A stretch of DNA of 64,000 nt, taken from contig NC_014655.1 of NCBI RefSeq assembly GCF_000166395.1, forward strand, positions 2,790,001 to 2,854,000. Direction: 5' to 3'. This DNA comes from Leadbetterella byssophila DSM 17132 (GTDB lineage Bacteria > Bacteroidota > Bacteroidia > Cytophagales > Spirosomataceae). The position numbers were made by a program, and so were the translations under genes. Under the pieces are notes generated by a model. It saw nothing but the letters and a program-made list of their open reading frames with translations, did not search any database and was not told where the DNA came from. Positions 1 to 64,000 of the stretch are shown piece after piece (positions within the stretch are counted from its first letter, which is position 1; every line of letters starts with the position of its first letter).

Positions 1-1095
1 ATCAAAGACCTCCAGATCCCATTCATCTTTCCAGTAGATCTTAGGCTTTCCTCCTTCCATTTGGATAGGTAACCAAATATACCTTCCGTCTATATGATTC
101 TTAGGATTCCACCTATCAGCCATGAAGATAAATGCATTCTTCTTCCCTTGAACCGGAAGTATAAACGTACCCTGAGATTTAAAGGTAAGTTCTGCTCCTT
201 CGCCTACGCAAGGGTTTCCTAGCTCTTCCCAGGGTCCCAACATATCCTTTGCCCGGAATGAGCGGGCTGCATTAGGATCCCAACCGGTACAACCCGAGGT
301 AATCATGTAGTACCAACCGTCCTGGTAAAAGAGCGCAGGGGCTTCATTATGTCCTGCCGGTGCCACAGTAATATATCTACCGGTAAAGTCAGTGTAGGTA
401 TCGTTTAACTCTGCTATGTGCAGTGTAAGATTTTCCTCAGAAGAGTATACATGGAATGCTTTCCCCTTTTGGTCTACATAAAGGGTCATATCTCTGGCCA
501 TCTGACCACCTTCTATGTGCTTTCTAATAAACAAGCCTTCTTTTACAGCAGTGTACCAGTTGGGCGTCCACCATTTCAAGGTATCTTCTCCTGCTCTTGG
601 CTTCTTCCATTCCTCTTCAAAGTTCAATGGCCATTTTCCGGCATTTGGACGCAGAGATTTTTGGAACACAAAAGGACCCACCGGAGAATCACTTACAGCA
701 AGACCTGTCCTGGCTGCAGCATATCCTTGACCTTTGAGTTCCAGATGGAACCACATCACAAATTTCTTTGTCTTCGCGTTATAAATCACCTTCGGCCTTT
801 CCATTACACATCCTTTGGTGATATCTGAATTAGGATCCTCACTAACCTTAAGCGCTATTCCCTCATTTTTCCAGGTCTTTAAATCCCTGGATGAATACAC
901 ACTGACACCCACTTCCGCAAGGGAGTTTTTACCTTTTATTTCCCCATACCAATAGTATTGACCTTTATGAAAAAGCACGCCTCCTCCATGGGCATTGATA
1001 TGCTGTCCATCCGTGTCTGGCCATAGCTGTCCAGGTCTGATCTGCGCAGATACAGAGGAAATAAATAAGAGTAAAAAAGTAAATATTCGTATCAT
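1..1095 (-). CDS. Glycoside hydrolase family 43-like exo-enzyme, 3' end outside the window
   Basis: The gene starts at 1095 and runs off the left edge, so 365 codons are visible. The product has a signal peptide of about 17 residues ending in Ser-Ala-Gln. Next comes a segment rich in Asp, His, Asn and Gly (WPDTDGQHINAHGGG), then HKGQYYWYGE, and later an acidic HNEAPA segment. This layout is typical of five-bladed GH43 enzymes of the exo-beta-1,3-galactosidase/galactanase type. The start codon overlaps the stop of the upstream gene (ATGA), so the two are translationally coupled. The family call rests on these motifs; the subfamily and substrate are inferred from the neighbours (GH105, DUF2264). 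It is probably periplasmic or outer-membrane associated. Confidence 0.8.
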   Translation of the reverse strand, partial: MIRIFTFLLLFISSVSAQIRPGQLWPDTDGQHINAHGGGVLFHKGQYYWYGEIKGKNSLAEVGVSVYSSRDLKTWKNEGIALKVSEDPNSDITKGCVMERPKVIYNAKTKKFVMWFHLELKGQGYAAARTGLAVSDSPVGPFVFQKSLRPNAGKWPLNFEEEWKKPRAGEDTLKWWTPNWYTAVKEGLFIRKHIEGGQMARDMTLYVDQKGKAFHVYSSEENLTLHIAELNDTYTDFTGRYITVAPAGHNEAPALFYQDGWYYMITSGCTGWDPNAARSFRAKDMLGPWEELGNPCVGEGAELTFKSQGTFILPVQGKKNAFIFMADRWNPKNHIDGRYIWLPIQMEGGKPKIYWKDEWDLEVFD

Positions 1096-2285
1096 TTTAT
1101 CTTTGGATCATGTGAAACATCTTGTCCTTGCCATACTTTTTGTTGAGTCCATTTTGCGGGAGCATCTTTCCAAAATGGATCTTGAGGGCTTAAGCCCAAA
1201 GGCAAAAATATAGCAGTAGCTAAATAGGGGCTACCTTGGTTATTGTAAACATCTGCAATGTTCGGCTGGTCTCCATATAGGCCTAGGGTCAGCCATCCGT
1301 CCTTGTATGTTCCCGGAGATTCTAAGGTCTTTCGAATAACAGCCGTCAAAGCTCCTCTCACCTGTGCGGGTTTCAAGTCTTTCGGTAATGCATTTCTCCA
1401 AGCCATATCCGCTAAGTGATGAAATGCCGCTCCTCTATAGATCAATGATCTGCCTGTTGGCGGAAATGAACCATCCTGTCCTATTAACCTCTCCTGGATT
1501 TGAGCATATCTGGTATTCCTAGCTTTTACTTTCTCCCACATTCCGTCGTAGGACTTGGTTTTCTTAGTTATTTCTACAAGGATATTAGCCAAGTATGGAT
1601 GTATTACATAAGAATTATAGTAGTCAAAGGCATAGGAATCTCCATCCTTATACATTCCATCACCCACGTACCACTGTTCATGCTGCATCAGCGCATAGTC
1701 TATTCGCATGGCATCATATTCATATCCGTACTTTGCCAGGAACACTTCATTCATGGCAGAGAATAAAAGCCAATTGCTAAATCCCGGTTTGAACTGCCGG
1801 GTACTCCTGATGGCCTGCACTAGTCTTTCTCTATCTGTTTGCGGAAGATTCTCCCACAGCCATGGCGCCCTAACAAATGCCATAGCAAGGAAAGAAGCAT
1901 CTACAAGTTGCTGTCCGGCTATATCGTACCTCATGTAATCCTTCTTACTTGGATCTAGAGAATTGCGGATGCCTTGCAGGGTCCATTCCCTGTACTGCTT
2001 TCTCATAGCCTTCTCCTCAGCATTTCCCTCTTCGCATTGCAACCACGGCGCGATACCACTCAGCACTCTTCCTAGAACCTCTACATATTGTACCTTGATT
2101 CTACTCTCTTTGTTGTCCGTGCGAATAGATACCCTTTGTGGCATCTTTATCATCAGACTATCATGCGCCAAACTCTCCAGTACTGGTCGGCACATTTTGT
2201 CCATCTCTTTTAACCAAAAGGCCCTGTCTTGAGCCCAAAGTCCTGTACTCCAAAAAGCCAGACACCAAGTGAGTAGAATACGCAT
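1092..2285 (-). CDS. DUF2264 domain protein, probable exported glycoside hydrolase
   Basis: The 397-residue protein has an N-terminal signal peptide ending near residue 18 (WAQ). The rest is a tryptophan-rich helical protein that I recognise as the DUF2264 family, with an alpha/alpha-barrel character. From memory, some DUF2264 proteins in arabinogalactan loci are beta-glucuronidases (GH154); this should be checked. The gene lies 2 bp after the GH105 gene and overlaps the GH43 gene, so it is part of the same operon. A role in removing glucuronic acid from plant polysaccharide side chains is inferred from context. Confidence 0.75.
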   Translation of the reverse strand: MRILLTWCLAFWSTGLWAQDRAFWLKEMDKMCRPVLESLAHDSLMIKMPQRVSIRTDNKESRIKVQYVEVLGRVLSGIAPWLQCEEGNAEEKAMRKQYREWTLQGIRNSLDPSKKDYMRYDIAGQQLVDASFLAMAFVRAPWLWENLPQTDRERLVQAIRSTRQFKPGFSNWLLFSAMNEVFLAKYGYEYDAMRIDYALMQHEQWYVGDGMYKDGDSYAFDYYNSYVIHPYLANILVEITKKTKSYDGMWEKVKARNTRYAQIQERLIGQDGSFPPTGRSLIYRGAAFHHLADMAWRNALPKDLKPAQVRGALTAVIRKTLESPGTYKDGWLTLGLYGDQPNIADVYNNQGSPYLATAIFLPLGLSPQDPFWKDAPAKWTQQKVWQGQDVSHDPKIK

Positions 2286-2286
2286 C

Positions 2287-3399
2287 TTATTTCTTCTTTT
2301 CTACAAATCTATACATTTCGCAGGAAGCAAGTAAAAAAGCCCCCACCCCAAACGGAGAAGTAGAATTCTCGTTCACTACCTGTCCTGGAATAGCTTTCTC
2401 TCCTATAGGCTGCACATAACCTACCTTACCATTCTCCTGCAATGCCGTCTCCGTCAGATATTTCCAGGCCTTCTTAGCGGTAGGCAAATATTTCTTTTCG
2501 GATAAAATACCGTTATTAATCCCCCAAAGCATACCATAGGTAAAAAAGGCCGTACCACTGGTCTCTGGTCCTGGAGCATGAGCCGGATCAAGCATGCTGC
2601 GCGTCCAGTAGCCTTCTGCCTGCTGAGTTTCCACTAAGGTTTTGGCCATCTTCTGATACAACTTAATATATGTCTTTCTTTGGGGCTCCTTCTTTGGAAG
2701 GTCCTGGATCACCTTAGCGAAAGCAGCAAAAACCCAACCGTCACCCCGGGCCCAAAAATCCTTCTTCCCGTTCACACTTTTGTGCTTGGGATAAACATAT
2801 TTAGCATCTCTGTAATACAGCCCGGTCTCTTTATCATACATGATACTGTGGGCGTACTGAAAATATTCATTTAATTTCTTTAAGTAGAGTGGATTTCCCG
2901 TGATCTTATACATTTTTGTCATCACCGGCATTACCATATAAAGCCCGTCTGCCCACCACCAGTAGTCGTTCTTATCCGTACTCATCTGGTATTCCATCAC
3001 CTCTTTAGCGCGGGCTATCTTATACTCTTGAGGATTTATTTCATAGAGGTCAGCATAGGTTTGAAAACAAATTTGCCAATCTCCAAAAAGCACAAAGTCA
3101 TCCTTTTCTCCATAGGAATACTTCCATTCCTCCTTCTTATTGGACTTAGCTCCCATCCATTCGTTTTGCTCCGCCCATTTTTCGGAATACTTCAGATACT
3201 GCTCATTTCCGGTCAACTTATATACTTCCATATTTCCGGTATGATACGCAGCAATATCCCAGAAGGCCCAGCCCAACTTAGGATTGTTTTCCTGCCAATA
3301 CGTATTCACCTTGTCTATGATTTCTCGTACTTCTGTACTGCTTTGCCCCCGGGAGGTAAGTGTGGATATAAGAAGCAAAAAAAAGAATCTCTTCAACAT
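2287..3399 (-). CDS. GH105 unsaturated uronyl hydrolase
   Basis: The 370-residue protein has a signal peptide (to about residue 18) followed by a single YteR/YesR-like alpha/alpha-barrel domain of usual length. The WWWADGLYM segment carries Asp151, in the place of the catalytic acid. The second hallmark, WARGDGW, lies at residues 216-222. Members hydrate and release 4,5-unsaturated uronic acids left by polysaccharide lyases acting on rhamnogalacturonan or on glucuronate-capped arabinogalactan. The gene is separated from susD by 69 bp containing a perfect hairpin, and lies 2 bp upstream of the DUF2264 gene. The family is clear; the exact substrate is not. Confidence 0.88.
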   Translation of the reverse strand: MLKRFFFLLLISTLTSRGQSSTEVREIIDKVNTYWQENNPKLGWAFWDIAAYHTGNMEVYKLTGNEQYLKYSEKWAEQNEWMGAKSNKKEEWKYSYGEKDDFVLFGDWQICFQTYADLYEINPQEYKIARAKEVMEYQMSTDKNDYWWWADGLYMVMPVMTKMYKITGNPLYLKKLNEYFQYAHSIMYDKETGLYYRDAKYVYPKHKSVNGKKDFWARGDGWVFAAFAKVIQDLPKKEPQRKTYIKLYQKMAKTLVETQQAEGYWTRSMLDPAHAPGPETSGTAFFTYGMLWGINNGILSEKKYLPTAKKAWKYLTETALQENGKVGYVQPIGEKAIPGQVVNENSTSPFGVGAFLLASCEMYRFVEKKK

Positions 3400-3431
3400 T
3401 ACTTAGTATTTATTAATCAATAATGGGAAAA

Positions 3432-3461
3432 TTAAGCTGCCCTGTTTCCAAGGCAGCTTAA
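3432..3461 (-). terminator. Hairpin between susD and the enzyme genes
   Basis: A perfect 10-bp inverted repeat (TTAAGCTGCC/GGCAGCTTAA, 10-nt loop) begins 8 nt after the susD stop. On the minus strand it is followed by ATTTTCCC, a short T-run. It could be a leaky terminator or an RNA 3'-end protector that keeps susCD transcript levels above those of the downstream enzyme genes. Confidence 0.6.
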
Positions 3462-3468
3462 TCTACAA

Positions 3469-5166
3469 TCAATATCCAGGATTTTGCGCTAACTCAGCCT
3501 TCGTATTGAGACGGATATCATTCAATGGAATAGGCAATAACACATTGTGGTTTGCAAATCCCGTTATGATCTTATTACTTGGACCGGAATCCGTGTTCAA
3601 AGCGATTCTTTCTCTCAACTTACCTGTACGCACTAAAGTCATTCTTCTGTTTTCTTCAGCTATCAATTCTCTAGCTCTTTCATCCAGGATGAAGTCAATA
3701 TTGATATCTGCGGCAGACACCTTTCCTAAATCAGGATTGCCTTTAGCTGCTCTTGCATCCTTAAATGCTCTGTCACGGATGACATTGATATCACTTGCTG
3801 CACCTGCATTATTTCCTTGACGGAAGCGGGCTTCCGCTCTCAACAGGAAGGTTTCAGCATAACGCATTACCGGCCAGTCTTTCACTAAGGCGTACCCAAA
3901 GTCATCTTCCGGGTCATAGCCACCCCATTTAGTAGGGAATGGATACCACACTTCTAAACTATCTGTTCTGAAAGGCACTGCACGGTCCCCGGTCTTAACG
4001 GTCACCTTTTGAACCGCATCAGCTGAGTTTGGATCTACTCTATAACCGTCTTTATCAATACCAATATTCGCACTGAAGCCTGGTCGGTTATAGTTAGTAG
4101 TTCTTCTGATATTGTAATTACTATTACGGATATCTCCATCTAGTCCTTTCCATACGGTATACTTCATGAAGTTGCTCAATCTCAATCTACCGTTACCTCT
4201 CCCCCCTAAAGAGTCGGCATTTACCATACCGTCCCACTTGTGGTAAGCCGGCTGCCAAACCCTTCTGTGTTGAGGGTTATCAATGGTACCTCCAGTCACG
4301 TTTCTGTTGAACTCCATTTGGAAGGTCCAGATAGCTTCTGTGTTTCCTTGAGATCTTCTCTGGTTTCCAAAGCGGAACATGTCTCTGTACGCATCTCCAC
4401 CTTCTCCTAGGAATTTACCATATCTGCTGCTGATCAATTGATACTTACCTGAATTAATGATATCAGTAGTCAATTGCTCCGCTTTAGCATAGTAGGACGC
4501 ATCACGCATACCCATTCTCAGGTAAGCCTCCGCACCTAATTGTCTGGCCATGTCCTTAGTAGCACGGTTTTGAGTCACCGTCTGTCCTACTTCAGGTAGA
4601 TTAGCTACTGCATAAGTGATGTCTTCCTCGATCAACTTATCAACTTCAGCTACCGCGTTTCTTGCAAAATCAAACTTCGGACTAGCCACCGGCTCTTTCA
4701 ATAATGGCACATCACCATAGAGGGTAACTAACATGTTATAGGCATATGCACGGAAGAAACGAGCTTCTGCATTGGCCTTCACATTATTCTCTCCCACCGC
4801 CGAAATGATCACATTGGCATGGTTTATAAAATCGTAGCTTTTTTGCCACAAATAGGTAACTGCACCGTTCTCAGGATTCAAGTCGGCATACTGATAAAAC
4901 GGGTTTTCCACTCCTTCAGTTGCCCCTGCACTGGTGATGTCTGTTCCGATTTGCCAGCACGACAAGAAACCTTGTCTACCGCTATATCCCCATAATTCGG
5001 CGAAGATTCGGTGTAGACCTACCACCTGGGCTTCAATGGTCTGAGCATCTGTAGCTCCTGTACGGTAGCTAGAATACGGATCCTCATCCAAATAGTTTTT
5101 TCCGCATGAGCTAGTTAGCAAAACACCGGCTACTAGCATCGCACTTTTAAAATATTTTTTCATCAC
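3469..5166 (-). CDS. SusD/RagB-like glycan-binding outer-membrane lipoprotein
   Basis: This 565-residue protein starts with a lipoprotein signal (LTSSC, lipid-anchored Cys21). The SusD-type TPR fold follows, with the usual sequences: NYLDEDP near the mature N-terminus, ARFFRAYAYNML around residue 140, RYAETFLLRAEA in the C-terminal third, and the terminal helix-rich DERARELIAEENRR segment. SusD proteins sit on the cell surface as a lid over their SusC partner and capture oligosaccharides. The gene follows susC by 20 bp and belongs to the same operon. The ligand cannot be read from the sequence; the neighbouring enzymes suggest a galactose- and uronate-containing plant glycan. Confidence 0.93.
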   Translation of the reverse strand: MMKKYFKSAMLVAGVLLTSSCGKNYLDEDPYSSYRTGATDAQTIEAQVVGLHRIFAELWGYSGRQGFLSCWQIGTDITSAGATEGVENPFYQYADLNPENGAVTYLWQKSYDFINHANVIISAVGENNVKANAEARFFRAYAYNMLVTLYGDVPLLKEPVASPKFDFARNAVAEVDKLIEEDITYAVANLPEVGQTVTQNRATKDMARQLGAEAYLRMGMRDASYYAKAEQLTTDIINSGKYQLISSRYGKFLGEGGDAYRDMFRFGNQRRSQGNTEAIWTFQMEFNRNVTGGTIDNPQHRRVWQPAYHKWDGMVNADSLGGRGNGRLRLSNFMKYTVWKGLDGDIRNSNYNIRRTTNYNRPGFSANIGIDKDGYRVDPNSADAVQKVTVKTGDRAVPFRTDSLEVWYPFPTKWGGYDPEDDFGYALVKDWPVMRYAETFLLRAEARFRQGNNAGAASDINVIRDRAFKDARAAKGNPDLGKVSAADINIDFILDERARELIAEENRRMTLVRTGKLRERIALNTDSGPSNKIITGFANHNVLLPIPLNDIRLNTKAELAQNPGY

Positions 5167-5186
5167 ACTAAAATTTTCAAGGTTGA

Positions 5187-8100
5187 TTAAAAAGTAATGT
5201 TTGCACCTAACACGTACGTACGAACCATTGGATAATTCAAGTTATCATTCGCAGATCCTCTGGTGATATCTCTGGCTTCAGGGTCCCATCCTAACCAGTT
5301 CGTCCAAGTGTAAAGGTTTCTTCCGCTTACATAAAGTTGTAATCCACCTATTCCTATCTTGTTCAAAGCGTTTTGTCCGAAGTTATAGCTTAATGTAATG
5401 TCTTTCAGACGAGTGTAACTTGCATCTTCAGGGAAGCCGTATCCGTGAGAGTTCGAGTGGTTCCCAAGAGATCTCCATTCGTTACTACGGTTTTCTGGAG
5501 TCCAGTAGCCTAAAGCTGCAGGAGTACTTCTTCTTCCCATCTCATCTGAAGCTCCACCTATCTGCGGGTTATTTCTTAACGCACCTTGTACGGTTTGAAT
5601 GAAGATGTTCAAGTTGAAGTTTTTGTAGGTCAAAGTGTTAGTTAAACCACCTGTCCATTTCGGAGCCGTTTGACCTAGAATACTTCTGTCATTATCATCT
5701 ACCTTACCGTCTTTGTTCAAGTCAGCTAGTTTTAAGTCGCCCGGAAGAGCAGTATCATCCCATCCTTTGTTCAGTCCTTGCTCTATCTCATCTTCTTGCC
5801 AGATGCCTACTTTGGTATAATCATAAATCACACCTACAGGATGGCCTATAAACCAACGGTTTCCGATATCGTCTTTTCCGTCACCGTATACATCTACTAT
5901 CTTGTTTTTATTTGTAGAGAATACTACGGTAGAAGACCAGGAGAAGTCAGGCTTAACTATGTTTTTGGAGGTCACCGTTAGTTCAATACCCGTATTCGCT
6001 ACCTTGCCTATGTTTGACCATACGTCATTGTATCCGGTAATCTGAGGGATACGTTGTAACAAAAGCATATCAAAGGTATTGGTCTTATAGAAGTCAATAG
6101 TACCTGAGATTCTGTTTCTATATAGACCGAAGTCTAGACCGGTGTTAAATCCTTTGGTTTTTTCCCATTGCAAATCATCGTTACCCATTCTGCTTTGCAC
6201 CTTCAAGGTAGTATAAGGTCTGCCGTCCATGGCTAGAGAACCAGAACTCATCAAAGCTAGAGTTTGGTATACACCTATAGCTTCATTACCTGAGATACCG
6301 TAAGAAACACGTAGTTTCAAGTTGGTCAACACATCACTATACTTCTGCATGAAGGACTCATTAGTAATGTTCCATGCCAAAGCCGCTGAAGGGAAAGTAC
6401 CATATTTATTGTTCTTACCAAATACAGAAGAACCGTCTCTACGTACCGTCAATGTGAACATGTACCTACTGTCAAATCCATAGTTCAATCTACCCATTTG
6501 AGATAGTGAACGGTACTTATCAGCCTGAGAGGAAACCGTCTGAGTTGATGCAGACTCCAAGTTACCCCACTCCAAATCATCATTAGGGAATACTTGTCCG
6601 GTAGCTACTGCTTGTTGCCAGTACTTCTCCTTCGCAGCGTATAGTCCGGTTAGGTCAAAATGATGTTTACCAAAGTCTTTGTTATAGGTTACAATGTTCT
6701 CTAAAGTATAGGTTTGAGACTCATTGTTAGTGATGGTACCGGTTCCTGACATGTTGTAAACCGACTTACCATAGTACTCGTTATTACGCACCGGAACAAA
6801 GGAATAACCCGCGTTAAACTTGTAATTCAAACCTGCTAATGGTCTCCAGATGTTACCAAAGTTTACATCAGCATAACCGTTAAGAGAAATGTTCCACTGT
6901 CTACGGATAGGGTTTGTAGTGGTATTCAACAATGGGTTAGCCCAAAGCTGCTCTGAATACATAGGATACTGCGTTAATGAACCATCCTCATTATACATTC
7001 TGGCATAAGGGCTCATGGCTGCAGCCTGCAATAGGTTTGCACGTCCTCCGTCTCTATTATGAGAAACGATAAAGGTAGATGTTCCAATGCTTAAATATTT
7101 GGTAGCCTTGACGTCTGTGTTCGTACGGAAGGAATAACGCTTGTAGTTGTATCCTTGCACTATACCTTTTTGATCCAGGTAATCCAAAGACACGAAGTAC
7201 TTCGCATTTTCTGTACCGCCGGAGATCCCCACGTTATGGTTCTGAACCACACCGGTTTGCATTACAGCATCTAACCAATCTGTAGTTACTCCATTCTGGT
7301 AATTATCCCACTCGTACTGGTTACGTACCGGACCTCCGTTATATAAACTGGTGTTGGTGATACGTGAATATTCTGCGTAACGTCTTAATAATTCTTCAGG
7401 AGATGCAGGCTCAAGGATATGGGCCGCTTCTTCCACCCCACCGTATGTGTTATAGCGGACGGTTGGTTTTCCTGTGGTTCCTCTCTTTGTTGTAATCAAG
7501 ATTACACCATTAGAACCGTTCACCCCGTAAATAGCCACCGCCGAAGGGTCCTTAAGGATCTCTATGGAAGCTACATCATTAGGGTTGATGTCATTAATAG
7601 AACCGTCAGTTCTGGATAATGGAATCCCATCCACAACTACATAAGGTTCTGAAGAGGCATTGATAGAGTTTCTACCTCTGATCTGAGTAGATGGAGCATC
7701 ACCCGGAATGGAAGACGCTTGAGAAACGGATACGTTAGCTACCGCACCCTGTACAGCTTGCATCACGTTATTCACAGGTAGGTTAGACAATCTTTCCTTT
7801 GGAACAGATGCCACAGAACCCGTAATGTCAGAACGCTTTTGAGTACCATAACCTACTACTACCACTTCTGACATCAGTTTGCTATCGTCTTCTAAACTGA
7901 CATTTACTACCGTTTGTCCGGGGTTTACAACTACCTTCTGCTCTAAGTACCCTACGGAAGTGAATACTAAAGTTACTCTGCCATCCGGAACAGATAACTT
8001 AAAGTCCCCGTTCACATCAGAAATGACTCCTAATGTAGTGCCTTCTACCCGAATGTTAACTCCTGGAATGGGATCGCCGTTAGTGTCTGTCACTTTACCT

Positions 8101-8252
8101 TCCAGATTACGGTTGACCACCGCATTAATAGCGCTTAAGTTCACTCCCCGATCCTTCGCTTCTGCCGCAGGACTTAGTAATAAGCCACCACCTAGCATGA
8201 TTAAGGCTACGCCCCTGAGATGAATCGGTACTGAAAATAGAGGTTTTCTCAT
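5187..8252 (-). CDS. SusC/RagA-like TonB-dependent outer-membrane transporter
   Basis: The 1021-residue protein has an N-terminal signal peptide. A carboxypeptidase-regulatory-like domain follows at about residues 50-125. The SusC/RagA plug starts at EVVVVGYGTQKRSDITGSV, near residue 130. The remainder is a large 22-strand-type barrel ending in an aromatic strand (YVLGANITF). Together with the adjacent SusD lipoprotein it would import oligosaccharides across the outer membrane using TonB energy. No sigma/anti-sigma N-terminal extension is present, which agrees with regulation by the divergent hybrid two-component system. The start is supported by the signal peptide and by the 269-bp divergent intergenic region upstream. 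Confidence 0.95.
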   Translation of the reverse strand: MRKPLFSVPIHLRGVALIMLGGGLLLSPAAEAKDRGVNLSAINAVVNRNLEGKVTDTNGDPIPGVNIRVEGTTLGVISDVNGDFKLSVPDGRVTLVFTSVGYLEQKVVVNPGQTVVNVSLEDDSKLMSEVVVVGYGTQKRSDITGSVASVPKERLSNLPVNNVMQAVQGAVANVSVSQASSIPGDAPSTQIRGRNSINASSEPYVVVDGIPLSRTDGSINDINPNDVASIEILKDPSAVAIYGVNGSNGVILITTKRGTTGKPTVRYNTYGGVEEAAHILEPASPEELLRRYAEYSRITNTSLYNGGPVRNQYEWDNYQNGVTTDWLDAVMQTGVVQNHNVGISGGTENAKYFVSLDYLDQKGIVQGYNYKRYSFRTNTDVKATKYLSIGTSTFIVSHNRDGGRANLLQAAAMSPYARMYNEDGSLTQYPMYSEQLWANPLLNTTTNPIRRQWNISLNGYADVNFGNIWRPLAGLNYKFNAGYSFVPVRNNEYYGKSVYNMSGTGTITNNESQTYTLENIVTYNKDFGKHHFDLTGLYAAKEKYWQQAVATGQVFPNDDLEWGNLESASTQTVSSQADKYRSLSQMGRLNYGFDSRYMFTLTVRRDGSSVFGKNNKYGTFPSAALAWNITNESFMQKYSDVLTNLKLRVSYGISGNEAIGVYQTLALMSSGSLAMDGRPYTTLKVQSRMGNDDLQWEKTKGFNTGLDFGLYRNRISGTIDFYKTNTFDMLLLQRIPQITGYNDVWSNIGKVANTGIELTVTSKNIVKPDFSWSSTVVFSTNKNKIVDVYGDGKDDIGNRWFIGHPVGVIYDYTKVGIWQEDEIEQGLNKGWDDTALPGDLKLADLNKDGKVDDNDRSILGQTAPKWTGGLTNTLTYKNFNLNIFIQTVQGALRNNPQIGGASDEMGRRSTPAALGYWTPENRSNEWRSLGNHSNSHGYGFPEDASYTRLKDITLSYNFGQNALNKIGIGGLQLYVSGRNLYTWTNWLGWDPEARDITRGSANDNLNYPMVRTYVLGANITF

Positions 8253-8521
8253 ACGATTGAATAGTTAATTTAATTTTGCGCCTTCTGAGTCCCCTATGAG
8301 AAACTCAAAATTATTTATTTGAATAGTGCAAAATTACACCGCCTAAGCCCCTTTAGCTAGGGGCAAAATCATCGAAAACATGGGGTATTTTCGTCGTAAA
8401 ACAGGATTATTGCAGCAAAATCATACCCTTCTACAGGCCTAGCAGATTGATTATGCGTAGATTAGACACAATTAATTAGAATAGTACACACTCTCACAAA
8501 AAAGCTCCTATTTTTGTAGGG
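8253..8521. promoter_or_regulatory. Divergent promoter region of the PUL
   Basis: This is the 269-bp gap between susC (minus) and the hybrid regulator (plus). Two TAATTTTG boxes matching the Bacteroidota -7 consensus TAnnTTTG point toward susC (minus strand, at 8329-8336 and 8306-8313). A TATTTTTG box at 8509-8516 points toward the regulator but ends only 5 nt before its ATG, which would imply a very short or absent leader. A GC-rich hairpin (CCCCT/AGGGG) lies near 8347-8363. No clean -33 element at the usual 19-21 bp spacing was found, so exact start sites are uncertain. The regulator's own binding site is expected here. Confidence 0.4.
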
Positions 8522-11500
8522 ATGAAGACTAAGAAATTTCTCCTTTTCAGCCTATTCTTAATAAACATGCTCAGCTATGGGCAGGAGAACTTTCGTTTTG
8601 AACACCTCACCGTAAATGACGGTTTAGCCCATAGTGATGCCGTAGCCGTACTCCAGGATCCCAAGGGATTCATATGGATCGGTACGAATAATGGCATTGA
8701 CCGTTACGATGGGTACGAACTTAAAAATTATGTACTCCCAAACGATAATTCCTCCGGCATCTATAACAACCGAATCACCTCCCTTTACCAGGGAAAATCA
8801 GGGAGGATTTGGGCCACTGCCGACGAACAAAGCGTCTACTTCTACGATCCCATCACAGATGCATTTCGTCCCCTAGCGGATCTGCTTACTGATAAGACCG
8901 ACAAACAACTTCTAAAGGAAATCTCTGCCAGAACCGTAGTAGAACACCCCAATGGGGAGATTTATATAGGTACACGCTATCACGGCCTGCTGAAGGTTAA
9001 GAATCAGATCCAAACCTTCCCTTTTACCAAAGACGGAAATCCGGTGGCCGTCTTCAAACTAGAGATTGACGAAAAAGGTACCCTTTGGATAGGAACTACG
9101 GGTCTAGGATTATGGAAACTAGAATCAAAAGACAAAACCCCACAAAGGTTCTCAGCATGGACGCAGAATAACGTGAGAGCCCTGTATGTACAGAAAGGAA
9201 ACACCCTTTGGATAGGCTCAGACCATCAAGTAGCCCGACTGAATCAGAAACTGACCTTCCTCAATGGCTCATTCGCTTCCGTAAATTGCATTTATGAGGA
9301 CTCCTATAAGAGGATGTGGATAGGTACTAATTTCGGTCTGCATTTGGTCACTAATCTGAAACCAAACGGTCCTGAACTCTTGGACTTTTCAGACCATGTC
9401 TTCTCCGTAGATCCGGATAATCCCTGGGCCATCAACTCTAACAGAGTTCACCAAGTCTGCGAAGACTCCTTCAAAAACCTCTGGTTCGCCGCATCATCCG
9501 GTGGACTTAACAAGATCAGTCTACTGGCAAAACCCTTTGGCCTCATCAATAAACTCAGCCATAAGGACATGCCGGATAATTATATCAATACCCTTTGGCC
9601 CGACCAAAATTACCTATGGATAGGCACCCGAAACGGTATGGCCCGGTACCATACAGCCACTGGTGAGTTCAGGAGTGTGCTGCACAATAAAGTTTCCGCC
9701 AGCACCACTCACATCAGCGTATCCAGCATCTATGATCCCGGTAATAATGAACTTTGGGTCTCTTCCAGAGAAAATGGGATATATATTCTAAACAAATCTA
9801 ACTTAGCCCTCAAAAGACTTCCGGAAATTGAAGGTCTACGCCCATGGTCCCAAATAGAACCTCTGTGCATAAGAGAAGATGGTAAAGGGCAAATCTGGAT
9901 AGCCACCTTCTATGCAGGGATTTACATTTTTGACAAATCAGGTAAGTTTATACAAGTACTCAACCCTGAAAATAGCCCCTTACCCACAGATAAAATCACC
10001 TCTTTACTCTATGACGCTCAAGAAGACGTCATGTGGGCCAGCACCCGAAATGCCGGAGTCTGTAAACTGAAATGGGGACCAAAAGGCCTGGAACTCCTTC
10101 AACATTTCCAGTTTGAAACCGGAAAAGAAAATAGCCTCAAGGTTAACTATTCCTGGCCTCTTCTGAAAGACAAAAAAGGCAGACTCTGGATAGGTACCTT
10201 AGGTGGTGGGCTACACATGATTGACAATGTAAATACCATCCATAGATATGATAAATACCTTCCGGAGTCTAATGTTGAAACCATTGTAGAAGCAGACAAT
10301 GGAGAACTCTGGATAGGTGGAAGAGGTCTTTACAAATTTGATCCCGAAACCAAAACCTATCTTCACTTTGACGTGGCTGACGGCTTACAAAGTAACTCTT
10401 TCAAGATAGGTGCGGCATGCAAAGGCGCAGATGGGAAGTTATATTTCGGAGGAATCAATGGAATCTCCCATTTCTACCCCAACCTCATCTCCCGGAACCC
10501 CTACCCTCCAAAAATGCAGATCACGGGTCTTAGAATAGTGACCTACGAGGACCAAAAGCACCCTCGCGCACATCTGAGCGGTTCAGGGAAGATTACGCTA
10601 TCTGACAAAGAAAATGATTTCGCCATTTCTTTTGTGGGACTCAACTTCCAAAATCCTAGAAAACAGAGATACGCCTATAAACTTGAAGGCTACCACGAAA
10701 ACTGGATCCCACTTCCCCCTGGCCAGAGAATAGCAGCCTTCGCCGGATTACCTGCCGGAGAATATACCTTCAAGGTCAAAGCAGATAATGGAGATGGGAT
10801 ATGGTCAGAAGAAGACGCCACTTTGAACATCAAAATCCTACCGCCTTGGTATAAAACCACCTTGGCTTACCTTTCATATGCCGTCTTACTCTTCTTGGTA
10901 CTGAGCTGGTACAGAAGAGTTCGCGCTAAGCAGAGAGAGCTTCAAAACAAAGTAGCTCTGGAACAAATGGAGAAACAGAAAGAAAGAGAGCTGTCAGAAA
11001 TGAAACTCAACTTCTTCACGAATGTTTCCCACGAACTTCGTACTCCTTTAAGCCTGATCCTACATCCCGCAGATGATCTGGTGAAAGCCGTAGAGCCCGG
11101 TTCTGAAGCGCACGGCAAAGCCGTTTTGGTACATAAACAAGCCCATAAGCTCTTGACCCTTGTGAACCAACTCATGGATTTACGAAAAGTAGAGTCCGGA
11201 AATATGCCTATTCATCTGGAAAAGGTGGATGTCATTTCCTTCATACGTGAGATCTTCCTCATTTTCAAGATCAAGGCTGAAGAGAAGAACATACAGTATG
11301 AGTTCCTATCTGACCATACGGAATTAGTAGCTGATTTTGACATTGCTAAATTAGAAATCATCCTGACTAATCTCCTTTCCAATGCCTTCAAGTACACTCA
11401 AAGTGGAGGGCAGATCCAATTATCCGTTCAAAAGACTGAAAACCAATCTCTCTGCCTAACTTTTAAAGACAGTGGAATAGGTATCCACCCCCAGGATATC

Positions 11501-12511
11501 AAGAACATCTTTGAACCTTTCTACCAATCCGTTAACCGAAGCAAGATCCCAGGAACGGGAATTGGCCTTTCTCTAGTGAAGGAATTGGTACAAATGTTAG
11601 GTGGAGAAATCCTAGTAGAAAGCATACTTGGAGAAGGATCTACTTTTGCCGTAAAACTGCCTCTCCAAAACAGTCAAGACATTAGTTTTAAGAAGGATAA
11701 AGAGGAACTCCCAAGCTTCCTACCTGAAAAAGAAGCCAAAATGGATGCACACCTCCTCATCGTCGAAGATAATGCAGACCTGAGAAACTATCTCGAAGAA
11801 ATCTTTGGCTCCACACTTAAAGTAAGCATGGCCACAAACGGTAAAGAAGCCTGGGATATGATCCAGAAAGATACCCCTGACGCCGTTCTAAGTGATGTCA
11901 TGATGCCGGAAATGGATGGCCTAGAACTATGTTCTAAGGTTAAAAACCATCCAAAGTTCGCCCATTTACCCATAGTGCTGATTACCGCCAGAGCTGCAGC
12001 AGTACATGAACTGGAAGGCATAGAAAGCGGAGCAGATGACTATATCGTAAAACCCTTTAATCCGAAAATCCTCTTCTCTAAAGTGACCGCACTCTTACAG
12101 AACCGCAAAAAACTCAGAGAACTTTTCCAAAGGCAACTGGTCACTGAACCTAAAGAAACAGAACTGGAGGATGCAGATTTGAACTTCCTAAGAGAAGCCA
12201 TGAGCATCATAGAAGTTAATCTAACCAATAAACAGTTTGGAGTTCAAAGTCTAGTACAATCCTCCGGTATGAGCCAATCCGCCTACTACCGTAAGCTAAA
12301 AAACCTCACCGGACAGAGTGTGGTGGAGTTCATCCGTGACGTACGTATGAAAAAGGCGGCCCAACTGCTCACTACCGGAAAGTTCAGAATCACAGAAGTC
12401 ATGGAACAAGTAGGAATAGAAGATTACAAGTATTTCCGAACCGCCTTCCAGAAGTTGTATCATGTATCTCCATCAGAATTTGCTAAAAACCATGTCAAAA
12501 CGAACGTTTAG
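8522..12511 (+). CDS. Hybrid two-component system regulator (HTCS) of the PUL
   Basis: The 1329-residue one-protein sensor and regulator starts with a signal peptide (to about residue 21). A periplasmic double beta-propeller with repeated WIGT motifs follows, then a Y_Y_Y domain and one membrane helix near residues 775-800. The HisKA domain carries the phospho-acceptor His837 (NVSHELRTPL). Next come an HATPase domain with GTGIGLSLV, a receiver with Asp1125 (LSDVMMPEMDG), and a C-terminal AraC-type helix-turn-helix. All expected domains are present and in frame. HTCS proteins bind a breakdown oligosaccharide in the periplasm and activate the adjacent susCD operon. It is divergent from that operon and overlaps the metallophosphoesterase gene by 20 bp. 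Confidence 0.95.
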   Translation: MKTKKFLLFSLFLINMLSYGQENFRFEHLTVNDGLAHSDAVAVLQDPKGFIWIGTNNGIDRYDGYELKNYVLPNDNSSGIYNNRITSLYQGKSGRIWATADEQSVYFYDPITDAFRPLADLLTDKTDKQLLKEISARTVVEHPNGEIYIGTRYHGLLKVKNQIQTFPFTKDGNPVAVFKLEIDEKGTLWIGTTGLGLWKLESKDKTPQRFSAWTQNNVRALYVQKGNTLWIGSDHQVARLNQKLTFLNGSFASVNCIYEDSYKRMWIGTNFGLHLVTNLKPNGPELLDFSDHVFSVDPDNPWAINSNRVHQVCEDSFKNLWFAASSGGLNKISLLAKPFGLINKLSHKDMPDNYINTLWPDQNYLWIGTRNGMARYHTATGEFRSVLHNKVSASTTHISVSSIYDPGNNELWVSSRENGIYILNKSNLALKRLPEIEGLRPWSQIEPLCIREDGKGQIWIATFYAGIYIFDKSGKFIQVLNPENSPLPTDKITSLLYDAQEDVMWASTRNAGVCKLKWGPKGLELLQHFQFETGKENSLKVNYSWPLLKDKKGRLWIGTLGGGLHMIDNVNTIHRYDKYLPESNVETIVEADNGELWIGGRGLYKFDPETKTYLHFDVADGLQSNSFKIGAACKGADGKLYFGGINGISHFYPNLISRNPYPPKMQITGLRIVTYEDQKHPRAHLSGSGKITLSDKENDFAISFVGLNFQNPRKQRYAYKLEGYHENWIPLPPGQRIAAFAGLPAGEYTFKVKADNGDGIWSEEDATLNIKILPPWYKTTLAYLSYAVLLFLVLSWYRRVRAKQRELQNKVALEQMEKQKERELSEMKLNFFTNVSHELRTPLSLILHPADDLVKAVEPGSEAHGKAVLVHKQAHKLLTLVNQLMDLRKVESGNMPIHLEKVDVISFIREIFLIFKIKAEEKNIQYEFLSDHTELVADFDIAKLEIILTNLLSNAFKYTQSGGQIQLSVQKTENQSLCLTFKDSGIGIHPQDIKNIFEPFYQSVNRSKIPGTGIGLSLVKELVQMLGGEILVESILGEGSTFAVKLPLQNSQDISFKKDKEELPSFLPEKEAKMDAHLLIVEDNADLRNYLEEIFGSTLKVSMATNGKEAWDMIQKDTPDAVLSDVMMPEMDGLELCSKVKNHPKFAHLPIVLITARAAAVHELEGIESGADDYIVKPFNPKILFSKVTALLQNRKKLRELFQRQLVTEPKETELEDADLNFLREAMSIIEVNLTNKQFGVQSLVQSSGMSQSAYYRKLKNLTGQSVVEFIRDVRMKKAAQLLTTGKFRITEVMEQVGIEDYKYFRTAFQKLYHVSPSEFAKNHVKTNV

Positions 12512-14228
12512 CGTATTTTTTCTTTTTTTATTTTTTTCTATCCAAAGAATGAGCGCTCAGGAGCTTAAGATCGCTTTCCTGTCTGACATTCACTTCCATG
12601 ACATTCACCCTAAATTCGAAGATATAGATTTCCAAGGCGTCCCACATCCCACTACCGGTAAACCCGTCCTGGCTAGGACCATGAGTGCCCAACTTCGTTC
12701 TACCCGCATCTTCAATGAAAACTATTTTGCCTTTAAAGCAGCCTTAGAAGATTTGGTAGCCAAAGGCATTAAACTCGTAGCCCTTCCCGGCGACTATACT
12801 GATGACGGACAAGCTTATAATCTACGTGGACTAAAGGAAATACTTCAAGATTACACCGAAAAGCACGGAATGCGTTTCCTCATCACCACCGGAAATCATG
12901 ACCCCCTGGGTCCGTTCCGTCAAGATGGGGGAAAGAGTGACTTCTTAGGAGCAGATGGCAAGCCATTTGGCATCTATAGTAATGGAAATAAAGGCATCAT
13001 CACCCAGGATATTGCCCCAAGTGGCTACGAAGAGATTCTAGAAACCCTTAGTCCTTTCGGTTTTATGCCAGACCCTTCCTATCTGCTTTGGTCCACCCCC
13101 TTTGATCAAGCTTTAGAAGAGCCATACCAGTATGAAAAAGCCAAATTCTCCTCCGCCTACACCAGAAGGATGTACGAAATAGAGCCTGGGTTCTGGGTAC
13201 CGGACCTTAGCTACCTGGTAGAACCTGTAGAAGGCGTTTGGATTCTTGCATTGGATGGAAATACTTATGTTCCAAAGTCCAAGGAAGGAGATCCCTATGA
13301 CCCTAAATCGTACAAAACAGCCGGAATAGGATATAACGAGGTCTTAAGCCATAAACAACATCTCATCACTTGGATCAAAAAGGTAAGTCGGGAGGCGAAA
13401 AAGAGAGGGAAGATCCTATTAACCTTTTCCCACTATCCGGCTATAGATTATAATGATGAAGCGAATGCAGAGATAAGCCAATTACTAGGACCTACCAAAT
13501 GGCAATTGCACCGCAGTCCGCGAGAAGAAGTAGCAGAAGTCCTTTCTCAGGCTGGAGTACAGTTGCATTTCGGCGGTCACATGCATATCAATGATACAGG
13601 CATAAGAAAGTACCCAGACGGTAGGTTTCTAATCAATATACAGGTCCCTTCCCTAGCGGCTTATGTGCCGGCGTATAAGATCCTCAGCATTGAAAGCCCA
13701 CAGAGATTTAAAATCAGCACAGAAATCATAGAAGACGTAAAAGACTTTGACTATCTTTTCCCCCTTTATCAAAAGGAACTGGAAGCGAATAAAGAGAGCG
13801 GAAAAACCTGGAAAAAGGAAATTCTCAAGACTAAAACCTATAGAGAATTCATGTTATTCCATCTGAAGGAACTCGTCCGACTGCGTTATGTCTCTACAGA
13901 TTGGCCCAAAGAATACCTTGCAGAAGTTGAGCACTGGACCTCCAAAGACTGGTTTAAAGCTTTCAAGGTCAAATCTTCCCCAAGTTCCTGGACTACAGAA
14001 GACCTGCTCTTTGATCTGTACAAGTTCCAATCTGCCGATGAATTAGCCAAACGTGATATCCCTGCGAATCGCTGGAAAGACTACGAAAATATCTTTAAAG
14101 CACTGGAAAAGGCTGAAAAACCTGAACATCGCTGGCTATTCACCCTACTCCATAAACTGTCACACGGAGATCCGGCTGATGCCTTTTCAGTAAATTTGGA
14201 AACGCAGGAGGTTCAGAGAATGGATTAA
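12492..14228 (+). CDS. Exported calcineurin-like metallophosphoesterase
   Basis: I chose the ATG at 12492 over the one at 12462 because it gives a clean signal peptide ending in Ser-Ala-Gln near residue 23. The metal-binding motifs of the superfamily are present in order: SDIHFHD, GDYTDDG, TTGNHDPLGP, FSHYP and FGGHMHIND. A 578-residue product with a long C-terminal extension of unknown role results. The start lies inside the 3' end of the regulator gene (20-bp overlap), so the two are probably co-transcribed. This is unusual, since HTCS genes are commonly monocistronic. The substrate is unknown; a phosphodiester or phosphomonoester in the periplasm is the general expectation. Confidence 0.82.
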   Translation: MSKRTFSVFFLFLFFSIQRMSAQELKIAFLSDIHFHDIHPKFEDIDFQGVPHPTTGKPVLARTMSAQLRSTRIFNENYFAFKAALEDLVAKGIKLVALPGDYTDDGQAYNLRGLKEILQDYTEKHGMRFLITTGNHDPLGPFRQDGGKSDFLGADGKPFGIYSNGNKGIITQDIAPSGYEEILETLSPFGFMPDPSYLLWSTPFDQALEEPYQYEKAKFSSAYTRRMYEIEPGFWVPDLSYLVEPVEGVWILALDGNTYVPKSKEGDPYDPKSYKTAGIGYNEVLSHKQHLITWIKKVSREAKKRGKILLTFSHYPAIDYNDEANAEISQLLGPTKWQLHRSPREEVAEVLSQAGVQLHFGGHMHINDTGIRKYPDGRFLINIQVPSLAAYVPAYKILSIESPQRFKISTEIIEDVKDFDYLFPLYQKELEANKESGKTWKKEILKTKTYREFMLFHLKELVRLRYVSTDWPKEYLAEVEHWTSKDWFKAFKVKSSPSSWTTEDLLFDLYKFQSADELAKRDIPANRWKDYENIFKALEKAEKPEHRWLFTLLHKLSHGDPADAFSVNLETQEVQRMD

Positions 14229-14254
14229 CGGGACAGTAAAAAGCGTAACGGAAT

Positions 14255-16500
14255 TTTAACTAAAAATTAATAGTTTCGGAAGAATAAATACTAATGTTCC
14301 TTTGACCGAATTTTATGGTCCGTTTGAGCAAAGCGAAAGAGGACATCATAAAATTCATGTTTTTTTGCTACTTTCCGAACGGTCGGACCCTTGCGCCCAA
14401 AAAATATCAAGAAGAAAATTCATGTCTTTTAGTTTAAGGGGCGCTTCTTTTAATTAAAGTCCAGTTTTATCCTAATAGACGCTTCGCGGTTAACTAATAA
14501 TTAATACTTTCCTAAGAATAAATACTAATGTTCCTTTGACCGAATTTTATGGTCCGTTTGAGCGAAGCAAAAGAGGACATCATAAAATTCATGTTTTTTT
14601 GCTACTTTCCGAACGGTCGGACCCTGGCGCCAAAAAAGTATCAAGAAGAAAATTCATGTTTTTTTGCTACTTTCCGAACGGTCGGACCCTTGCGCCAAAA
14701 AAAGTATCAAGAAGAAAAATCATGTCTTTTAGCTTAAGAGGCGCTCCTTTTAAATAAAGTCCAGTTTTATCCTAATCAACGCTACTGGATTAACTAATAA
14801 TTAATAGTTTCGGAAGAATAAATACTAATGTTCCTTTGACCGAATTTTATGGTCCGTTTGAGCGTAGCGAAAGAGGACATCATAAAATTCATGTTTTTTT
14901 GCTACTTTCCGAACGGTCGGACCCTGGCGCCAAAAAAGTATCAAGAAGAAAATTCATGTTTTTTTGCTACTTTCCGAACGGTCGGACCCTTGCGCCAAAA
15001 AAAGTATCAAGAAGAAAAATCATGTCTTTTTAGCTTTAGGGGCGATTCTTGTGATTTAAATCAGTTTTATCCTAATAGACGCCACGCGATCAACTAATAA
15101 TTAATACTTTCCGAAGAATAAATACTAATGTTCCTTTGACCGAATTTTATGGTCCGTTTGAGCGTAGCGAAAGAGGACATCATAAAATTCATGTTTTTTG
15201 GTTACTTTTTTGTGCCAAAAAAGTAACAAGAAGAATATTCATGTTTTTTTGCTACTTTCCGAACGGTCGGACCCTTTGCGCCAAAAAAAGTAGAGAAAGA
15301 AAAACCATGTCTTTTTAGCTTTAGGGGCGATTCTTGTGATTTAAATCAGTTTTATCCTAATAGACGCCACGCGATCAACTAATAATTAATACTTTCCGAA
15401 GAATAAATACTAATGTTCCTTTGACCGAATTTTATGGTCCGTTTGAGCGTAGCGAAAGAGGACATCATAAAATTCATGTTTTTTGGTTACTTTCCGTAAG
15501 GACGGACCCTTGCTCCAAAAAAGTAACAAGAAGAATATTCATGTTTTTTGGTTACTTTCCGAACCGTCGGACCCTTGCGCCAAAAAAAGTAGAGAAAGAA
15601 AAATCATGTCTTTTTAGCTTAAGGGGCGATTCTTGTGATTTAAATCAGTTTTATCCTAATAGACGCCACGCGATCAACTAATAATTAATACTTTCCGAAG
15701 AATAAATACTAATGTTCCTTTGACCGAATTTTATGGTCCGTTTGAGCGAAGCGAAAGAGGACATCATAAAATTCATGTTTTTTTGCTACTTTCCGTAAGG
15801 TCGGACCCTTGCGCCAAAAAAAGTAGAGAAAGAAAAATCATGTCTTTTTAGCTTAAGGGGCGATTCTTGTGATTTAAATCAGTTTTATCCTAATAGACGC
15901 CACGCGATCAACTAATAATTAATACTTTCCGAAGAATAAATACTAATGTTCCTTTGACCGAATTTTATGGTCCGTTTGAGCGAAGCGAAAGAGGACATCA
16001 TAAAATTCATGTTTTTTTGCTACTTTTTTTGCGTCAAAAAAAGTAGAGAAAGAATATTCATGTTTTTTTGCTACTTTCCGAACGGTCGGACCCTTTGCGC
16101 CAAAAAAAGTAGAGAAAGAAAATCCATGTCTTTTAGCTTAAGAGGCGCTCCTTTTAAATAAAGTCCAGTTTTGTCCTAATAGACGCTTCGCGATTAACTA
16201 ATATTTAATAGTGTCGAAAGAATAAATACTAATGTTCCTTTGACCGAATTTTATGGTCCGTTTGAGCGAAGCGAAAGAGGACATCATAAAATTCATGTTT
16301 TTTGGTTACTTTTTTGCGTCAAAAAAGTAACAAGAAGAATATTCATGTTTTTTTGCTACTTTCCGAACGGTCGGACCCTGGCGCCAAAAAAGTATCAAGA
16401 AGAAAATTCATGTCTTTTAGCTTAAGAGGCGCTTCTTATAATTAAAGGCCAGTTTTATCCTAATCGACGCTACTGGATTAACTAATAATTAATACTTTCG
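14255..16500. repeat. Hairpin-repeat array 1 (eight units)
   Basis: Eight tandem copies of a composite unit occur with periods of roughly 234, 285 or 300 bp. The conserved large hairpin (H1) starts near 14308, 14542, 14842, 15142, 15427, 15726, 15960 and 16246. Each unit has four parts: an AT-rich leader (starting TAACTAATAATTAAT); hairpin H1 (GAATTTTATGGTCC pairing with GGAC-AT-CATAAAATTC); one or two shorter palindromes H2 of the CTACTTT/AAAGTAG type, each ending in ATTCATG; and a tail ending near CCTAATAGACGC. Two tail types occur and the number of H2 modules varies. Short open frames starting in H1 are carried by the repeat and are not convincing genes. Confidence 0.92.
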
Positions 16501-16674
16501 TGTCCTATTTGAGATTGTATAAGGATTTGATACCTCTTAGCTTTTGAAGCTAGGCGGAGGAACTACTATTTAAAGAGTAAATATTTAAGAATTGAATCCT
16601 TACTGTAAAAAAACACTTTAATAGAATAATAGAGGTAGTGAAGGAAAGCTTGCGAATTCCTTAGTAGTGCATCT

Positions 16675-16965
16675 TCAAAAATCAATTGAAATCTTAACCT
16701 TTCCTCCTAATCCTTTCTCAACAATATCATACAAGGTTTTTAAGGTAAGATTACTACCATTGTTCTCAATTTTTGAAATATATTCACGCTTCTTTCCCAC
16801 TGCCTCAGCTAATTCTGCTTGAGTTAGTTGCTTCTCTTCGCGAGCCTTCCGAAGAAGAAGTCCAACTTTGAATGATTCAAAATCCCTTTCAAGTTCCTCT
16901 CTCCTCAGGGTACCTCTTTTACCGTAGACTCGGTCTTTTACTTCTTTCCAGTTTTTAGTTTCCAT
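16675..16965 (-). CDS. higA: HigA-like XRE-family antitoxin
   Basis: This 96-residue protein has a helix-turn-helix of the XRE/Cro type in its middle: LLLRKAREEKQLTQAELAEA, then VGKKREYISKIENN. It starts 11 bp inside the end of the toxin gene, giving the toxin-first order that defines HigBA systems. The antitoxin would bind its toxin and repress the shared promoter. The pair stands alone between two repeat arrays, so it may be mobile cargo or may stabilise the region. The family call is secure; the gene name is by analogy. Confidence 0.85.
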   Translation of the reverse strand: METKNWKEVKDRVYGKRGTLRREELERDFESFKVGLLLRKAREEKQLTQAELAEAVGKKREYISKIENNGSNLTLKTLYDIVEKGLGGKVKISIDF

Positions 16966-17308
16966 TGTGTAACTTTTTTTGATTGTAATATTCCTGTTTA
17001 ATTTTAATAGCTCTATCTATTTCCTGCTTCGGGGTCTTTTGAGTCTTTTTTTGAAATCCAGTAGTTAAAACTACTAGCTGATCTCCGTCAAAAAAACAAA
17101 ACACCCTCCAAATATTTGAGCCCAATTGTATACGCGCCTCATACAGCCCATTACTGCCCTCTATATGCTTTAAATAGTTTGCAGGAATCCGCTCCAGCGT
17201 CTCAATTGCTTCAATTATTTTAAAAATCTTGTTTTGAACCTTTTCCTCTTGGCTTAGAAGAAATTCTTCAAAGTAATCTTTAAAGGCAATTACTGTGCGA
17301 ACTTTCAT
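16955..17308 (-). CDS. higB: HigB/RelE-like toxin (Gp49 family)
   Basis: The 117-residue protein is of typical length for Gp49/HigB-type toxins of the RelE superfamily. Visible features are the helical N-terminus, the LYEARIQLGSNIWRVFCFFDG strand pair, and the C-terminal LTTGFQKKTQKTPKQEI segment that usually carries catalytic basic residues. Such toxins cut mRNA on the ribosome. The gene precedes and overlaps the antitoxin gene. A near-palindrome directly upstream could be the autoregulatory operator. Confidence 0.87.
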   Translation of the reverse strand: MKVRTVIAFKDYFEEFLLSQEEKVQNKIFKIIEAIETLERIPANYLKHIEGSNGLYEARIQLGSNIWRVFCFFDGDQLVVLTTGFQKKTQKTPKQEIDRAIKIKQEYYNQKKLHNGN

Positions 17309-17310
17309 AA

Positions 17311-17331
17311 CAAAAGTAATTTATAAGTTAC
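17311..17331 (-). promoter_or_regulatory. Putative higBA promoter box and operator
   Basis: A -7-like box TACTTTTG (17318-17311, minus strand) ends 2 bp before the higB start codon. It overlaps a 16-bp near-palindrome, GTAATTTATAAGTTAC (17316-17331, 14 of 16 positions symmetric). This position suits a site where HigA would repress its own promoter. The overlap with the start codon means transcription might be leaderless, or that the true promoter is further upstream. Confidence 0.4.
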
Positions 17332-17381
17332 AATTTTTTACATTTAATTCCATTATTTTTTTCCTAAACCCTTATTTATGA

Positions 17382-17591
17382 ATTTTTTATCCCATTTTTA
17401 GCAAATTCAAATGGTTCCTTTTAGTAGATCTATTGGTTAAAGACTATTTTACTTATCCCACAGGTAACCCTCCAAACAAATTAAAATATAATACCACAGA
17501 ATATCAGACACTTGGAGACATTTATGATCATTTCTTATCTCAAAGTAAGATTATAAGGCAGGGCTTACTAAAAGCTTTCAGCTTTTGGTAA
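17382..17591 (+). pseudogene. Gene remnant without a start codon
   Basis: An open frame of 69 codons follows an in-frame TGA at 17379 and ends with TAA at 17589-17591, exactly where array 2 begins. It has no ATG, yet the amino-acid composition looks like real protein (for example VKDYFTYPTGNPPNK and YQTLGDIYDHFLSQSK). I do not recognise the family. It is best read as the 3' part of a gene cut at both ends when the repeats or their cargo moved. Confidence 0.4.
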
Positions 17592-18640
17592 GTAATAATT
17601 AATAGTTTCGGAAGAATAAATACTAATGATCCTTTGACCGAATTTTATGGTCCGTTTGAGCGAAGCGAAAGAGGACATCATAAAATTCATGTTTTTTTGC
17701 TACTTTTTTGCGCCAAAAAAGTACAGAAAGAATATTTATGTTTTTTTTTCTTAAGGTGCATTGCTTCAGATTTTTGTAGATTTTTATCCGAATCGCCCCT
17801 ACTTAATTAACTAATAATTAAAATTAAATAGTTTCGGAAGAATAAATACTAATGATCCTTTAATCGAATTTTAGAGGCCGTTCGAACGTAGTGAGAGAGG
17901 CCATTCTAAAATTCATGTTTTTTTGCTACTTTTTTGCGCCAAAAAAGTAGAGAAAGAATATTCATGTTTTTTGGTTACTTTCCGAACGGTCGGACCCTGG
18001 CGCCAAAAAAGTATCAAGAAGAAAATTCATGTCTTTTAGTTTAAGGGGCGCTTCTTTTAATTAAAGTCCAGTTTTATCCTAATAGACGCTACTGGATTAA
18101 CTAATAATTAATAGTTTCGGAAGAATAAATACTAATGTTCCTTTGACCGAATTTTATGGTCCGTTTGAGCGTAGCGAAAGAGGACATCATAAAATTCATG
18201 TTTTTTGGTTACTTTCCGTAAGGACGGACCCTTGCTCCAAAAAAGTAACAAGAAGAATATTCATGTTTTTTTGCTACTTTCCGAACGGTCGGACCCTGGC
18301 GCCAAAAAAGTATCAAGAAGAAAATTCATGTCTTTTAGTTTAAGGGGCGCTTCTTTTAATTAAAGTCCAGTTTTATCCTAATCGACGCTACTGGATTAAC
18401 TAATAATTAATAGTTTCGGAAGAATAAATACTAATGTTCCTTTGACCGAATTTTATGGTCCGTTTGAGCGAAGCGAAAGAGGACATCATAAAATTCATGT
18501 TTTTTTGCTACTTTTTTTGCGTCAAAAAAAGTAGAGAAAGAATATTCATGGTTTTTTGCTACTTTCCGAACGGTCGGACCCTTTGCGCCAAAAATAGTAG
18601 AGAAAGAAAATTCATGTTTTATAGCTTAAGTAGTGTTTCG
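17589..18640. repeat. Hairpin-repeat array 2 (four units)
   Basis: Four units of the composite repeat occur, with H1 starting near 17640, 17866, 18149 and 18448. The second unit carries a variant H1 (GAATTTTAGAGGCC pairing with GGCC-AT-TCTAAAATTC). Compared with the common form, three base pairs have changed on both arms while the 2-nt AT bulge is kept. The first unit contains a short H2 with an uninterrupted palindrome of CTACTTTTTTG type. The array ends with a decayed tail before the P-type ATPase gene. Confidence 0.9.
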
Positions 18641-18753
18641 CTAAGATCCGGTAATTCCGGAAGAAAATCTCCCACTATTTTAAACTATGGACTTCCCAAA
18701 AGCGGAGACAGTAGGTATAATCACCCGTAGGTTTTTATAACTGACTAAGGCAG

Positions 18754-21285
18754 TTATCCCCTATCAATAATTTTACCTTTTCCTTTAAATACCTTTGCAT
18801 TATTAGCTTTTGTACGCTTTATCCATTTGTACCCCTCAAACCATAACACTGATAAAGAAGCCGTTATAACTGAAAAACCTATTTCATTTATAGCTAAACT
18901 ATCTACTTTAAAGAAGTTGGACATCGCTGGTATGAACAAGATCATAAAGAGAATGATAAGCGTTAAACTGTTCACAGCTAGAAGTAACATATTCTTGTTC
19001 CTAAAGCTTTCAATTACACTATAATAGAAAGAACGATTCGTTAAGCTCAAAAGAACATTCGAAAAGATTAAGGTCGAGAAAACCATAGCCCTAGTTTTTT
19101 CTTCACTCCCCCCATTCTGGACGGTGTATTGATACATAAACAGTAGTCCACAGGTGATCACTAAACCTTGAATGATACTTATGCTCAGTTCCCTCCCATT
19201 CAAGAATGTATCTGTCATTTTCCTTGGCCCCTGCAGCATGGCGTTCTTCTCTATAGGTTCATTTTCGTACACTATAGAACAGGTTGGCCCCATCACTAAT
19301 TCTAAGAATATTACATGTACCGGGGTGAAAATCTGTGGAAATATCCAACCGAGAAATAATGGAATTGAAACCGTAAGTATAATAGGAATATGTATAGAAA
19401 TAATATATTGAACCGCTTTCTTAATATTAGAATATATCCTTCTTCCTGAAGCAATACCAATAATTAATTTGTTTAAATCATCATTAGTAAGTACTATCGA
19501 AGCCGCTGATTTGGCAATCTCCGTACCCTTATTCCCCATAGCTACGCCAATATCAGAAGCCTTCAAAGCTGGAGCGTCATTCACCCCATCTCCCACCATA
19601 GCCACAACCTCTCCCTCTTCTTTTAACGCTTTTACTATTTTTAATTTTGCTTCCGGATACATTCTAGAGAATAGTACATTTTCCTTCACTTTTCCTAGTA
19701 ACTCGCTACCCGAATAGGTCATTAAGTCTTTTCCATCAATAGCGCGGTCAGCATCCAAAATTCCGGCCTGCATAGATATGCTTTTTGCCGTGTCAGCGTT
19801 ATCGCCGGTGATCACTTTTACTTTTATACCTGCATCATAAATCTGCTTGAAAACGTCTTGAATTCCTTTTTTAGGCGGATCATAAAATACCACCAATCCT
19901 AGGAATACGAAAGGTAGGCTTTGTTGCTTTTCCGGAAATTCCTCTCCTTCAAAATGTGATTTTGCAACACCCAAAACCCGGTAGCCTTCCGAACCAAAAT
20001 CCCGGATCCATTTTCTAACCTTTTCTTTTTCTTCTTCAGAAAGCGTAGAAACCCGAAGGATAGCCTCTGGAGCACCTTTAGCTGCAATAATCCTTCTACT
20101 ATCTTCAACATTCTTGTAGATATGTGTCATCATTGGAGGTTTTCCCTCTAAAGGATATTCATAAATAAGGGAAAACTTTCCCCTTAGATCTTTCTTAGAC
20201 ATAGACGAATAAACCTCATGCAAAGTCTTCTCCATTGGATCAAAAGGCACTGGCTCACTGCTCCACATGGCATAGGATATCAATTCTGAGGTGACAGTAT
20301 CCCCAAATGTTTCATAAGTCTTATCAGAAGCATATTCATACAAATATTTCAATTGCATGATATTCTCTGTAATGGTTCCCGTTTTATCAGTACAGATCAC
20401 TGTAGTACTCCCTAGTGTCTCTACTACGGAGCTTTGCTTCACTATAATTCCTTCCTTCATCAACTTCCAAGATCCTAAAGCCATAAAGGTGGTAAAGGCA
20501 ACCGGAATTTCTTCAGGAAGTATAGACATGGCTAGAGTAAGACCGTTCAACAAACTTTCAAGAAGATTTCTGTTGTTGTAATAATGAACAGCACAAACAA
20601 GGAGAAATATAACAAGACCCACCACCGCCATGGTCTTAACAAACTTCCTGATTTGCTGTTGTAAAGGAGAATCCTCCTTTTCTATGGCCAACAAAGAGCT
20701 ACCAATCTTCCCAATTTTAGTTCCTATCCCTATTTCTTCTACTTCAAAAACGGCTATTCCAGATACTGTAATCGTACCCCCATAAACTTTATCTCCAATT
20801 CCCTTATATACAGATAAACTTTCGCCTGTTACAGATGATTCATTCACGGAAAAGTCAGTACTGTATACTATCCTCCCATCAGCATTAAGATACTTTCCTT
20901 CCTCTGTAAGACATAGATCTCCAATGACAATCTCATTTGTAGGAATTTGAACTACTTTCCCATTCCGAATGACAGAAGACAGTGGTTCGTTCAACTTTTC
21001 AAGAGCCTCCAAAGCTTTCTTACTTCTACTATCTTGATAAAATGATATCGCAGAAACGGCAACAATCGCAGCAAGCATAAATAATGCTTCTCCGTATTCT
21101 CCTATGAGCAGATATATTGCGGAAATGGCAAAAAGTAGGAGTAACATTGGCTCCTTAAGAATGTTTAATAGCAAAGCGAGTCCGCTACTCTTTTTGTGGC
21201 CCTCAATGCTGTTGTCTCCATGCTTTATCCGCGATTTTTCTACCTCAGTATTGTTTAGGCCTTTGAATTGATTAGGGACTTCCAT
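18754..21285 (-). CDS. Cation-transporting P-type ATPase (P2-like)
   Basis: The 843-residue protein starts with a cation-ATPase N-terminal domain. The actuator follows with VTGES, then the M4 motif PEEIPVA, the phosphorylation site CTDKTGT with Asp300, the KGAPEAIL nucleotide-binding motif, and the hinge MVGDGVNDAPALKASDIGVAMG. The C-terminal membrane bundle follows. All catalytic residues are present, so it should be functional. The layout is that of P2 calcium/monovalent-cation pumps, but PEEIPVA differs from the SERCA-like PEGLPA, so the ion is uncertain. It stands alone between two repeat arrays on the opposite strand to the upstream PUL regulator, which suggests acquired cargo. Confidence 0.88.
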   Translation of the reverse strand: MEVPNQFKGLNNTEVEKSRIKHGDNSIEGHKKSSGLALLLNILKEPMLLLLFAISAIYLLIGEYGEALFMLAAIVAVSAISFYQDSRSKKALEALEKLNEPLSSVIRNGKVVQIPTNEIVIGDLCLTEEGKYLNADGRIVYSTDFSVNESSVTGESLSVYKGIGDKVYGGTITVSGIAVFEVEEIGIGTKIGKIGSSLLAIEKEDSPLQQQIRKFVKTMAVVGLVIFLLVCAVHYYNNRNLLESLLNGLTLAMSILPEEIPVAFTTFMALGSWKLMKEGIIVKQSSVVETLGSTTVICTDKTGTITENIMQLKYLYEYASDKTYETFGDTVTSELISYAMWSSEPVPFDPMEKTLHEVYSSMSKKDLRGKFSLIYEYPLEGKPPMMTHIYKNVEDSRRIIAAKGAPEAILRVSTLSEEEKEKVRKWIRDFGSEGYRVLGVAKSHFEGEEFPEKQQSLPFVFLGLVVFYDPPKKGIQDVFKQIYDAGIKVKVITGDNADTAKSISMQAGILDADRAIDGKDLMTYSGSELLGKVKENVLFSRMYPEAKLKIVKALKEEGEVVAMVGDGVNDAPALKASDIGVAMGNKGTEIAKSAASIVLTNDDLNKLIIGIASGRRIYSNIKKAVQYIISIHIPIILTVSIPLFLGWIFPQIFTPVHVIFLELVMGPTCSIVYENEPIEKNAMLQGPRKMTDTFLNGRELSISIIQGLVITCGLLFMYQYTVQNGGSEEKTRAMVFSTLIFSNVLLSLTNRSFYYSVIESFRNKNMLLLAVNSLTLIILFMILFIPAMSNFFKVDSLAINEIGFSVITASLSVLWFEGYKWIKRTKANNAKVFKGKGKIIDRG

Positions 21286-21383
21286 GTCTTTTACTTAACG
21301 TTTCATTCAAAGTTATTAGATTTTTTATGAATCCAACTTATGATCCACCGACCCACATGAAAATCTAGTAATATTTGATCATT

Positions 21384-22905
21384 AAAAACTAATAGTGTCG
21401 GAACAATAGCATTTGTAGGCATTTTAGCTTTATAGGCAGCCCATCTGATTTAAGTCCGCTATTATCCTAATAGACGCTTCTGGATTAACTAATATTTAAT
21501 ACCTAATAATTTCATAAGAATAAATAATAATGATCCTTTGATCGAATTTTAGAGGCCGTTCGAACGTAGTGAGAGAGGCCATTCTAAAATTCATGTTTTT
21601 TTTGCTACTTTCCGAACGGTCGGACCCTTTGCGCCAAAAAAAGTAGAGAAAGAATATTCATGTCTTTTAGCTTAAGAGGCGCTCCTTTTAAATAAAGTCC
21701 AGTTTTGTCCTAATAGACGCTTCGCGATTAACTAATATTTAATAGTGTCGAAAGAATAAATACTAATGTTCCTTTGACCGAATTTTATGGTCCGTTTGAG
21801 CGAAGCGAAAGAGGACATCATAAAATTCATGTTTTTTGGTTACTTTTTTGCGCCAAAAAAGTAACAAGAAGAATATTCATGTTTTTTTGCTACTTTCCGA
21901 ACGGTCGGACCCTTGCACCAAAAAAGTAACAAGAAGAATATTCATGTCTTTTACCTTAAGGGGCGCTTCTTTTAATTAAAGTCCAGTTTTATCCTAATAG
22001 ACGCTTCGCGATTAACTAATATTTAATAGTGTCGAAAGAATAAATACTAATGTTCCTTTGACCGAATTTTATGGTCCGTTTGAGCGAAGCGAAAGAGGAC
22101 ATCATAAAATTCATGTTTTTTGGTTACTTTCCGAACGGTCGGACCCTTGCTCCAAAAAAGTAACAAGAAGAATATTCATGTTTTTTTGCTACTTTCCGAA
22201 CGGTCGGACCCTTGCGCCAAAAAAGTAGAGAAAGAAAATTCATGTCTTTTAGCTTAAGAGGCGCTCCTTTTAAATAAAGTCCAGTTTTATCCTAATAGAC
22301 GCTTCGCGATTAACTAATATTTAATAGTGTCGAAAGAATAAATACTAATGTTCCTTTGACCGAATTTTATGGTCCGTTTGAGCGAAGCGAAAGAGGACAT
22401 CATAAAATTCATGTTTTTTGGTTACTTTCCGAACGGTCGGACCCTTGCTCCAAAAAAGTAACAAGAAGAATATTCATGTTTTTTTGCTACTTTCCGAACG
22501 GTCGGACCCTTGCGCCAAAAAAGTAGAGAAAGAAAATTCATGTCTTTTAGCTTAAGAGGCGCTCCTTTTAAATAAAGTCCAGTTTTATCCTAATAGACGC
22601 TTCGCGATTAACTAATATTTAATAGTGTCGAAAGAATAAATACTAATGTTCCTTTGACCGAATTTTATGGTCCGTTTGAGCGAAGCGAAAGAGGACATCA
22701 TAAAATTCATGTTTTTTGGTTACTTTTTTGCGCCAAAAAAGTAACAAGAAGAATATTCATGTTTTTTTGCTACTTTCCGAACGGTCGGACCCTTTGCGCC
22801 AAAAAAAGTAGAGAAAGAAAATTCATGTCTTTTAGCTTAAGGGGCGCTCCTTTTAATTAAAGTCCAGTTTTATCCTAATAAACACTTCGCGATTAATTAA
22901 TAATT
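21384..22905. repeat. Hairpin-repeat array 3 (five units)
   Basis: A decayed tail (21384-21500) is followed by five units with H1 near 21544, 21780, 22064, 22362 and 22660. The first H1 is the GAGGCC variant also found in array 2; the others are the common form. The units beginning at 22064 and 22362 appear identical over their 298-bp period, which points to recent tandem duplication. H2 modules alternate between the GTTAC/GTAAC and CTAC/GTAG forms. Together with array 2 this array brackets the P-type ATPase gene. Confidence 0.92.
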
Positions 22906-22989
22906 TCGGAATCATTAGTATTATTTAGGGCAGTATTTTGGCCATTTAAATACTAAATGTTCTTAAATTTTTAATCCTTAGTTTTTAGT

Positions 22990-23012
22990 CCAAAAAGCCA
23001 AAGGCTTTTTGG
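22990..23012. terminator. Perfect hairpin downstream of the broken regulator gene
   Basis: CCAAAAAGCC and GGCTTTTTGG form a perfect 10-bp stem with a 3-nt loop, 25 bp beyond the original stop of the LytTR response regulator. There is no strong T-run on either strand, so it may be the old 3' terminator of that operon or an unrelated palindrome. It resembles the imperfect stem at about 17570-17591. Confidence 0.4.
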
Positions 23013-23036
23013 TAATCCCTTCCTTAAATATTAAGT

Positions 23037-23127
23037 TTAAGAACTCAGTATCTTAGATTCAAATCTATCAAAAAGAGCCGCCCTATATGTCCTGCCTATG
23101 GGTATTCTCTGCTTCACATATCTGTCT
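23037..23127 (-). pseudogene. C-terminal remnant of LytTR response regulator
   Basis: Read on the minus strand, this segment encodes DRYVKQRIPIGRTYRAALF followed by DRFESKILSS and a TAA at 23037-23039. That is the usual end of a LytTR DNA-binding domain, including the IPIGRTYR-type strand. The matching front part of the gene lies on the other side of the IS3 element and stops early. This fragment is therefore the detached 3' end of the same gene. A few codons are unaccounted for at the junction. Confidence 0.8.
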
Positions 23128-23163
23128 TAAACGCAATTACTTGGACACTATTTTTAATTTATT

Positions 23164-24081
23164 TCACCAATTCGGATCAATTTTTACACCAATTGATTCG
23201 AGGAATTTTCTAGGGGACTTATAGTGAAGACCGCCATGTATTCTTTCGAAATTATAGAATTTTTTCCATCTTATCATTACTTGTTTAAATTCTTGTAGGC
23301 TTTCAAATTCAAATCGTTGACATACAGCACTTTCCAGAATTGAATGGTAGGCTTCTATATGTCCATTCTGTTGAGGTGTTGCCGGTTTTGTAAATTCCTG
23401 AGTTATACCTTTTTGTTTTAGATATTCTTGAACTATTAAAGCTTCGAATTGTGAGCCATTATCGTTTCTTACTATAAATTGCTTTGGCATCGGATAAGTT
23501 TGTAAAATTTGTTCAAATAGATTTATTACATCTTCAGATTTAATAGAATTTGCGATGTATTGTCCCAATTGCCATCTCGAAAAAACATCCAAAATTGTCA
23601 GTACTTGCGCATTTGTGCGTTTTCCTTGGATATATACATATTTAATATCAAATTCTAGGAATGCAAATTCTCTTTGTACAATGGGAACGAGTTCTTTTAC
23701 CCAGTTCCTACTTATTCTCTTGGTATTACTGCGTTGAAATTTTAATAAATTGTTTTCCTTCATGAGCTTATAGGTTCTATAAGCCCCAATTCTCAATCCC
23801 TTTTCTTGGTTTAAATAGCGGTAGGTTTTATAATACCCATAATCCACAAATTCGCCCTCCAGAAGTGTTTTAGTTTCTTGTAAAATATAATCCATATCAA
23901 ACCTATTATTTTCCATATCATATACATAACCTGAGGCCCTTTTCCCCGGTTTTGTACCTGTAGAAATGTAATAGTAGCTGCTTCGAGGTAAATCTACATG
24001 CTTTAATACTAGATATTTAGGCCTCCCTTGCTCTAGAAATTCGTCAACTACCTGGATTTTTATTTCTTTAGAGATTGACTT
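23164..24081 (-). CDS. IS3-family transposase OrfB (integrase core), expressed by -1 frameshift
   Basis: The frame opens in the -1 register at the slippery run A8G (24087-24079) near the end of OrfA and continues to 23164, giving about 305 residues. The N-terminal part (KYLVLKHVDLPRSSYYY) is the usual start of IS3 OrfB. The catalytic DDE residues are visible in FDIKYVYI, NDNGSQFEA and QQNGHIEAYH. An internal ATG at 23916 exists but lies after the conserved N-terminus. A fused OrfAB of about 403 residues would be the active transposase. Confidence 0.9.
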   Translation of the reverse strand, partial: KSISKEIKIQVVDEFLEQGRPKYLVLKHVDLPRSSYYYISTGTKPGKRASGYVYDMENNRFDMDYILQETKTLLEGEFVDYGYYKTYRYLNQEKGLRIGAYRTYKLMKENNLLKFQRSNTKRISRNWVKELVPIVQREFAFLEFDIKYVYIQGKRTNAQVLTILDVFSRWQLGQYIANSIKSEDVINLFEQILQTYPMPKQFIVRNDNGSQFEALIVQEYLKQKGITQEFTKPATPQQNGHIEAYHSILESAVCQRFEFESLQEFKQVMIRWKKFYNFERIHGGLHYKSPRKFLESIGVKIDPNW

Positions 24082-24374
24082 TTTTTTAAAAGGGAATCTT
24101 TAATTTGAATAGCTAACTCTTTTTCAGCAACTATCCTTTTTAGAGCTTCGTTTTCACGACGTAATTGTTTGAGTTCACGCTCGGCATCTGTCATTGCTCC
24201 TGCTTCCAAGCCACTTTTGCCTAACTTCTCAAATTTCTCTTTCCAATTATAAATACTCACAGTAGAAACCCCAAATTCTCGCGATGAATAACTTACGCCG
24301 TGCTGGATAGAATGAAGTACAATCTTCTCTTTCTCCTCCAAACTCCATGTTTTTCGATGTTTTGACATACACAA
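24060..24374 (-). CDS. IS3-family transposase OrfA
   Basis: The 104-residue protein has an N-terminal helix-turn-helix (SREFGVSTVSIYNWKEKF) and a leucine-zipper-like coiled coil (ELKQLRRENEALKRIVAEKE), as in IS3 OrfA proteins. It ends just past an A8G slippery run, where ribosomes can shift to the -1 frame and continue into OrfB. On its own it usually acts as a repressor or binding subunit; as the front part of OrfAB it directs the transposase to the IS ends. Confidence 0.9.
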   Translation of the reverse strand: MCMSKHRKTWSLEEKEKIVLHSIQHGVSYSSREFGVSTVSIYNWKEKFEKLGKSGLEAGAMTDAERELKQLRRENEALKRIVAEKELAIQIKDSLLKKSQSLKK

Positions 24375-24412
24375 ATCTAATTAATTGTTAACTTAGTTTT
24401 GTGTCCAAGTTT

Positions 24413-25054
24413 TTATCGAGCTATTAGGTATCTTAAAATTAATTCTCCTCCTTCAATCAATTCTATGTGATATACCGATACTATATAGGTTTTATGTGTT
24501 CTAATAAACAATTCAGCGGGCAACTTACCTTCTAGCTCCTTAAGAGTTAATAAGGTGATGATCCTTTGCTCATTTAGCGTATAAATAAATACGTAGTTTC
24601 CCGCCGCTTGTATATAGAGAATTTCTGCAATGGCCACCTTAATAAACTTACCTTTATGGTCTCCTTTAACCAATATAAAGTCCTGAACTTTATCTAATGA
24701 AGTGCCCCCTCTTTCCTCTACTTTCTGAATAGCTTTCAGTAGTTCAGAAAGACCTATGGGCTTACATAAATAATCTACTACATCATATTTATAACCTTCT
24801 ATTGCAAATTCAGAATATGCCGTGGTTAAAATCACATTCGATTTGCCTTTAAGCAGATCCATGAAGTCAAACCCATTAATTTGTGGCATATTTATATCTA
24901 GAAATATCAAATCTATCTCATGAGATCTTAAATACTCTAAAGCATCCATAGGGTCAGAAAAGGAGTATTTAATCTCTATTTTCGGGATCTTTCTTAAGTG
25001 ATTTTCTAAAATTTTAATGGCGGCTAATTCATCATCTACTATTATGCATTTCAT
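24413..25054 (-). pseudogene. LytTR-type response regulator truncated by IS3
   Basis: The 213-residue frame has a complete receiver domain (VDDE near residue 6, Asp53 in FLDINMPQING) and most of a LytTR DNA-binding domain. It stops at TAA 24413-24415, 2 bp outside the IS3 end. About 25 C-terminal residues are missing, and their remnant is found at 23037-23127. The product may fold as a receiver but has probably lost normal DNA binding. It overlaps the 3' end of the histidine kinase gene by 23 bp, so both formed one two-component operon. Confidence 0.85.
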
Positions 25055-26078
25055 GGCTTATGGTGTTTATAATTATTGAGACATAAAAAATTCTCTGATC
25101 TTGATGGATCTCCCATTTTACATTTTCACCAAAATACATCTCTAACTGCCTTACAACATTCTTTAACCCCACAGATGTAGCGGTATTGTCTTTGAAATCT
25201 CTTCTGATACTATTGCTGCAATAGAATCTAATTTCTTCTCCAATATCTATAGAGATTTGTATAGGGTCCTTTATCTCCCCGTATTTAAAAGCATTTTCCA
25301 CTAAACTTATAAAACAAAGGGGTGGAACTAGAAAAGGTTCTGGCTTTCCTGATTTTGAATACTCTAAATTCAATTTCTCCCCTAACCTCAACCTCTGTAG
25401 ACTCAAATACTCCTCTATTGCCTCAATTTCAGCAAGTATGGATATTGCTTCAAATTTTGTACCCTCTACCGAAAACCGCATTAACCTTGTCAATGACAAA
25501 ACTGCATTTCCCGCCTTTTCACTGAGTTCAGCTATCTCACTATAAACCAAATTCAAAGTATTGAACAAAAAATGGGGATGAATCTGAGCCCTCAGAAAAT
25601 CGATTTGCCCTATATACTGCCTCTGATCTGCCATTCTCCTCAAATTTTCTTCCCTCATGGATTTCTTATAGTACCAATATGCAAAAGAGTAGAAAGTCAT
25701 GGTAGTATACCTCCAAATCTCATAACTAAAATAAGCAAAGTACCTTTTCCTCTCCTGAAGATTTTTTACATACTGCTCTGTATGAAATGCCCATTCTACT
25801 ACCCATTTGATAATACAAAATGCTGAAATAAGAGCTAAAATTTCTGTCGCCAGTAGCAACTTAGATCTCTCAATTGTAGGCTCTATCACTAACTTCACAC
25901 ACACATAGAAATACAGTGTACAAAAAACTACGTTCAAAAAATATGGGTAATAAGGATAGACTTCACCGAACCGTACGGCGTAAGCAAGAAGATAATCCAC
26001 CAACCAAAAAAGAACCCAATAGGTCAGATGAATTTTGAACGAAGATTTTATAAGGTTTACAGGCTGACTATTACTCAT
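25032..26078 (-). CDS. LytS/YehU-type sensor histidine kinase
   Basis: I place the start at 26078 (MSNSQPVNLI) because the long upstream extension of the open frame has no family resemblance. The 348-residue product has four predicted membrane helices (about residues 18-100), a short linker, the His-kinase motif IHPHFLFNTLN with the phosphorylated His near residue 169, and an HATPase-like C-terminus (SLVENAFKYG). Its partner regulator just downstream has been broken by an IS3 element. The kinase may be orphaned or may talk to another LytTR regulator. The signal is unknown. Confidence 0.85.
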   Translation of the reverse strand: MSNSQPVNLIKSSFKIHLTYWVLFWLVDYLLAYAVRFGEVYPYYPYFLNVVFCTLYFYVCVKLVIEPTIERSKLLLATEILALISAFCIIKWVVEWAFHTEQYVKNLQERKRYFAYFSYEIWRYTTMTFYSFAYWYYKKSMREENLRRMADQRQYIGQIDFLRAQIHPHFLFNTLNLVYSEIAELSEKAGNAVLSLTRLMRFSVEGTKFEAISILAEIEAIEEYLSLQRLRLGEKLNLEYSKSGKPEPFLVPPLCFISLVENAFKYGEIKDPIQISIDIGEEIRFYCSNSIRRDFKDNTATSVGLKNVVRQLEMYFGENVKWEIHQDQRIFYVSIIINTISHEMHNSR

Positions 26079-26414
26079 ATCTATGCAAAACAATATCTCA
26101 CATGGACTATGGGCACTTTCATCAAATAATTTTCCTGCTACTCCAATTGCCCCTGAACTTTGTCTTACAAATCCCCCAAAAAAGTCCTGAAAAACAAAAG
26201 GGTTAAAATAACTTAACAAGCCGTATCCTACTTTAAATGACCAGCGAATACACACAAAAACATCACGATCACTACCCGTATAGTGATACACAAAAAGTAC
26301 CTGGTAATAGGATCCTTTCACTAATCTATTTATTTAAAATAAGATAAGCACGCAAAAAGGTAATTTCTTATTATCCGGTACAAGTCCACACAAACCCCAC
26401 CTCATCAGAGGATA
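26079..26414. other. Intergenic region upstream of fthC
   Basis: No convincing gene lies in these ~340 bp. On the plus strand an ATTATCC segment (26370-26376) can pair with GGATAAT (26410-26416) around a 33-nt loop. The right arm abuts and slightly overlaps a strong terminator hairpin. I found no good TAnnTTTG promoter here. The arrangement could be a short RNA or a leader with alternative folds in front of fthC. Confidence 0.35.
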
Positions 26415-26447
26415 ATCGGTTGTCACTACGGCAACCGATTTTTTTTT
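26415..26447 (+). terminator. Intrinsic terminator just upstream of fthC
   Basis: ATCGGTTG (26415-26422) pairs with CAACCGAT (26432-26439) and is followed by nine T residues. It ends 11 nt before the fthC start. The gene upstream is on the other strand, so this plus-strand terminator must end either a small RNA or the leader of fthC itself. Confidence 0.8.
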
Positions 26448-26458
26448 AACTTTCCACC

Positions 26459-27055
26459 ATGAATAAACATGAGCTACGTACATTAGCAAGAGCGCACCGC
26501 CTAAACCTGTCTACGGAGGAAACACAAGAGCTCAATGCCGGCCTGCGTTCCCTACTCTTCTCCCGCATCCCTATACACCGCTACAGCATCATACACGCCT
26601 TCTTACCCATACTTAAAAACAAGGAACCGGATACCTATCCCATCCTAAACACCCTCTTGAAGGATTTTGCCGCAGATGTATATATCTCCAAATCCCTGGA
26701 AAATGGAGAACTTCTGCACTTTCCTTTTGAAGCAGATAAAACCTATGCTCTGAACCGCTGGGGCATACCGGAACCGGAAACTACAGAAGATGGACTCTCC
26801 TCCGAAACTTTCTTCGATACCTTTAAAAAAGAAGACATCCTCGTACTGGTTCCACTACTCGCATTTGACAGCTTGGGAAACCGCATTGGCTATGGCAAAG
26901 GCTATTATGACCGCTTCCTGCAGTACTCCACCCCAAAAACCCTAAAAGTAGGCCTCTCCCTCCTCGAAGCCTATGAACCCATAGATGATGCTTCAGAACG
27001 TGACATCGCACTGGATTTTTGCATCACCCCCACAAGGGTCTGGAAATGGGACTAA
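26459..27055 (+). CDS. fthC: 5-formyltetrahydrofolate cyclo-ligase
   Basis: The 198-residue protein converts 5-formyl-THF to 5,10-methenyl-THF using ATP, recycling an inhibitory folate. The family hallmarks are visible: an N-terminal basic segment (MNKHELRTLARAHR), LLAFDSLGNRIGYGKGYYDR in the last third, and a C-terminal PTRVWKWD. Length is normal and the protein is cytosolic. It precedes valS by 72 bp on the same strand. A terminator sits right in front of its start codon, which may control its expression. Confidence 0.92.
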   Translation: MNKHELRTLARAHRLNLSTEETQELNAGLRSLLFSRIPIHRYSIIHAFLPILKNKEPDTYPILNTLLKDFAADVYISKSLENGELLHFPFEADKTYALNRWGIPEPETTEDGLSSETFFDTFKKEDILVLVPLLAFDSLGNRIGYGKGYYDRFLQYSTPKTLKVGLSLLEAYEPIDDASERDIALDFCITPTRVWKWD

Positions 27056-27127
27056 AAAACCGTTTATTTTCCTTAATTTTGCACCCTATAAGCGAAAACA
27101 CCTTTCGCCGTAATACATCTGTTAGCA

Positions 27128-29746
27128 ATGGAACTTTCAAAAACCTACAGTCCGAAAGAAGTAGAAGATAAGTGGTACGCCTACTGGGAGAAAAACAAAT
27201 ATTTCAGCTCTAAGCCTAATAAAGACAAAGAGCCTTACACCATAGTTATTCCTCCACCTAACGTCACCGGTGTGCTTCACATGGGTCACATGCTGAATAA
27301 CACCATTCAGGACGTTCTGATACGTAAGGCCAGAATGGAAGGAAAAGAGGCTTGTTGGGTACCCGGCACAGACCACGCTTCCATAGCTACAGAGGCGAAA
27401 GTAGTGGCCATGTTGAAAGAAAAAGGCATCAACAAAGCTGATCTTTCCCGCGAAGAATTCCTAAAATACTGTTGGGAATGGACCGAAAAATACGGTGGAA
27501 TCATCCTGAAACAGTTGAGAAAACTGGGCGCTTCTTGCGACTGGGATCGCACCCGTTTCACCATGGAGCCAAGCCTCTATGACGCCGTTATAGAAGTTTT
27601 CGTTGATTTATATAACAAAGGCCACATCTACCGCGGTTATCGCATGGTCAACTGGGATCCGGAAGCAAAAACTACCGTATCTGATGAAGAAGTAATCAGC
27701 AAAGAGATGGCTTCTAAGTTGGTTTATATCAAATACCGCTTCCCGGGATCAGAAGAAGGCGTGACCATTGCCACTACACGTCCGGAAACCATCATGGCTG
27801 ACGCAGCCATCTGCGTAAACCCAAATGACGAACGCTACAAAGACATCATCGGTAAGACCGTTTTGATTCCTTTGATCAATAAGGAAATCAAGATCATTGC
27901 AGATGAATATGTGGAAATGGAATTTGGTACGGGATGTTTGAAAGTAACTCCTGCCCATGACCAAAATGACTTTGCACTGGGAGAAAAACACGGTTTGGAA
28001 GTGATTGACCTTCTAGATGACTCCGGAAAACTCACAGAAAAAGCTCAGATCCTAGTTGGTGAAGACCGTTTTGTAGCCCGTAAAAAGATCATCAAGATGC
28101 TGGAAGAATCCGGTAACCTGGTGAAAGTAGAAGAATACAAGTCAAACGTAGGTACTTCTGAAAGAACCGGAGCGGTCATAGAACCGAAAATCTCCCTTCA
28201 GTGGTTCCTAAAAATGAAAGATATCAGCAAGCCGGCTTGGGAAAACGTGATGAACGATACCATCAAACTCATCCCACCGAAATTCAAGAATACCTATAAC
28301 CACTGGATGGAGAATGTACGCGACTGGAACATCTCTCGCCAACTCTGGTGGGGACATCGTATACCGGCCTACTATCTGGCAGATGGCACAGTCATCGTAG
28401 CTAAAAGCCTGGAAGATGCCGTGAAGATAGCCAATACCGAAAAAGGGTTGAATGTTAAAGCTGAAGACTTCACTCAGGACGAAGATGTACTGGATACCTG
28501 GTTCAGCTCTTGGTTATGGCCTATCTCCGTATTTGACGGATTCAAAAATCCGGATAATGAAGATATCAACTACTACTATCCAACAAACGACCTAGTAACC
28601 GCTCCGGAGATCTTGTTCTTCTGGGTGGCCAGAATGATCATTGCAGGATATGAATACAAAGGCACTTATCCGTTTAAGAACGTTTACCTTACAGGTATAG
28701 TGAGAGATAAGTTGGGCCGCAAGATGTCAAAATCCTTGGGCAACTCTCCCGATCCTTTGGATCTAATAGATAAATACGGTGCAGATGCCGTACGTACAGG
28801 TATGCTATTCAGCTCTCCTGCCGGTAATGACCTGCCGTTTGATGAGAAACTGGTAGAACAGGGTAGAAACTTCTCTAACAAGATATGGAATGCCTTCCGA
28901 CTAGTAAAAGGATGGAATGTAGGTGAAGGGGAACCACAAACTGCTCCAATCCAATGGTTCAGAGCGAAACTTAATGCTACCATAGCTGAGATTCTGGATC
29001 ACTATGAGAAGTTCAGGATGTCTGACGCCCTCTTAGCAACGTATAACCTGATCTGGAACGACTTCTGTTCTCAATACCTGGAGATGGTTAAACCAGCATA
29101 TATAGACGGTGTAGGTCAACCTATTGACGCCTCCACCTATGAAGCTACCCTATCTTTCTTTGATGAACTAATGCGCCTGGCTCACCCTTGGATACCATTT
29201 ATCTCTGAGGAGATTTGGCAAAACTTGAAAACACGCGAAGAAAATGCTTCCATCTGTGTGCAGGATTTCCCTAAAGGAGGTGAAGTAGATCAGGAGGTAT
29301 TAAACACCTTCGAGATCGTACTGGAAGCGGTATCATGGATCAGAAATACCCGTCAGAGCAAACAGATTTCACCTAAAGTAAGTTTGGGATTAGATATCCG
29401 TACCTCTGATGCAAAAAGATACGAAGCCGTAGTAGGACTCTTACAAAAACTAGGAAACCTAAGCGCGGTGAACTTTAGTTCAGAAGTGAAAGGAGTTACC
29501 ACCATAATTAAAGGTGACGAGTTTGGCCTTGACCTAGGTGAAAATCTGGATGCTGCATCTGAAAAAGAAAACCTTCAGAAAGAACTAGAATATACCTTAG
29601 GATTCAAGAAATCTGTTGAAGCTAAACTTTCAAACGAAAGGTTTGTAGCGAACGCTAAACCGGAAGTAGTGGATAGAGAAAAAGCTAAATTGGCGGATGC
29701 AGAAGCTAAGATTCAAGCCCTTCAGGAAGCCCTGAATAAACTATAA
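27128..29746 (+). CDS. valS: Valyl-tRNA synthetase
   Basis: This 872-residue class I aminoacyl-tRNA synthetase carries the signature HMGH (residues 51-54, the HIGH motif), and KMSKS at 532-536. The editing domain between them contains the conserved ATTRPETIMAD, and the C-terminus has a coiled-coil arm rich in Lys and Glu. It charges tRNA-Val in the cytosol. A TAATTTTG -7-like box lies at 27074-27081, about 46 nt upstream of the ATG, so it may have its own promoter downstream of fthC. Confidence 0.97.
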   Translation: MELSKTYSPKEVEDKWYAYWEKNKYFSSKPNKDKEPYTIVIPPPNVTGVLHMGHMLNNTIQDVLIRKARMEGKEACWVPGTDHASIATEAKVVAMLKEKGINKADLSREEFLKYCWEWTEKYGGIILKQLRKLGASCDWDRTRFTMEPSLYDAVIEVFVDLYNKGHIYRGYRMVNWDPEAKTTVSDEEVISKEMASKLVYIKYRFPGSEEGVTIATTRPETIMADAAICVNPNDERYKDIIGKTVLIPLINKEIKIIADEYVEMEFGTGCLKVTPAHDQNDFALGEKHGLEVIDLLDDSGKLTEKAQILVGEDRFVARKKIIKMLEESGNLVKVEEYKSNVGTSERTGAVIEPKISLQWFLKMKDISKPAWENVMNDTIKLIPPKFKNTYNHWMENVRDWNISRQLWWGHRIPAYYLADGTVIVAKSLEDAVKIANTEKGLNVKAEDFTQDEDVLDTWFSSWLWPISVFDGFKNPDNEDINYYYPTNDLVTAPEILFFWVARMIIAGYEYKGTYPFKNVYLTGIVRDKLGRKMSKSLGNSPDPLDLIDKYGADAVRTGMLFSSPAGNDLPFDEKLVEQGRNFSNKIWNAFRLVKGWNVGEGEPQTAPIQWFRAKLNATIAEILDHYEKFRMSDALLATYNLIWNDFCSQYLEMVKPAYIDGVGQPIDASTYEATLSFFDELMRLAHPWIPFISEEIWQNLKTREENASICVQDFPKGGEVDQEVLNTFEIVLEAVSWIRNTRQSKQISPKVSLGLDIRTSDAKRYEAVVGLLQKLGNLSAVNFSSEVKGVTTIIKGDEFGLDLGENLDAASEKENLQKELEYTLGFKKSVEAKLSNERFVANAKPEVVDREKAKLADAEAKIQALQEALNKL

Positions 29747-29750
29747 GAAA

Positions 29751-29770
29751 GAAGGACCGTTCTGTCCTTC
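29751..29770. terminator. Weak hairpin between convergent valS and LytTR gene
   Basis: GAAGGAC/GTCCTTC forms a 7-bp stem with a 6-nt loop. On the minus strand it is followed by the T-rich TTCTTTCTT. It probably ends transcription of the small LytTR gene and perhaps valS. Confidence 0.45.
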
Positions 29771-30072
29771 TAGGCAGTAGCTGCCATGATGCTAGACAGA
29801 ACGGTTTTTACTCTCCTTCTCGAAACCTTCATATGATCACCGTTTTGAAGAGTGATCTGCATATATTTCCCTTGCAATTCGTACCCACATACATATTCTG
29901 GATTCACCAGATGCTTTTTACTCACACGAATAAAGCTATCTAACTTCTCCTCATGTCTTAGGAGAGTAGAGCTTGAAACCATTTTCTCTCCGTTAATTAA
30001 GTATATTTCTGTGTAGTTGATGTCTCCAGAAAGAAACATGACCTCTCTCGAATTGTAATTCTCCTTTTTCAT
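29770..30072 (-). CDS. Small LytTR DNA-binding domain protein without receiver
   Basis: The 100-residue protein is almost only a LytTR domain: FLSGDINYTEIYLINGEK, then RHEEKLDSFIRVSKKHLVNPEYV, and SRRRVKTVLSSI at the end. It has no receiver domain and no membrane segment, so activity would depend on another input such as level or a partner. It stands alone, convergent with valS and separate from the permease gene. The target genes are unknown. Confidence 0.8.
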   Translation of the reverse strand: MKKENYNSREVMFLSGDINYTEIYLINGEKMVSSSTLLRHEEKLDSFIRVSKKHLVNPEYVCGYELQGKYMQITLQNGDHMKVSRRRVKTVLSSIMAATA

Positions 30073-30178
30073 GTTGTAATTCTTTTTTACAAAATTCTAA
30101 CATGTTGTCAAGAGTTTTTAGAGTAGAATCCCCGAAAAAGCAAAGGTGTTTTAACGGTATTTTAGTGTTTATGCAAAA

Positions 30179-30203
30179 AAAAGAGTGGATAAACCACTCT
30201 TTT
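30179..30203 (-). terminator. Intrinsic terminator of the permease gene
   Basis: On the minus strand AAGAGTGG and CCACTCTT form a stem with a 5-nt loop followed by a run of eight T. It lies within 27 bp after the stop of the sugar permease. Confidence 0.85.
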
Positions 30204-30205
30204 CA

Positions 30206-31630
30206 TCAATGTCCTCCTTTTGCGGAGCTGACCTTTTGGTCGAAATCAATATTTTGTTTTCTCAATACTTGTTGGATCCTCACCCCAAACCAGAACAGGT
30301 AAGCAAAGCAAGCTACAGCAAGCAAATAAGACAATTGTATACCTATTTTGTCTGCTAATAATCCTTGTAATACAGGTACCACTGCCCCACCTAAGATCAT
30401 CATGATCATAAATGCAGCTCCCTGATTCGTATATTTACCTAAACCTGCGGTACCTAATGAGAATATACTCGGCCATAAAATGGAGCAGAACAAACCACCT
30501 GAAATCAAGCAGTATAGGGCAAGCTGACCTGTTGTAAAGATGCCTATCAAGGTCATAACAGCTCCCATTCCGGTAAAGATCAACAATGTTTTCACAGGTT
30601 TTTCATTAGCCACAAAGAACGAAATGATCATTACCAACACACAGAAGCTGTACATGTATAGATCACTTACATCTCCATTTAATATTGAATTCACATATAA
30701 AACAATGCCAAAGGCCACGAAAGGCACTACTACCCACATGATCTTCTTCATTTTTTCAGATAAACCAAAGTTACCCACGGCAGCTGTCCATCTACCCACC
30801 ATCATACTTCCCCAGAACATGGCAACATACTTAGACACTTGAGAAGACACCAGTCCTTGTGTTTCTTTAAGATATTCCGGAAGGTTACTACCTACCGTAA
30901 CCTCCACACCTACATAGACAAAGATGGCGCTCATCCCCAAAATAACTTGAGGAAACTTTAAAACACCTACACCAGCTTCTACTTCTTCATCATTAGTGAT
31001 TCTAGGAAGTTTAGAGACCCAGAAGAACAGGGCTAGCAAGATAAACAAGACTCCTAAAACCAAATAAGGAAACTTCACGGACTCAATGGTGGCATTGTGC
31101 GCCGCTTCCGGAGATACTGAACGGAAAATAGCGAAGGAAACGATCAGCGGACCCACCGTTCCACCAAAGTTATTCACCGCACCGCCTAAGTTGATCCGTG
31201 TAGCTCCGGTTTCAGGAGGCCCTAGAGCAATCATGAATGGTTGGGTAGCCGTTTGCTGTAAAGAGAAACCTAATCCTACCACAAAAAGAGCCGTTAGCAA
31301 TAAAAAGTAAGATTTTGACTCGGCAGCCGGATAGAAAATCATAGACCCAACCGCAGAGATGATCAAGCCGTAGATAATACCGTTTTTATACCCAATTTTA
31401 TTCAGGATATCCGTCTTCATCATGGCTGAAAGCAGTAGATAAATCACAGATCCCACAAAGTATGCCGCATAAAAAGCAAAGTCTACCAACTGGGCTTGCC
31501 ACTGCAGCAAATCAAATTTTTCTTTAAAAAGGGGAATTAAGATTCCATTAGATGCGGCCACAAAGCTCCAAAAGAACCATACAGTGACCAGAGTGTAGAG
31601 GGCAGGTAGGTTGGTTTTATTATTTTCCAT
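30206..31630 (-). CDS. FucP-like sugar:proton symporter (MFS)
   Basis: The 474-residue inner-membrane protein has about 12 hydrophobic helices and belongs to the FHS (fucose/galactose/glucose:H+ symporter) branch of the MFS. Support comes from the N-terminal WFFWSFVAASNGILIPLFKE, the FALQQ-like segment GFSLQQTATQPF, and the central GGAVNNFGGTVGPL. It imports a monosaccharide; which one cannot be told, although fucose, galactose and glucose are known substrates in the family. It follows hflX by 5 bp on the same strand. Confidence 0.88.
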   Translation of the reverse strand: MENNKTNLPALYTLVTVWFFWSFVAASNGILIPLFKEKFDLLQWQAQLVDFAFYAAYFVGSVIYLLLSAMMKTDILNKIGYKNGIIYGLIISAVGSMIFYPAAESKSYFLLLTALFVVGLGFSLQQTATQPFMIALGPPETGATRINLGGAVNNFGGTVGPLIVSFAIFRSVSPEAAHNATIESVKFPYLVLGVLFILLALFFWVSKLPRITNDEEVEAGVGVLKFPQVILGMSAIFVYVGVEVTVGSNLPEYLKETQGLVSSQVSKYVAMFWGSMMVGRWTAAVGNFGLSEKMKKIMWVVVPFVAFGIVLYVNSILNGDVSDLYMYSFCVLVMIISFFVANEKPVKTLLIFTGMGAVMTLIGIFTTGQLALYCLISGGLFCSILWPSIFSLGTAGLGKYTNQGAAFMIMMILGGAVVPVLQGLLADKIGIQLSYLLAVACFAYLFWFGVRIQQVLRKQNIDFDQKVSSAKGGH

Positions 31631-31635
31631 TGGTT

Positions 31636-32880
31636 TTAAATTGATGCATCTTCTTGCCAGTTATAGAGATCGTTTTTGGTAGCGTCCCAGTTGGGATAAA
31701 TACCAAAGTGTTTTTCGCGCACTAAATCTAATAATACTTCCCGGAGTTTATCCATGTTTTCATTCTTCTCCGCAGAAATAAAGGCTACATACTTAGCATT
31801 TTTCTTCAAATAACTGGTCTCCAGCCTTTCCAGATTCTTTTTCAAATCTTCTTCTGTAGCCAAATGTTTATCTAAGCCCTCTTCCGATTCAGGTTGATAT
31901 TGATCTAATTTATTAAATACCAAAAGAGTCGGTTTATCCTGAGCTCCTATTTCTCCCAATGTAGAATTCACAATCTCAATCTGCTCCTCAAAAGAAGGAT
32001 GTGAGATATCCACCACATGAATGAGTATGTCCGCTTCACGGATCTCATCCAAAGTAGATTTAAAGGATTCCACTAGGGTGGTGGGCAACTTACGAATGAA
32101 CCCTACCGTATCTGTTAAAAGGAATGGGATGTGACCTAAAACCACCTTCCTCACCGTCGAATCTATAGTAGCGAAAAGCTTGTTCTCTGCAAATACGTCT
32201 GACTTAGTAAGCTTACGCATCAAAGTGGATTTCCCCACGTTCGTGTAGCCTACTAGTGAAACCCTAACCAGTCTGCTTCTCTCCTTTCTGCGAGTAGCAG
32301 CTTGCTTATCTATCTTGTCCAGCTTTTCTTTTAGAAAGGCTATTCTGTCCTGAACTATACGTTTATCCGTCTCCAGCTCCTTCTCCCCAGGACCTCTCAT
32401 CCCTATACCCCCCTTCTGCTTGCTCAAGTGAGACCACATTCGGGTAAGTCGGGGAAGCAAATACTTGTACTGGGCAAGCTCTACTTGTCGCTTAGCCTGA
32501 TCAGTCCTGGCCCTTTGTGAAAAGATGTTCAGAATCAGAAGGCTTCGGTCTAAAACCTTCTTGTTTTCAAATTCCCTCTCCAGGTTTCTCACCTGAGACG
32601 GAGTAAGCTCATCATCAAAAATGATAGTATCCACGGGATTAATGGCTACCCATGTCTTGATTTCTTCAAGTTTACCTTTACCTACAAAGGTGCGCTGATC
32701 CGGAAAGTTCAAGCGCTGAAGAAAGGTCTTTAAGGTCTTCACCCCTGAGGTCTCAGCTAAAAATGCCAATTCCTCCAAGTACTCCCTGGTCTTCTCTGCA
32801 TTCTGCTTCTGAGTGATCAAGCCCACTAATATGGCTGTCTCCTGCTCTTTATGCGTACTTATAAGCGGTGTATTTAACAA
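31636..32880 (-). CDS. hflX: HflX-type ribosome-associated GTPase
   Basis: The 414-residue protein has the HflX N-terminal domain (DDELTPSQVRNLE) and the glycine-rich linker KGGIGMRGPGEKELETDKR. The GTPase domain follows with P-loop GYTNVGKST, the G3 motif DTVGFIRKLP, and the G4 motif NKLD. HflX splits stalled ribosomes and helps with heat-stress recovery. Length and motif order are normal. It lies 5 bp upstream of the sugar permease, with which it may be co-transcribed, though the pairing has no obvious functional logic. Confidence 0.95.
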   Translation of the reverse strand: MLNTPLISTHKEQETAILVGLITQKQNAEKTREYLEELAFLAETSGVKTLKTFLQRLNFPDQRTFVGKGKLEEIKTWVAINPVDTIIFDDELTPSQVRNLEREFENKKVLDRSLLILNIFSQRARTDQAKRQVELAQYKYLLPRLTRMWSHLSKQKGGIGMRGPGEKELETDKRIVQDRIAFLKEKLDKIDKQAATRRKERSRLVRVSLVGYTNVGKSTLMRKLTKSDVFAENKLFATIDSTVRKVVLGHIPFLLTDTVGFIRKLPTTLVESFKSTLDEIREADILIHVVDISHPSFEEQIEIVNSTLGEIGAQDKPTLLVFNKLDQYQPESEEGLDKHLATEEDLKKNLERLETSYLKKNAKYVAFISAEKNENMDKLREVLLDLVREKHFGIYPNWDATKNDLYNWQEDASI

Positions 32881-33172
32881 ATTTCTCTAGCTATTTTTAT
32901 GGATCAAATCAGACAATCTTCCCCTAACCTACAATAATTTAAGCAACAATATTACTAATTTTTCAGCAATTCGTCCTATGAGCCTAAGATTTTATTCACA
33001 TTCTTAAGCCTGCTCCTTTTTATAGCAAAAATGCTACAAAACTTCGCAAAATCTGGTTTTTTCCTACAATTTTACAAAAACTCTCCAAAGAGATTTTATT
33101 GATTTCAGGCGACTTTTTTCCCTAAATGTGGATATCTCAGCATTTTAGGTGTATAAATTTCCTTGCATCAAC

Positions 33173-33204
33173 TTTGCATATATATTTTTTCGTATTTACA
33201 TTTG
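33173..33204 (+). promoter_or_regulatory. Bacteroidota-type promoter
   Basis: TTTG at 33173-33176 and TACATTTG at 33197-33204 match the -33 TTTG and -7 TAnnTTTG elements, with a 20-bp spacer in the known 19-21 bp range. A start site around 33210 is expected. It drives a transcript that meets a strong terminator at 33347 before smpB. Confidence 0.7.
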
Positions 33205-33209
33205 TTCAC

Positions 33210-33347
33210 TTGAAAGTAGAAAAGAATAAAATAAATATATATTCTTAAAGATTTAATCCTTCTGTCTGCTATTCAGCAGATCATTGGATTATTAGGAAAG
33301 CACGTAAGTCGGAATCCCTGCCACTAACATTGAGGCAGGGATTTTTT
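33210..33347 (+). ncRNA. Candidate small RNA upstream of smpB
   Basis: A ~138-nt transcript is predicted between the promoter at 33173-33204 and the terminator at 33313-33347. No plausible open frame lies inside. Internally, TAATCC and GGATTA close a stem that encloses a perfect TCTGCT-ATTC-AGCAGA hairpin. The 3' end is a 10-bp stem (AATCCCTGCC/GGCAGGGATT) with an 11-nt loop and a T-run. It is too short for tmRNA, although smpB follows directly. I cannot assign it to a known RNA family. Confidence 0.6.
33313..33347 (+). terminator. Strong intrinsic terminator before smpB
   Basis: A 10-bp GC-rich stem at 33313-33322 pairs with 33334-33343 and is followed by six T. It ends 25 nt before the smpB start codon, so it closes the upstream small RNA. 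smpB then needs readthrough or its own promoter. Confidence 0.85.
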
Positions 33348-33372
33348 ATCGTATAAAGCTTGTTATAGAGGA

Positions 33373-33819
33373 ATGAAACTGCAAAAGACTGTAAACATAA
33401 AAAATAAGAAAGCTTCCTTTGAGTATTTCTTCCTGGACGAGTACACGGCCGGGATGGTGCTTACTGGGACTGAAATTAAATCCATCAGAGAAGCTAAGGT
33501 GAGCATGGCAGATGCCTATTGTATCTTCCATAGAGGTGAACTCTTTGTCAAAAACCTGAACATCTCTAAGTATGACAACGGGACGTACTATAATCATGAC
33601 CCCCTTAGAGAAAGGAAACTTTTATTATCCAGGAAAGAATTACGGAAGTTAGAAGGCAAACTAACGGATAAAGGTTTGACCATCATACCTACCCGTCTGT
33701 TTATAAACGACAGAGGATTAGCGAAGTTAGATATTGCCTTAGCAAAAGGTAAAAAGCTTTACGACAAAAGAGAGTCCATTAAAGAAAAGGATATCAAAAG
33801 AGATCAGGAAAGATTCTAG
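33373..33819 (+). CDS. smpB: SsrA-binding protein SmpB
   Basis: The 148-residue protein is the tmRNA partner that rescues stalled ribosomes. Family motifs are visible: [20 protein letters not shown] near the start, [20 protein letters not shown], and the basic C-terminal tail with KRDQERF. Length is typical. No tmRNA gene is visible in the window. The 3' end overlaps the convergent rdgB gene by 4 bp. Confidence 0.96.
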
Positions 33820-34397
33820 TTCTTTCCTGATAAGAAGGTCAATACTTTTTGCATAGCTTGTCCTCTATGATTTAAGCGACTACGCTCTTCAAAGCCCATT
33901 TCATGGAAGGTTTTTTCGTAGCCCTTTGGAACAAATACAGGATTATATCCAAAACCCACTTCACCCCCAAAGCTAGGAGTAATATCTCCTGACACCTCAC
34001 CGGAGAATTGATGTACTTCTCCATCCCAAATGAGGGTAATCACGGTTCTGAACCTGGCAGATCTTTGGGAAATGCCTTCAAGTTCCTGCATGAGCTTGAG
34101 ATTATTTGCCGTAGCATCAGAAGGCTCTCCGGCATATCTGGCTGAGTATACCCCCGGTCTCCCATCTAAAGCCTCCACTTCTAAACCGGAATCATCTGCC
34201 AAAACGGCTATTCCAAAACGCTCATAAACGTATTGGGCTTTAATCAAAGAATTCTCTTCAAATGTGGTACCGGTTTCCGTTATATCTTCCATCACCCCTA
34301 AGTCACTCAAGGTTTTGACTTCAAACCTATCACCTAAAGCACTCTTAAGCTCCTCTGCCTTGTGCGCATTATGGGTAGCTAGACAAATGGGGATCAT
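33816..34397 (-). CDS. rdgB: XTP/dITP pyrophosphatase (RdgB/HAM1)
   Basis: The 193-residue enzyme hydrolyses non-canonical purine nucleoside triphosphates to keep them out of DNA and RNA. The N-terminal [12 protein letters not shown], the [14 protein letters not shown] motif, the [24 protein letters not shown] segment and the C-terminal SHRG-like NHRGQAM are all present. Its ATG overlaps the stop of prfA by 4 bp, giving translational coupling. The protein is cytosolic. Confidence 0.95.
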
Positions 34398-35470
34398 GCC
34401 GCCAGACCCTCCTTCATCTTCTCTGTGTTTTCAGCTAAACGAAGTTTTTCAATAAACTCCCCTATATTACCTTCCATCACATGTGGTAGGTTATAAACGG
34501 TGAATCCTATACGGTGATCTGTCACCCTTCCTTGTGGATAATTATACGTACGAATCTTATCGGATCTGTCTCCTGAACCCACTAAAGATTTACGTTCTCC
34601 GGCGATGGACTCATTTTGTTTAGCTAACTCAATCTCATAAAGACGCGAACGAAGTACCGTCAAGGCCTTATCAAAGTTCTTGATCTGAGAACGTTCATCC
34701 TGACACTGCACCACTAAGCCCGTAGGAATGTGAGTTACCCTTACGGCAGAGTAGGTAGTGTTCACTGACTGCCCACCTGCACCCGAAGAACAGAATGTAT
34801 CTTTGCGTATATCATTCATGTTTATCTGCACGTCTACTTCATCCGCCTCAGGTAGGACAGCCACCGTAGCGGCAGAGGTATGGATACGACCCTGAGATTC
34901 AGTAGCCGGTACCCTCTGTACCCGGTGAACACCTGATTCATATTTTAACTTACCGTATACGTCTTCCCCTTTGACACTTACCACTATTTCTTTATACCCG
35001 CCTGAAGGCGCATCCGTAAAATCCATCACCGTAAACTGCCAGCCTTGTTGGGCAGCAAAACGCTGATACATGCGGAATAAATCCCCCGCAAAGATAGAGG
35101 CCTCATCACCGCCAGTACCGGCCCGGATTTCCAGAATACTATCTTTACTGTCATTTGGATCTTTAGGTATGAGCAATTCTTTCAAACGCTCCTCCGCCTC
35201 TTCTTTTTTAGGAGATAGCTCATCCAATTCTAACTTAGCCATTTCCCGCATTTCCTCATCTTTCTCCGTAGCCAAGATTTCTTTGGCCTCATCCAGATGT
35301 GCCAAAATGAGTTTATAGGCATTGTACTCCTGTACAATCTTCTCTAAGTCTCTATATTCTTTGCTTATCTTCTTGAATTTCTCCATATCAGAGACCACCT
35401 CCGGCATGGTAATCTGCTGGGATACCTCGTCGAAGCGCTCTACAATACCTTCTAGTTGCTCTATTAACAT
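34394..35470 (-). CDS. prfA: Peptide chain release factor 1
   Basis: I chose the start at 35470 (MLIEQLEGI) because the nine codons before it are not family-like; this gives 358 residues, the usual length. The protein has the N-terminal helical domain, the PxT-type anticodon region of RF1, and the universal GGQ in GAGGQSVNTT, which triggers peptidyl-tRNA hydrolysis. It acts on UAA and UAG stop codons. The downstream rdgB start overlaps the prfA stop. Confidence 0.95.
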   Translation of the reverse strand: MLIEQLEGIVERFDEVSQQITMPEVVSDMEKFKKISKEYRDLEKIVQEYNAYKLILAHLDEAKEILATEKDEEMREMAKLELDELSPKKEEAEERLKELLIPKDPNDSKDSILEIRAGTGGDEASIFAGDLFRMYQRFAAQQGWQFTVMDFTDAPSGGYKEIVVSVKGEDVYGKLKYESGVHRVQRVPATESQGRIHTSAATVAVLPEADEVDVQINMNDIRKDTFCSSGAGGQSVNTTYSAVRVTHIPTGLVVQCQDERSQIKNFDKALTVLRSRLYEIELAKQNESIAGERKSLVGSGDRSDKIRTYNYPQGRVTDHRIGFTVYNLPHVMEGNIGEFIEKLRLAENTEKMKEGLAA

Positions 35471-35583
35471 AGCTGCGTATTTTCTAATAAAACACAAAAA
35501 TACAGCCTTTCGTGCAAATCATCATTTTCCTTCCATACAATAAATAAACATTTACAATTGTAAATATTACAAATACAATAACT

Positions 35584-35591
35584 TATCTTTG
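35584..35591 (+). promoter_or_regulatory. -7-like promoter box of the porin-like gene
   Basis: TATCTTTG matches TAnnTTTG and lies 24 nt before the start codon. A TTG occurs 23 bp upstream (35558-35560), slightly further than the usual spacing. Confidence 0.4.
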
Positions 35592-35614
35592 CCCCATTAA
35601 TCTACTAAAATAAA

Positions 35615-36256
35615 ATGCACATGAAAAAACCACTCATTATCTTACTGTTCAGCCTTATCAGTGCCACAACTTTTGCGCAATCCCGCTTCGGAGTTAAAGT
35701 AGGCGGAAATATGGCTAATATAAAGTTTGGAGAAACTTTACCTGGAGTTGAATTAAAGTCCATTTTTACCCCTCAAGCAGGTCTGGTTTATTATTCTAAT
35801 CTAAGCAAACCGCTCTTCGTCCAAACGGGATTACTGTTTAACCAGAAAGGTACTTCAATGAATATAGATGATCCTATTGTATCCGCTTTTTTTGGAGATA
35901 GCAAAATAAAGGTCACTTATAGCTTTGTTGAACTTCCTATAAATGTAGGATACCAAATTCCGGTAGGTGATAATTTCGCCATCGCCCCCTTTGTAGGAGG
36001 ATTTGTAGGCTATGCCGTAATGGGCAAAGCGAAGATAGGCTCAATTACGTACGACTTGTTTGATGATGAAGAAGCAGAAGATTTGATCAGCGCCAAAGAC
36101 AGATTAGATTATGGGGTAAACGCCGGTTTAGGTTTTCATATCGGAAAAAGATTGATCATCAGCGGTCAATATTCCCACGGTCTAGCTAATCTTTCTGATG
36201 AAGATCCGAAGGTAAATACACAAACCATCACTGCAGGTTTGACGTTCTTGTTTTAA
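35615..36256 (+). CDS. Small outer-membrane beta-barrel (porin-family) protein
   Basis: The 213-residue protein has a signal peptide ending TTFAQ near residue 22, then alternating-residue beta strands (GVKVGGNMANIKFG, FVELPINVGYQIPVG, YGVNAGLGFHIGKRLIISGQYSHGL) and a C-terminal aromatic strand TAGLTFLF. This is the common OMP_b-brl_2 type of 8-stranded barrel of Bacteroidota. The start could be at 35615 or 35621 (two nearby ATGs). The function is unknown; the likely place is the outer membrane. A partial second copy of its 3' end lies at 41295. Confidence 0.85.
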   Translation: MHMKKPLIILLFSLISATTFAQSRFGVKVGGNMANIKFGETLPGVELKSIFTPQAGLVYYSNLSKPLFVQTGLLFNQKGTSMNIDDPIVSAFFGDSKIKVTYSFVELPINVGYQIPVGDNFAIAPFVGGFVGYAVMGKAKIGSITYDLFDDEEAEDLISAKDRLDYGVNAGLGFHIGKRLIISGQYSHGLANLSDEDPKVNTQTITAGLTFLF

Positions 36257-36267
36257 ATTTCTTAGCA

Positions 36268-36299
36268 GAGGCTGTCCATACCGGATAGCCTCCTTTTTT
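36268..36299 (+). terminator. Intrinsic terminator of the porin-like gene
   Basis: GAGGCTGTCC pairs with GGATAGCCTC (one G-T pair, 5-nt loop) and is followed by CTTTTTT, 12 nt after the stop. Confidence 0.85.
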
Positions 36300-36716
36300 A
36301 CTAAACCTCTTCGGTGGCGGATTTAAGCACTGATTTCCCAATTACTTATTAAAATAGAAATCCTTGGGTTAAGAGCAAATCATATAGTTTGAAACCAAAA
36401 AAATATAAACCTTTAGCCGGCATTTTTCTAAGATGATGGCTCACCATAGGAACTCCTATTTTACCTTTTCCAATCCCAAAAATGTACTCAGATTCGGACT
36501 ATTGAATTGTCCGAAGGTTTGTTCTTTAACTTTGATCTTTCCGCCCATTTACAAGAAACCCTACCGTTTTAATTTATCGCAGCGGTAATTCTAACGTTTC
36601 ACTGGCCTTGTGGACATTTTCACCTCAATGCAGAAACTTGAGATTCGTATATATTACTTGAAATTCGTAGAGCGCAGCGGCAGTTCCCGCATTTTTAAGC
36701 ATAGGTGAACCTCAAG
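36300..36716. other. Intergenic stretch without recognisable gene
   Basis: About 417 bp between the porin terminator and the 3' end of the TonB-type receptor. I see no coding frame, RNA fold or repeat that I can support. Two similar short phrases (CTTGAGATTCGTA and CTTGAAATTCGTA, about 36640-36670) stand 22 bp apart, which may be chance. Confidence 0.5.
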
Positions 36717-39296
36717 CTACAGCCTGAAACTACCCCTCAGGAGGAATTGTCGGGGTCTTAGTCGGAAGATCGTCTCCTGCATGATGTAGTTGTTAAGGTA
36801 GATACTCTTAAAGGTGTTCTGGTTAAAAAGATTGACCACGCCCAGTTCAAAATCCTGTTTGATCTTAGGAACAGTGTAGCGAACGGTCAGGTCACTGAAA
36901 AAGTAATCTTGTGCATTGATGCTGTGGTGTTCGGCATTGGCTATGAACACGGTATTTTTCACCACGGCCAGCGCCATACCCATCTGCTGCTGAAACTGCC
37001 TTATGCTTTCGGGCTGGTTACTGCCTTTCACATGGGTGTATCGGGTACTGTATGTCAGCTCTACCTGTTTGAAGCGGTTTACTTTAAGGTGGGCATTGGG
37101 TTCAATCGTGCGATTAGTAAAACTACCCGGGTAACCATTCACCCATTGTTCATTTTGAAATTTCATTACCAGCAAACCTGCGGAGAGTGATGTCTTGAGC
37201 CCGAAGAGGTACTGGGTCAGTTGGACTTTTCCCGACTGTGTATGGCTTAGGTTCCTTTTTGCCATGTACTGAACTTCGGTAGAACCGTCAGGAAGAATAT
37301 AGTTTTGAGGCAATCGATTCTGAATTCCCCGTGAGGCATTCAGGTTGAGATTAAAACTCAAACCAGAGACCGCATTATTGTAATTTACACCTACCCCACC
37401 GCTCAGTCGCCTGTCGTCAGTAAAGTCAGTATTTTTGCTGACTACAGTAAGGTAGTTTTGCATAATGCTTCCTGTATATATATCTCCCAGTTGGGCTAAA
37501 AGATTACTGTACCGGATATTGCCGGTAAACTCCAGGCCGGGGACACTTTTCAGGCGCGCGTTCAGCATGGGTTCCGGTACCAGGCGACTAAAGGTTCGTC
37601 GGCGTTCTTCCGGGCTATAGTCAATATAATAATGGGCGAAGGGGAAATTCAAGTTGAGCCACCATTTGCCGGGAGTAAAGGTCATGCCAGCCGAAATATA
37701 GGTTTTAAAAGTATTCCATTGAAAGTTATTAACGGTATTGGTTTTCACTTCATGCCCACTCAGCTTAGTATGAATATGCGAGAGCGCTATTTGGGAACCT
37801 GTCCTAAGCGCTATGGAAAAACGTTTCTTTATACGTACCGAGAAATCAGCGAAGTGATGTGTGTTAAAACCCCTATGGGAGAAGACCTGCTGCGGGTTCG
37901 CCAGGCTGTCGGTTAGTTTGACAGACAGGTCCTGGGTATTTTGTACGTAAGATATAAGAGAATAAAAATTATAAGTGGTATGTCTTAGGTTAAATATCCG
38001 GTGAAAATTATTACTTATGCGGAAATTCCCGGTACTGTTTTCCTGGTTGTATATCCGGGTGAACCGCGCATTTTGGGCCTCGTCCGCCCTCCACTCCTTT
38101 TCAAACGTAAGCTTATTGTTGAAATAGGCATGAGGTACATTCTTGATGAATTCAAGGGCGCCTGAAAGGTGATTCGTTTTGAACCTACTGAGAATATCTT
38201 CTGCGAAATGTACGGGTTCACCCTCTAAAAAGTAGGTGGTAGTGCTGTTACCTGAGCGCCTCTGCTGGTCCAGGACAAGGGAGACATTCAGTTTCATCTC
38301 CAGGGATCGGGTGGATTTTTTCAAGGTGTTCAGGGAGAGGGCATGCGACCGGTTATCCATCCAGCGCTTCGGCGAAAAGCCGGGTGGACTTACCGAAGAA
38401 ACGCTCAGCCAGTTTTCTTTAGCGAACAGTCCGTTTTGGAAGTTGTCGTAAAACTGCGGAAACAGGTTCTCTCCCGTATTATTGGATTTCACGGAGGTCA
38501 GGAACTGAAAATTGGGGACAAATACGATGGGGGTGGCATTGACATTCCAGAGAAAAGGTTGAAAACCTGCTCCGTACTGGAAATTTCCGGTTTTGGTCAC
38601 CTTATTTTTGAGCTTGATGTTTATGGCTGCACGATCAGAGGGGCGGAGACTGTCGAGTGCCCGGATTGGTTGGTGATTTTCATAGACTTGCACGATGGCC
38701 ACTTTACCGTGGGGGAGATTTTCGTTCACCAGACCGTAGCGTCCGTCCAGCAAATTCATGTCTTCCACGTAATAGCGGTTTATGGGGTTTCCCTGATAAT
38801 AGATAATACCATCTGCGTCTACGTTAATACCAGGGAGTTTTTTGATTACATCTCCAATGGTGCGGTCCGCGACGGACTGAAACTCCTCTATTTTGTATGA
38901 GAGGGTATCGCCGCGGCGCCGGATAGGTGGAAGCTCGACTTTTACTTCCTTCAATGTGAAATCACCTTTCTGAAGGACGAAATCCAAGCGTTGATTTTTA
39001 TTGGGGAGGAGGAATTCCTGATTGGTATAGCCCATTTTACTGACGGCGATGAGTACACTGTCCACCTGCGCATTGACCTTTAGATGATAGGATCCGTCAG
39101 TTTTAGTGACTGCGAATGCCAAAAGTTTACCCTCTTTTGTAACGGTGATGTTAACGGCAGGTAGGAGGTTTTGATCTGTATCTCTAGCGGTTCCTTCTAT
39201 CCGGGTCTGGGCTATAATACCCTTGCCGGATAAAGCCATTATAAGCAGTATTCGCCCGATGAAACCCTTTGAAAAGCTATATTTACAAATACTCAT
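36717..39296 (-). CDS. TonB-dependent receptor-like outer-membrane protein with CarboxypepD-regulatory domain
   Basis: I suggest the start at 39296 (MSICKYSFSK), which leads directly into a signal peptide ending ...GIIAQ; an upstream ATG at 39362 is also possible. The ~859-residue product then has a carboxypeptidase-regulatory-like domain (IEGTARDTDQNLLPAVNITV), a plug-like domain with GDVIKKLPGINVDADG, and a long beta-barrel. No clear TonB box was noted. Receptors of this class are commonly encoded next to GLPGLI proteins, as here (315 bp away). The cargo is unknown. Confidence 0.85.
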   Translation of the reverse strand: MSICKYSFSKGFIGRILLIMALSGKGIIAQTRIEGTARDTDQNLLPAVNITVTKEGKLLAFAVTKTDGSYHLKVNAQVDSVLIAVSKMGYTNQEFLLPNKNQRLDFVLQKGDFTLKEVKVELPPIRRRGDTLSYKIEEFQSVADRTIGDVIKKLPGINVDADGIIYYQGNPINRYYVEDMNLLDGRYGLVNENLPHGKVAIVQVYENHQPIRALDSLRPSDRAAINIKLKNKVTKTGNFQYGAGFQPFLWNVNATPIVFVPNFQFLTSVKSNNTGENLFPQFYDNFQNGLFAKENWLSVSSVSPPGFSPKRWMDNRSHALSLNTLKKSTRSLEMKLNVSLVLDQQRRSGNSTTTYFLEGEPVHFAEDILSRFKTNHLSGALEFIKNVPHAYFNNKLTFEKEWRADEAQNARFTRIYNQENSTGNFRISNNFHRIFNLRHTTYNFYSLISYVQNTQDLSVKLTDSLANPQQVFSHRGFNTHHFADFSVRIKKRFSIALRTGSQIALSHIHTKLSGHEVKTNTVNNFQWNTFKTYISAGMTFTPGKWWLNLNFPFAHYYIDYSPEERRRTFSRLVPEPMLNARLKSVPGLEFTGNIRYSNLLAQLGDIYTGSIMQNYLTVVSKNTDFTDDRRLSGGVGVNYNNAVSGLSFNLNLNASRGIQNRLPQNYILPDGSTEVQYMAKRNLSHTQSGKVQLTQYLFGLKTSLSAGLLVMKFQNEQWVNGYPGSFTNRTIEPNAHLKVNRFKQVELTYSTRYTHVKGSNQPESIRQFQQQMGMALAVVKNTVFIANAEHHSINAQDYFFSDLTVRYTVPKIKQDFELGVVNLFNQNTFKSIYLNNYIMQETIFRLRPRQFLLRGSFRL

Positions 39297-39611
39297 TCTA
39301 AACTTGTTCCAATTGAACGTGATGTTCCTTTTCAGAGAAAGGCTAAATTCGACCCTGTTCATCACCTTATTATTTTGCTTTGCTTCAAAGGTGACACTTT
39401 TATATTGAGCTTGTACTAAGGATATGCCTAATAACCCTTTTGAGATTTCTCCCATCGACTTCCCCCTATGATCTGAAAATCCGGATCTGCCTACATTCAG
39501 CCTTTCTCGGTAAGAAGTACACCTATAAACCCTTCTAACGATCGGTGGGACACCGGTATCCTGAAAGTGGTTTGCCTCATGGGCGAAAGCTTAAAACCCT
39601 TTCTTTGAGGT

Positions 39612-40448
39612 TTAGTTTTCCTCAATATAATTCGAATTCTTTCTGTCATTCTTTAGAAAAAGGATATACTCTTCCTGTGTCATTACTTTATCCCCTACCG
39701 TGATATTACCTTCAATTTTGTTCCCTTTACTTTGGAATTTTGCAAATGGATTGTCAGAAATCATTTGTTGAATTTCTTTGAACTTATTTTCAGAAAGCAA
39801 ATTGTAAGTGGGTATATCGGGTAAATCCTCTGTAGGAAGTTGTTTTTGAATACCCGAAATGTGAAAAGAGAAGTCGCCTTCTGTTGAGTCCAACTTAAGA
39901 ATCAATCCGGGTAAGCCACTAAACTTATAGGGACCGTCAGAAATAGGGATCTCCGGAGTAAACCAGGCTATCCATGTACGTCCGCCAAGTTGGCATTCTG
40001 CTTTATACGCTTTTAAACCCACTATAGTGCTGTCACTACTGTTGAGAATAGTCCAGCTCTCCGTAGTCATAGAGTTTTGCTTGAAGGCGTTATGCCCCCC
40101 ATTCAGATGCTCTTCTATGATAGAAGTGGAGTTTTCGCGGTAATCTTTTACCAGGTAGAATCTGAAATAGGGTAGTCCAATCATGGATACCTCACGCGCT
40201 CTATCCTGTGGGGACAGGTTTCTTTTAGATGTTCGGTTAAGCAGCCATAATTTGTTGTCTATAAAGATAGATTCGGTAGGGTGGATAAACAGTTTAACAT
40301 ATTCTGTTCTTCTATAATCCTGGTTTTTTCTCGGCTTAATATCAGCTTTGTAACTGATTAAAATAGGGTATTCATTCAAGGGAAATTCTCTTGTCGGAGT
40401 GAAATGTCCCGCAAATAAAACCACCCATATCAGGAATAAACTCTTCAT
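39612..40448 (-). CDS. GLPGLI-family exported protein
   Basis: The 278-residue protein has a short signal peptide (to about residue 18) and the family-naming GLPGLI at residues 178-183, within YKFSGLPGLILKLDSTEGDF. GLPGLI proteins are restricted to Bacteroidota and have no established function. They are often paired with a TonB-type receptor, as in this locus, and are probably periplasmic. The neighbouring small cysteine-rich gene upstream may belong to the same transcription unit. Confidence 0.9.
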   Translation of the reverse strand: MKSLFLIWVVLFAGHFTPTREFPLNEYPILISYKADIKPRKNQDYRRTEYVKLFIHPTESIFIDNKLWLLNRTSKRNLSPQDRAREVSMIGLPYFRFYLVKDYRENSTSIIEEHLNGGHNAFKQNSMTTESWTILNSSDSTIVGLKAYKAECQLGGRTWIAWFTPEIPISDGPYKFSGLPGLILKLDSTEGDFSFHISGIQKQLPTEDLPDIPTYNLLSENKFKEIQQMISDNPFAKFQSKGNKIEGNITVGDKVMTQEEYILFLKNDRKNSNYIEEN

Positions 40449-40623
40449 TTTTTACTATGGTTTAAAATGAGGCGGAAGAAGAAATCTGAGAGGATTGCCT
40501 ATTGATTTAGTATTGTGAAAAATGTATAACATAAACGCACGCTGACTGCGAATCTTATAACTCTAAAATATCTCTTCCGCTCATAAAATTACTCACTTAT
40601 AATGCTTTAATAACATTTCGCAA

Positions 40624-40971
40624 TTACGGAATAATCAGACAATCACCAGGACTTAGTATTATGTTGTTGACTTTAAAACTACATCCAGGACAAATACTTT
40701 CAGCAATTAGAATAGTAAATTCTAGTGCCATTTCTGGTGAGGATTCGGGTAAAGTTGCTATAAAGTGTGGCCCAGGAATACATGAACCATAGCAAGTAAC
40801 ACTTCCCGTACCTATGAAGCATTGTGTAGGATTCATTACTTACTGGTTTCTACTTTGCTCCTGCGCAAGTGACGCTTCTATTTTCTCGTAAACTTTATCT
40901 GTAATGATCTGGTCATTTGCAGACAGGTCGAAGATAAAGAAGGTAAAGAACACTATTAATAAATGTTTCAT
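40624..40971 (-). pseudogene. Small exported cysteine-rich protein split by an in-frame TAA
   Basis: Two small frames lie in the same register. The first (40971-40840) encodes 43 residues starting with a good signal peptide (MKHLLIVFFTFFIF, then DLSAN). After TAA and one codon, the second (40836-40624) encodes 70 residues with six cysteines, in CFIGTG, TCYGSC, CPGC and GDC contexts. Read through the TAA they would form one exported protein of about 114 residues. This suggests a recent nonsense mutation (one base change from CAA) or stop-codon readthrough. I do not recognise the family. Placement upstream of the GLPGLI gene suggests a shared system. Confidence 0.5.
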
Positions 40972-41294
40972 ATTTAATAAAAATGTAAATCATTCAGTAT
41001 AGTAATTTTTGAGCCCCTGTCTGAAGGTCTCGGGCTACATACATGTGATGTAATTTAAGTAAGGATTTTATCTTGTTCAAATTCCTTAAAGCTTATTTAT
41101 CTAACGGTACTAAAACAAAACCCCGTTCATCTTCGCTATTTAGGCGGTGAGATTTTTCCAATATTAGTTGGTATGCCAAAATTCCCAAAATCAAAAAAAT
41201 CCATGAATTGGGACCATTTTGGAGAGATGCTGTGGGGACGGGGGTAGGTGTGTATTTTGGATACGTGCCGTTTCAGGGGGCTTTCCGATAATAT
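40972..41294. other. Intergenic stretch upstream of the cysteine-rich gene
   Basis: About 320 bp with no gene that I can support. It should contain the promoter of the minus-strand GLPGLI/receptor locus, but no clear TTTG...TAnnTTTG pair was found on that strand. Confidence 0.4.
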
Positions 41295-41400
41295 GCGGTC
41301 AATATTCCCACGGTCTGGCTAATCTTTCTGATGAAGATCCATACACAAACCACCACTGCCGGTTTGACCTTCTTGTTTTAAAGAGATAATTCTTAGCAGA
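41295..41400 (+). pseudogene. 3' fragment of a second porin-like gene
   Basis: This segment repeats the last ~95 bp of the porin-like gene at 36160-36270 with few changes: the GGTCAATATTCCCACGG start, the CTTGTTTTAA end, and the same TTCTTAGCAGA after the stop. A nine-base segment is missing in the middle. No upstream part of the gene is found, so this is the leftover of a duplicated or deleted paralogue. Confidence 0.85.
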
Positions 41401-41428
41401 ACGGAGGAGAAATCCTCCGTTTTTTTTG
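41400..41428 (+). terminator. Intrinsic terminator after the porin fragment
   Basis: AACGGAGGA and TCCTCCGTT form a 9-bp stem with a GAAA loop followed by eight T. It takes the same place after the porin fragment as the terminator after the intact porin gene. Confidence 0.88.
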
Positions 41429-41589
41429 TGCCCTATCCTAGGTAATATGAAAAAAATTTATTAAATTGCTTTATAAACCCTTATTAACCACTACACTATA
41501 CACTTGAGGGATAAATAAATTCTCGCCCTCTTCCAATATCGTCCACGCGTTCAGCGTTTAAAAGTATGCTTTCAATTAATGGGTAAAAA

Positions 41590-42435
41590 GTGAGAGGATT
41601 ATTAATGTTTAGCGTTTACTTAGGTGTTCAATCCTTGTGTGTGGCCCAGGTGGCACATAAATCGCAAGCCGGTGGAACTGTGGCCAAGGGGAACAAAGAT
41701 CTCCTCAATGCACCTAAGGTAACTCCTGCCAGTACGAAGACCATAGAAGCTACCTCTGCGGAGGTTGTGGCAGAGAAGGTTGTGCTTGTACCAAAGACAG
41801 CACCTGCAGGGGTTGACATAAATTACCTACCTCTTTTTGGCCAATACGAAAAGACAGAAGCTCAATTGGTCAATGATGAGATGTTCCTCTCAGAATGTGA
41901 CAGAGAATTTAAATCTCGTAAAGAAGCCGGTGAATTCTTCAATAAGATGGCCTGGCAATACCTCAGCGAAGGAGACAAAAGTACAGCTACTTATAGGTTC
42001 AATCTGGCCTATCTTTTAGAACCGGAAAATATTGAGATCTACTGGGGCTTAGGAGTGATAGAGTTCCAAAACGGTAACTATTCACAAGCCATAGATTTAA
42101 TGAACAAAGGCCTAGAACTTTCTGATGGAAAGAACTATGTATTCATGACGGACTTAGCTACCGTTTATATCAAAAAAGCTTTAGGAAATACCTATTCCGT
42201 CATAGAAACCCAGAAAGCAAAGGATCTATTGAATAGTGCCATAAAGATCCAACCGCAATATACACCTGCTCATGTACAGCTTACCATTGTAAGTATGGTA
42301 GAAAATGACCTTGATGCGGCTTGGACCCATTTCCATAAAGCCTACGAGCTAAATCCAGCTGAGCTAAGCAAAGAAGTACTTCTGGAACTTCTCTCCAGAA
42401 AAGAGGATCCCAAAGGTATCTTTAAGAAGAACTGA
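41590..42435 (+). CDS. Exported TPR-repeat protein
   Basis: The 281-residue frame starts with GTG at 41590 because an in-frame stop lies just before it (41584). A signal-peptide-like segment ends in CVAQ near residue 20. A low-complexity linker rich in Ala, Lys and Thr follows, then at least three TPR-like helix pairs (for example IYWGLGVIEFQNGNYSQAIDLM). An ATG at 41579 in a neighbouring frame would encode MGKK, and one extra A in the run AAAAA would join it in frame to the rest. The N-terminus is thus uncertain. It is probably a periplasmic scaffold protein of unknown partner. Confidence 0.75.
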   Translation: MRGLLMFSVYLGVQSLCVAQVAHKSQAGGTVAKGNKDLLNAPKVTPASTKTIEATSAEVVAEKVVLVPKTAPAGVDINYLPLFGQYEKTEAQLVNDEMFLSECDREFKSRKEAGEFFNKMAWQYLSEGDKSTATYRFNLAYLLEPENIEIYWGLGVIEFQNGNYSQAIDLMNKGLELSDGKNYVFMTDLATVYIKKALGNTYSVIETQKAKDLLNSAIKIQPQYTPAHVQLTIVSMVENDLDAAWTHFHKAYELNPAELSKEVLLELLSRKEDPKGIFKKN

Positions 42436-42590
42436 TCAGGAGCTTCCATCTGTAAACCTTGCACGTACAGGATTCAAGAACGGTTTACCCCTACATACTT
42501 TTTAACCCAGCCCTCTTAGTTCTCAGATCCCATTTTGTTTACTTACAATAAACTCATTCATGGGTGTGAAGAATCTGTTAAAACCCCTCT

Positions 42591-42625
42591 AAAAAAATGA
42601 GCTCGATGTGCTATCGAACTCATTT
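42591..42625 (-). terminator. Intrinsic terminator of gcvT
   Basis: On the minus strand AAATGAGTTCGAT pairs with ATCGAGCTCATTT (one bulge) and runs into a T-run of seven. It lies within 20 bp after the gcvT stop. Confidence 0.8.
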
Positions 42626-42641
42626 CCCAAAAGAATAAATC

Positions 42642-43730
42642 TTATACGTTTTGCCCTACAAAAGGCAATTTCACCACCTTCGCAGCCGTCAATTTCTCTC
42701 TAATCTTGATATATACTTCCGTACCTACCTTGCTGTAAGCCGCACTTACATATCCTAAGGCTATCCCCTTATTCAAAGAAGGTGACATGGTTCCGGAAGT
42801 GACCTCTCCTATCTTCTCCCCATCCGCCGTACAGATTTCATAATGACTTCTTGGAATACCTTTGTCAATGATTTCTATCGCAACTAACTTACGTTTCAAT
42901 CCCGCTTCTTTCTCCGCTTTTAAAGCAGCACTGTTTGTGAACTCTTTTGTGAATTTCGTCACCCAGCCTAAACCTGCTTCTAATGGAGAGGTTTCATCTG
43001 TAATATCATTTCCGTAGAGACAATATCCCATTTCCAAACGCAATGTATCTCTGGCACCTAAGCCTATTGGCTTGATATCAAACTCTGCACCTGCCTCAAA
43101 AATCTTCTTCCATACTTCCTCAGCTATTGCATTAGGCAGATAAATCTCGAATCCTCCCGCACCAGTATAACCCGTAGCAGAAATCAGGATATCTTCATGT
43201 CCTGCAAACTTGCCTTTAACAAAAGTGTAATAAGAGATCGTAGAAAGATCAATATCCGTCAATTTCTGAAGCGTCTTCACCGCATTTGGCCCTTGAACAG
43301 CAAACAAACTGGTTTCCGGTGAAAGATCTGTCATCTCCACCCCTTCCGTATTATACTTGCTGATCCAATCCCAATCCTTCTTGATATTCCCTGCATTCAC
43401 TACTAGCAAATACTCCTCCTCTGAAACACGATAAACCAATAAATCATCTACCACCCCACCGGTCTCATTCGGTAAGTAGCTATACTGAATTTTCCCGTCA
43501 AAAAGAGTAGAAGCGTCATTCGAAGTAACCTTCTGAATCAAGTCTAAAGCGCCCTTTCCTTTCAAAAGAAACTCACCCATGTGAGATACATCAAAAACAC
43601 CCACACTGTTTCTTACTGCTAAATGCTCTTCCTTATCAGAAGAATAACGTACAGGCATGTAAAAGCCGGCGAAATCAACCATCTTTCCACCGATAGACTC
43701 GTGAAAGTCACTCAAAGTTATTTTTTGCAT
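42642..43730 (-). CDS. gcvT: Glycine cleavage system T protein (aminomethyltransferase)
   Basis: The 362-residue enzyme transfers the methylene group from the H-protein-bound intermediate to tetrahydrofolate, releasing ammonia. GcvT motifs are visible: VDFAGFYMPVRY, GVFDVSHMGEF near residue 46, LLVVNAGNIKKDWDW, and ATGYTGAGGFEIYLP. Length is normal. It stands alone; the other glycine-cleavage genes are not in the window. The protein is cytosolic. Confidence 0.95.
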   Translation of the reverse strand: MQKITLSDFHESIGGKMVDFAGFYMPVRYSSDKEEHLAVRNSVGVFDVSHMGEFLLKGKGALDLIQKVTSNDASTLFDGKIQYSYLPNETGGVVDDLLVYRVSEEEYLLVVNAGNIKKDWDWISKYNTEGVEMTDLSPETSLFAVQGPNAVKTLQKLTDIDLSTISYYTFVKGKFAGHEDILISATGYTGAGGFEIYLPNAIAEEVWKKIFEAGAEFDIKPIGLGARDTLRLEMGYCLYGNDITDETSPLEAGLGWVTKFTKEFTNSAALKAEKEAGLKRKLVAIEIIDKGIPRSHYEICTADGEKIGEVTSGTMSPSLNKGIALGYVSAAYSKVGTEVYIKIREKLTAAKVVKLPFVGQNV

Positions 43731-43853
43731 TGATGAACAAGTTTTTCTACAAAGATACGAAATATGTGATGCCTATATGTACTACACTAATAGGCAGGTT
43801 TCGTTAATTCATTTTTTTAATCTAGGTTTACGTATAAAAATCCCTCAGACCCC

Positions 43854-46800
43854 ATGCGCTATCTCACTTTTATCTTACTAATAATAAGCCATATGTCCAT
43901 CGCACAAAATCTGGATTCCCTATGGAAACCCATTGAAAAAAACATAGAAGCTGAAAAATACCAATCGGCGAGTAAAGATCTGGAAGCCTTTATCCCTTTG
44001 GCTAGAAAACAAAATCATATCCCATACCTCGGGAAAGCCCTTTTCTATCAGGCACAAGTGCACTTAAACAACACAGAAACCACTTTCCCAGATTTCCTCC
44101 ATTCCTTTAAAAAAGAAACAGATGCACAAACTGGCGTTAACCACCTAGTCTTTAAAATGCTCTTAGCCAAGTTGTATAATTCTTTCCAAATGCACAACAA
44201 TATCAGCACCCTGGAGACCGAAGAGGACACCCAACTGTGGTCCAGGGAACAGTTACAGGAGAATATCCAAAAGATCACTACTGAAGTACTGGCACAGAAA
44301 GGTCTTCTTATAACTGAGCCTTCCCAAAAATGGGAAATGCTTTTGGAACAAAACAATAAACCCCTACTCCTGAAAGTTCAAACCACACTTTGGGAAATTG
44401 TAGTTGTAGAAGCAGCCAAATTACTCAAGAAGCCGGAACTGCTAACAGAGCTTATCCTAGAAAAACAAGCCAAAGGCGATACGGATGCCTATGTGTTCTT
44501 TAAGAACTATAGTCTGCAAAATCATCAATTAGCAGAAATCAATGAATTAACCAAAATAGAAAGCAGATTCAAATATGACATCTATAGACGTTTAGCCCAT
44601 CTCTACTACTCACGAGAAGATAATCCTAAGAAAGCTTTGGAATACATCTCCGAGTTTCCTGATGACCCCTTTATGATTAACCTGACAAAGAACATCAAAA
44701 ACCAAGATTTCCAAATCAACGCCGAAGAATTCGTATCACCGAACTTAGCTATACCCCTGCAGATTTCACATAAAAACATCAAGCAACTCCAAGTCAGAGT
44801 TTTTGCATTCCCACAATCCCCCGCAGATCATCCATTACAGAACCTGCTTCAGAACAAAAGTACTTTTGTAGAAAAATTAACATCAAGTTATAAACTAGTA
44901 GATCAATACTCCATCGTACTAAAATCCTTTGACGATTACAAACATCACCGGACCATTGCCGCTGGAAAACCTCTTAAAAACGGTTCCTACCTGCTCCTCT
45001 TCAGCTCCGATTCCGATTTTAAAGAGAATATAGAATACTTACTCCTCCAAGTTTCTAACTACCATCTCTTTAATGACGGAAACATTAGAGCCGTAAATAG
45101 AGAGACCGGAAAACCTTTGGCAAAAAAAAGCATAGAGATCTATTCTCTTAAAAACAATAAACTGAAGAAAATAAGTACGGTTCAGACAGATAAAGATGGT
45201 CTAGCAAAGTATGACCTACAGCACCATCACTACCTCAAACTGCCGGACGAATCCGTTTACTACAAGAACAGAAATTATAATTACACGGAAAGCAGCGTAA
45301 AAGAAGTTGATTATTACAAAGTATTCACAGACAGGTCCATTTATAGGCCGGGACAGCTTGTTCACTTTAAGATCATAGGCTATCGCCAAAAGGATACTCA
45401 GGTAGACCTTTTGAAAAAGACAAAAATCAAAGTAAGTCTTTTTGATAGTAATAGGCAACTGGCCTCTGAGCAGCATTTCACCACAAACGACTGGGGAAGT
45501 ACAAACGGCACCTTTTCCCTTCCTACCGGAGGAAATACAGGACATTATTCTATAGCGGTGAATGGGTACACCCAACAATCCATTAGAGTTGAGGAATACA
45601 AAAGGCCAAAATTTCAGGTGAATATCCATATTCCTCAGCAGGTCATCGCATTTGGGAGAGATGTAAAAATCGAAGGTGCCGCTGAATCCTATGCAGGGGC
45701 AACTTTATTTCAAGCCAAAGGAGAATATACCATCTACCGCCAAAATTATCATCCCTTCTGGAGAAGAGGTGCGGTAGATGAAAATGTACCTGTGGCATCC
45801 GGTAACTTTACTACAAATGACCAAGGTAAATTTGATTTCTCTTTCCAGCCCAAAGGTGATTCGCTCAGCACCTATAGATATAAAGTAGAAGTTAGGATTA
45901 CAGACCAAAATGGAGAGACCCAATCCTCCTCAGAATACTTTAACGTCAGCGCTAAAAAGATCTTCTTCTCTGCTACTGCTCCTACCCCAAGTACCATCCG
46001 TATAACAGGTGTAAACATTCAAGGGGACTCCTTGCCTTTTAAAGCACATGTAGAAATCTATAGCTTAAAAGCCCCGTCCAGACCTCTCAGGAATTCACCT
46101 CTCAGCATGGACTATGCACTTTATGATAAAAGTAGCTTTGTAAAGCTATTCCCTCATGAACCGTATCTAGACGAACTACTACCCTCAAAATGGGAGCAAG
46201 AAAAGCGGCTTGTAGAAAAAGATATTAATGACAACACTACCATAAGTCTTCCTGCATCCTTCAAAGGCGGCTATGTACGAGTAAAGATCCAAAGTCCCGG
46301 GGAGCCTGAACATATAGAAAACATTTACCTAGAAGGTACGGACTTATCTCTTTTGGACGTGAAGAAAAACAAAGAGGTGTACCGAAAAGGCGAGGTTGCA
46401 AAATTAAATTTCAATAGTTCTGCAGATGACATGGTCCTTTACATCCGCATAGAATCCGGAGAAAAACGTATAGAAGAAAAGACCTTAGCACTTAAAAACG
46501 GGAAAGCCACCTTACAGTTTCCCATCCAGTACGATTTGGATTATCACGTTCACTACTCTTATACCAAATATAACACCAGCGCTTCCGCTTCACTAAGGCT
46601 CCCTACGGCGGAAAAGAAGATAGAGATCCTACGCTCCACGTATAGGAACAAGATTAGACCGGGCGACAAAGAGACATGGACCATTACCCTCAAAGGACAA
46701 AACATAGAAGGCCTATCTGCTATGTATGATGCCTCCCTAGACGCCCTGTATAATCATCAGTGGCCAAGCAGCGGATTCAATCCCTATATTGCTATTAAAC

Positions 46801-49271
46801 ACAGATATTCCGCAATAAACTACCTGCATGGTATGACTTATACCGAACCTTTACTTCGGATTGACCTGCCAGACACGTACTATCTTAACACAGAACCTCT
46901 TACCTTTCATATATCTAGAGCACTTTTGGAATGGGCTGCACCCAGAAATAGGTACAAGCTCTTCGGTGTAGTGAATGCGCAAGCTAAAATGGATGCCGCA
47001 CCTGTAGCCTTAGCGGAAGAAGCCTTGATGGATCCGGAAGAAGCTATTGAAACACCCTATATCAGGAAAAACCTGAATGAAACGGCCTTCTTTTATCCTA
47101 CTTTACAAGCGGACAAAGACAGAAATTTGCAGATCTCTTTCACAGCACCGGAAAGTCTGACGGAATGGAAATGGATGAGCTATTTGCACTCCCCAGATCT
47201 GAATTGGGCTTACATGGAAGAGCGGATCAAGACCCAAAAAGAGTTGATGGTTACGCCTAATTTCCCGCGCTTCCTTCGGAACGGAGACCACCTGCGCTTG
47301 TCCGCTAAAATTGATAATCTCAGTGCGGAAAGTCTCAGAGGAGAAGCCAAAATTCTAGTAAAAGATCCCATTACTGAAAAGTTGGTTTTCTCTTTGAAAC
47401 CTCTTCCTTTCCAATTAGAAAGTAATAAATCTACAGACGTAGCTTGGGAATTCGAAGTTCCAAAAGGGATAGAAGCTCTAAACATTAGCATCATAGCTGC
47501 TACCTCCACTTTCAGTGATGGAGAAGAAACCACCTTACCTGTTCTCAGCCAGAAAATCTTAGTAACAGAAGCCCTTAGCCTTTCCGTTAGAGAAGGGGAT
47601 TCCAAGAGCCTGAACTTTGATAAACTCCCAAAAATCAAACCTTACAAATTAACCTTTGAATTACACGCCAATCCCCTTTGGAATGCCATCTTTGCCTTGC
47701 CCTACTTGCTGGAATACCCTTACGACTGCGCCGAACAAGTGTTCAGCAAGCTTTTTGCTAACCGCATCTCTCAGGTTCTTTTGACATCTCACCCAAGAAT
47801 CAAAACCGTATTTGATCTTTGGAACAAAAACGCCTTGTCTCCCCTCCAGACGAATGAGGAGTTGAAAAACATCCTGTTAGAAGAAACCCCTTGGTTAAGA
47901 GACGGAAAAAATGAAGTAGAACAGCAAAAAAGAATAGCTCTCCTATTTGACTTGAACCGGATGAGTCAAGAACAGAATGTGGCCCTGTCCAAGTTAAAAG
48001 ATCTGCAATTATCCAGTGGAGGATTCCCATGGTTTGCCGGCGGAAAAGCTAATTTCTATATCAGCTCGCATATCCTCTCCGGCCTTGGAAGCCTAAAAAA
48101 ATATGAGGCTGAATTAACCGGCACAGAGCAAATCATCAAAAGCCTCATCAAATACCTGGATCGGGAAATGGAGACAGAAGATCATTACCTAAAGGCCCAT
48201 TATTTCTACGCGCGAAGCTTCTTTGCTAAAGAATACCCGCTTTCATCAAAACTTGATTCCATCAAGACAAAATTTTATAGCGACTTAAAGATCAATGAAC
48301 TCAGCTTACAAGGGCAAGTATTGGTAGCGCTGGCTCAAGCCAGATGGGGAGAGGTAAAAACAGCAAAAGGTATACTTGAGCTATTAAAAGAGCAAGCCGT
48401 AAACCATGAGGAGTCTGGCATGTACTGGAAAAAGAACCAGGGTGGCTGGTTCTGGTACCAAGCTCCCATAGAAACTCAAGCATTGTTGATCGAAGCCTTT
48501 GATGAGATTCTTGACGACCAACATGCCGTGGAAGCCATGAAGGTATGGTTAATCAAGTCCAAAAGAGCTCAACAATGGCCCAGTACCAAATCCACCACCC
48601 TAGCCGTAAAAGCCCTGCTCATGCACGGAAAAAGTCTCATAGGAACAGAATCAGGGGTGCTTGCCCAAATAGGAGAAGAAAAATTTGACGGCGCCTCAAC
48701 CACTGCAGGATACCTTAAGAAAACGTGGAATGCAGACGAAATTAAGTCGGAAATGAGCACTTTAAAACTAGAAAAATCCAGTGCTGGGATAGCTTGGGCA
48801 AATGCCTACTGGCAGTATTTCGAAGATCGGGATAAAGTTAGTGCAGCAGCAAACGGAGTCTCTATCAAAAAAGGAATTTACCTGAAGGATAAAGGTACTA
48901 ACGTCTTGAAGGAAATCACTCAAAGCAGTCCCATCAAAGTGGGAGACCAGGTGATCATTCGTCTAATCTTAGAGGTGGGTCAAGACATGGAATTTGTGCA
49001 CATCAAGGATTATAGAGCCGCCGGGTTTGAACCCGTAAATGTTTTATCCTCGTACAAATACCAAAACGGAATATACTATTACGAAAGTACCCGGGATGTC
49101 GCTACACATTTCTTCGCTGATTACATTAAGAAAGGCAAGTATGTATTTGAATATGAATTGAATGCAAATAATGCCGGTTCCTATTCTAACGGCATAGCCC
49201 AACTTCAAAACATGTATGCTCCAGAGTTTAGCGCTCACTCTGAAGGTACCAGAGTTCTAATAAGATTTTGA
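43854..49271 (+). CDS. Alpha-2-macroglobulin family protein
   Basis: The 1805-residue protein has a signal peptide (to about residue 18). A long N-terminal alpha-helical and MG-domain region follows. An MG2-like KVFTDRSIYRPGQLVHFK lies near residue 495. A bait-type middle region and the A2M complement-like C-terminal toroid with ETQALLIEAFDE complete it. The thioester site is YPYDCAEQ, with Cys1292 and Gln1295 kept (CxEQ); the usual Gly after Cys is Ala. Bacterial A2Ms trap proteases in the periplasm. No penicillin-binding protein 1C gene is adjacent, unlike in proteobacterial operons. It is at the large end of the family. Confidence 0.9.
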   Translation: MRYLTFILLIISHMSIAQNLDSLWKPIEKNIEAEKYQSASKDLEAFIPLARKQNHIPYLGKALFYQAQVHLNNTETTFPDFLHSFKKETDAQTGVNHLVFKMLLAKLYNSFQMHNNISTLETEEDTQLWSREQLQENIQKITTEVLAQKGLLITEPSQKWEMLLEQNNKPLLLKVQTTLWEIVVVEAAKLLKKPELLTELILEKQAKGDTDAYVFFKNYSLQNHQLAEINELTKIESRFKYDIYRRLAHLYYSREDNPKKALEYISEFPDDPFMINLTKNIKNQDFQINAEEFVSPNLAIPLQISHKNIKQLQVRVFAFPQSPADHPLQNLLQNKSTFVEKLTSSYKLVDQYSIVLKSFDDYKHHRTIAAGKPLKNGSYLLLFSSDSDFKENIEYLLLQVSNYHLFNDGNIRAVNRETGKPLAKKSIEIYSLKNNKLKKISTVQTDKDGLAKYDLQHHHYLKLPDESVYYKNRNYNYTESSVKEVDYYKVFTDRSIYRPGQLVHFKIIGYRQKDTQVDLLKKTKIKVSLFDSNRQLASEQHFTTNDWGSTNGTFSLPTGGNTGHYSIAVNGYTQQSIRVEEYKRPKFQVNIHIPQQVIAFGRDVKIEGAAESYAGATLFQAKGEYTIYRQNYHPFWRRGAVDENVPVASGNFTTNDQGKFDFSFQPKGDSLSTYRYKVEVRITDQNGETQSSSEYFNVSAKKIFFSATAPTPSTIRITGVNIQGDSLPFKAHVEIYSLKAPSRPLRNSPLSMDYALYDKSSFVKLFPHEPYLDELLPSKWEQEKRLVEKDINDNTTISLPASFKGGYVRVKIQSPGEPEHIENIYLEGTDLSLLDVKKNKEVYRKGEVAKLNFNSSADDMVLYIRIESGEKRIEEKTLALKNGKATLQFPIQYDLDYHVHYSYTKYNTSASASLRLPTAEKKIEILRSTYRNKIRPGDKETWTITLKGQNIEGLSAMYDASLDALYNHQWPSSGFNPYIAIKHRYSAINYLHGMTYTEPLLRIDLPDTYYLNTEPLTFHISRALLEWAAPRNRYKLFGVVNAQAKMDAAPVALAEEALMDPEEAIETPYIRKNLNETAFFYPTLQADKDRNLQISFTAPESLTEWKWMSYLHSPDLNWAYMEERIKTQKELMVTPNFPRFLRNGDHLRLSAKIDNLSAESLRGEAKILVKDPITEKLVFSLKPLPFQLESNKSTDVAWEFEVPKGIEALNISIIAATSTFSDGEETTLPVLSQKILVTEALSLSVREGDSKSLNFDKLPKIKPYKLTFELHANPLWNAIFALPYLLEYPYDCAEQVFSKLFANRISQVLLTSHPRIKTVFDLWNKNALSPLQTNEELKNILLEETPWLRDGKNEVEQQKRIALLFDLNRMSQEQNVALSKLKDLQLSSGGFPWFAGGKANFYISSHILSGLGSLKKYEAELTGTEQIIKSLIKYLDREMETEDHYLKAHYFYARSFFAKEYPLSSKLDSIKTKFYSDLKINELSLQGQVLVALAQARWGEVKTAKGILELLKEQAVNHEESGMYWKKNQGGWFWYQAPIETQALLIEAFDEILDDQHAVEAMKVWLIKSKRAQQWPSTKSTTLAVKALLMHGKSLIGTESGVLAQIGEEKFDGASTTAGYLKKTWNADEIKSEMSTLKLEKSSAGIAWANAYWQYFEDRDKVSAAANGVSIKKGIYLKDKGTNVLKEITQSSPIKVGDQVIIRLILEVGQDMEFVHIKDYRAAGFEPVNVLSSYKYQNGIYYYESTRDVATHFFADYIKKGKYVFEYELNANNAGSYSNGIAQLQNMYAPEFSAHSEGTRVLIRF

Positions 49272-49335
49272 GAAAAATATGCTAGATTTAAAAATGATCT
49301 GACTTATATTGAACATTCAACTGACTTGAAATCAC

Positions 49336-49872
49336 GTGAAAGGTAAAATTCTTATCGCCAAACCCTATCTAGGAGACCCTAATTTTGAAAGGGCAGTGGT
49401 CATGGTATGTGAACACTCTGAGGAAGGTGCTTTCGGACTGGTGATTAACCAACCTACACAGCACTTCCTTCCTGACTTTTTCGCAGACATCAATGTTTCC
49501 GTGCCCGTGGGCATAGGTGGGCCGGTAGAAGGGAACACTTTGCATTTCCTGCACACCAGAGGAGATCTATTAGATGATGCCATAGAATTGAGCCCCGGCT
49601 TATTCTGGTCCGGCAACTTCGAACAAATCAAAGATTATCTGAACATGGGCGTTATCAAGTCCAATGAAATCCGCTTTTATTTGGGCTATTCTGGATGGGG
49701 CGACAAACAGCTAGACGAAGAGATTGCGGAAGATTTATGGGTGATAACCTCAGCAGAAAAAGATTGGATCTTTTCTACAGATCCCAAGGACATTTGGAGT
49801 GCCGCTCTGCGTAAATTGGGCGGTAATTACAAGATTATGGCCAATAGCCCAGTGGATCCACGTTTGAACTAA
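49336..49872 (+). CDS. YqgE/AlgH family protein
   Basis: The 178-residue protein matches UPF0301 (AlgH/YqgE). It starts with KGKILIAKPYLGDPNFERAVV and has EEGAFGLVINQPT near residue 30, and GYSGWGDKQLDEEI in its second half. The start GTG at 49336 is the first codon consistent with the family. Its biochemical role is not established. It lies 64 bp after the A2M gene and 7 bp before ndh, so it may share a transcript with ndh. Confidence 0.9.
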   Translation: MKGKILIAKPYLGDPNFERAVVMVCEHSEEGAFGLVINQPTQHFLPDFFADINVSVPVGIGGPVEGNTLHFLHTRGDLLDDAIELSPGLFWSGNFEQIKDYLNMGVIKSNEIRFYLGYSGWGDKQLDEEIAEDLWVITSAEKDWIFSTDPKDIWSAALRKLGGNYKIMANSPVDPRLN

Positions 49873-49879
49873 AACATGT

Positions 49880-51178
49880 ATGATTCCTAATATTCCAGAA
49901 ACTCCACTGAAGAGAGTGGTTATAGTAGGTGCCGGATTTGGTGGACTGACCCTAGCACAGAAGCTGGCCAAAGAAAACGTTCAGGTAGTCCTGATAGACA
50001 AGAACAACTACCACCAGTTTCAGCCCCTTTTCTATCAAGTGGCTATGGCTGGCTTAGAACCCAGCTCCATATCTTTCCCTCTAAGAAAGGTATTTCAGAA
50101 GCGAAAAAATGTACATATACGCATCACCAAGGTGCGTGAAATTCTGTTAGACAAAAGGAGAATACGCACAGATTTAGGCGAAATTTGGTACGATTACTTA
50201 GTATTAGGAATGGGTACTAACACGAATTTCTTTGGTATGCAAAATATCATTGAAAATGCCATTCCGATGAAGTCCATTTCTGAAGCCATCTACTTACGAA
50301 ACCGGGTGTTAGAAAACTTTGAGGCGGCGCTTTCTACTAGAGATCAAGACGCCATTGCCGGACTAATGACCATGGTGGTAGTAGGAGGCGGTCCTACAGG
50401 TACAGAAATTTCAGGTACCCTAGCAGAAATGAAGAAGATGATCTTGCCAAAAGATTATCCTGAACTAGATTTTGATCTGATGAAGATATACATCTTCGAA
50501 AGTTCAGATGAGATTCTTAAGGTCATGTCAGACGAAGCATCCGTGAAGTCCCGTCAATACCTCGAGGAATTAGGAGTCATAGTTAGAGTAAATGAAAGAA
50601 TAGATGACTACGTAGATGGCTACGCCATCACTTCTACTGGAGAAAAGATTCGTACAGATAACTTGATCTGGTCTGCAGGGGTAATCGCCAATAAGATAGA
50701 GGGATTCCCTCAAGAAATTTATACTCGAGGTGGACGCTTAAAAGTAAACGAATTCAATCAGTTAGAAGGCTTCCATAACTTATTCGCAGTGGGAGATATG
50801 GCCTATATGAGCGGTGATCCGGGTTTTCCTGAAGGGCATCCACAGTTGGCGCAACCGGCCATCCAACAGGGAAAATTATTGGCTGAGAACATCCTAAAGC
50901 TCATCAAAGGTGAGCCTATGAAGCCATTCCGATATAAGGATTTGGGGTCTATGGCTACAATAGGTAGAAACAAGGCTGTAGTAGATCTTCCCAAATGGAA
51001 ATTCCAAGGACTGTTTGCCTGGTACGTGTGGATGTTTGTCCACCTTATGTCCATATTGGGTGTGAAAAATAAGGTTTTGGTCTTTATCAATTGGTTCTGG
51101 AATTACATCACCTATGACCAGTCCTTACGCCTCATCATCCGCCCTAAACTAACTAAGAAAGTAAAACCGGAGACTTAA
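49880..51178 (+). CDS. ndh: Type II NADH dehydrogenase (NDH-2)
   Basis: The 432-residue flavoprotein has the FAD-binding dinucleotide fold at its start (RVVIVGAGFGGLTLAQKLA), the NADH-binding fold around residue 170 (TMVVVGGGPTGTEISGTLAEM), and the second FAD motif LFAVGDMAYM near residue 303. A C-terminal amphipathic membrane anchor (LFAWYVWMFVHLMSILG) follows. It passes electrons from NADH to quinone without pumping protons. It ends in a 4-bp overlap with the convergent anmK. Confidence 0.93.
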   Translation: MIPNIPETPLKRVVIVGAGFGGLTLAQKLAKENVQVVLIDKNNYHQFQPLFYQVAMAGLEPSSISFPLRKVFQKRKNVHIRITKVREILLDKRRIRTDLGEIWYDYLVLGMGTNTNFFGMQNIIENAIPMKSISEAIYLRNRVLENFEAALSTRDQDAIAGLMTMVVVGGGPTGTEISGTLAEMKKMILPKDYPELDFDLMKIYIFESSDEILKVMSDEASVKSRQYLEELGVIVRVNERIDDYVDGYAITSTGEKIRTDNLIWSAGVIANKIEGFPQEIYTRGGRLKVNEFNQLEGFHNLFAVGDMAYMSGDPGFPEGHPQLAQPAIQQGKLLAENILKLIKGEPMKPFRYKDLGSMATIGRNKAVVDLPKWKFQGLFAWYVWMFVHLMSILGVKNKVLVFINWFWNYITYDQSLRLIIRPKLTKKVKPET

Positions 51179-52359
51179 TGGGGGAAACTTATTTTCCCCA
51201 TACTTACAGAAGGTACTTTAGTACCAAAGGATATCTCTCCGCCTGCTAAAGCCTCATTAGCAAGGGTAGCAAAGAGCACGGCTTCTTTAGCGTCTCCATG
51301 GATACCCAAGTCATCTGTACGTAGGAACTGAGTATGGGGAAGCCCCTCTTTTAATTTTTGGACTACTAAAGGATTATGCATTCCGCCTCCACTCATGAAC
51401 ACCTTTTCGGGCTGAATTCCGCTTTGACTCAAGCAAGCTATGATGGTATCTGCAGTAAATGCACAAAGGGTAGCCAATACATCAGAATGAGAAAGAGTAA
51501 TGGTATTTGAACGCAACTGCGCTGCTTCCAAATAAGCTAAATTAAACACTTCCGGACCGGTGGTTTTAGGTACAGGAGCAGCAAAAAAGGAATGATCTTT
51601 TAAAGCCTTTAAGAGCTCAATATCTACTGCACCTTTACTAGCCTCCTGAGCATCTTGGTCAAAAGCCCTCCCGAAATGCTTCTGCATATAAGCATCTAAC
51701 AAAGTGTTTCCTGTGCCTGTATCTGTGGCAAAAACCCTATCGGCATCCAGATCAGCCGGAAGGTAAGTAAAGTTTGCTATCCCGCCCATATTGAGCAGAA
51801 TTCTGTCTTCACCTTTTTGAGAGAAGATCAAATAATCTCCATAAACGGCTAAAGGTGCCCCTTCTCCGCCTGCAGCGCAGTGTTTTTGTCGGAAATCAGA
51901 AAGCGTAATGATTCCGGTTGCTACAGCGAGATGGTCTCCATCACCAATCTGTAAAGTTGAATTTGGGTAAAGGTCTATTTGGTGTTGAATCTTAGGCGCA
52001 TGATAAACCGTCTGTCCATGGCTGGCTATTACATCCACTTCTTCAGGAGTGATACCCCAAGATTTTAGTGCAGAAAGAATCATTTCTGCATGCTTTTGTG
52101 CTATGTAGGGATGAAGTACACAGAGTTGAAGGAAGTCAATAGTACTTTTAGCAAAGATCTTCCTAATCTCAGCTTTGAAGGCCTCGTTGTAGTTTACCGT
52201 TGTAAAGCGCTCTACTGTAACCTCAGTTTTTAGGCCACTGCCTTTATATTTACAAAGGGCGATGTCTAATCCATCTAGTGAGGTTCCGGACATCAAACCT
52301 ATAATTCTTCTTTCTTCCTTTGCGGAGATCTGATAAAGCTTCTGAATGTTCTTATTCAT
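51175..52359 (-). CDS. anmK: Anhydro-N-acetylmuramic acid kinase
   Basis: The 394-residue enzyme phosphorylates anhMurNAc from recycled peptidoglycan while opening its anhydro ring. Visible motifs are IGLMSGTSLDGLDIALCKY at the start, the catalytic region ASHGQTVYH, NMGGIANFTYL, and ATDTGTGNTLLDAYM. Length is typical. It is followed on the same strand by nothing obvious and is preceded by an Fe-S protein gene 15 bp upstream. Confidence 0.94.
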   Translation of the reverse strand: MNKNIQKLYQISAKEERRIIGLMSGTSLDGLDIALCKYKGSGLKTEVTVERFTTVNYNEAFKAEIRKIFAKSTIDFLQLCVLHPYIAQKHAEMILSALKSWGITPEEVDVIASHGQTVYHAPKIQHQIDLYPNSTLQIGDGDHLAVATGIITLSDFRQKHCAAGGEGAPLAVYGDYLIFSQKGEDRILLNMGGIANFTYLPADLDADRVFATDTGTGNTLLDAYMQKHFGRAFDQDAQEASKGAVDIELLKALKDHSFFAAPVPKTTGPEVFNLAYLEAAQLRSNTITLSHSDVLATLCAFTADTIIACLSQSGIQPEKVFMSGGGMHNPLVVQKLKEGLPHTQFLRTDDLGIHGDAKEAVLFATLANEALAGGEISFGTKVPSVSMGKISFPH

Positions 52360-52374
52360 AGCCCAAAGATAAGG

Positions 52375-53688
52375 CTATCGGTTCCAATCCATACGTTGAT
52401 CAGGCGAGAACTTCCATGGAGACATAGAGGTTTCCAGGTTTTGGAACATCATATTCCAACTTTGCGGAGCTTTGCTCTCTTCCATCACACGGAATCTTCT
52501 GAGTTCCAAAATAATGTTTAATGGACTGATCATCACCGGACATTCCTGAACACAAGCATTGCAAGAGGTACAAGCCAGGATCTCCTCGTCAGTGATGTAA
52601 TCACCCAAAAGCGACTTCTCATCCTTAAATTCCGGACCATGTTGAGCCCAACCCCTTTGGATTTCTTCCAATCTATCCCTGGTATCTGTCATGATCTTTC
52701 TAGGTGAAAGGGCCTTTCCTGTAATGTTTGCCGGACAGGACGACGTACATCTACCGCATTCTGTACAAGTATAGGCATCCATCAAACTCTTCCACGATAG
52801 GTCATACACATCTTTTGCCCCAAATCCACCTATCTCAGCAGGAGTTTCGGGAGCTTGGCTTAAACCTAACATGATCTTTACTTCTTCTGCTACCGCAGGC
52901 ATATTCTGCATTTTGCCCTTCGGTTCCAAGTCTGCGAAATAAGTATTCGGGAAGGCAAGAACAATATGCAAGTGCTTGGAATAGGTCAAATAGATAGTAA
53001 AGAACAAGATGCCCAGGATGTGGAACCACCAGGTAAATCTCTCTACAAAGATAAGTGCTCCATCTGAGCTAGAATGAAGTAGTGGGACAAGGTACTGACT
53101 TATGGCAAAAGATCCTGTTTGAACTTCTGCAAAGTGGCCTAGTCCTCGTGTTTGAAGGATAGAATCCGCTGCATTCATGGTTAGAAATGCACTCATCAGC
53201 AGGATTTCAAGACAAAGGATGATATTTGCATCTAATGAAGCCCATCCTTTCATCTCCACGTGGCGGGAAGCCTGTAGTCGCTCTACTTTAACAATATTTC
53301 TTCTGATCAAGAAGATCACACAGGCAGCTAGTACGCCAAAAGCAAGTACTTCAAAGAAATTAATCACAAAGTGATAGAAGCTACCTAAGAAACCAGCAAA
53401 TACACGATGCGTGCCTAATGCTCCATCTATGACGATCTCTAAAAGTTCTATGTTGATCAGAATAAATCCCACGTAAACCAACAAGTGCAGGATTCCTACT
53501 ACGGGCCTATTGAACATTTTTTTCTGTCCAAATGCCAGGAGAAGCATATTCTTGAATCTTTCTGCCGGTTGGTCCGTCCTGTCCTCTGCTTTTCCGAGAA
53601 GAATAGATTTCCGGATAAGCATAACTCTTTTCGACACATAGAATGCCGTCAATCCTAGAGCTAAAACAAAGATAATCTGAGAGATCAT
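52375..53688 (-). CDS. Membrane Fe-S oxidoreductase subunit (HdrC/NarI-like fusion)
   Basis: The 437-residue protein has an N-terminal half with about five membrane helices of NarI-like type. Its C-terminal half has two 4Fe-4S motifs: CTECGRCTSSCP near residue 305 and CTSCNACVQECP near residue 372. It resembles HdrC/GlpC-type electron-transfer proteins that usually work with a CCG-domain (HdrB-like) partner. No such partner is visible downstream; anmK follows 15 bp later. A role in passing electrons between quinone pool and a soluble partner is an inference. Confidence 0.8.
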   Translation of the reverse strand: MISQIIFVLALGLTAFYVSKRVMLIRKSILLGKAEDRTDQPAERFKNMLLLAFGQKKMFNRPVVGILHLLVYVGFILINIELLEIVIDGALGTHRVFAGFLGSFYHFVINFFEVLAFGVLAACVIFLIRRNIVKVERLQASRHVEMKGWASLDANIILCLEILLMSAFLTMNAADSILQTRGLGHFAEVQTGSFAISQYLVPLLHSSSDGALIFVERFTWWFHILGILFFTIYLTYSKHLHIVLAFPNTYFADLEPKGKMQNMPAVAEEVKIMLGLSQAPETPAEIGGFGAKDVYDLSWKSLMDAYTCTECGRCTSSCPANITGKALSPRKIMTDTRDRLEEIQRGWAQHGPEFKDEKSLLGDYITDEEILACTSCNACVQECPVMISPLNIILELRRFRVMEESKAPQSWNMMFQNLETSMSPWKFSPDQRMDWNR

Positions 53689-53798
53689 AGCGTAATAAGA
53701 TGGAGTATATCGTATGCATGCATACTATTACAAATATCGACATAATTCTGAATTGCGCAAGGGCAAGAAATATTTTTTAAAAAAAGTTGTCTGGATAG

Positions 53799-53828
53799 TT
53801 GTATAGTCAATATTCTTGACTAATTTTG
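53799..53828 (+). promoter_or_regulatory. Promoter of tRNA-Phe
   Basis: TTG at 53799-53801 and TAATTTTG at 53821-53828 are separated by 19 bp, an almost ideal match to the Bacteroidota primary promoter. The tRNA begins 37 nt after the -7 box. Between them lies a short 5' leader with the sequence ATGGTGGTGAAATCAC. Confidence 0.8.
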
Positions 53829-53864
53829 CACTCCCAACACGGGAATGGTGGTGAAATCACTAAC

Positions 53865-53940
53865 GGTGATGTAGCTCAGTTGGTAGAGCAAAGGACTGAA
53901 AATCCTTGTGTCGGCGGTTCGATTCCGTCCATCACCACCA
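53865..53940 (+). tRNA. tRNA-Phe (anticodon GAA)
   Basis: The 76-nt gene folds as a full cloverleaf. The acceptor arms GGTGATG/CATCACC pair over 7 bp, the D arm holds AGCTCAGTTGGTAGAGC, the anticodon stem-loop is AGGACTGAAAATCCT with GAA, and the T arm is GGCGGTTCGATTCCGTC. The CCA end is encoded (53938-53940). A strong promoter lies upstream and a terminator follows. Confidence 0.97.
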
Positions 53941-53943
53941 CTC

Positions 53944-53973
53944 AAGGCATAAGAGAAATCTTATGCCTTTTTT
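53944..53973 (+). terminator. Terminator of tRNA-Phe
   Basis: AAGGCATAAG pairs with CTTATGCCTT (6-nt loop) and is followed by TTTT. Its 3' arm is part of the 67-bp direct repeat that flanks the inserted toxin-antitoxin segment. Confidence 0.9.
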
Positions 53974-54027
53974 GTTTTCTAACCCACTAAAAGATCCGCA
54001 TGGATCAAGGACGAGTAGTTCGGGTTA
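53961..54027 (+). repeat. 67-bp direct repeat, left copy (putative attachment site)
   Basis: This copy runs from TTATGCC inside the tRNA-Phe terminator to CGGGTTA. A second copy at 55535-55601 matches it at 65 of 67 positions. Inside, AACCC and GGGTT, then ACTA and TAGT, then GATCC and GGATC can pair in nested order with a 2-nt bulge, forming one long hairpin. Placement right behind a tRNA gene and duplication on both sides of foreign DNA make it look like an attachment site. No integrase is present. Confidence 0.85.
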
Positions 54028-54313
54028 AATATTATTTTTTAAAATAGGTTGTCAAAATCTACTATAAACAATTGCCTGATTTTTTTTTTGAGGGAAAATG
54101 CCTTTTAAATGCTTTTCATTTTCGCAGTATATTAAATCAAAACATGTAGGAATAGATTCAAAACCCAGATCTACTAGTCGTAAAATATGAGGAATTGAAC
54201 AAAAACTTAATATACTTTAATTCGCATCAGCCAAGAACAAGAAAATTGCTCGCTCCAATAAGTAATGGACTATCGCAGATTCTAATAAATGAGCAGATGA
54301 AGGTAGAATAATA
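54028..54313. other. AT-rich left part of the inserted segment
   Basis: Low-GC DNA with no supportable gene. Long T and A runs are present. Nothing resembles the flanking housekeeping DNA, in keeping with acquired sequence. Confidence 0.4.
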
Positions 54314-54346
54314 AAAAAAAGACTGAGCATCAACTCAGTCTTTTTT
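54314..54346 (+). terminator. Terminator ahead of the toxin-antitoxin pair
   Basis: GACTGAG pairs with CTCAGTC (6-nt loop), with A-run before and T-run after, so it can act on both strands. It insulates the toxin-antitoxin genes from tRNA readthrough. Confidence 0.88.
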
Positions 54347-54383
54347 GTTTTAATAAATTGACAATCGTTTCGTTTATTTCGAA

Positions 54384-54391
54384 TAGTTTTG
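54384..54391 (+). promoter_or_regulatory. -7-like box of the toxin-antitoxin operon
   Basis: TAGTTTTG matches TAnnTTTG and lies 38 nt before the antitoxin start; a TTG is found 23 bp upstream at 54358-54360. Confidence 0.45.
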
Positions 54392-54429
54392 TGTAACATT
54401 AAGAAATCTACAATTAACCGTGAATTACA

Positions 54430-54885
54430 ATGAATGTCTTAGAAAATATATCAAAGCCCTCAAAAGAAGAACAAAAAGTAGCAAAGCATTCGTATAATGC
54501 GCTTTCTTCTACTCTTAAACAAATCCAATCGGATAAAGCCGAAATAGAAATTGAAGAAACGAAAGAAAAGATAGTTTTGCCCTTAAAGGCTTTATTGTTA
54601 CTTGAAGGAGTTTTAAAAGCAATGAGTGAAGGTAAACCTATTTCTATTGTACCATTAGCAGCAGAGGTTACTACTCAAAAAGCCGCAGAAATTTTAGGTT
54701 GTTCAAGACCATATATTGTAAAGTTACTAGAAGATGGTTTACTTCCTTACACATTGGTGGGTAAGCATAGAAGAATATTGTTTGAAGATGTGATGTCTTA
54801 TAAGAAAAAGATGAAAGAAGAGCAGAAGAAGAATTTAATTGATATAATGAGTTTTGACGAAGAAATAGGCCTTTATGATTCATAG
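54430..54885 (+). CDS. Helix-turn-helix antitoxin of a PIN-domain system
   Basis: The 151-residue protein has an excisionase/MerR-like helix-turn-helix in its second half: TTQKAAEILGCSRPYIVKLL and then LPYTLVGKHRRILFEDVMSY. The N-terminal half is helical and charged. It overlaps the PIN-domain gene by 11 bp, so the pair is translationally coupled in antitoxin-first order. It would bind the toxin and repress the operon. The base composition is lower in GC than the neighbouring genes, and the operon sits between the 67-bp direct repeats, in keeping with transfer. Confidence 0.8.
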   Translation: MNVLENISKPSKEEQKVAKHSYNALSSTLKQIQSDKAEIEIEETKEKIVLPLKALLLLEGVLKAMSEGKPISIVPLAAEVTTQKAAEILGCSRPYIVKLLEDGLLPYTLVGKHRRILFEDVMSYKKKMKEEQKKNLIDIMSFDEEIGLYDS

Positions 54886-55438
54886 TGTTAGATTTAAAGC
54901 ATTGTTAGATACAAATGTTATTTATCCTGTAATTATTCGAGATCTAATGTTTTGGCTTGCTCATTATGATTTGTACACTCCAAAATGGAGTAAACATATT
55001 TTTGACGAATGGGAAAGTGTTATGGAAAGAAACGGTGTGGATAAAAGCCGAATTGCAGCTCAACTTCAAAGGGCTTCAAATGCTTTTCCTGATGCTTTAG
55101 TATGTAATTATGAAGGATTAATTAGCAGTTTAGAGCTTCCTGATCAGAAAGATTGTCATGTATTAGCAGCAGCAATTAAAGCAAACGCTAACGTAATTGT
55201 TACGTTTAATTTAAAAGACTTCCCTGAAGAATATCTAAATACATTCGGCTTAAGTGTTAAATCTCCCGATGATTTTTTAACAGACATCATAGATTTAGAT
55301 CCCGAAAAAGCCATAGAAGCATTTAAAGAAATGGTTCTATACAAAAGAAATCCACCACTTGATGAGTATCAAGTTTTAGCTCAACTTCGCAAGAACCTTT
55401 TAAAGGATACAGCAGATTATTTACATTCGATGCTTTAA
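54875..55438 (+). CDS. PIN-domain ribonuclease toxin
   Basis: The 187-residue protein starts with ALLDTNVIYPVIIRDLMFW, holding the first acidic PIN residue. The middle acidic residues are in LPDQKDCHVLAAAIKANANVIVTFNLKDF, the typical PIN signature (two Asp and the NxxDF element). PIN toxins cut RNA. The longer C-terminal helix (residues 130-187) fits the sub-family with HTH-type antitoxins. It is coupled to the upstream antitoxin. Confidence 0.85.
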   Translation: MIHSVRFKALLDTNVIYPVIIRDLMFWLAHYDLYTPKWSKHIFDEWESVMERNGVDKSRIAAQLQRASNAFPDALVCNYEGLISSLELPDQKDCHVLAAAIKANANVIVTFNLKDFPEEYLNTFGLSVKSPDDFLTDIIDLDPEKAIEAFKEMVLYKRNPPLDEYQVLAQLRKNLLKDTADYLHSML

Positions 55439-55534
55439 TTTATTCTCGAAGATTGGTTCTAAATTTTCGATATAAAGCCCATACAGTCCGTCTTAAATTA
55501 GCTCATTGTTAGAGCGTTTGGTTTATATTTCCCT

Positions 55535-55601
55535 TTATGCCTTTTTTGTTTTCTAACCCACTAAAAAATCCGCATGGATCAAGGACGAGAAGTTCGGGTT
55601 A
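55535..55601 (+). repeat. 67-bp direct repeat, right copy (putative attachment site)
   Basis: Differs from the left copy (53961-54027) at only two positions, both inside the stems of the potential hairpin, so the fold is weaker here. The 5' arm of the tRNA terminator is not repeated. The distance between copies is 1574 bp, giving the size of the inserted unit. Confidence 0.85.
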
Positions 55602-55927
55602 CATTCTATAATCAGAGAACAAAGCATTTATTACTTAAGATTATTCAAATTTTGGAAAGAGGTTTGTTTTAAAGAGAGTTTCAAACCTTAGTATTTTCCA
55701 GGGATTTTACCCATTAAACCTAAAATAAAACGACATTAATTCGACTTACAGATAGAAGTAAACTCCTCCCCTACAACCCTATCATTTATCCTCTAAGCCA
55801 TCCTCCACATTTATATTTTTATTCTTAATCCCCCTTTCTAATCTCTTTTTCAACTTTTTTTCTTTATTAAATCAAAGTTATGCTTTAGTTTTGCGTTGTT
55901 TAGAATTGATTTAAATAAAAGTAAGAT
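55602..55927. other. Intergenic region upstream of the ankyrin/flavin operon
   Basis: No gene seen. A TAGTTTTG box (55886-55893) matches the -7 consensus and lies 34 nt before the ankyrin gene start, giving a probable operon promoter; the -33 element is not clear. Confidence 0.45.
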
Positions 55928-57400
55928 ATGAGAAAGGTAATTGTAGCCCTATTTTTGGCGGCTTCACTAAGTGCTACAGCCCAACAATCCAATAATATTT
56001 TCTTAAGCGGTGATTACTGGAAAGCTAATCCGGATCTAAGCACTGTTAAAGCTGATATCGCAAAAGGCTTCAATCCCAGCGAATCTAATTCCAATTCCTT
56101 TGACGTTACTACCATGGCCATCAATGGAGGCGCTTCTCTAGATGTAGTTAAGTTTCTGGTAAACCAAGAAGGAAACGGAGTTAAAAAGAAAACACACAAT
56201 AGTAGAACCTACCTTCAATGGGCCGCATCTAAAGGAAACCTGGAACTCGTTCAATGGCTGATCGCTCAAGGTTCAGATGTCAACCACAAAGACAGCCACG
56301 GACAATCCATCGCACAATTCGCTGCAGGTGGAAATAAAAATACTGCCGTTTTTGATGCCCTATTCAAAGCTGGCGTGAATCCTAAAGAAAGAGGTGAAAA
56401 CGGAGTAACCTTGATGCAACTGGCCGTTCCTTCTGATACGGAGCTTAAAATGACCGACTACTTCACGTCTAAAGGCCTCTCTATCCATGATAAAGACGAC
56501 AATGGCGCAAGCTTAACGGACTATGCCGCTAAGCAAGGCAACAAAGAACTCATGGAAAAACTCATGAAAAAAGGAGTAAAACCGACTAATAATGCTCTTT
56601 TCATGGCTACCGCTGGTACTCGTGCAGGAACTAACGGACTTCCTTTCTTCCAGTATCTAGTAGAAGATTTAAAATTAGATCCAAAAGCGCGTAACGCCAA
56701 TGGAGAAACGCTTCTTCATCCTTTAGTCCGCAGATCTAATCCTGATGTTCTACAGTATTTCATGAACAAAGGAATAGACTTTGGAACAGCTGATAAAGAA
56801 GGTAATACTTTATTGATGTTAGCATCGGGTGGTCGTGACCTCAACCTGGTGAAAACCTTATTAGAGAAAGTAAATAACTTAAATGCCATAAATTCTAACG
56901 GAGAATCTGCATTGACCAGAGCAGTGGCTTCTGGCACACCCGAAATCGTCGAGTTCCTACTTTCAAAAGGAGCTGACGCTAATATCAAAAACATCAATGG
57001 AGATAATTTAGCTTCTTACTGGTTCAATACCCTGGGAAGAGGACCTCAAAGTGGTGACGCAGATACTAAACTCTCACTTCTTAAAGGGGCTGGAGTTGAT
57101 TTGACTGCAGCACAATCTAACGGTAGTACCCTACTCCACCTTGCTGTAAGTAAGGAAAATCCTACTTTAATTAAGAAGGCATTAGAGCTTGGAGTAAATG
57201 TAAACGCACAAGATAAAGACGGCATGACCGCCTTACATAAAGCAGCACTTATCGCCAAAAATGATAAGGTGCTAAAACTTCTCCTAGAAGCAGGTGCTAA
57301 AAAAGAGGTTAAAAATGAGTTTGATGAAACCGCCTATGACCTTGCCAGCGAAAATGATTTCCTAAAATCCAATAAAGTTTCCGTAGATTTCTTAAAATGA
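55928..57400 (+). CDS. Exported ankyrin-repeat protein
   Basis: The 490-residue protein has a signal peptide ending in ATAQ at residue 19. About eleven ankyrin-like repeats follow (for example NSRTYLQWAASKGNLELVQ, and DGMTALHKAALIAKNDKVLKLLLEAGA near the C-terminus). Ankyrin proteins are protein-binding scaffolds; being exported, it may hold redox partners in the periplasm. Its stop overlaps the next gene by 4 bp, so it heads the four-gene flavin operon, which is an unusual member for such operons. Confidence 0.85.
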   Translation: MRKVIVALFLAASLSATAQQSNNIFLSGDYWKANPDLSTVKADIAKGFNPSESNSNSFDVTTMAINGGASLDVVKFLVNQEGNGVKKKTHNSRTYLQWAASKGNLELVQWLIAQGSDVNHKDSHGQSIAQFAAGGNKNTAVFDALFKAGVNPKERGENGVTLMQLAVPSDTELKMTDYFTSKGLSIHDKDDNGASLTDYAAKQGNKELMEKLMKKGVKPTNNALFMATAGTRAGTNGLPFFQYLVEDLKLDPKARNANGETLLHPLVRRSNPDVLQYFMNKGIDFGTADKEGNTLLMLASGGRDLNLVKTLLEKVNNLNAINSNGESALTRAVASGTPEIVEFLLSKGADANIKNINGDNLASYWFNTLGRGPQSGDADTKLSLLKGAGVDLTAAQSNGSTLLHLAVSKENPTLIKKALELGVNVNAQDKDGMTALHKAALIAKNDKVLKLLLEAGAKKEVKNEFDETAYDLASENDFLKSNKVSVDFLK

Positions 57401-57870
57401 AAAAAGTACTTTTCACACTCATTCTAGGATTGATCTCTCTAAGTACCTGGGCTCAATCTTCAAAATACAAATGCCTGATTCAAATGAATAGCTACAAGGG
57501 TGAAGCAGCTTATGTAGTTATCTCTCTTATCAATCCTCAAGGCAAATACGAAAAAACATTAGCCGTACTAGGTCCGGACAAAAAATGGTACAATACCCTT
57601 CCGGAATGGCATAAGTTCGAGACGAAAGCAAAAACCCAACTGAATGCTATCACCGGAGCATCAGTAGGTGGAGGAGATAGAGCTACTCGTACCATAGAAA
57701 TAGACGATAGCAAACTCAACAAAGGATATAAACTTCGTTTTGAATCAGCGGTAGAAGAACAGAAATACGTTCTGAAAGATGTTGAAATCAATGTAAGCCC
57801 GGAAGCTTTAGCGGAACGTGCGGAAGGTACGGGTTACATCAAATTTGTGAAACTTAGTAAGACTCAATGA
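57397..57870 (+). CDS. DUF2271 exported protein
   Basis: The 157-residue protein has a signal peptide ending in TWAQ at residue 20 and a single DUF2271 domain (YKCLIQMNSYKGEAAYVVIS; LRFESAVEEQKYVLKDVEI). A motif NAITGAS at residues 83-89 resembles the [S/T]GA[S/T] acceptor site at which ApbE attaches FMN, with Ser89 as the candidate residue. It overlaps both neighbours by 4 bp. It is inferred to be an FMN-carrying periplasmic electron carrier served by the PepSY reductase; flavinylation itself is not shown. Confidence 0.82.
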   Translation: MKKVLFTLILGLISLSTWAQSSKYKCLIQMNSYKGEAAYVVISLINPQGKYEKTLAVLGPDKKWYNTLPEWHKFETKAKTQLNAITGASVGGGDRATRTIEIDDSKLNKGYKLRFESAVEEQKYVLKDVEINVSPEALAERAEGTGYIKFVKLSKTQ

Positions 57871-60002
57871 CACTTTCGATATGGAGGTGGGCTCACTTGG
57901 CACTAGCCTTGGTTTCAGGCCTCTTTCTAATCATATTGTCCATAACTGGGGTAATCTTAGCGATAGGCGCAGTGGAATCTGACGCCTATCGCACAGATAA
58001 GAATATCACCTTAGCTGAGACTATCCCCATACTCCAAAAAAACTACTCAGAAATAACTGAAATCAGTGTAGACCATAAAGGATATGTCACCTTACAGGGT
58101 ACAGACCTGGAAGGGAATCCTGTTAATGCCTGGATCAATCCGAAAACAGGTGCCATTTACGAACCTGTCAAAAATCCTTCTGATTTTATTCAGTGGAACA
58201 TAGCCTTACACCGCTCCCTTTTCTTAAAAGAAACGGGTAGGGTCCTAGTAGGAATAGTCTCCTTCCTCCTTCTAATTATTACCATTACGGGAGTTATTCT
58301 GATTGCAAAAAGGCAACAAGGCCTCCGGCACTTTTTCGCCAAAATTCACAAAGATTACTTTTGGTCGTACTTCCACGTCATCACAGGTAGACTAACTTTA
58401 ATTCCTGTTTTCCTGTTAGCGCTAACAGGCACATACTTATTCATGGCCCGAATAGGCCTTACAGAAGCCAAAGAAAAAATCATACATTTCGAACCCGAAG
58501 AAAAAGAGATCCCGGTTCAAGAATTCCCTCTCTTTAAAAACACCTTAGTTAAAGATATTGAAAGGTTAGAATTCCCCTTCATTCCTGATGATCCTGAAGA
58601 ATTCTATATCCTCCATCTAAAAGACAAATCTCTGTCTATTCATCAAATTAGTGGTGATTTAGTAACTGAAACCGTACTCCCTAGCACAACAGTTTGGGAA
58701 AAGATCAGCTTAGACCTGCATACCGGTAGAACAAATGTCCTTTGGGCTATTATCCTTGGCATAGCATCCTTAAACATACTGTTCTTTATTTATTCCGGTT
58801 TAGCCATCACTTTCAGAAGAAAGAAATCACTGATAAAGAACCATTTCCAGGAGAAGGAAGCTGAATTCATATTACTGGTTGGTTCTGAGAATGGTAGTAC
58901 CCTAGGCTTTGCTAGTAAAATTCACGACCAACTGCTGCAGGCAGGTCATGCCTCCTATCTCACGGAGTTAAATAAAATAACTGCTTTTCCGAAAGCTAAA
59001 CACCTTTTGGTCTTTACCTCTACTTATGGCCTAGGCACAGCTCCATCTAATGCCACTAGGTTTGAACATCTATTTAACCCTAATACTTTCCCCAAGAGTT
59101 TAGACTATTCTGTAATAGGTTTTGGGTCCAAAGCCTATCCTGATTTCTGCGCATTTGCACAGCATATAGATCATTTTCTGGATCAATATTTCAGTAGAGC
59201 TCTCCCTCTATTTACCATCAATGACAGATCTACAGAGGAGTTTTCTGCTTGGGTTCAAGCCTGGAATAAGGCCAAAAATATGGATTTAGGAACCACTCCT
59301 GCCCTATATACCGCCCAATCTCCTAAACTCATCCCTTTTGAGGTTATAAATCATACCCAAACGAATCCTACCTTCATTTTGGAACTAAAACCCTTAAAAA
59401 AGGTAAGCTTTAGATCAGGTGACCTGCTCGCTATCTATCCTCAAAACAAAGAAAGACTGTACTCCGTAGGAAAGGTGAATAATCACCTCCAACTTGTAGT
59501 TAAACACCATGAGAATGGATTAGGCTCCACCCTCTTAGCAGAACTAAAACCAGGAGATATTTTGGAAGCCAAATGCATCAAAAATGATAGCTTCCACATT
59601 CCAGATAAATCAAAGGAAATCTTCATGATAGCCAATGGAACCGGAATAGCACCTTTCCTAGGCATGATAGCAGAAAATACCTCAAAAAAGAAGATACACC
59701 TTTATGCCGGCTTCCGTCAAAAGAACTCCTTATCAGAGATATATGATCAATGGACCAATACGGCCATCCGAGACCATAAACTTCAGTCTTACCAAGTAGC
59801 CTATTCTAGAGCAGAAAATTTCTGCTACGTAATGGACCTATTGGTTCAAGACTCCAGTAAATTTGTCAAGGCGATGCAAAACGGAGCTACAATCATGATT
59901 TGTGGTTCACTGATCATGCAAAATGATGTAGAAAAGGTACTAGAGGAGATCCTTGGCGACCTACAACCGTATCGCTCCCAGATTCGCACTGATTGCTACT
60001 AG
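57867..60002 (+). CDS. PepSY transmembrane protein fused to flavodoxin/ferredoxin-NADP reductase domains
   Basis: The 711-residue protein has two parts. The N-terminal ~320 residues form a PepSY-associated membrane module with four helices (WRWAHLALALVSGLFLIIL, then others). The C-terminal part is a cytosolic diflavin reductase: a flavodoxin domain from about residue 335 (LLVGSENGSTLGFASKI), an FAD-binding domain, and an NAD-binding domain with GTGIAPFLG near residue 591. Such fusions carry electrons from NAD(P)H through FAD and FMN across the inner membrane. Downstream apbE begins right after its stop. The neighbours suggest the electrons go to the flavinylated DUF2271 protein. Confidence 0.88.
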   Translation: MTLSIWRWAHLALALVSGLFLIILSITGVILAIGAVESDAYRTDKNITLAETIPILQKNYSEITEISVDHKGYVTLQGTDLEGNPVNAWINPKTGAIYEPVKNPSDFIQWNIALHRSLFLKETGRVLVGIVSFLLLIITITGVILIAKRQQGLRHFFAKIHKDYFWSYFHVITGRLTLIPVFLLALTGTYLFMARIGLTEAKEKIIHFEPEEKEIPVQEFPLFKNTLVKDIERLEFPFIPDDPEEFYILHLKDKSLSIHQISGDLVTETVLPSTTVWEKISLDLHTGRTNVLWAIILGIASLNILFFIYSGLAITFRRKKSLIKNHFQEKEAEFILLVGSENGSTLGFASKIHDQLLQAGHASYLTELNKITAFPKAKHLLVFTSTYGLGTAPSNATRFEHLFNPNTFPKSLDYSVIGFGSKAYPDFCAFAQHIDHFLDQYFSRALPLFTINDRSTEEFSAWVQAWNKAKNMDLGTTPALYTAQSPKLIPFEVINHTQTNPTFILELKPLKKVSFRSGDLLAIYPQNKERLYSVGKVNNHLQLVVKHHENGLGSTLLAELKPGDILEAKCIKNDSFHIPDKSKEIFMIANGTGIAPFLGMIAENTSKKKIHLYAGFRQKNSLSEIYDQWTNTAIRDHKLQSYQVAYSRAENFCYVMDLLVQDSSKFVKAMQNGATIMICGSLIMQNDVEKVLEEILGDLQPYRSQIRTDCY

Positions 60003-60944
60003 ATGAGAAAGTTAATCTTCTTACTATTCCTTTTTCATACGGGATTTTCTCAACACAGAAAACAAACCGTACTCATGGGCTCCGTATTTGAGTTTGTAGT
60101 AATAGAAGAAGATTCTGCTAAAGCTCAAGAGTATTTTAAGCAGGTTATTGAGGAAATTGATAGGATAGAAAACCTTATTTCTGAATGGAGACCCTATACT
60201 CAGATTTCTGAAGTTAACCGGCAAGCGGGCATTCGTCCTGTCAAAGTAAATAAAGAAGTCCTAGATCTAACTCTGCGCGCCCTAAACTATTGGAAATGGA
60301 GCGATGGCGCATTTGATATAAGTATCGTTGCCTTAGACAAAGTCTGGAAGTTTGACGGCAGTATGGATAGATTACCTACCCCAGAAGAATTAGCCTACTC
60401 CATTCGTCATGTAGGATCCCAATATATCGAAATAGACACCCTCAATTCTACAATCTTTCTTTCAAAGAAAGGAATGAAAATAGGCTTTGGATCCATAGGC
60501 AAAGGATATGCTGCAGATAAAGGCCGAGAACTTCTGAAAAACCTAGGAGTGAAAGGAGGAATAGTGAATGCTTCCGGAGATTTGAGCACATGGGGATTAC
60601 CTAGCCAACAAGCTTACTGGAAAATAGGAATAGCAGACCCCTATCGTTCTGACCGTATTCTAAAGGTTCTTAAGCTTAAGGAAGATGCCGTAGCCACTTC
60701 GGGAAGTACGGAAAAGTATGCGGAGATAGGAGGCAAAAGATATTCCCATATCATTGACCCAAAAACCGGCTGGCCCAGCTCATCTTTGGCCAGTGTGACA
60801 GTCTATGGCCCCAGTGCTGAATTCTGTAATTACCTCAGCACTTCTCTAATGGTTTTGGGCAAAAAGAAAGGCAAGAAGCTTGTCAAAAGGTATCCCGAAT
60901 ACCAAGCTATCTTTGTAAAAACTAGAAATCGAGTAGGAAGATAG
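60003..60944 (+). CDS. apbE: FAD:protein FMN transferase (ApbE), C-terminus altered by intron
   Basis: The 313-residue protein has a signal peptide (to about residue 16). ApbE motifs are VLMGSVFEFVVI, the FAD-binding YWKWSDGAFDIS, GSIGKGYAADKG near residue 165, NASGDLSTWG, and SHIIDPKTGWP. It transfers FMN to Ser/Thr of exported proteins. The last three codons (GTA GGA AGA) and the stop appear to come from the inserted group II intron. Joining the exons would give a slightly longer tail ending NRKNNPLLSEGD. The catalytic part is complete, so it is likely active. Confidence 0.9.
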   Translation: MRKLIFLLFLFHTGFSQHRKQTVLMGSVFEFVVIEEDSAKAQEYFKQVIEEIDRIENLISEWRPYTQISEVNRQAGIRPVKVNKEVLDLTLRALNYWKWSDGAFDISIVALDKVWKFDGSMDRLPTPEELAYSIRHVGSQYIEIDTLNSTIFLSKKGMKIGFGSIGKGYAADKGRELLKNLGVKGGIVNASGDLSTWGLPSQQAYWKIGIADPYRSDRILKVLKLKEDAVATSGSTEKYAEIGGKRYSHIIDPKTGWPSSSLASVTVYGPSAEFCNYLSTSLMVLGKKKGKKLVKRYPEYQAIFVKTRNRVGR

Positions 60945-60971
60945 GGATTATTTCCCTATCTGTCCTCTCAC

Positions 60972-61004
60972 ACCACCCGGCATACGGATCCGTACCAAGG
61001 CGGT
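60972..61004 (-). ncRNA. Group II intron domain V
   Basis: On the minus strand ACCGCC pairs with GGGTGGT and GTACGG with CCGTATGC around a 2-nt AT loop region, giving the 33-nt catalytic hairpin. It starts only 3 nt after the maturase stop codon. Confidence 0.8.
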
Positions 61005-61007
61005 TTG

Positions 61008-62456
61008 TTAGAATAACGTCGTTTGATGCGTTGTTCTCCAGTAATAGTAGTCTGCAAATCCTTCGTAACCTAATTTAGTAAAGTATGAGTTTGTTAGCGT
61101 TGTTTGAACGATAGGGCTTGTCCCTGTCCGAGTATAGGATTTACGGGTGTTCGCATGTTGGTAGGCAAGCCAGCGTTTGGCTCCCAGTTTCATTAAGTTC
61201 CGAATTCGATTACCTGCGGTCTTCCATTGCTTCCAAAGCAGAACACGCAAGCGTCTTCGCACTAGTTCATCTAGTGTTACCATCACCTTCTTATTCGTTG
61301 CTATACGAAAGTAATCCACCCAGCCGTGAATAATTTGCCGTAGTTTAGTCAGTCGCTCATGCATAGGAGTAGCTGTATTACGTCGAGTATTTTGACGTAA
61401 CTTCTCTCGGATTCGTTCGATACTCTTTGCAGAGATACGAATCTGCCAATCTCCTTGAGTTTTGAAGAAACTAAAGCCGAGTAAACTACTTTGGGAAGGT
61501 TTGCTTACCTTACTCTTTTCACGGTTCACTTTCAGTTTTAGTGTAGATTCGATGTAACTGGTGATGTTGCGCATAATACGAGTGGCGGATTTATTGCTCT
61601 TCGCGTAGATACTACAGTCATCCGCATAGCGTACAAATCGATGTCCACGGGAGCTGAGTTCCCTGTCCAGTTCGTTCAGGATGATGTTTGACAAAAGTGG
61701 ACTTAAAGGACTACCCTGTGGTGTGCCCTTGGTTCGCTTTTGTTCAAGACCATGATCCATAATCCCACAACGAAGGTATTTCCCGATCAGGGCTAGGACT
61801 CGATGATCCGTAATCTTCTTGCTCAAAAGATGCATCAGTATGTCGTGGTTCACTTGATCGAAGAATTGTTCCAAATCAAGTTCAACGACCCACGTGTAGC
61901 CCAAGTTCAGATACTCTTGCGCTTTAATGACGGCCTGATGAGCATTACGATTCGGACGGAAGCCGTAGCTGTTATCGTGAAAATCACCCTCATACTTTAA
62001 CCCAAGCCATTGGGAAATGCTTTGCTGAATAACACGGTCGATGACCGTTGGGATACCCAGCATACGCTTGCCGCCACTTGCTTTGGGAATCTCTACTTTC
62101 CGAACAGCTTGTGGGCGGTAAGTGCCAGAGAGAATATCCGATCGCAGGGATTGCCAGTGCGTGTTAAGGTAGTCACGAAGATTATCGATCTGCATACCAT
62201 CAACTCCGCTAGCACCTCCATTAGAGATGACACGATCAACTGCGTGTTTGACATTTCGGATGTGTAATATCTCTTCCAACATAGTATTACTAAAAAAAAC
62301 CTCAGGCATTGTGTCCACTTCGTTGCACGACTCAGCTAAGCTCCTCTTGCATTTTACTATCAGTTTCCGACCTACCCTCATGCAAGCAGTTCTCTTATGT
62401 GGTTCGGCTTTTAACACTTCGTCATAAACTTCATGGTTCCTTTGCCATTCTAACAT
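61008..62456 (-). CDS. ltrA: Group II intron reverse transcriptase/maturase
   Basis: The 482-residue protein carries the RT blocks: GASGVDGMQIDNL, PKASGGKRMLGIPTVIDR, NSYGFRPNRNAHQA, the LEQFFDQVNHDIL acidic site, TPQGSPLSPLLSNIILNEL, and RYADDCSIYAKS with the YADD catalytic pair. A maturase X domain follows. No zinc-finger HNH endonuclease (no CxxC) is seen at the C-terminus, so it is En-minus. It assists splicing and reverse-transcribes the intron at new sites. The start could be at 62456 or a later Met such as MPEVFF. Confidence 0.93.
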   Translation of the reverse strand: MLEWQRNHEVYDEVLKAEPHKRTACMRVGRKLIVKCKRSLAESCNEVDTMPEVFFSNTMLEEILHIRNVKHAVDRVISNGGASGVDGMQIDNLRDYLNTHWQSLRSDILSGTYRPQAVRKVEIPKASGGKRMLGIPTVIDRVIQQSISQWLGLKYEGDFHDNSYGFRPNRNAHQAVIKAQEYLNLGYTWVVELDLEQFFDQVNHDILMHLLSKKITDHRVLALIGKYLRCGIMDHGLEQKRTKGTPQGSPLSPLLSNIILNELDRELSSRGHRFVRYADDCSIYAKSNKSATRIMRNITSYIESTLKLKVNREKSKVSKPSQSSLLGFSFFKTQGDWQIRISAKSIERIREKLRQNTRRNTATPMHERLTKLRQIIHGWVDYFRIATNKKVMVTLDELVRRRLRVLLWKQWKTAGNRIRNLMKLGAKRWLAYQHANTRKSYTRTGTSPIVQTTLTNSYFTKLGYEGFADYYYWRTTHQTTLF

Positions 62457-62866
62457 TCAGACCTTCCCCTGTATAAAGTAGAGAAGCAGGGTACTATGTC
62501 CTCTGCTGACTTCTGACTAAAGCATACTAGCATTATTATTCTGCTATATGTTTCTTCGCGGGCATTCGCGTATACCTTTGACAGAGTTTAGTCAGATCTC
62601 CCCAGGTAAGAACAATAACTTTCACCTCATATATCCGCTACATTTACCATAGTGTTTCCGTACAGTTTAGGGCTTCGGCTTGTTTTGCAGCCTCACCCAA
62701 CACTTGCGGCCTTGTATGTAGTTTCTGTTCGTCGGATCGAGGTTTTGCCTCAGACTTCCTTCAGATTCCACCTCACGGTGGACACCCTTGTCATAAGCTA
62801 ACACTTCCCACTGTAAAGGCGTGTTCGGGACTTACACCCTAGAGTTATTGCACATGCTGGGCACAC

Positions 62867-62897
62867 AAAAATAATCCCCTCCTTTCAGAAGGGGATT
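62867..62897 (-). terminator. Terminator of the TolC-like gene and intron insertion site
   Basis: On the minus strand AATCCCC pairs with GGGGATT (around TTCTGAAAGGA) and ends in ATTTTT. The intron begins immediately after the T-run. The same DNA read on the plus strand may have held the original apbE stop (GGG GAT TAA), overlapping the terminator. Confidence 0.85.
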
Positions 62898-62901
62898 AAA
62901 C

Positions 62902-64000
62902 TTATTTCCATCCACCACCCAGTGCTTTGTAGAGCGATATAGATGACAACCACTGTCGCTTATACGCCTCCACCCTATCTAACTGAGCTTGCAAGGCATT
63001 CTGCTGCGCTACTAGTACTTCCAAATAAGTAGCCTTTGCTGCCATATACAGTTCGTTTGAAGTTTGGACAGACAACTGTAAGACCTGAGCTTCCTCATTT
63101 TTCAAGTCGGAAATTTCCTTGTATGCCTCTATCCTATTTAACTCATTCAAAACCTCTGTATATCCATTCAATAGGGCCTGATGATAATCTAACAAAGCTA
63201 GGACTTGAGAAGACTTAGCCGTAGAGAAACGTGCTTCAATAGCTTTTCTATTCAATAAAGGTGCCGTAAGACCTCCCACTAAGGAATAGGCCAAAGAAGT
63301 AGGTGTTTCAAGCAAATATTTGGGATTGAAGGCTTGATAACCTATTCCAGCGCTCAGTTGTATACTTGGCAGGAATTCAGCTCTGGCAGAAAGTACGTCT
63401 AAACGCTTTGATTCTACTTCTAAAGCAGCCGCTTTAATATCCGGACGGTTATGTAAAACCTGTACAGGAATACCTGCAGATATATCTTTTGGCAATCCTC
63501 TAAAAAGCAAATCCTTACTTCTCACTATAGGCTGAGGATATCTTCCCAAAAGTATATTCAATCTGTTTTCAACCTCAGAGATTTCCTGCTTGACTTGCCT
63601 TTCAAGCGTCTGAGTATTCAATTGTTGAGCCTTAAACTGCTGCACCACTAACTCATTTGCTCTGGCTGCTTCTTTCTGAGCACGGATGACATCTAAAACC
63701 TCCTCCTGATTCCTTACCGTCTCACTTAAAACCGTTAATTCATGATCCAAAGCCACCAACTCAAAATAGGCTGAAGCCACTTCTGCAACCAACTGCGTCT
63801 GCACATAATTTACCCCTTCCACAGAAGCCAAGAATTGCTGATAAGCAGATTTCTTTCTGTTCGACAACTTCTTCCATGCGTCTATCTCCCATGTCGACTG
63901 TAAGCCGATATAGAAATCAGGTAGATCCACAGGCACTCTTTTCCCCGGTAGAATGTCAGTTGTAGCATTCCCTACACCATCCATGGTATAATAACCGTAT
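62902..64000 (-). CDS. TolC-family outer-membrane efflux protein, 5' end outside the window
   Basis: At least 365 codons are visible and the frame is open to the right edge, so the signal sequence is missing. Motifs fit NodT/RND-type outer-membrane factors: the helical coiled-coil repeats (VAEVASAYFELVALDHELTVL, then VRNQEEVLDVIRAQ), the RPDIKAAALEVESKRLDVLSARAEFLPSI segment, and GIGYQAFNPKYL. It would be the outer-membrane duct of a tripartite efflux pump whose other parts should lie beyond the window. Confidence 0.9.
   Translation of the reverse strand, partial: YGYYTMDGVGNATTDILPGKRVPVDLPDFYIGLQSTWEIDAWKKLSNRKKSAYQQFLASVEGVNYVQTQLVAEVASAYFELVALDHELTVLSETVRNQEEVLDVIRAQKEAARANELVVQQFKAQQLNTQTLERQVKQEISEVENRLNILLGRYPQPIVRSKDLLFRGLPKDISAGIPVQVLHNRPDIKAAALEVESKRLDVLSARAEFLPSIQLSAGIGYQAFNPKYLLETPTSLAYSLVGGLTAPLLNRKAIEARFSTAKSSQVLALLDYHQALLNGYTEVLNELNRIEAYKEISDLKNEEAQVLQLSVQTSNELYMAAKATYLEVLVAQQNALQAQLDRVEAYKRQWLSSISLYKALGGGWK

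Follow-up and report, generated by a model that had tools for sequence, protein, structure and literature searches.

The window analysed here is a stretch of 64,000 nucleotides (nt) of the Leadbetterella byssophila DSM 17132 genome (NC_014655.1, positions 2,790,001 to 2,854,000), which contains, on the plus strand and from position 14308 to 22708, 17 copies of a 49-nt hairpin termed H1 herein. The copies are distributed over three array segments with genes on the minus strand between them (Table 1), namely, a toxin-antitoxin-like gene pair (16675 to 17308) and a P-type cation ATPase gene; the pair, like the ATPase gene, lies outside the element. An earlier note on this DNA had reported that no repeat-processing gene is adjacent, which is correct for RAYT-type enzymes, though an open reading frame (ORF) with an IS3-like integrase core is present; we found no sign tying this ORF to H1.

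TABLE 1 Repeat features and neighbouring genes, in coordinates of the window
Feature	Position	Strand	Remarks
Array segment 1	14255-16500	+	8 units
Typical type A H1	15726-15774	+	10-bp outer stem, AT bulge in the right arm, 4-bp stem, G.A/T.G core, short upper stem-loop
Short H2 hairpin, example	16304-16334	+	Downstream of H1 and T-run
Long H2 hairpin, example	16355-16399	+	16-nt palindromic insert (CCGAACGGTCGGACCC)
HTH-like protein	16675-16965	-	Named by eye; between array segments 1 and 2
Gp49/HigB-like protein	16955-17308	-	Pfam; between array segments 1 and 2
Array segment 2	17590-18640	+	4 units; H1 at 17640, 17866 (type B), 18149, 18448
Type B H1	17866-17914	+	Five compensated pairs relative to type A
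P-type cation ATPase	18754-21285	-	Between array segments 2 and 3
Array segment 3	21380-22905	+	5 units; H1 at 21544 (type B), 21780, 22064, 22362, 22660
Type B H1, second window copy	21544-21592	+
IS3-like integrase-core ORF	23164-23916

Array structure and copy number

In segment 1, the order within a unit is a lead (..AATAAATACTAATGTTCCTTTGACC), H1, at least one H2 hairpin, and a tail. All 17 copies were located where the earlier note had placed them, 15 with type A arms (GAATTTTATGGTCC / GGAC-AT-CATAAAATTC) and 2 with type B arms (GAATTTTAGAGGCC / GGCC-AT-TCTAAAATTC). The whole L. byssophila genome carries 48 copies (41 of type A and 7 of type B), every one of them in a tandem array, with H1 copies spaced 226 to 304 bp apart in 32 of 40 cases; the stretches between them are repeats as well. 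Reading of the 48 copies showed GACC, AATC, or GATC directly 5' of H1. A gene in the same orientation precedes seven of the eight arrays. In the published genome paper of L. byssophila, the table gives three CRISPR repeats.

Compensatory changes between types A and B

Eleven positions separate types A and B. Ten fall within stems and make up five compensated pairs, and the remaining one (position 24) belongs to the loop and varies among type A copies too. Three of the double changes had been described in the earlier note, correctly (pairs 9-41, 10-40, and 12-36), as had the persistence of the AT bulge in both types, and two further compensated pairs were found in the upper stem (18-30, T-A to C-G; 21-27, G-C to A-T). 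When 11 substitutions were placed at random 200,000 times, five compensated pairs never resulted, and all pairs remained standard in nine placements. Among the nine distinct H1 sequences of the genome, all 171 pair cells are standard (93.6% in shuffles, 0/500 as high), and five pairs are changed on both sides, compared to 2.1 in shuffles (8/500 as high). Pair types are no more numerous than in shuffles (8 versus 8.0). Since all type B copies carry one shared set of changes, these reflect one or a few events within the genome and not seven independent ones, and the relatives give more independent evidence of compensation than the A/B contrast does.

The family in related genomes

The family was found in 3 of 36 sampled genera of the host's family. 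A covariance model (R1) was built from 29 elements of relatives (same genus) with no L. byssophila copy included, and in a search of the array stretches it recovered 48/48 H1 copies with E values of 1e-7 to 0.008. The underlying alignment holds 29 of 33 element windows; L055, L063, L077, and one of the two windows in L080 were excluded because small inserts break their outer stem, and they were restored in a later set of 119 matches. This set was reduced to 64 distinct elements by removing duplicates and matches shorter than 110 nt, except L120 (65 elements when counted by genome). The copies in relatives are dispersed on both strands and more varied than those of L. byssophila; L120, from another genome of the same genus, has an upper stem shortened as in H1. 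Of the 43 copies that were placed, no more than 1 is contained in a predicted ORF, and 32 lie upstream of a co-oriented gene. Matches in G037 were rejected as family members, as they appeared by eye to be a larger, different element with only the T-run and H2 in common.

In the 29 aligned elements, 97.4% of the cells were paired, compared to 79.2% after shuffling (0/500), the structure being taken from the same alignment. Double-change cells numbered 155, compared to 47.4 in shuffles (0/500), and 17 of 29 pairs were doubly changed, compared to 14.0 (2/500). Structures slid along the alignment fitted far worse, and pair types were not in excess (34 versus 32.9). Double changes that keep the pair therefore exceed chance, with relatedness partly controlled, and the earlier observation that pairing is conserved rather than sequence extends beyond the window.

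The element has an outer and an inner stem, both variable yet for the most part kept in Watson-Crick pairing, and its core lies between the two. In the alignment of the 64 distinct elements, which was fitted to the model, 23 different outer-arm strings occur, and two core wobbles are retained in 62/64 and 55/64 elements. The core, CCGTT/AGAGG, is nearly invariant and contains both G.A and T.G oppositions as well as a bulge, either AT or CAT; the 3' chassis of T-run and H2 hairpin is conserved in sequence like the core. Elements of one genome share an outer-arm type more often than expected by chance, with 57 identical pairs compared to 18.3 expected (0/2,000 shuffles).

Orthologous loci

Ten pairs of elements had matching flanks; one consisted of neighbours in a single genome, leaving nine pairs at five loci, with flanks 85 to 94% alike. 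Each of these five loci shows one to three of 13 inner pairs replaced on both sides without loss of Watson-Crick pairing, and two of them show the same for outer pairs (3/10 and 1/10); at one locus, the outer stem is interrupted by inserts and was left unscored. Counting one pair per locus, 11 inner changes were double and 5 one-sided, and two of the nine comparisons showed no stem change. An additional orthologous pair, with an intergenic region 96 to 100% alike, was uninformative. At one locus, the same flanks enclose a different hairpin class, and one slot is occupied in G003, G004, and G006 and empty in G001, with flanks too diverged to fix the ends of the element. Transposition events were not found, nor were target duplications or autonomous copies. 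Viral contigs gave no exact pattern match, and one array unit had no match in plasmids and phages; a very permissive plasmid search returned two short matches of 34 and 25 bases.

Interpretation

We conclude that these are REP/ERIC-like DNA hairpins (for ERIC, in general layout) that make up a new family, probably recognised by shape and amplified into arrays in L. byssophila. Our preferred reading, to which we give slightly less than even confidence, is that H1 represents in L. byssophila a mostly intergenic hairpin DNA family of the Leadbetterella/Lacihabitans clade, of a kind with REP, ERIC, or other non-autonomous intergenic repeats and marked by shape recognition and by spread and overwriting of copies. 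A predicted factor would read the core and the shape and tolerate many paired arm sequences, and its target would be a folded DNA strand, either single-stranded DNA or a cruciform. Copies may spread or overwrite one another inside a genome; both the clustering of arm types by genome and the presence of different hairpin classes at one slot in different species would follow from this, and the arrays in L. byssophila may grow by unequal recombination between units.

Some observations count against this reading. Neither transposition nor an autonomous copy was found, the orthologous loci include one-sided changes and comparisons with unaltered stems, pair types in relatives are no more numerous than in shuffles, and the exact-pattern search of viral contigs and the single-unit search of plasmids and phages gave no match. 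The wobbles in the core are oriented with respect to strand. One-sided stem changes in L. byssophila comprise three independent cases, all of them T-G on the plus strand as predicted for an RNA, though three cases prove little. The many co-oriented genes downstream of the relatives' copies would fit a leader role and are a feature that a neutral mobile element need not have.

An RNA function, in which H1 and its T-run constitute a small RNA or leader whose core binds a protein or target and whose pairing is selected in the RNA, is unlikely in our judgement, even with the strong covariation, the identical predicted RNA folds of types A and B, the T-run after H1, and core G-U and G.A oppositions that are favourable on one strand only. 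The frequent position of relatives' copies upstream of co-oriented genes also suits a leader, but seven of the eight L. byssophila arrays follow such a gene, so that the relation to genes is not constant. The departures from Watson-Crick pairing also count against an RNA. With the core (pairs 10 to 15) excluded, the 1,454 remaining cells of the 64 elements contain 15 G-U pairs, 11 A-C oppositions, and 54 other mismatches. Wobble pairs outside the core are thus about as rare as A-C mismatches, which would speak for palindromy of the DNA over RNA. Rfam searches yielded nothing above the gathering score in positions 13800 to 23400 of the window (best E value, 0.24) or at 10 loci of relatives (best E value, 0.2), and a scan of positions 14200 to 18700 for promoters of the sigma-70 type, a scan poorly suited to this phylum, showed no promoter-like excess. 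Intrinsic terminators were likewise not in excess there (2 versus 3.7 expected, none at H1, with loops of 3 to 8 scanned) and were rejected as an identity for the hairpin. The earlier note had seen selection for either a folded RNA or single-stranded DNA; the G-U count and the Rfam searches give no support to the RNA half of this statement, and selection on pairing as such is unproven because template switching during replication can generate compensatory pairs.

Template switching is a serious rival for the compensation. Here one arm would be copied onto the other, keeping the stems perfect in a hairpin that nothing recognises, and one report (PMC8794818) describes such replication errors as yielding compensatory changes in single events. 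As a full account of H1 we find this improbable, while several features fit it: G-U intermediates are rare, adjacent pairs change together, small inserts contain a compensated pair too, and H2 is less strict, with Watson-Crick pairing at its variable pair in 61 of 82 scored copies. The partial change at the orthologous loci, which does not involve whole stems, also shifts weight from our preferred reading toward template switching. On the other side, most elements retain between their stems an uncorrected bulge along with the G.A and T.G oppositions, and this asymmetric core argues for recognition; moreover, the mechanism leaves unexplained the copy number, the clustering of arm types by genome, and the sequence conservation of core and flanking chassis.

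A broader proposal builds on recognition of DNA by shape and would place H1 in a Cytophagales superfamily of such hairpins (types I and II, with a GTT..GAG-like core and a T-run/H2 chassis), whose modules would be exchanged in fixed chromosomal slots, whose stems would change in complementary pairs, and which a non-HUH enzyme would service. We regard this as rather doubtful.

The earlier note had suggested a REP element moved by a RAYT (IS200-like Y1 enzyme), which now appears very improbable. L. byssophila has two Y1 proteins, 51 matches occur in eight of nine relatives, and Bacteroidetes RAYTs of subclass 2.6 have been reported with atypical structures (PMC6006769). However, an R1 search of 32 loci around 30 Y1 matches (both in L. 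byssophila and 28 of the 51 in relatives) gave four weak matches and no convincing copy; the best (E value, 0.008) sits among other repeats beside its gene, and at seven of the eight Y1 loci whose flanks were read by eye, other palindromes are present. A 5' GT[AG]G foot was absent from the 48 H1 copies and the relatives' elements that were read.

That H1 encodes a short conserved peptide (..FYGPFERSERGHHKIH..) with synonymous third-position changes is scarcely credible: 8 of the 11 A/B differences fall at third codon positions of one frame and a FERSERG stretch appears unchanged on reading the sequences, but hairpin symmetry puts most partner positions in the same phase and so leaves only six independent changes, a stop codon occurs two codons into H1 in 7/7 type B copies, downstream frames vary by unit, and the inner sequences of those relatives' elements that were read are different. 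An integron-like array, considered on account of the genes between the array segments, was rejected, as 0 of 10 genomes of the genus scored above the TIGR02249 cutoff; no cassette-like layout was seen in 12 mapped regions of relatives.

Significance and comparison with known systems

Compensatory changes are usually taken as a sign of functional RNA, and three causes are normally confounded in them: selection on RNA, recognition of hairpin DNA, and mutation by template switching. With its dense compensation, few G-U intermediates, and uncorrected asymmetric core, the element can separate these causes, and the five loci with orthologous flanks are natural replicates for doing so. If a protein recognises the core, this would be a new way of reading or moving bacterial repeats.

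With REP/REPIN-RAYT systems, the family shares short intergenic palindromes, some of them bulged, with many copies per genome and types that vary from genome to genome. It differs in that an internal core is conserved in place of the foot, no RAYT examined is flanked by the element, and the L. byssophila copies occur in tandem arrays only. ERIC repeats are imperfect palindromes, 100 to 200 bases long, that lie between genes and carry small internal inserts. The H1 family resembles them in general layout, whereas its stems vary and its core is fixed. Integron attC sites, like H1 and its relatives, are bulged hairpins of a single strand in which the arms vary yet remain complementary and the tip is variable, but no integron integrase scored above the cutoff in the 10 genomes of the genus, and the copies are dispersed on both strands. 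Finally, the RNA hairpins attributed to template switching (PMC8794818) share multibase compensatory changes with H1, whose stems, in contrast, belong to repeated, mostly intergenic DNA and surround a core that is uncorrected and conserved.

Arrays of H1 in the window and genome

All 17 copies of H1, a 49-nt bulged hairpin repeat, that had been counted in the earlier note are present at window positions 14308 to 22708, on the + strand and in three array segments. The repeated unit consists of a lead (which in most units ends in AATAAATACTAATGTTCCTTTGACC, directly before H1), H1 itself, a T-run followed by smaller H2 hairpins (0 to 5 per unit, mostly 1 or 2, by our own pattern search), and a tail. 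A whole-genome pattern search of L. byssophila (one contig of 4,059,653 bp) gave 48 H1 copies in eight places, spaced 226 to 304 bp apart in 32/40 intervals genome-wide; 41 copies have arm variant A and 7 have variant B. No further copies were found outside the eight places with a looser arm pattern over the whole genome, and the reversed control gave zero matches. The genome-statistics table of the L. byssophila genome paper lists 3 CRISPR repeats (PMC3072089).

Seven of the eight arrays lie downstream of a co-oriented gene, one of them an intron reverse transcriptase, and the array neighbors, which include SRP54, pyruvate kinase, EF-Tu, a response regulator, a cobalamin adenosyltransferase, two group II intron reverse transcriptases, and transposases, are without a common function. 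Two features in the window separate array segments of one orientation, as though they had entered the array by insertion or capture.

Genes adjoining or separating H1 arrays
Feature	Position	Relation to arrays
Group II intron reverse transcriptase/maturase genes	L033:5369-6817; L037:6146-7132	Adjoin two of eight arrays
Toxin-antitoxin-like pair	window 16675-17308	Between co-oriented array segments
P-type ATPase gene	window 18754-21285	Between co-oriented array segments

Tiny 16-nt palindromic inserts (e.g., ACGGTTGGCCGCTGCC) were seen within stems or loops, such as the H2 hairpin at window positions 16355 to 16399. The two insert forms of L. byssophila (CCGAACGGTCGGACCC and CCGTAAGGACGGACCC) are distinguished by one compensated pair and one base in the loop, and one orthologous pair (L073 versus L126) shows an exact insertion of a small palindrome after the T-run.

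Compensated changes between types A and B

Eleven of the 49 positions distinguish type A from type B; 10 of these lie in the stems as five compensated pairs (9-41, 10-40, 12-36, 18-30, and 21-27), the first three being the paired two-arm changes described earlier. Other, single changes among the H1 copies either give T-G pairs (C22T, A31G, and A43G) or fall at unpaired positions (G23A, G28A, and A33T), so that 171/171 pair cells are standard. The predicted RNA fold is identical for A and B (−16.4 and −19.6 kcal/mol); for DNA, the predicted energies of both are close to −9 kcal/mol, and B lacks the two topmost pairs. Third codon positions of one frame take 8 of the 11 differences (window 17866 versus 15726, with FERSERG unchanged); since reading frames across H1 are not maintained, this bias is probably a consequence of hairpin symmetry.

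Relatives of the element

No full-length relative emerged when the unit was compared with 58 other genomes, 6 of which gave only short H2-like matches, and reading those sites revealed a diverged element with a matching order of parts in same-genus genomes. The pattern GTCCGTT..AGAGGATCAT of its core, a nearly invariant asymmetric stretch with a bulge between two stems, occurs in 7/150 family genomes, all of the same genus (reversed control, zero). With a stricter pattern, 41 stretches were recovered from a set of named genomes, namely, Lacihabitans species, metagenome-assembled genomes (MAGs) labeled Leadbetterella or Bacteroidetes, and a single MAG labeled Spirosoma. In 29 aligned copies from relatives, 97.4% of pair cells are standard; the covariation anticipated in the earlier note appears as double changes at 17/29 pairs, with relatedness not fully controlled, and the number of pair types is not above that in shuffles.

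R1, a covariance model built from these 29 relatives' copies and no own-genome copy, found 48/48 H1 copies when the array stretches were searched. Over whole genomes, R1 matched 10/101 family genomes (3/36 genera, own genome included) and no other of 118 order genomes at an E value of 0.001; because the strict filters of both searches reported only 1 of the 48 own-genome copies, this distribution is a lower bound, and forms as short as H1 would escape detection. One genus genome (L120) has an upper stem shortened like that of H1 and links the long and short forms. Of 43 placed relatives' copies, at most one lies within an open reading frame (crude calls); 32/43 share their strand with the downstream gene and 20/43 with the upstream gene.

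Change at orthologous loci

Copies within a genome tend to share their outer-arm type (57 identical pairs within genomes versus 18.3 in shuffles). At five orthologous loci (flanks 85 to 94% alike, one genome pair per locus), 3, 3, 2, 1, and 2 of the 13 inner pairs carry changes in both partners and remain Watson-Crick, with 5 one-sided inner changes in total. In the outer stems, two-sided changes affect 3 and 1 of 10 pairs at two loci and none at two others.

The slot downstream of a gene that we take to be ligA holds the H1 family element (type I) in G003 and G004, a type II hairpin in a similar chassis (T-run plus H2) in G006, and neither in G001. In genus relatives (L196, L199, L091, L044, L127, L141, and L046) and, by eye, in G030, a second hairpin class with the core CTGTTTGA..GAGTT occupies a similar chassis. 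G037, from another family of the order, carries a larger multi-stem repeat with a comparable T-run and H2-like hairpin at its end (L042 and L048 to L053), and the copies examined are much alike.

A proposed folded DNA strand with a conserved core

In an alignment of 64 distinct elements fitted to a covariance model, non-core stem cells comprise 1,374 Watson-Crick, 15 G-U, 11 A-C, and 54 other oppositions; the G-U excess over A-C expected under RNA selection is not clearly seen in these counts. Two core wobbles are retained in 55 and 62 of the 64 elements, a G.A opposition and the bulge persist in the copies aligned, and all these core features carry strand sense. We take the near-equal G-U and A-C counts and the retained core features to suggest a DNA strand that folds, with pairing required in the arms and with a core that some factor would recognize. 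Of the "folded RNA or single-stranded DNA" proposed earlier, the DNA part is tentatively favored over the RNA part. Template switching, a mechanism that produces compensatory changes (PMC8794818), may be the way in which the arms change, but it leaves the uncorrected core unexplained.

Candidate partners and classification

The earlier note had suggested a RAYT/IS200 partner, which was worth testing because Bacteroidetes RAYTs with atypical structures have been reported (PMC6006769). In 32 loci of such enzymes (Y1), covering both L. byssophila proteins and 28/51 matches in relatives, no convincing element copy was found beside a Y1 gene; R1 gave four weak matches (E values of 0.008 to 0.41), none of which held up on reading. 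Other palindromes flank 7/8 Y1 loci whose flanks were read, by eye, and different palindromes lie beside the YIHMNP proteins examined here. No integron integrase scored above the cutoff in 10 genus genomes. At genome positions 1086486 to 1087300 lies a tyrosine recombinase gene similar to those of integron integrases; it has an internal stop and scores below the curated cutoff.

No prior description of the element was found in the literature by titles and abstract openings, most subscription journals being outside the coverage. In contrast to REP elements, the H1 family lacks the REP foot, and no RAYT was found with the element; it is therefore not filed as a REP but classed among the intergenic palindromic repeats.
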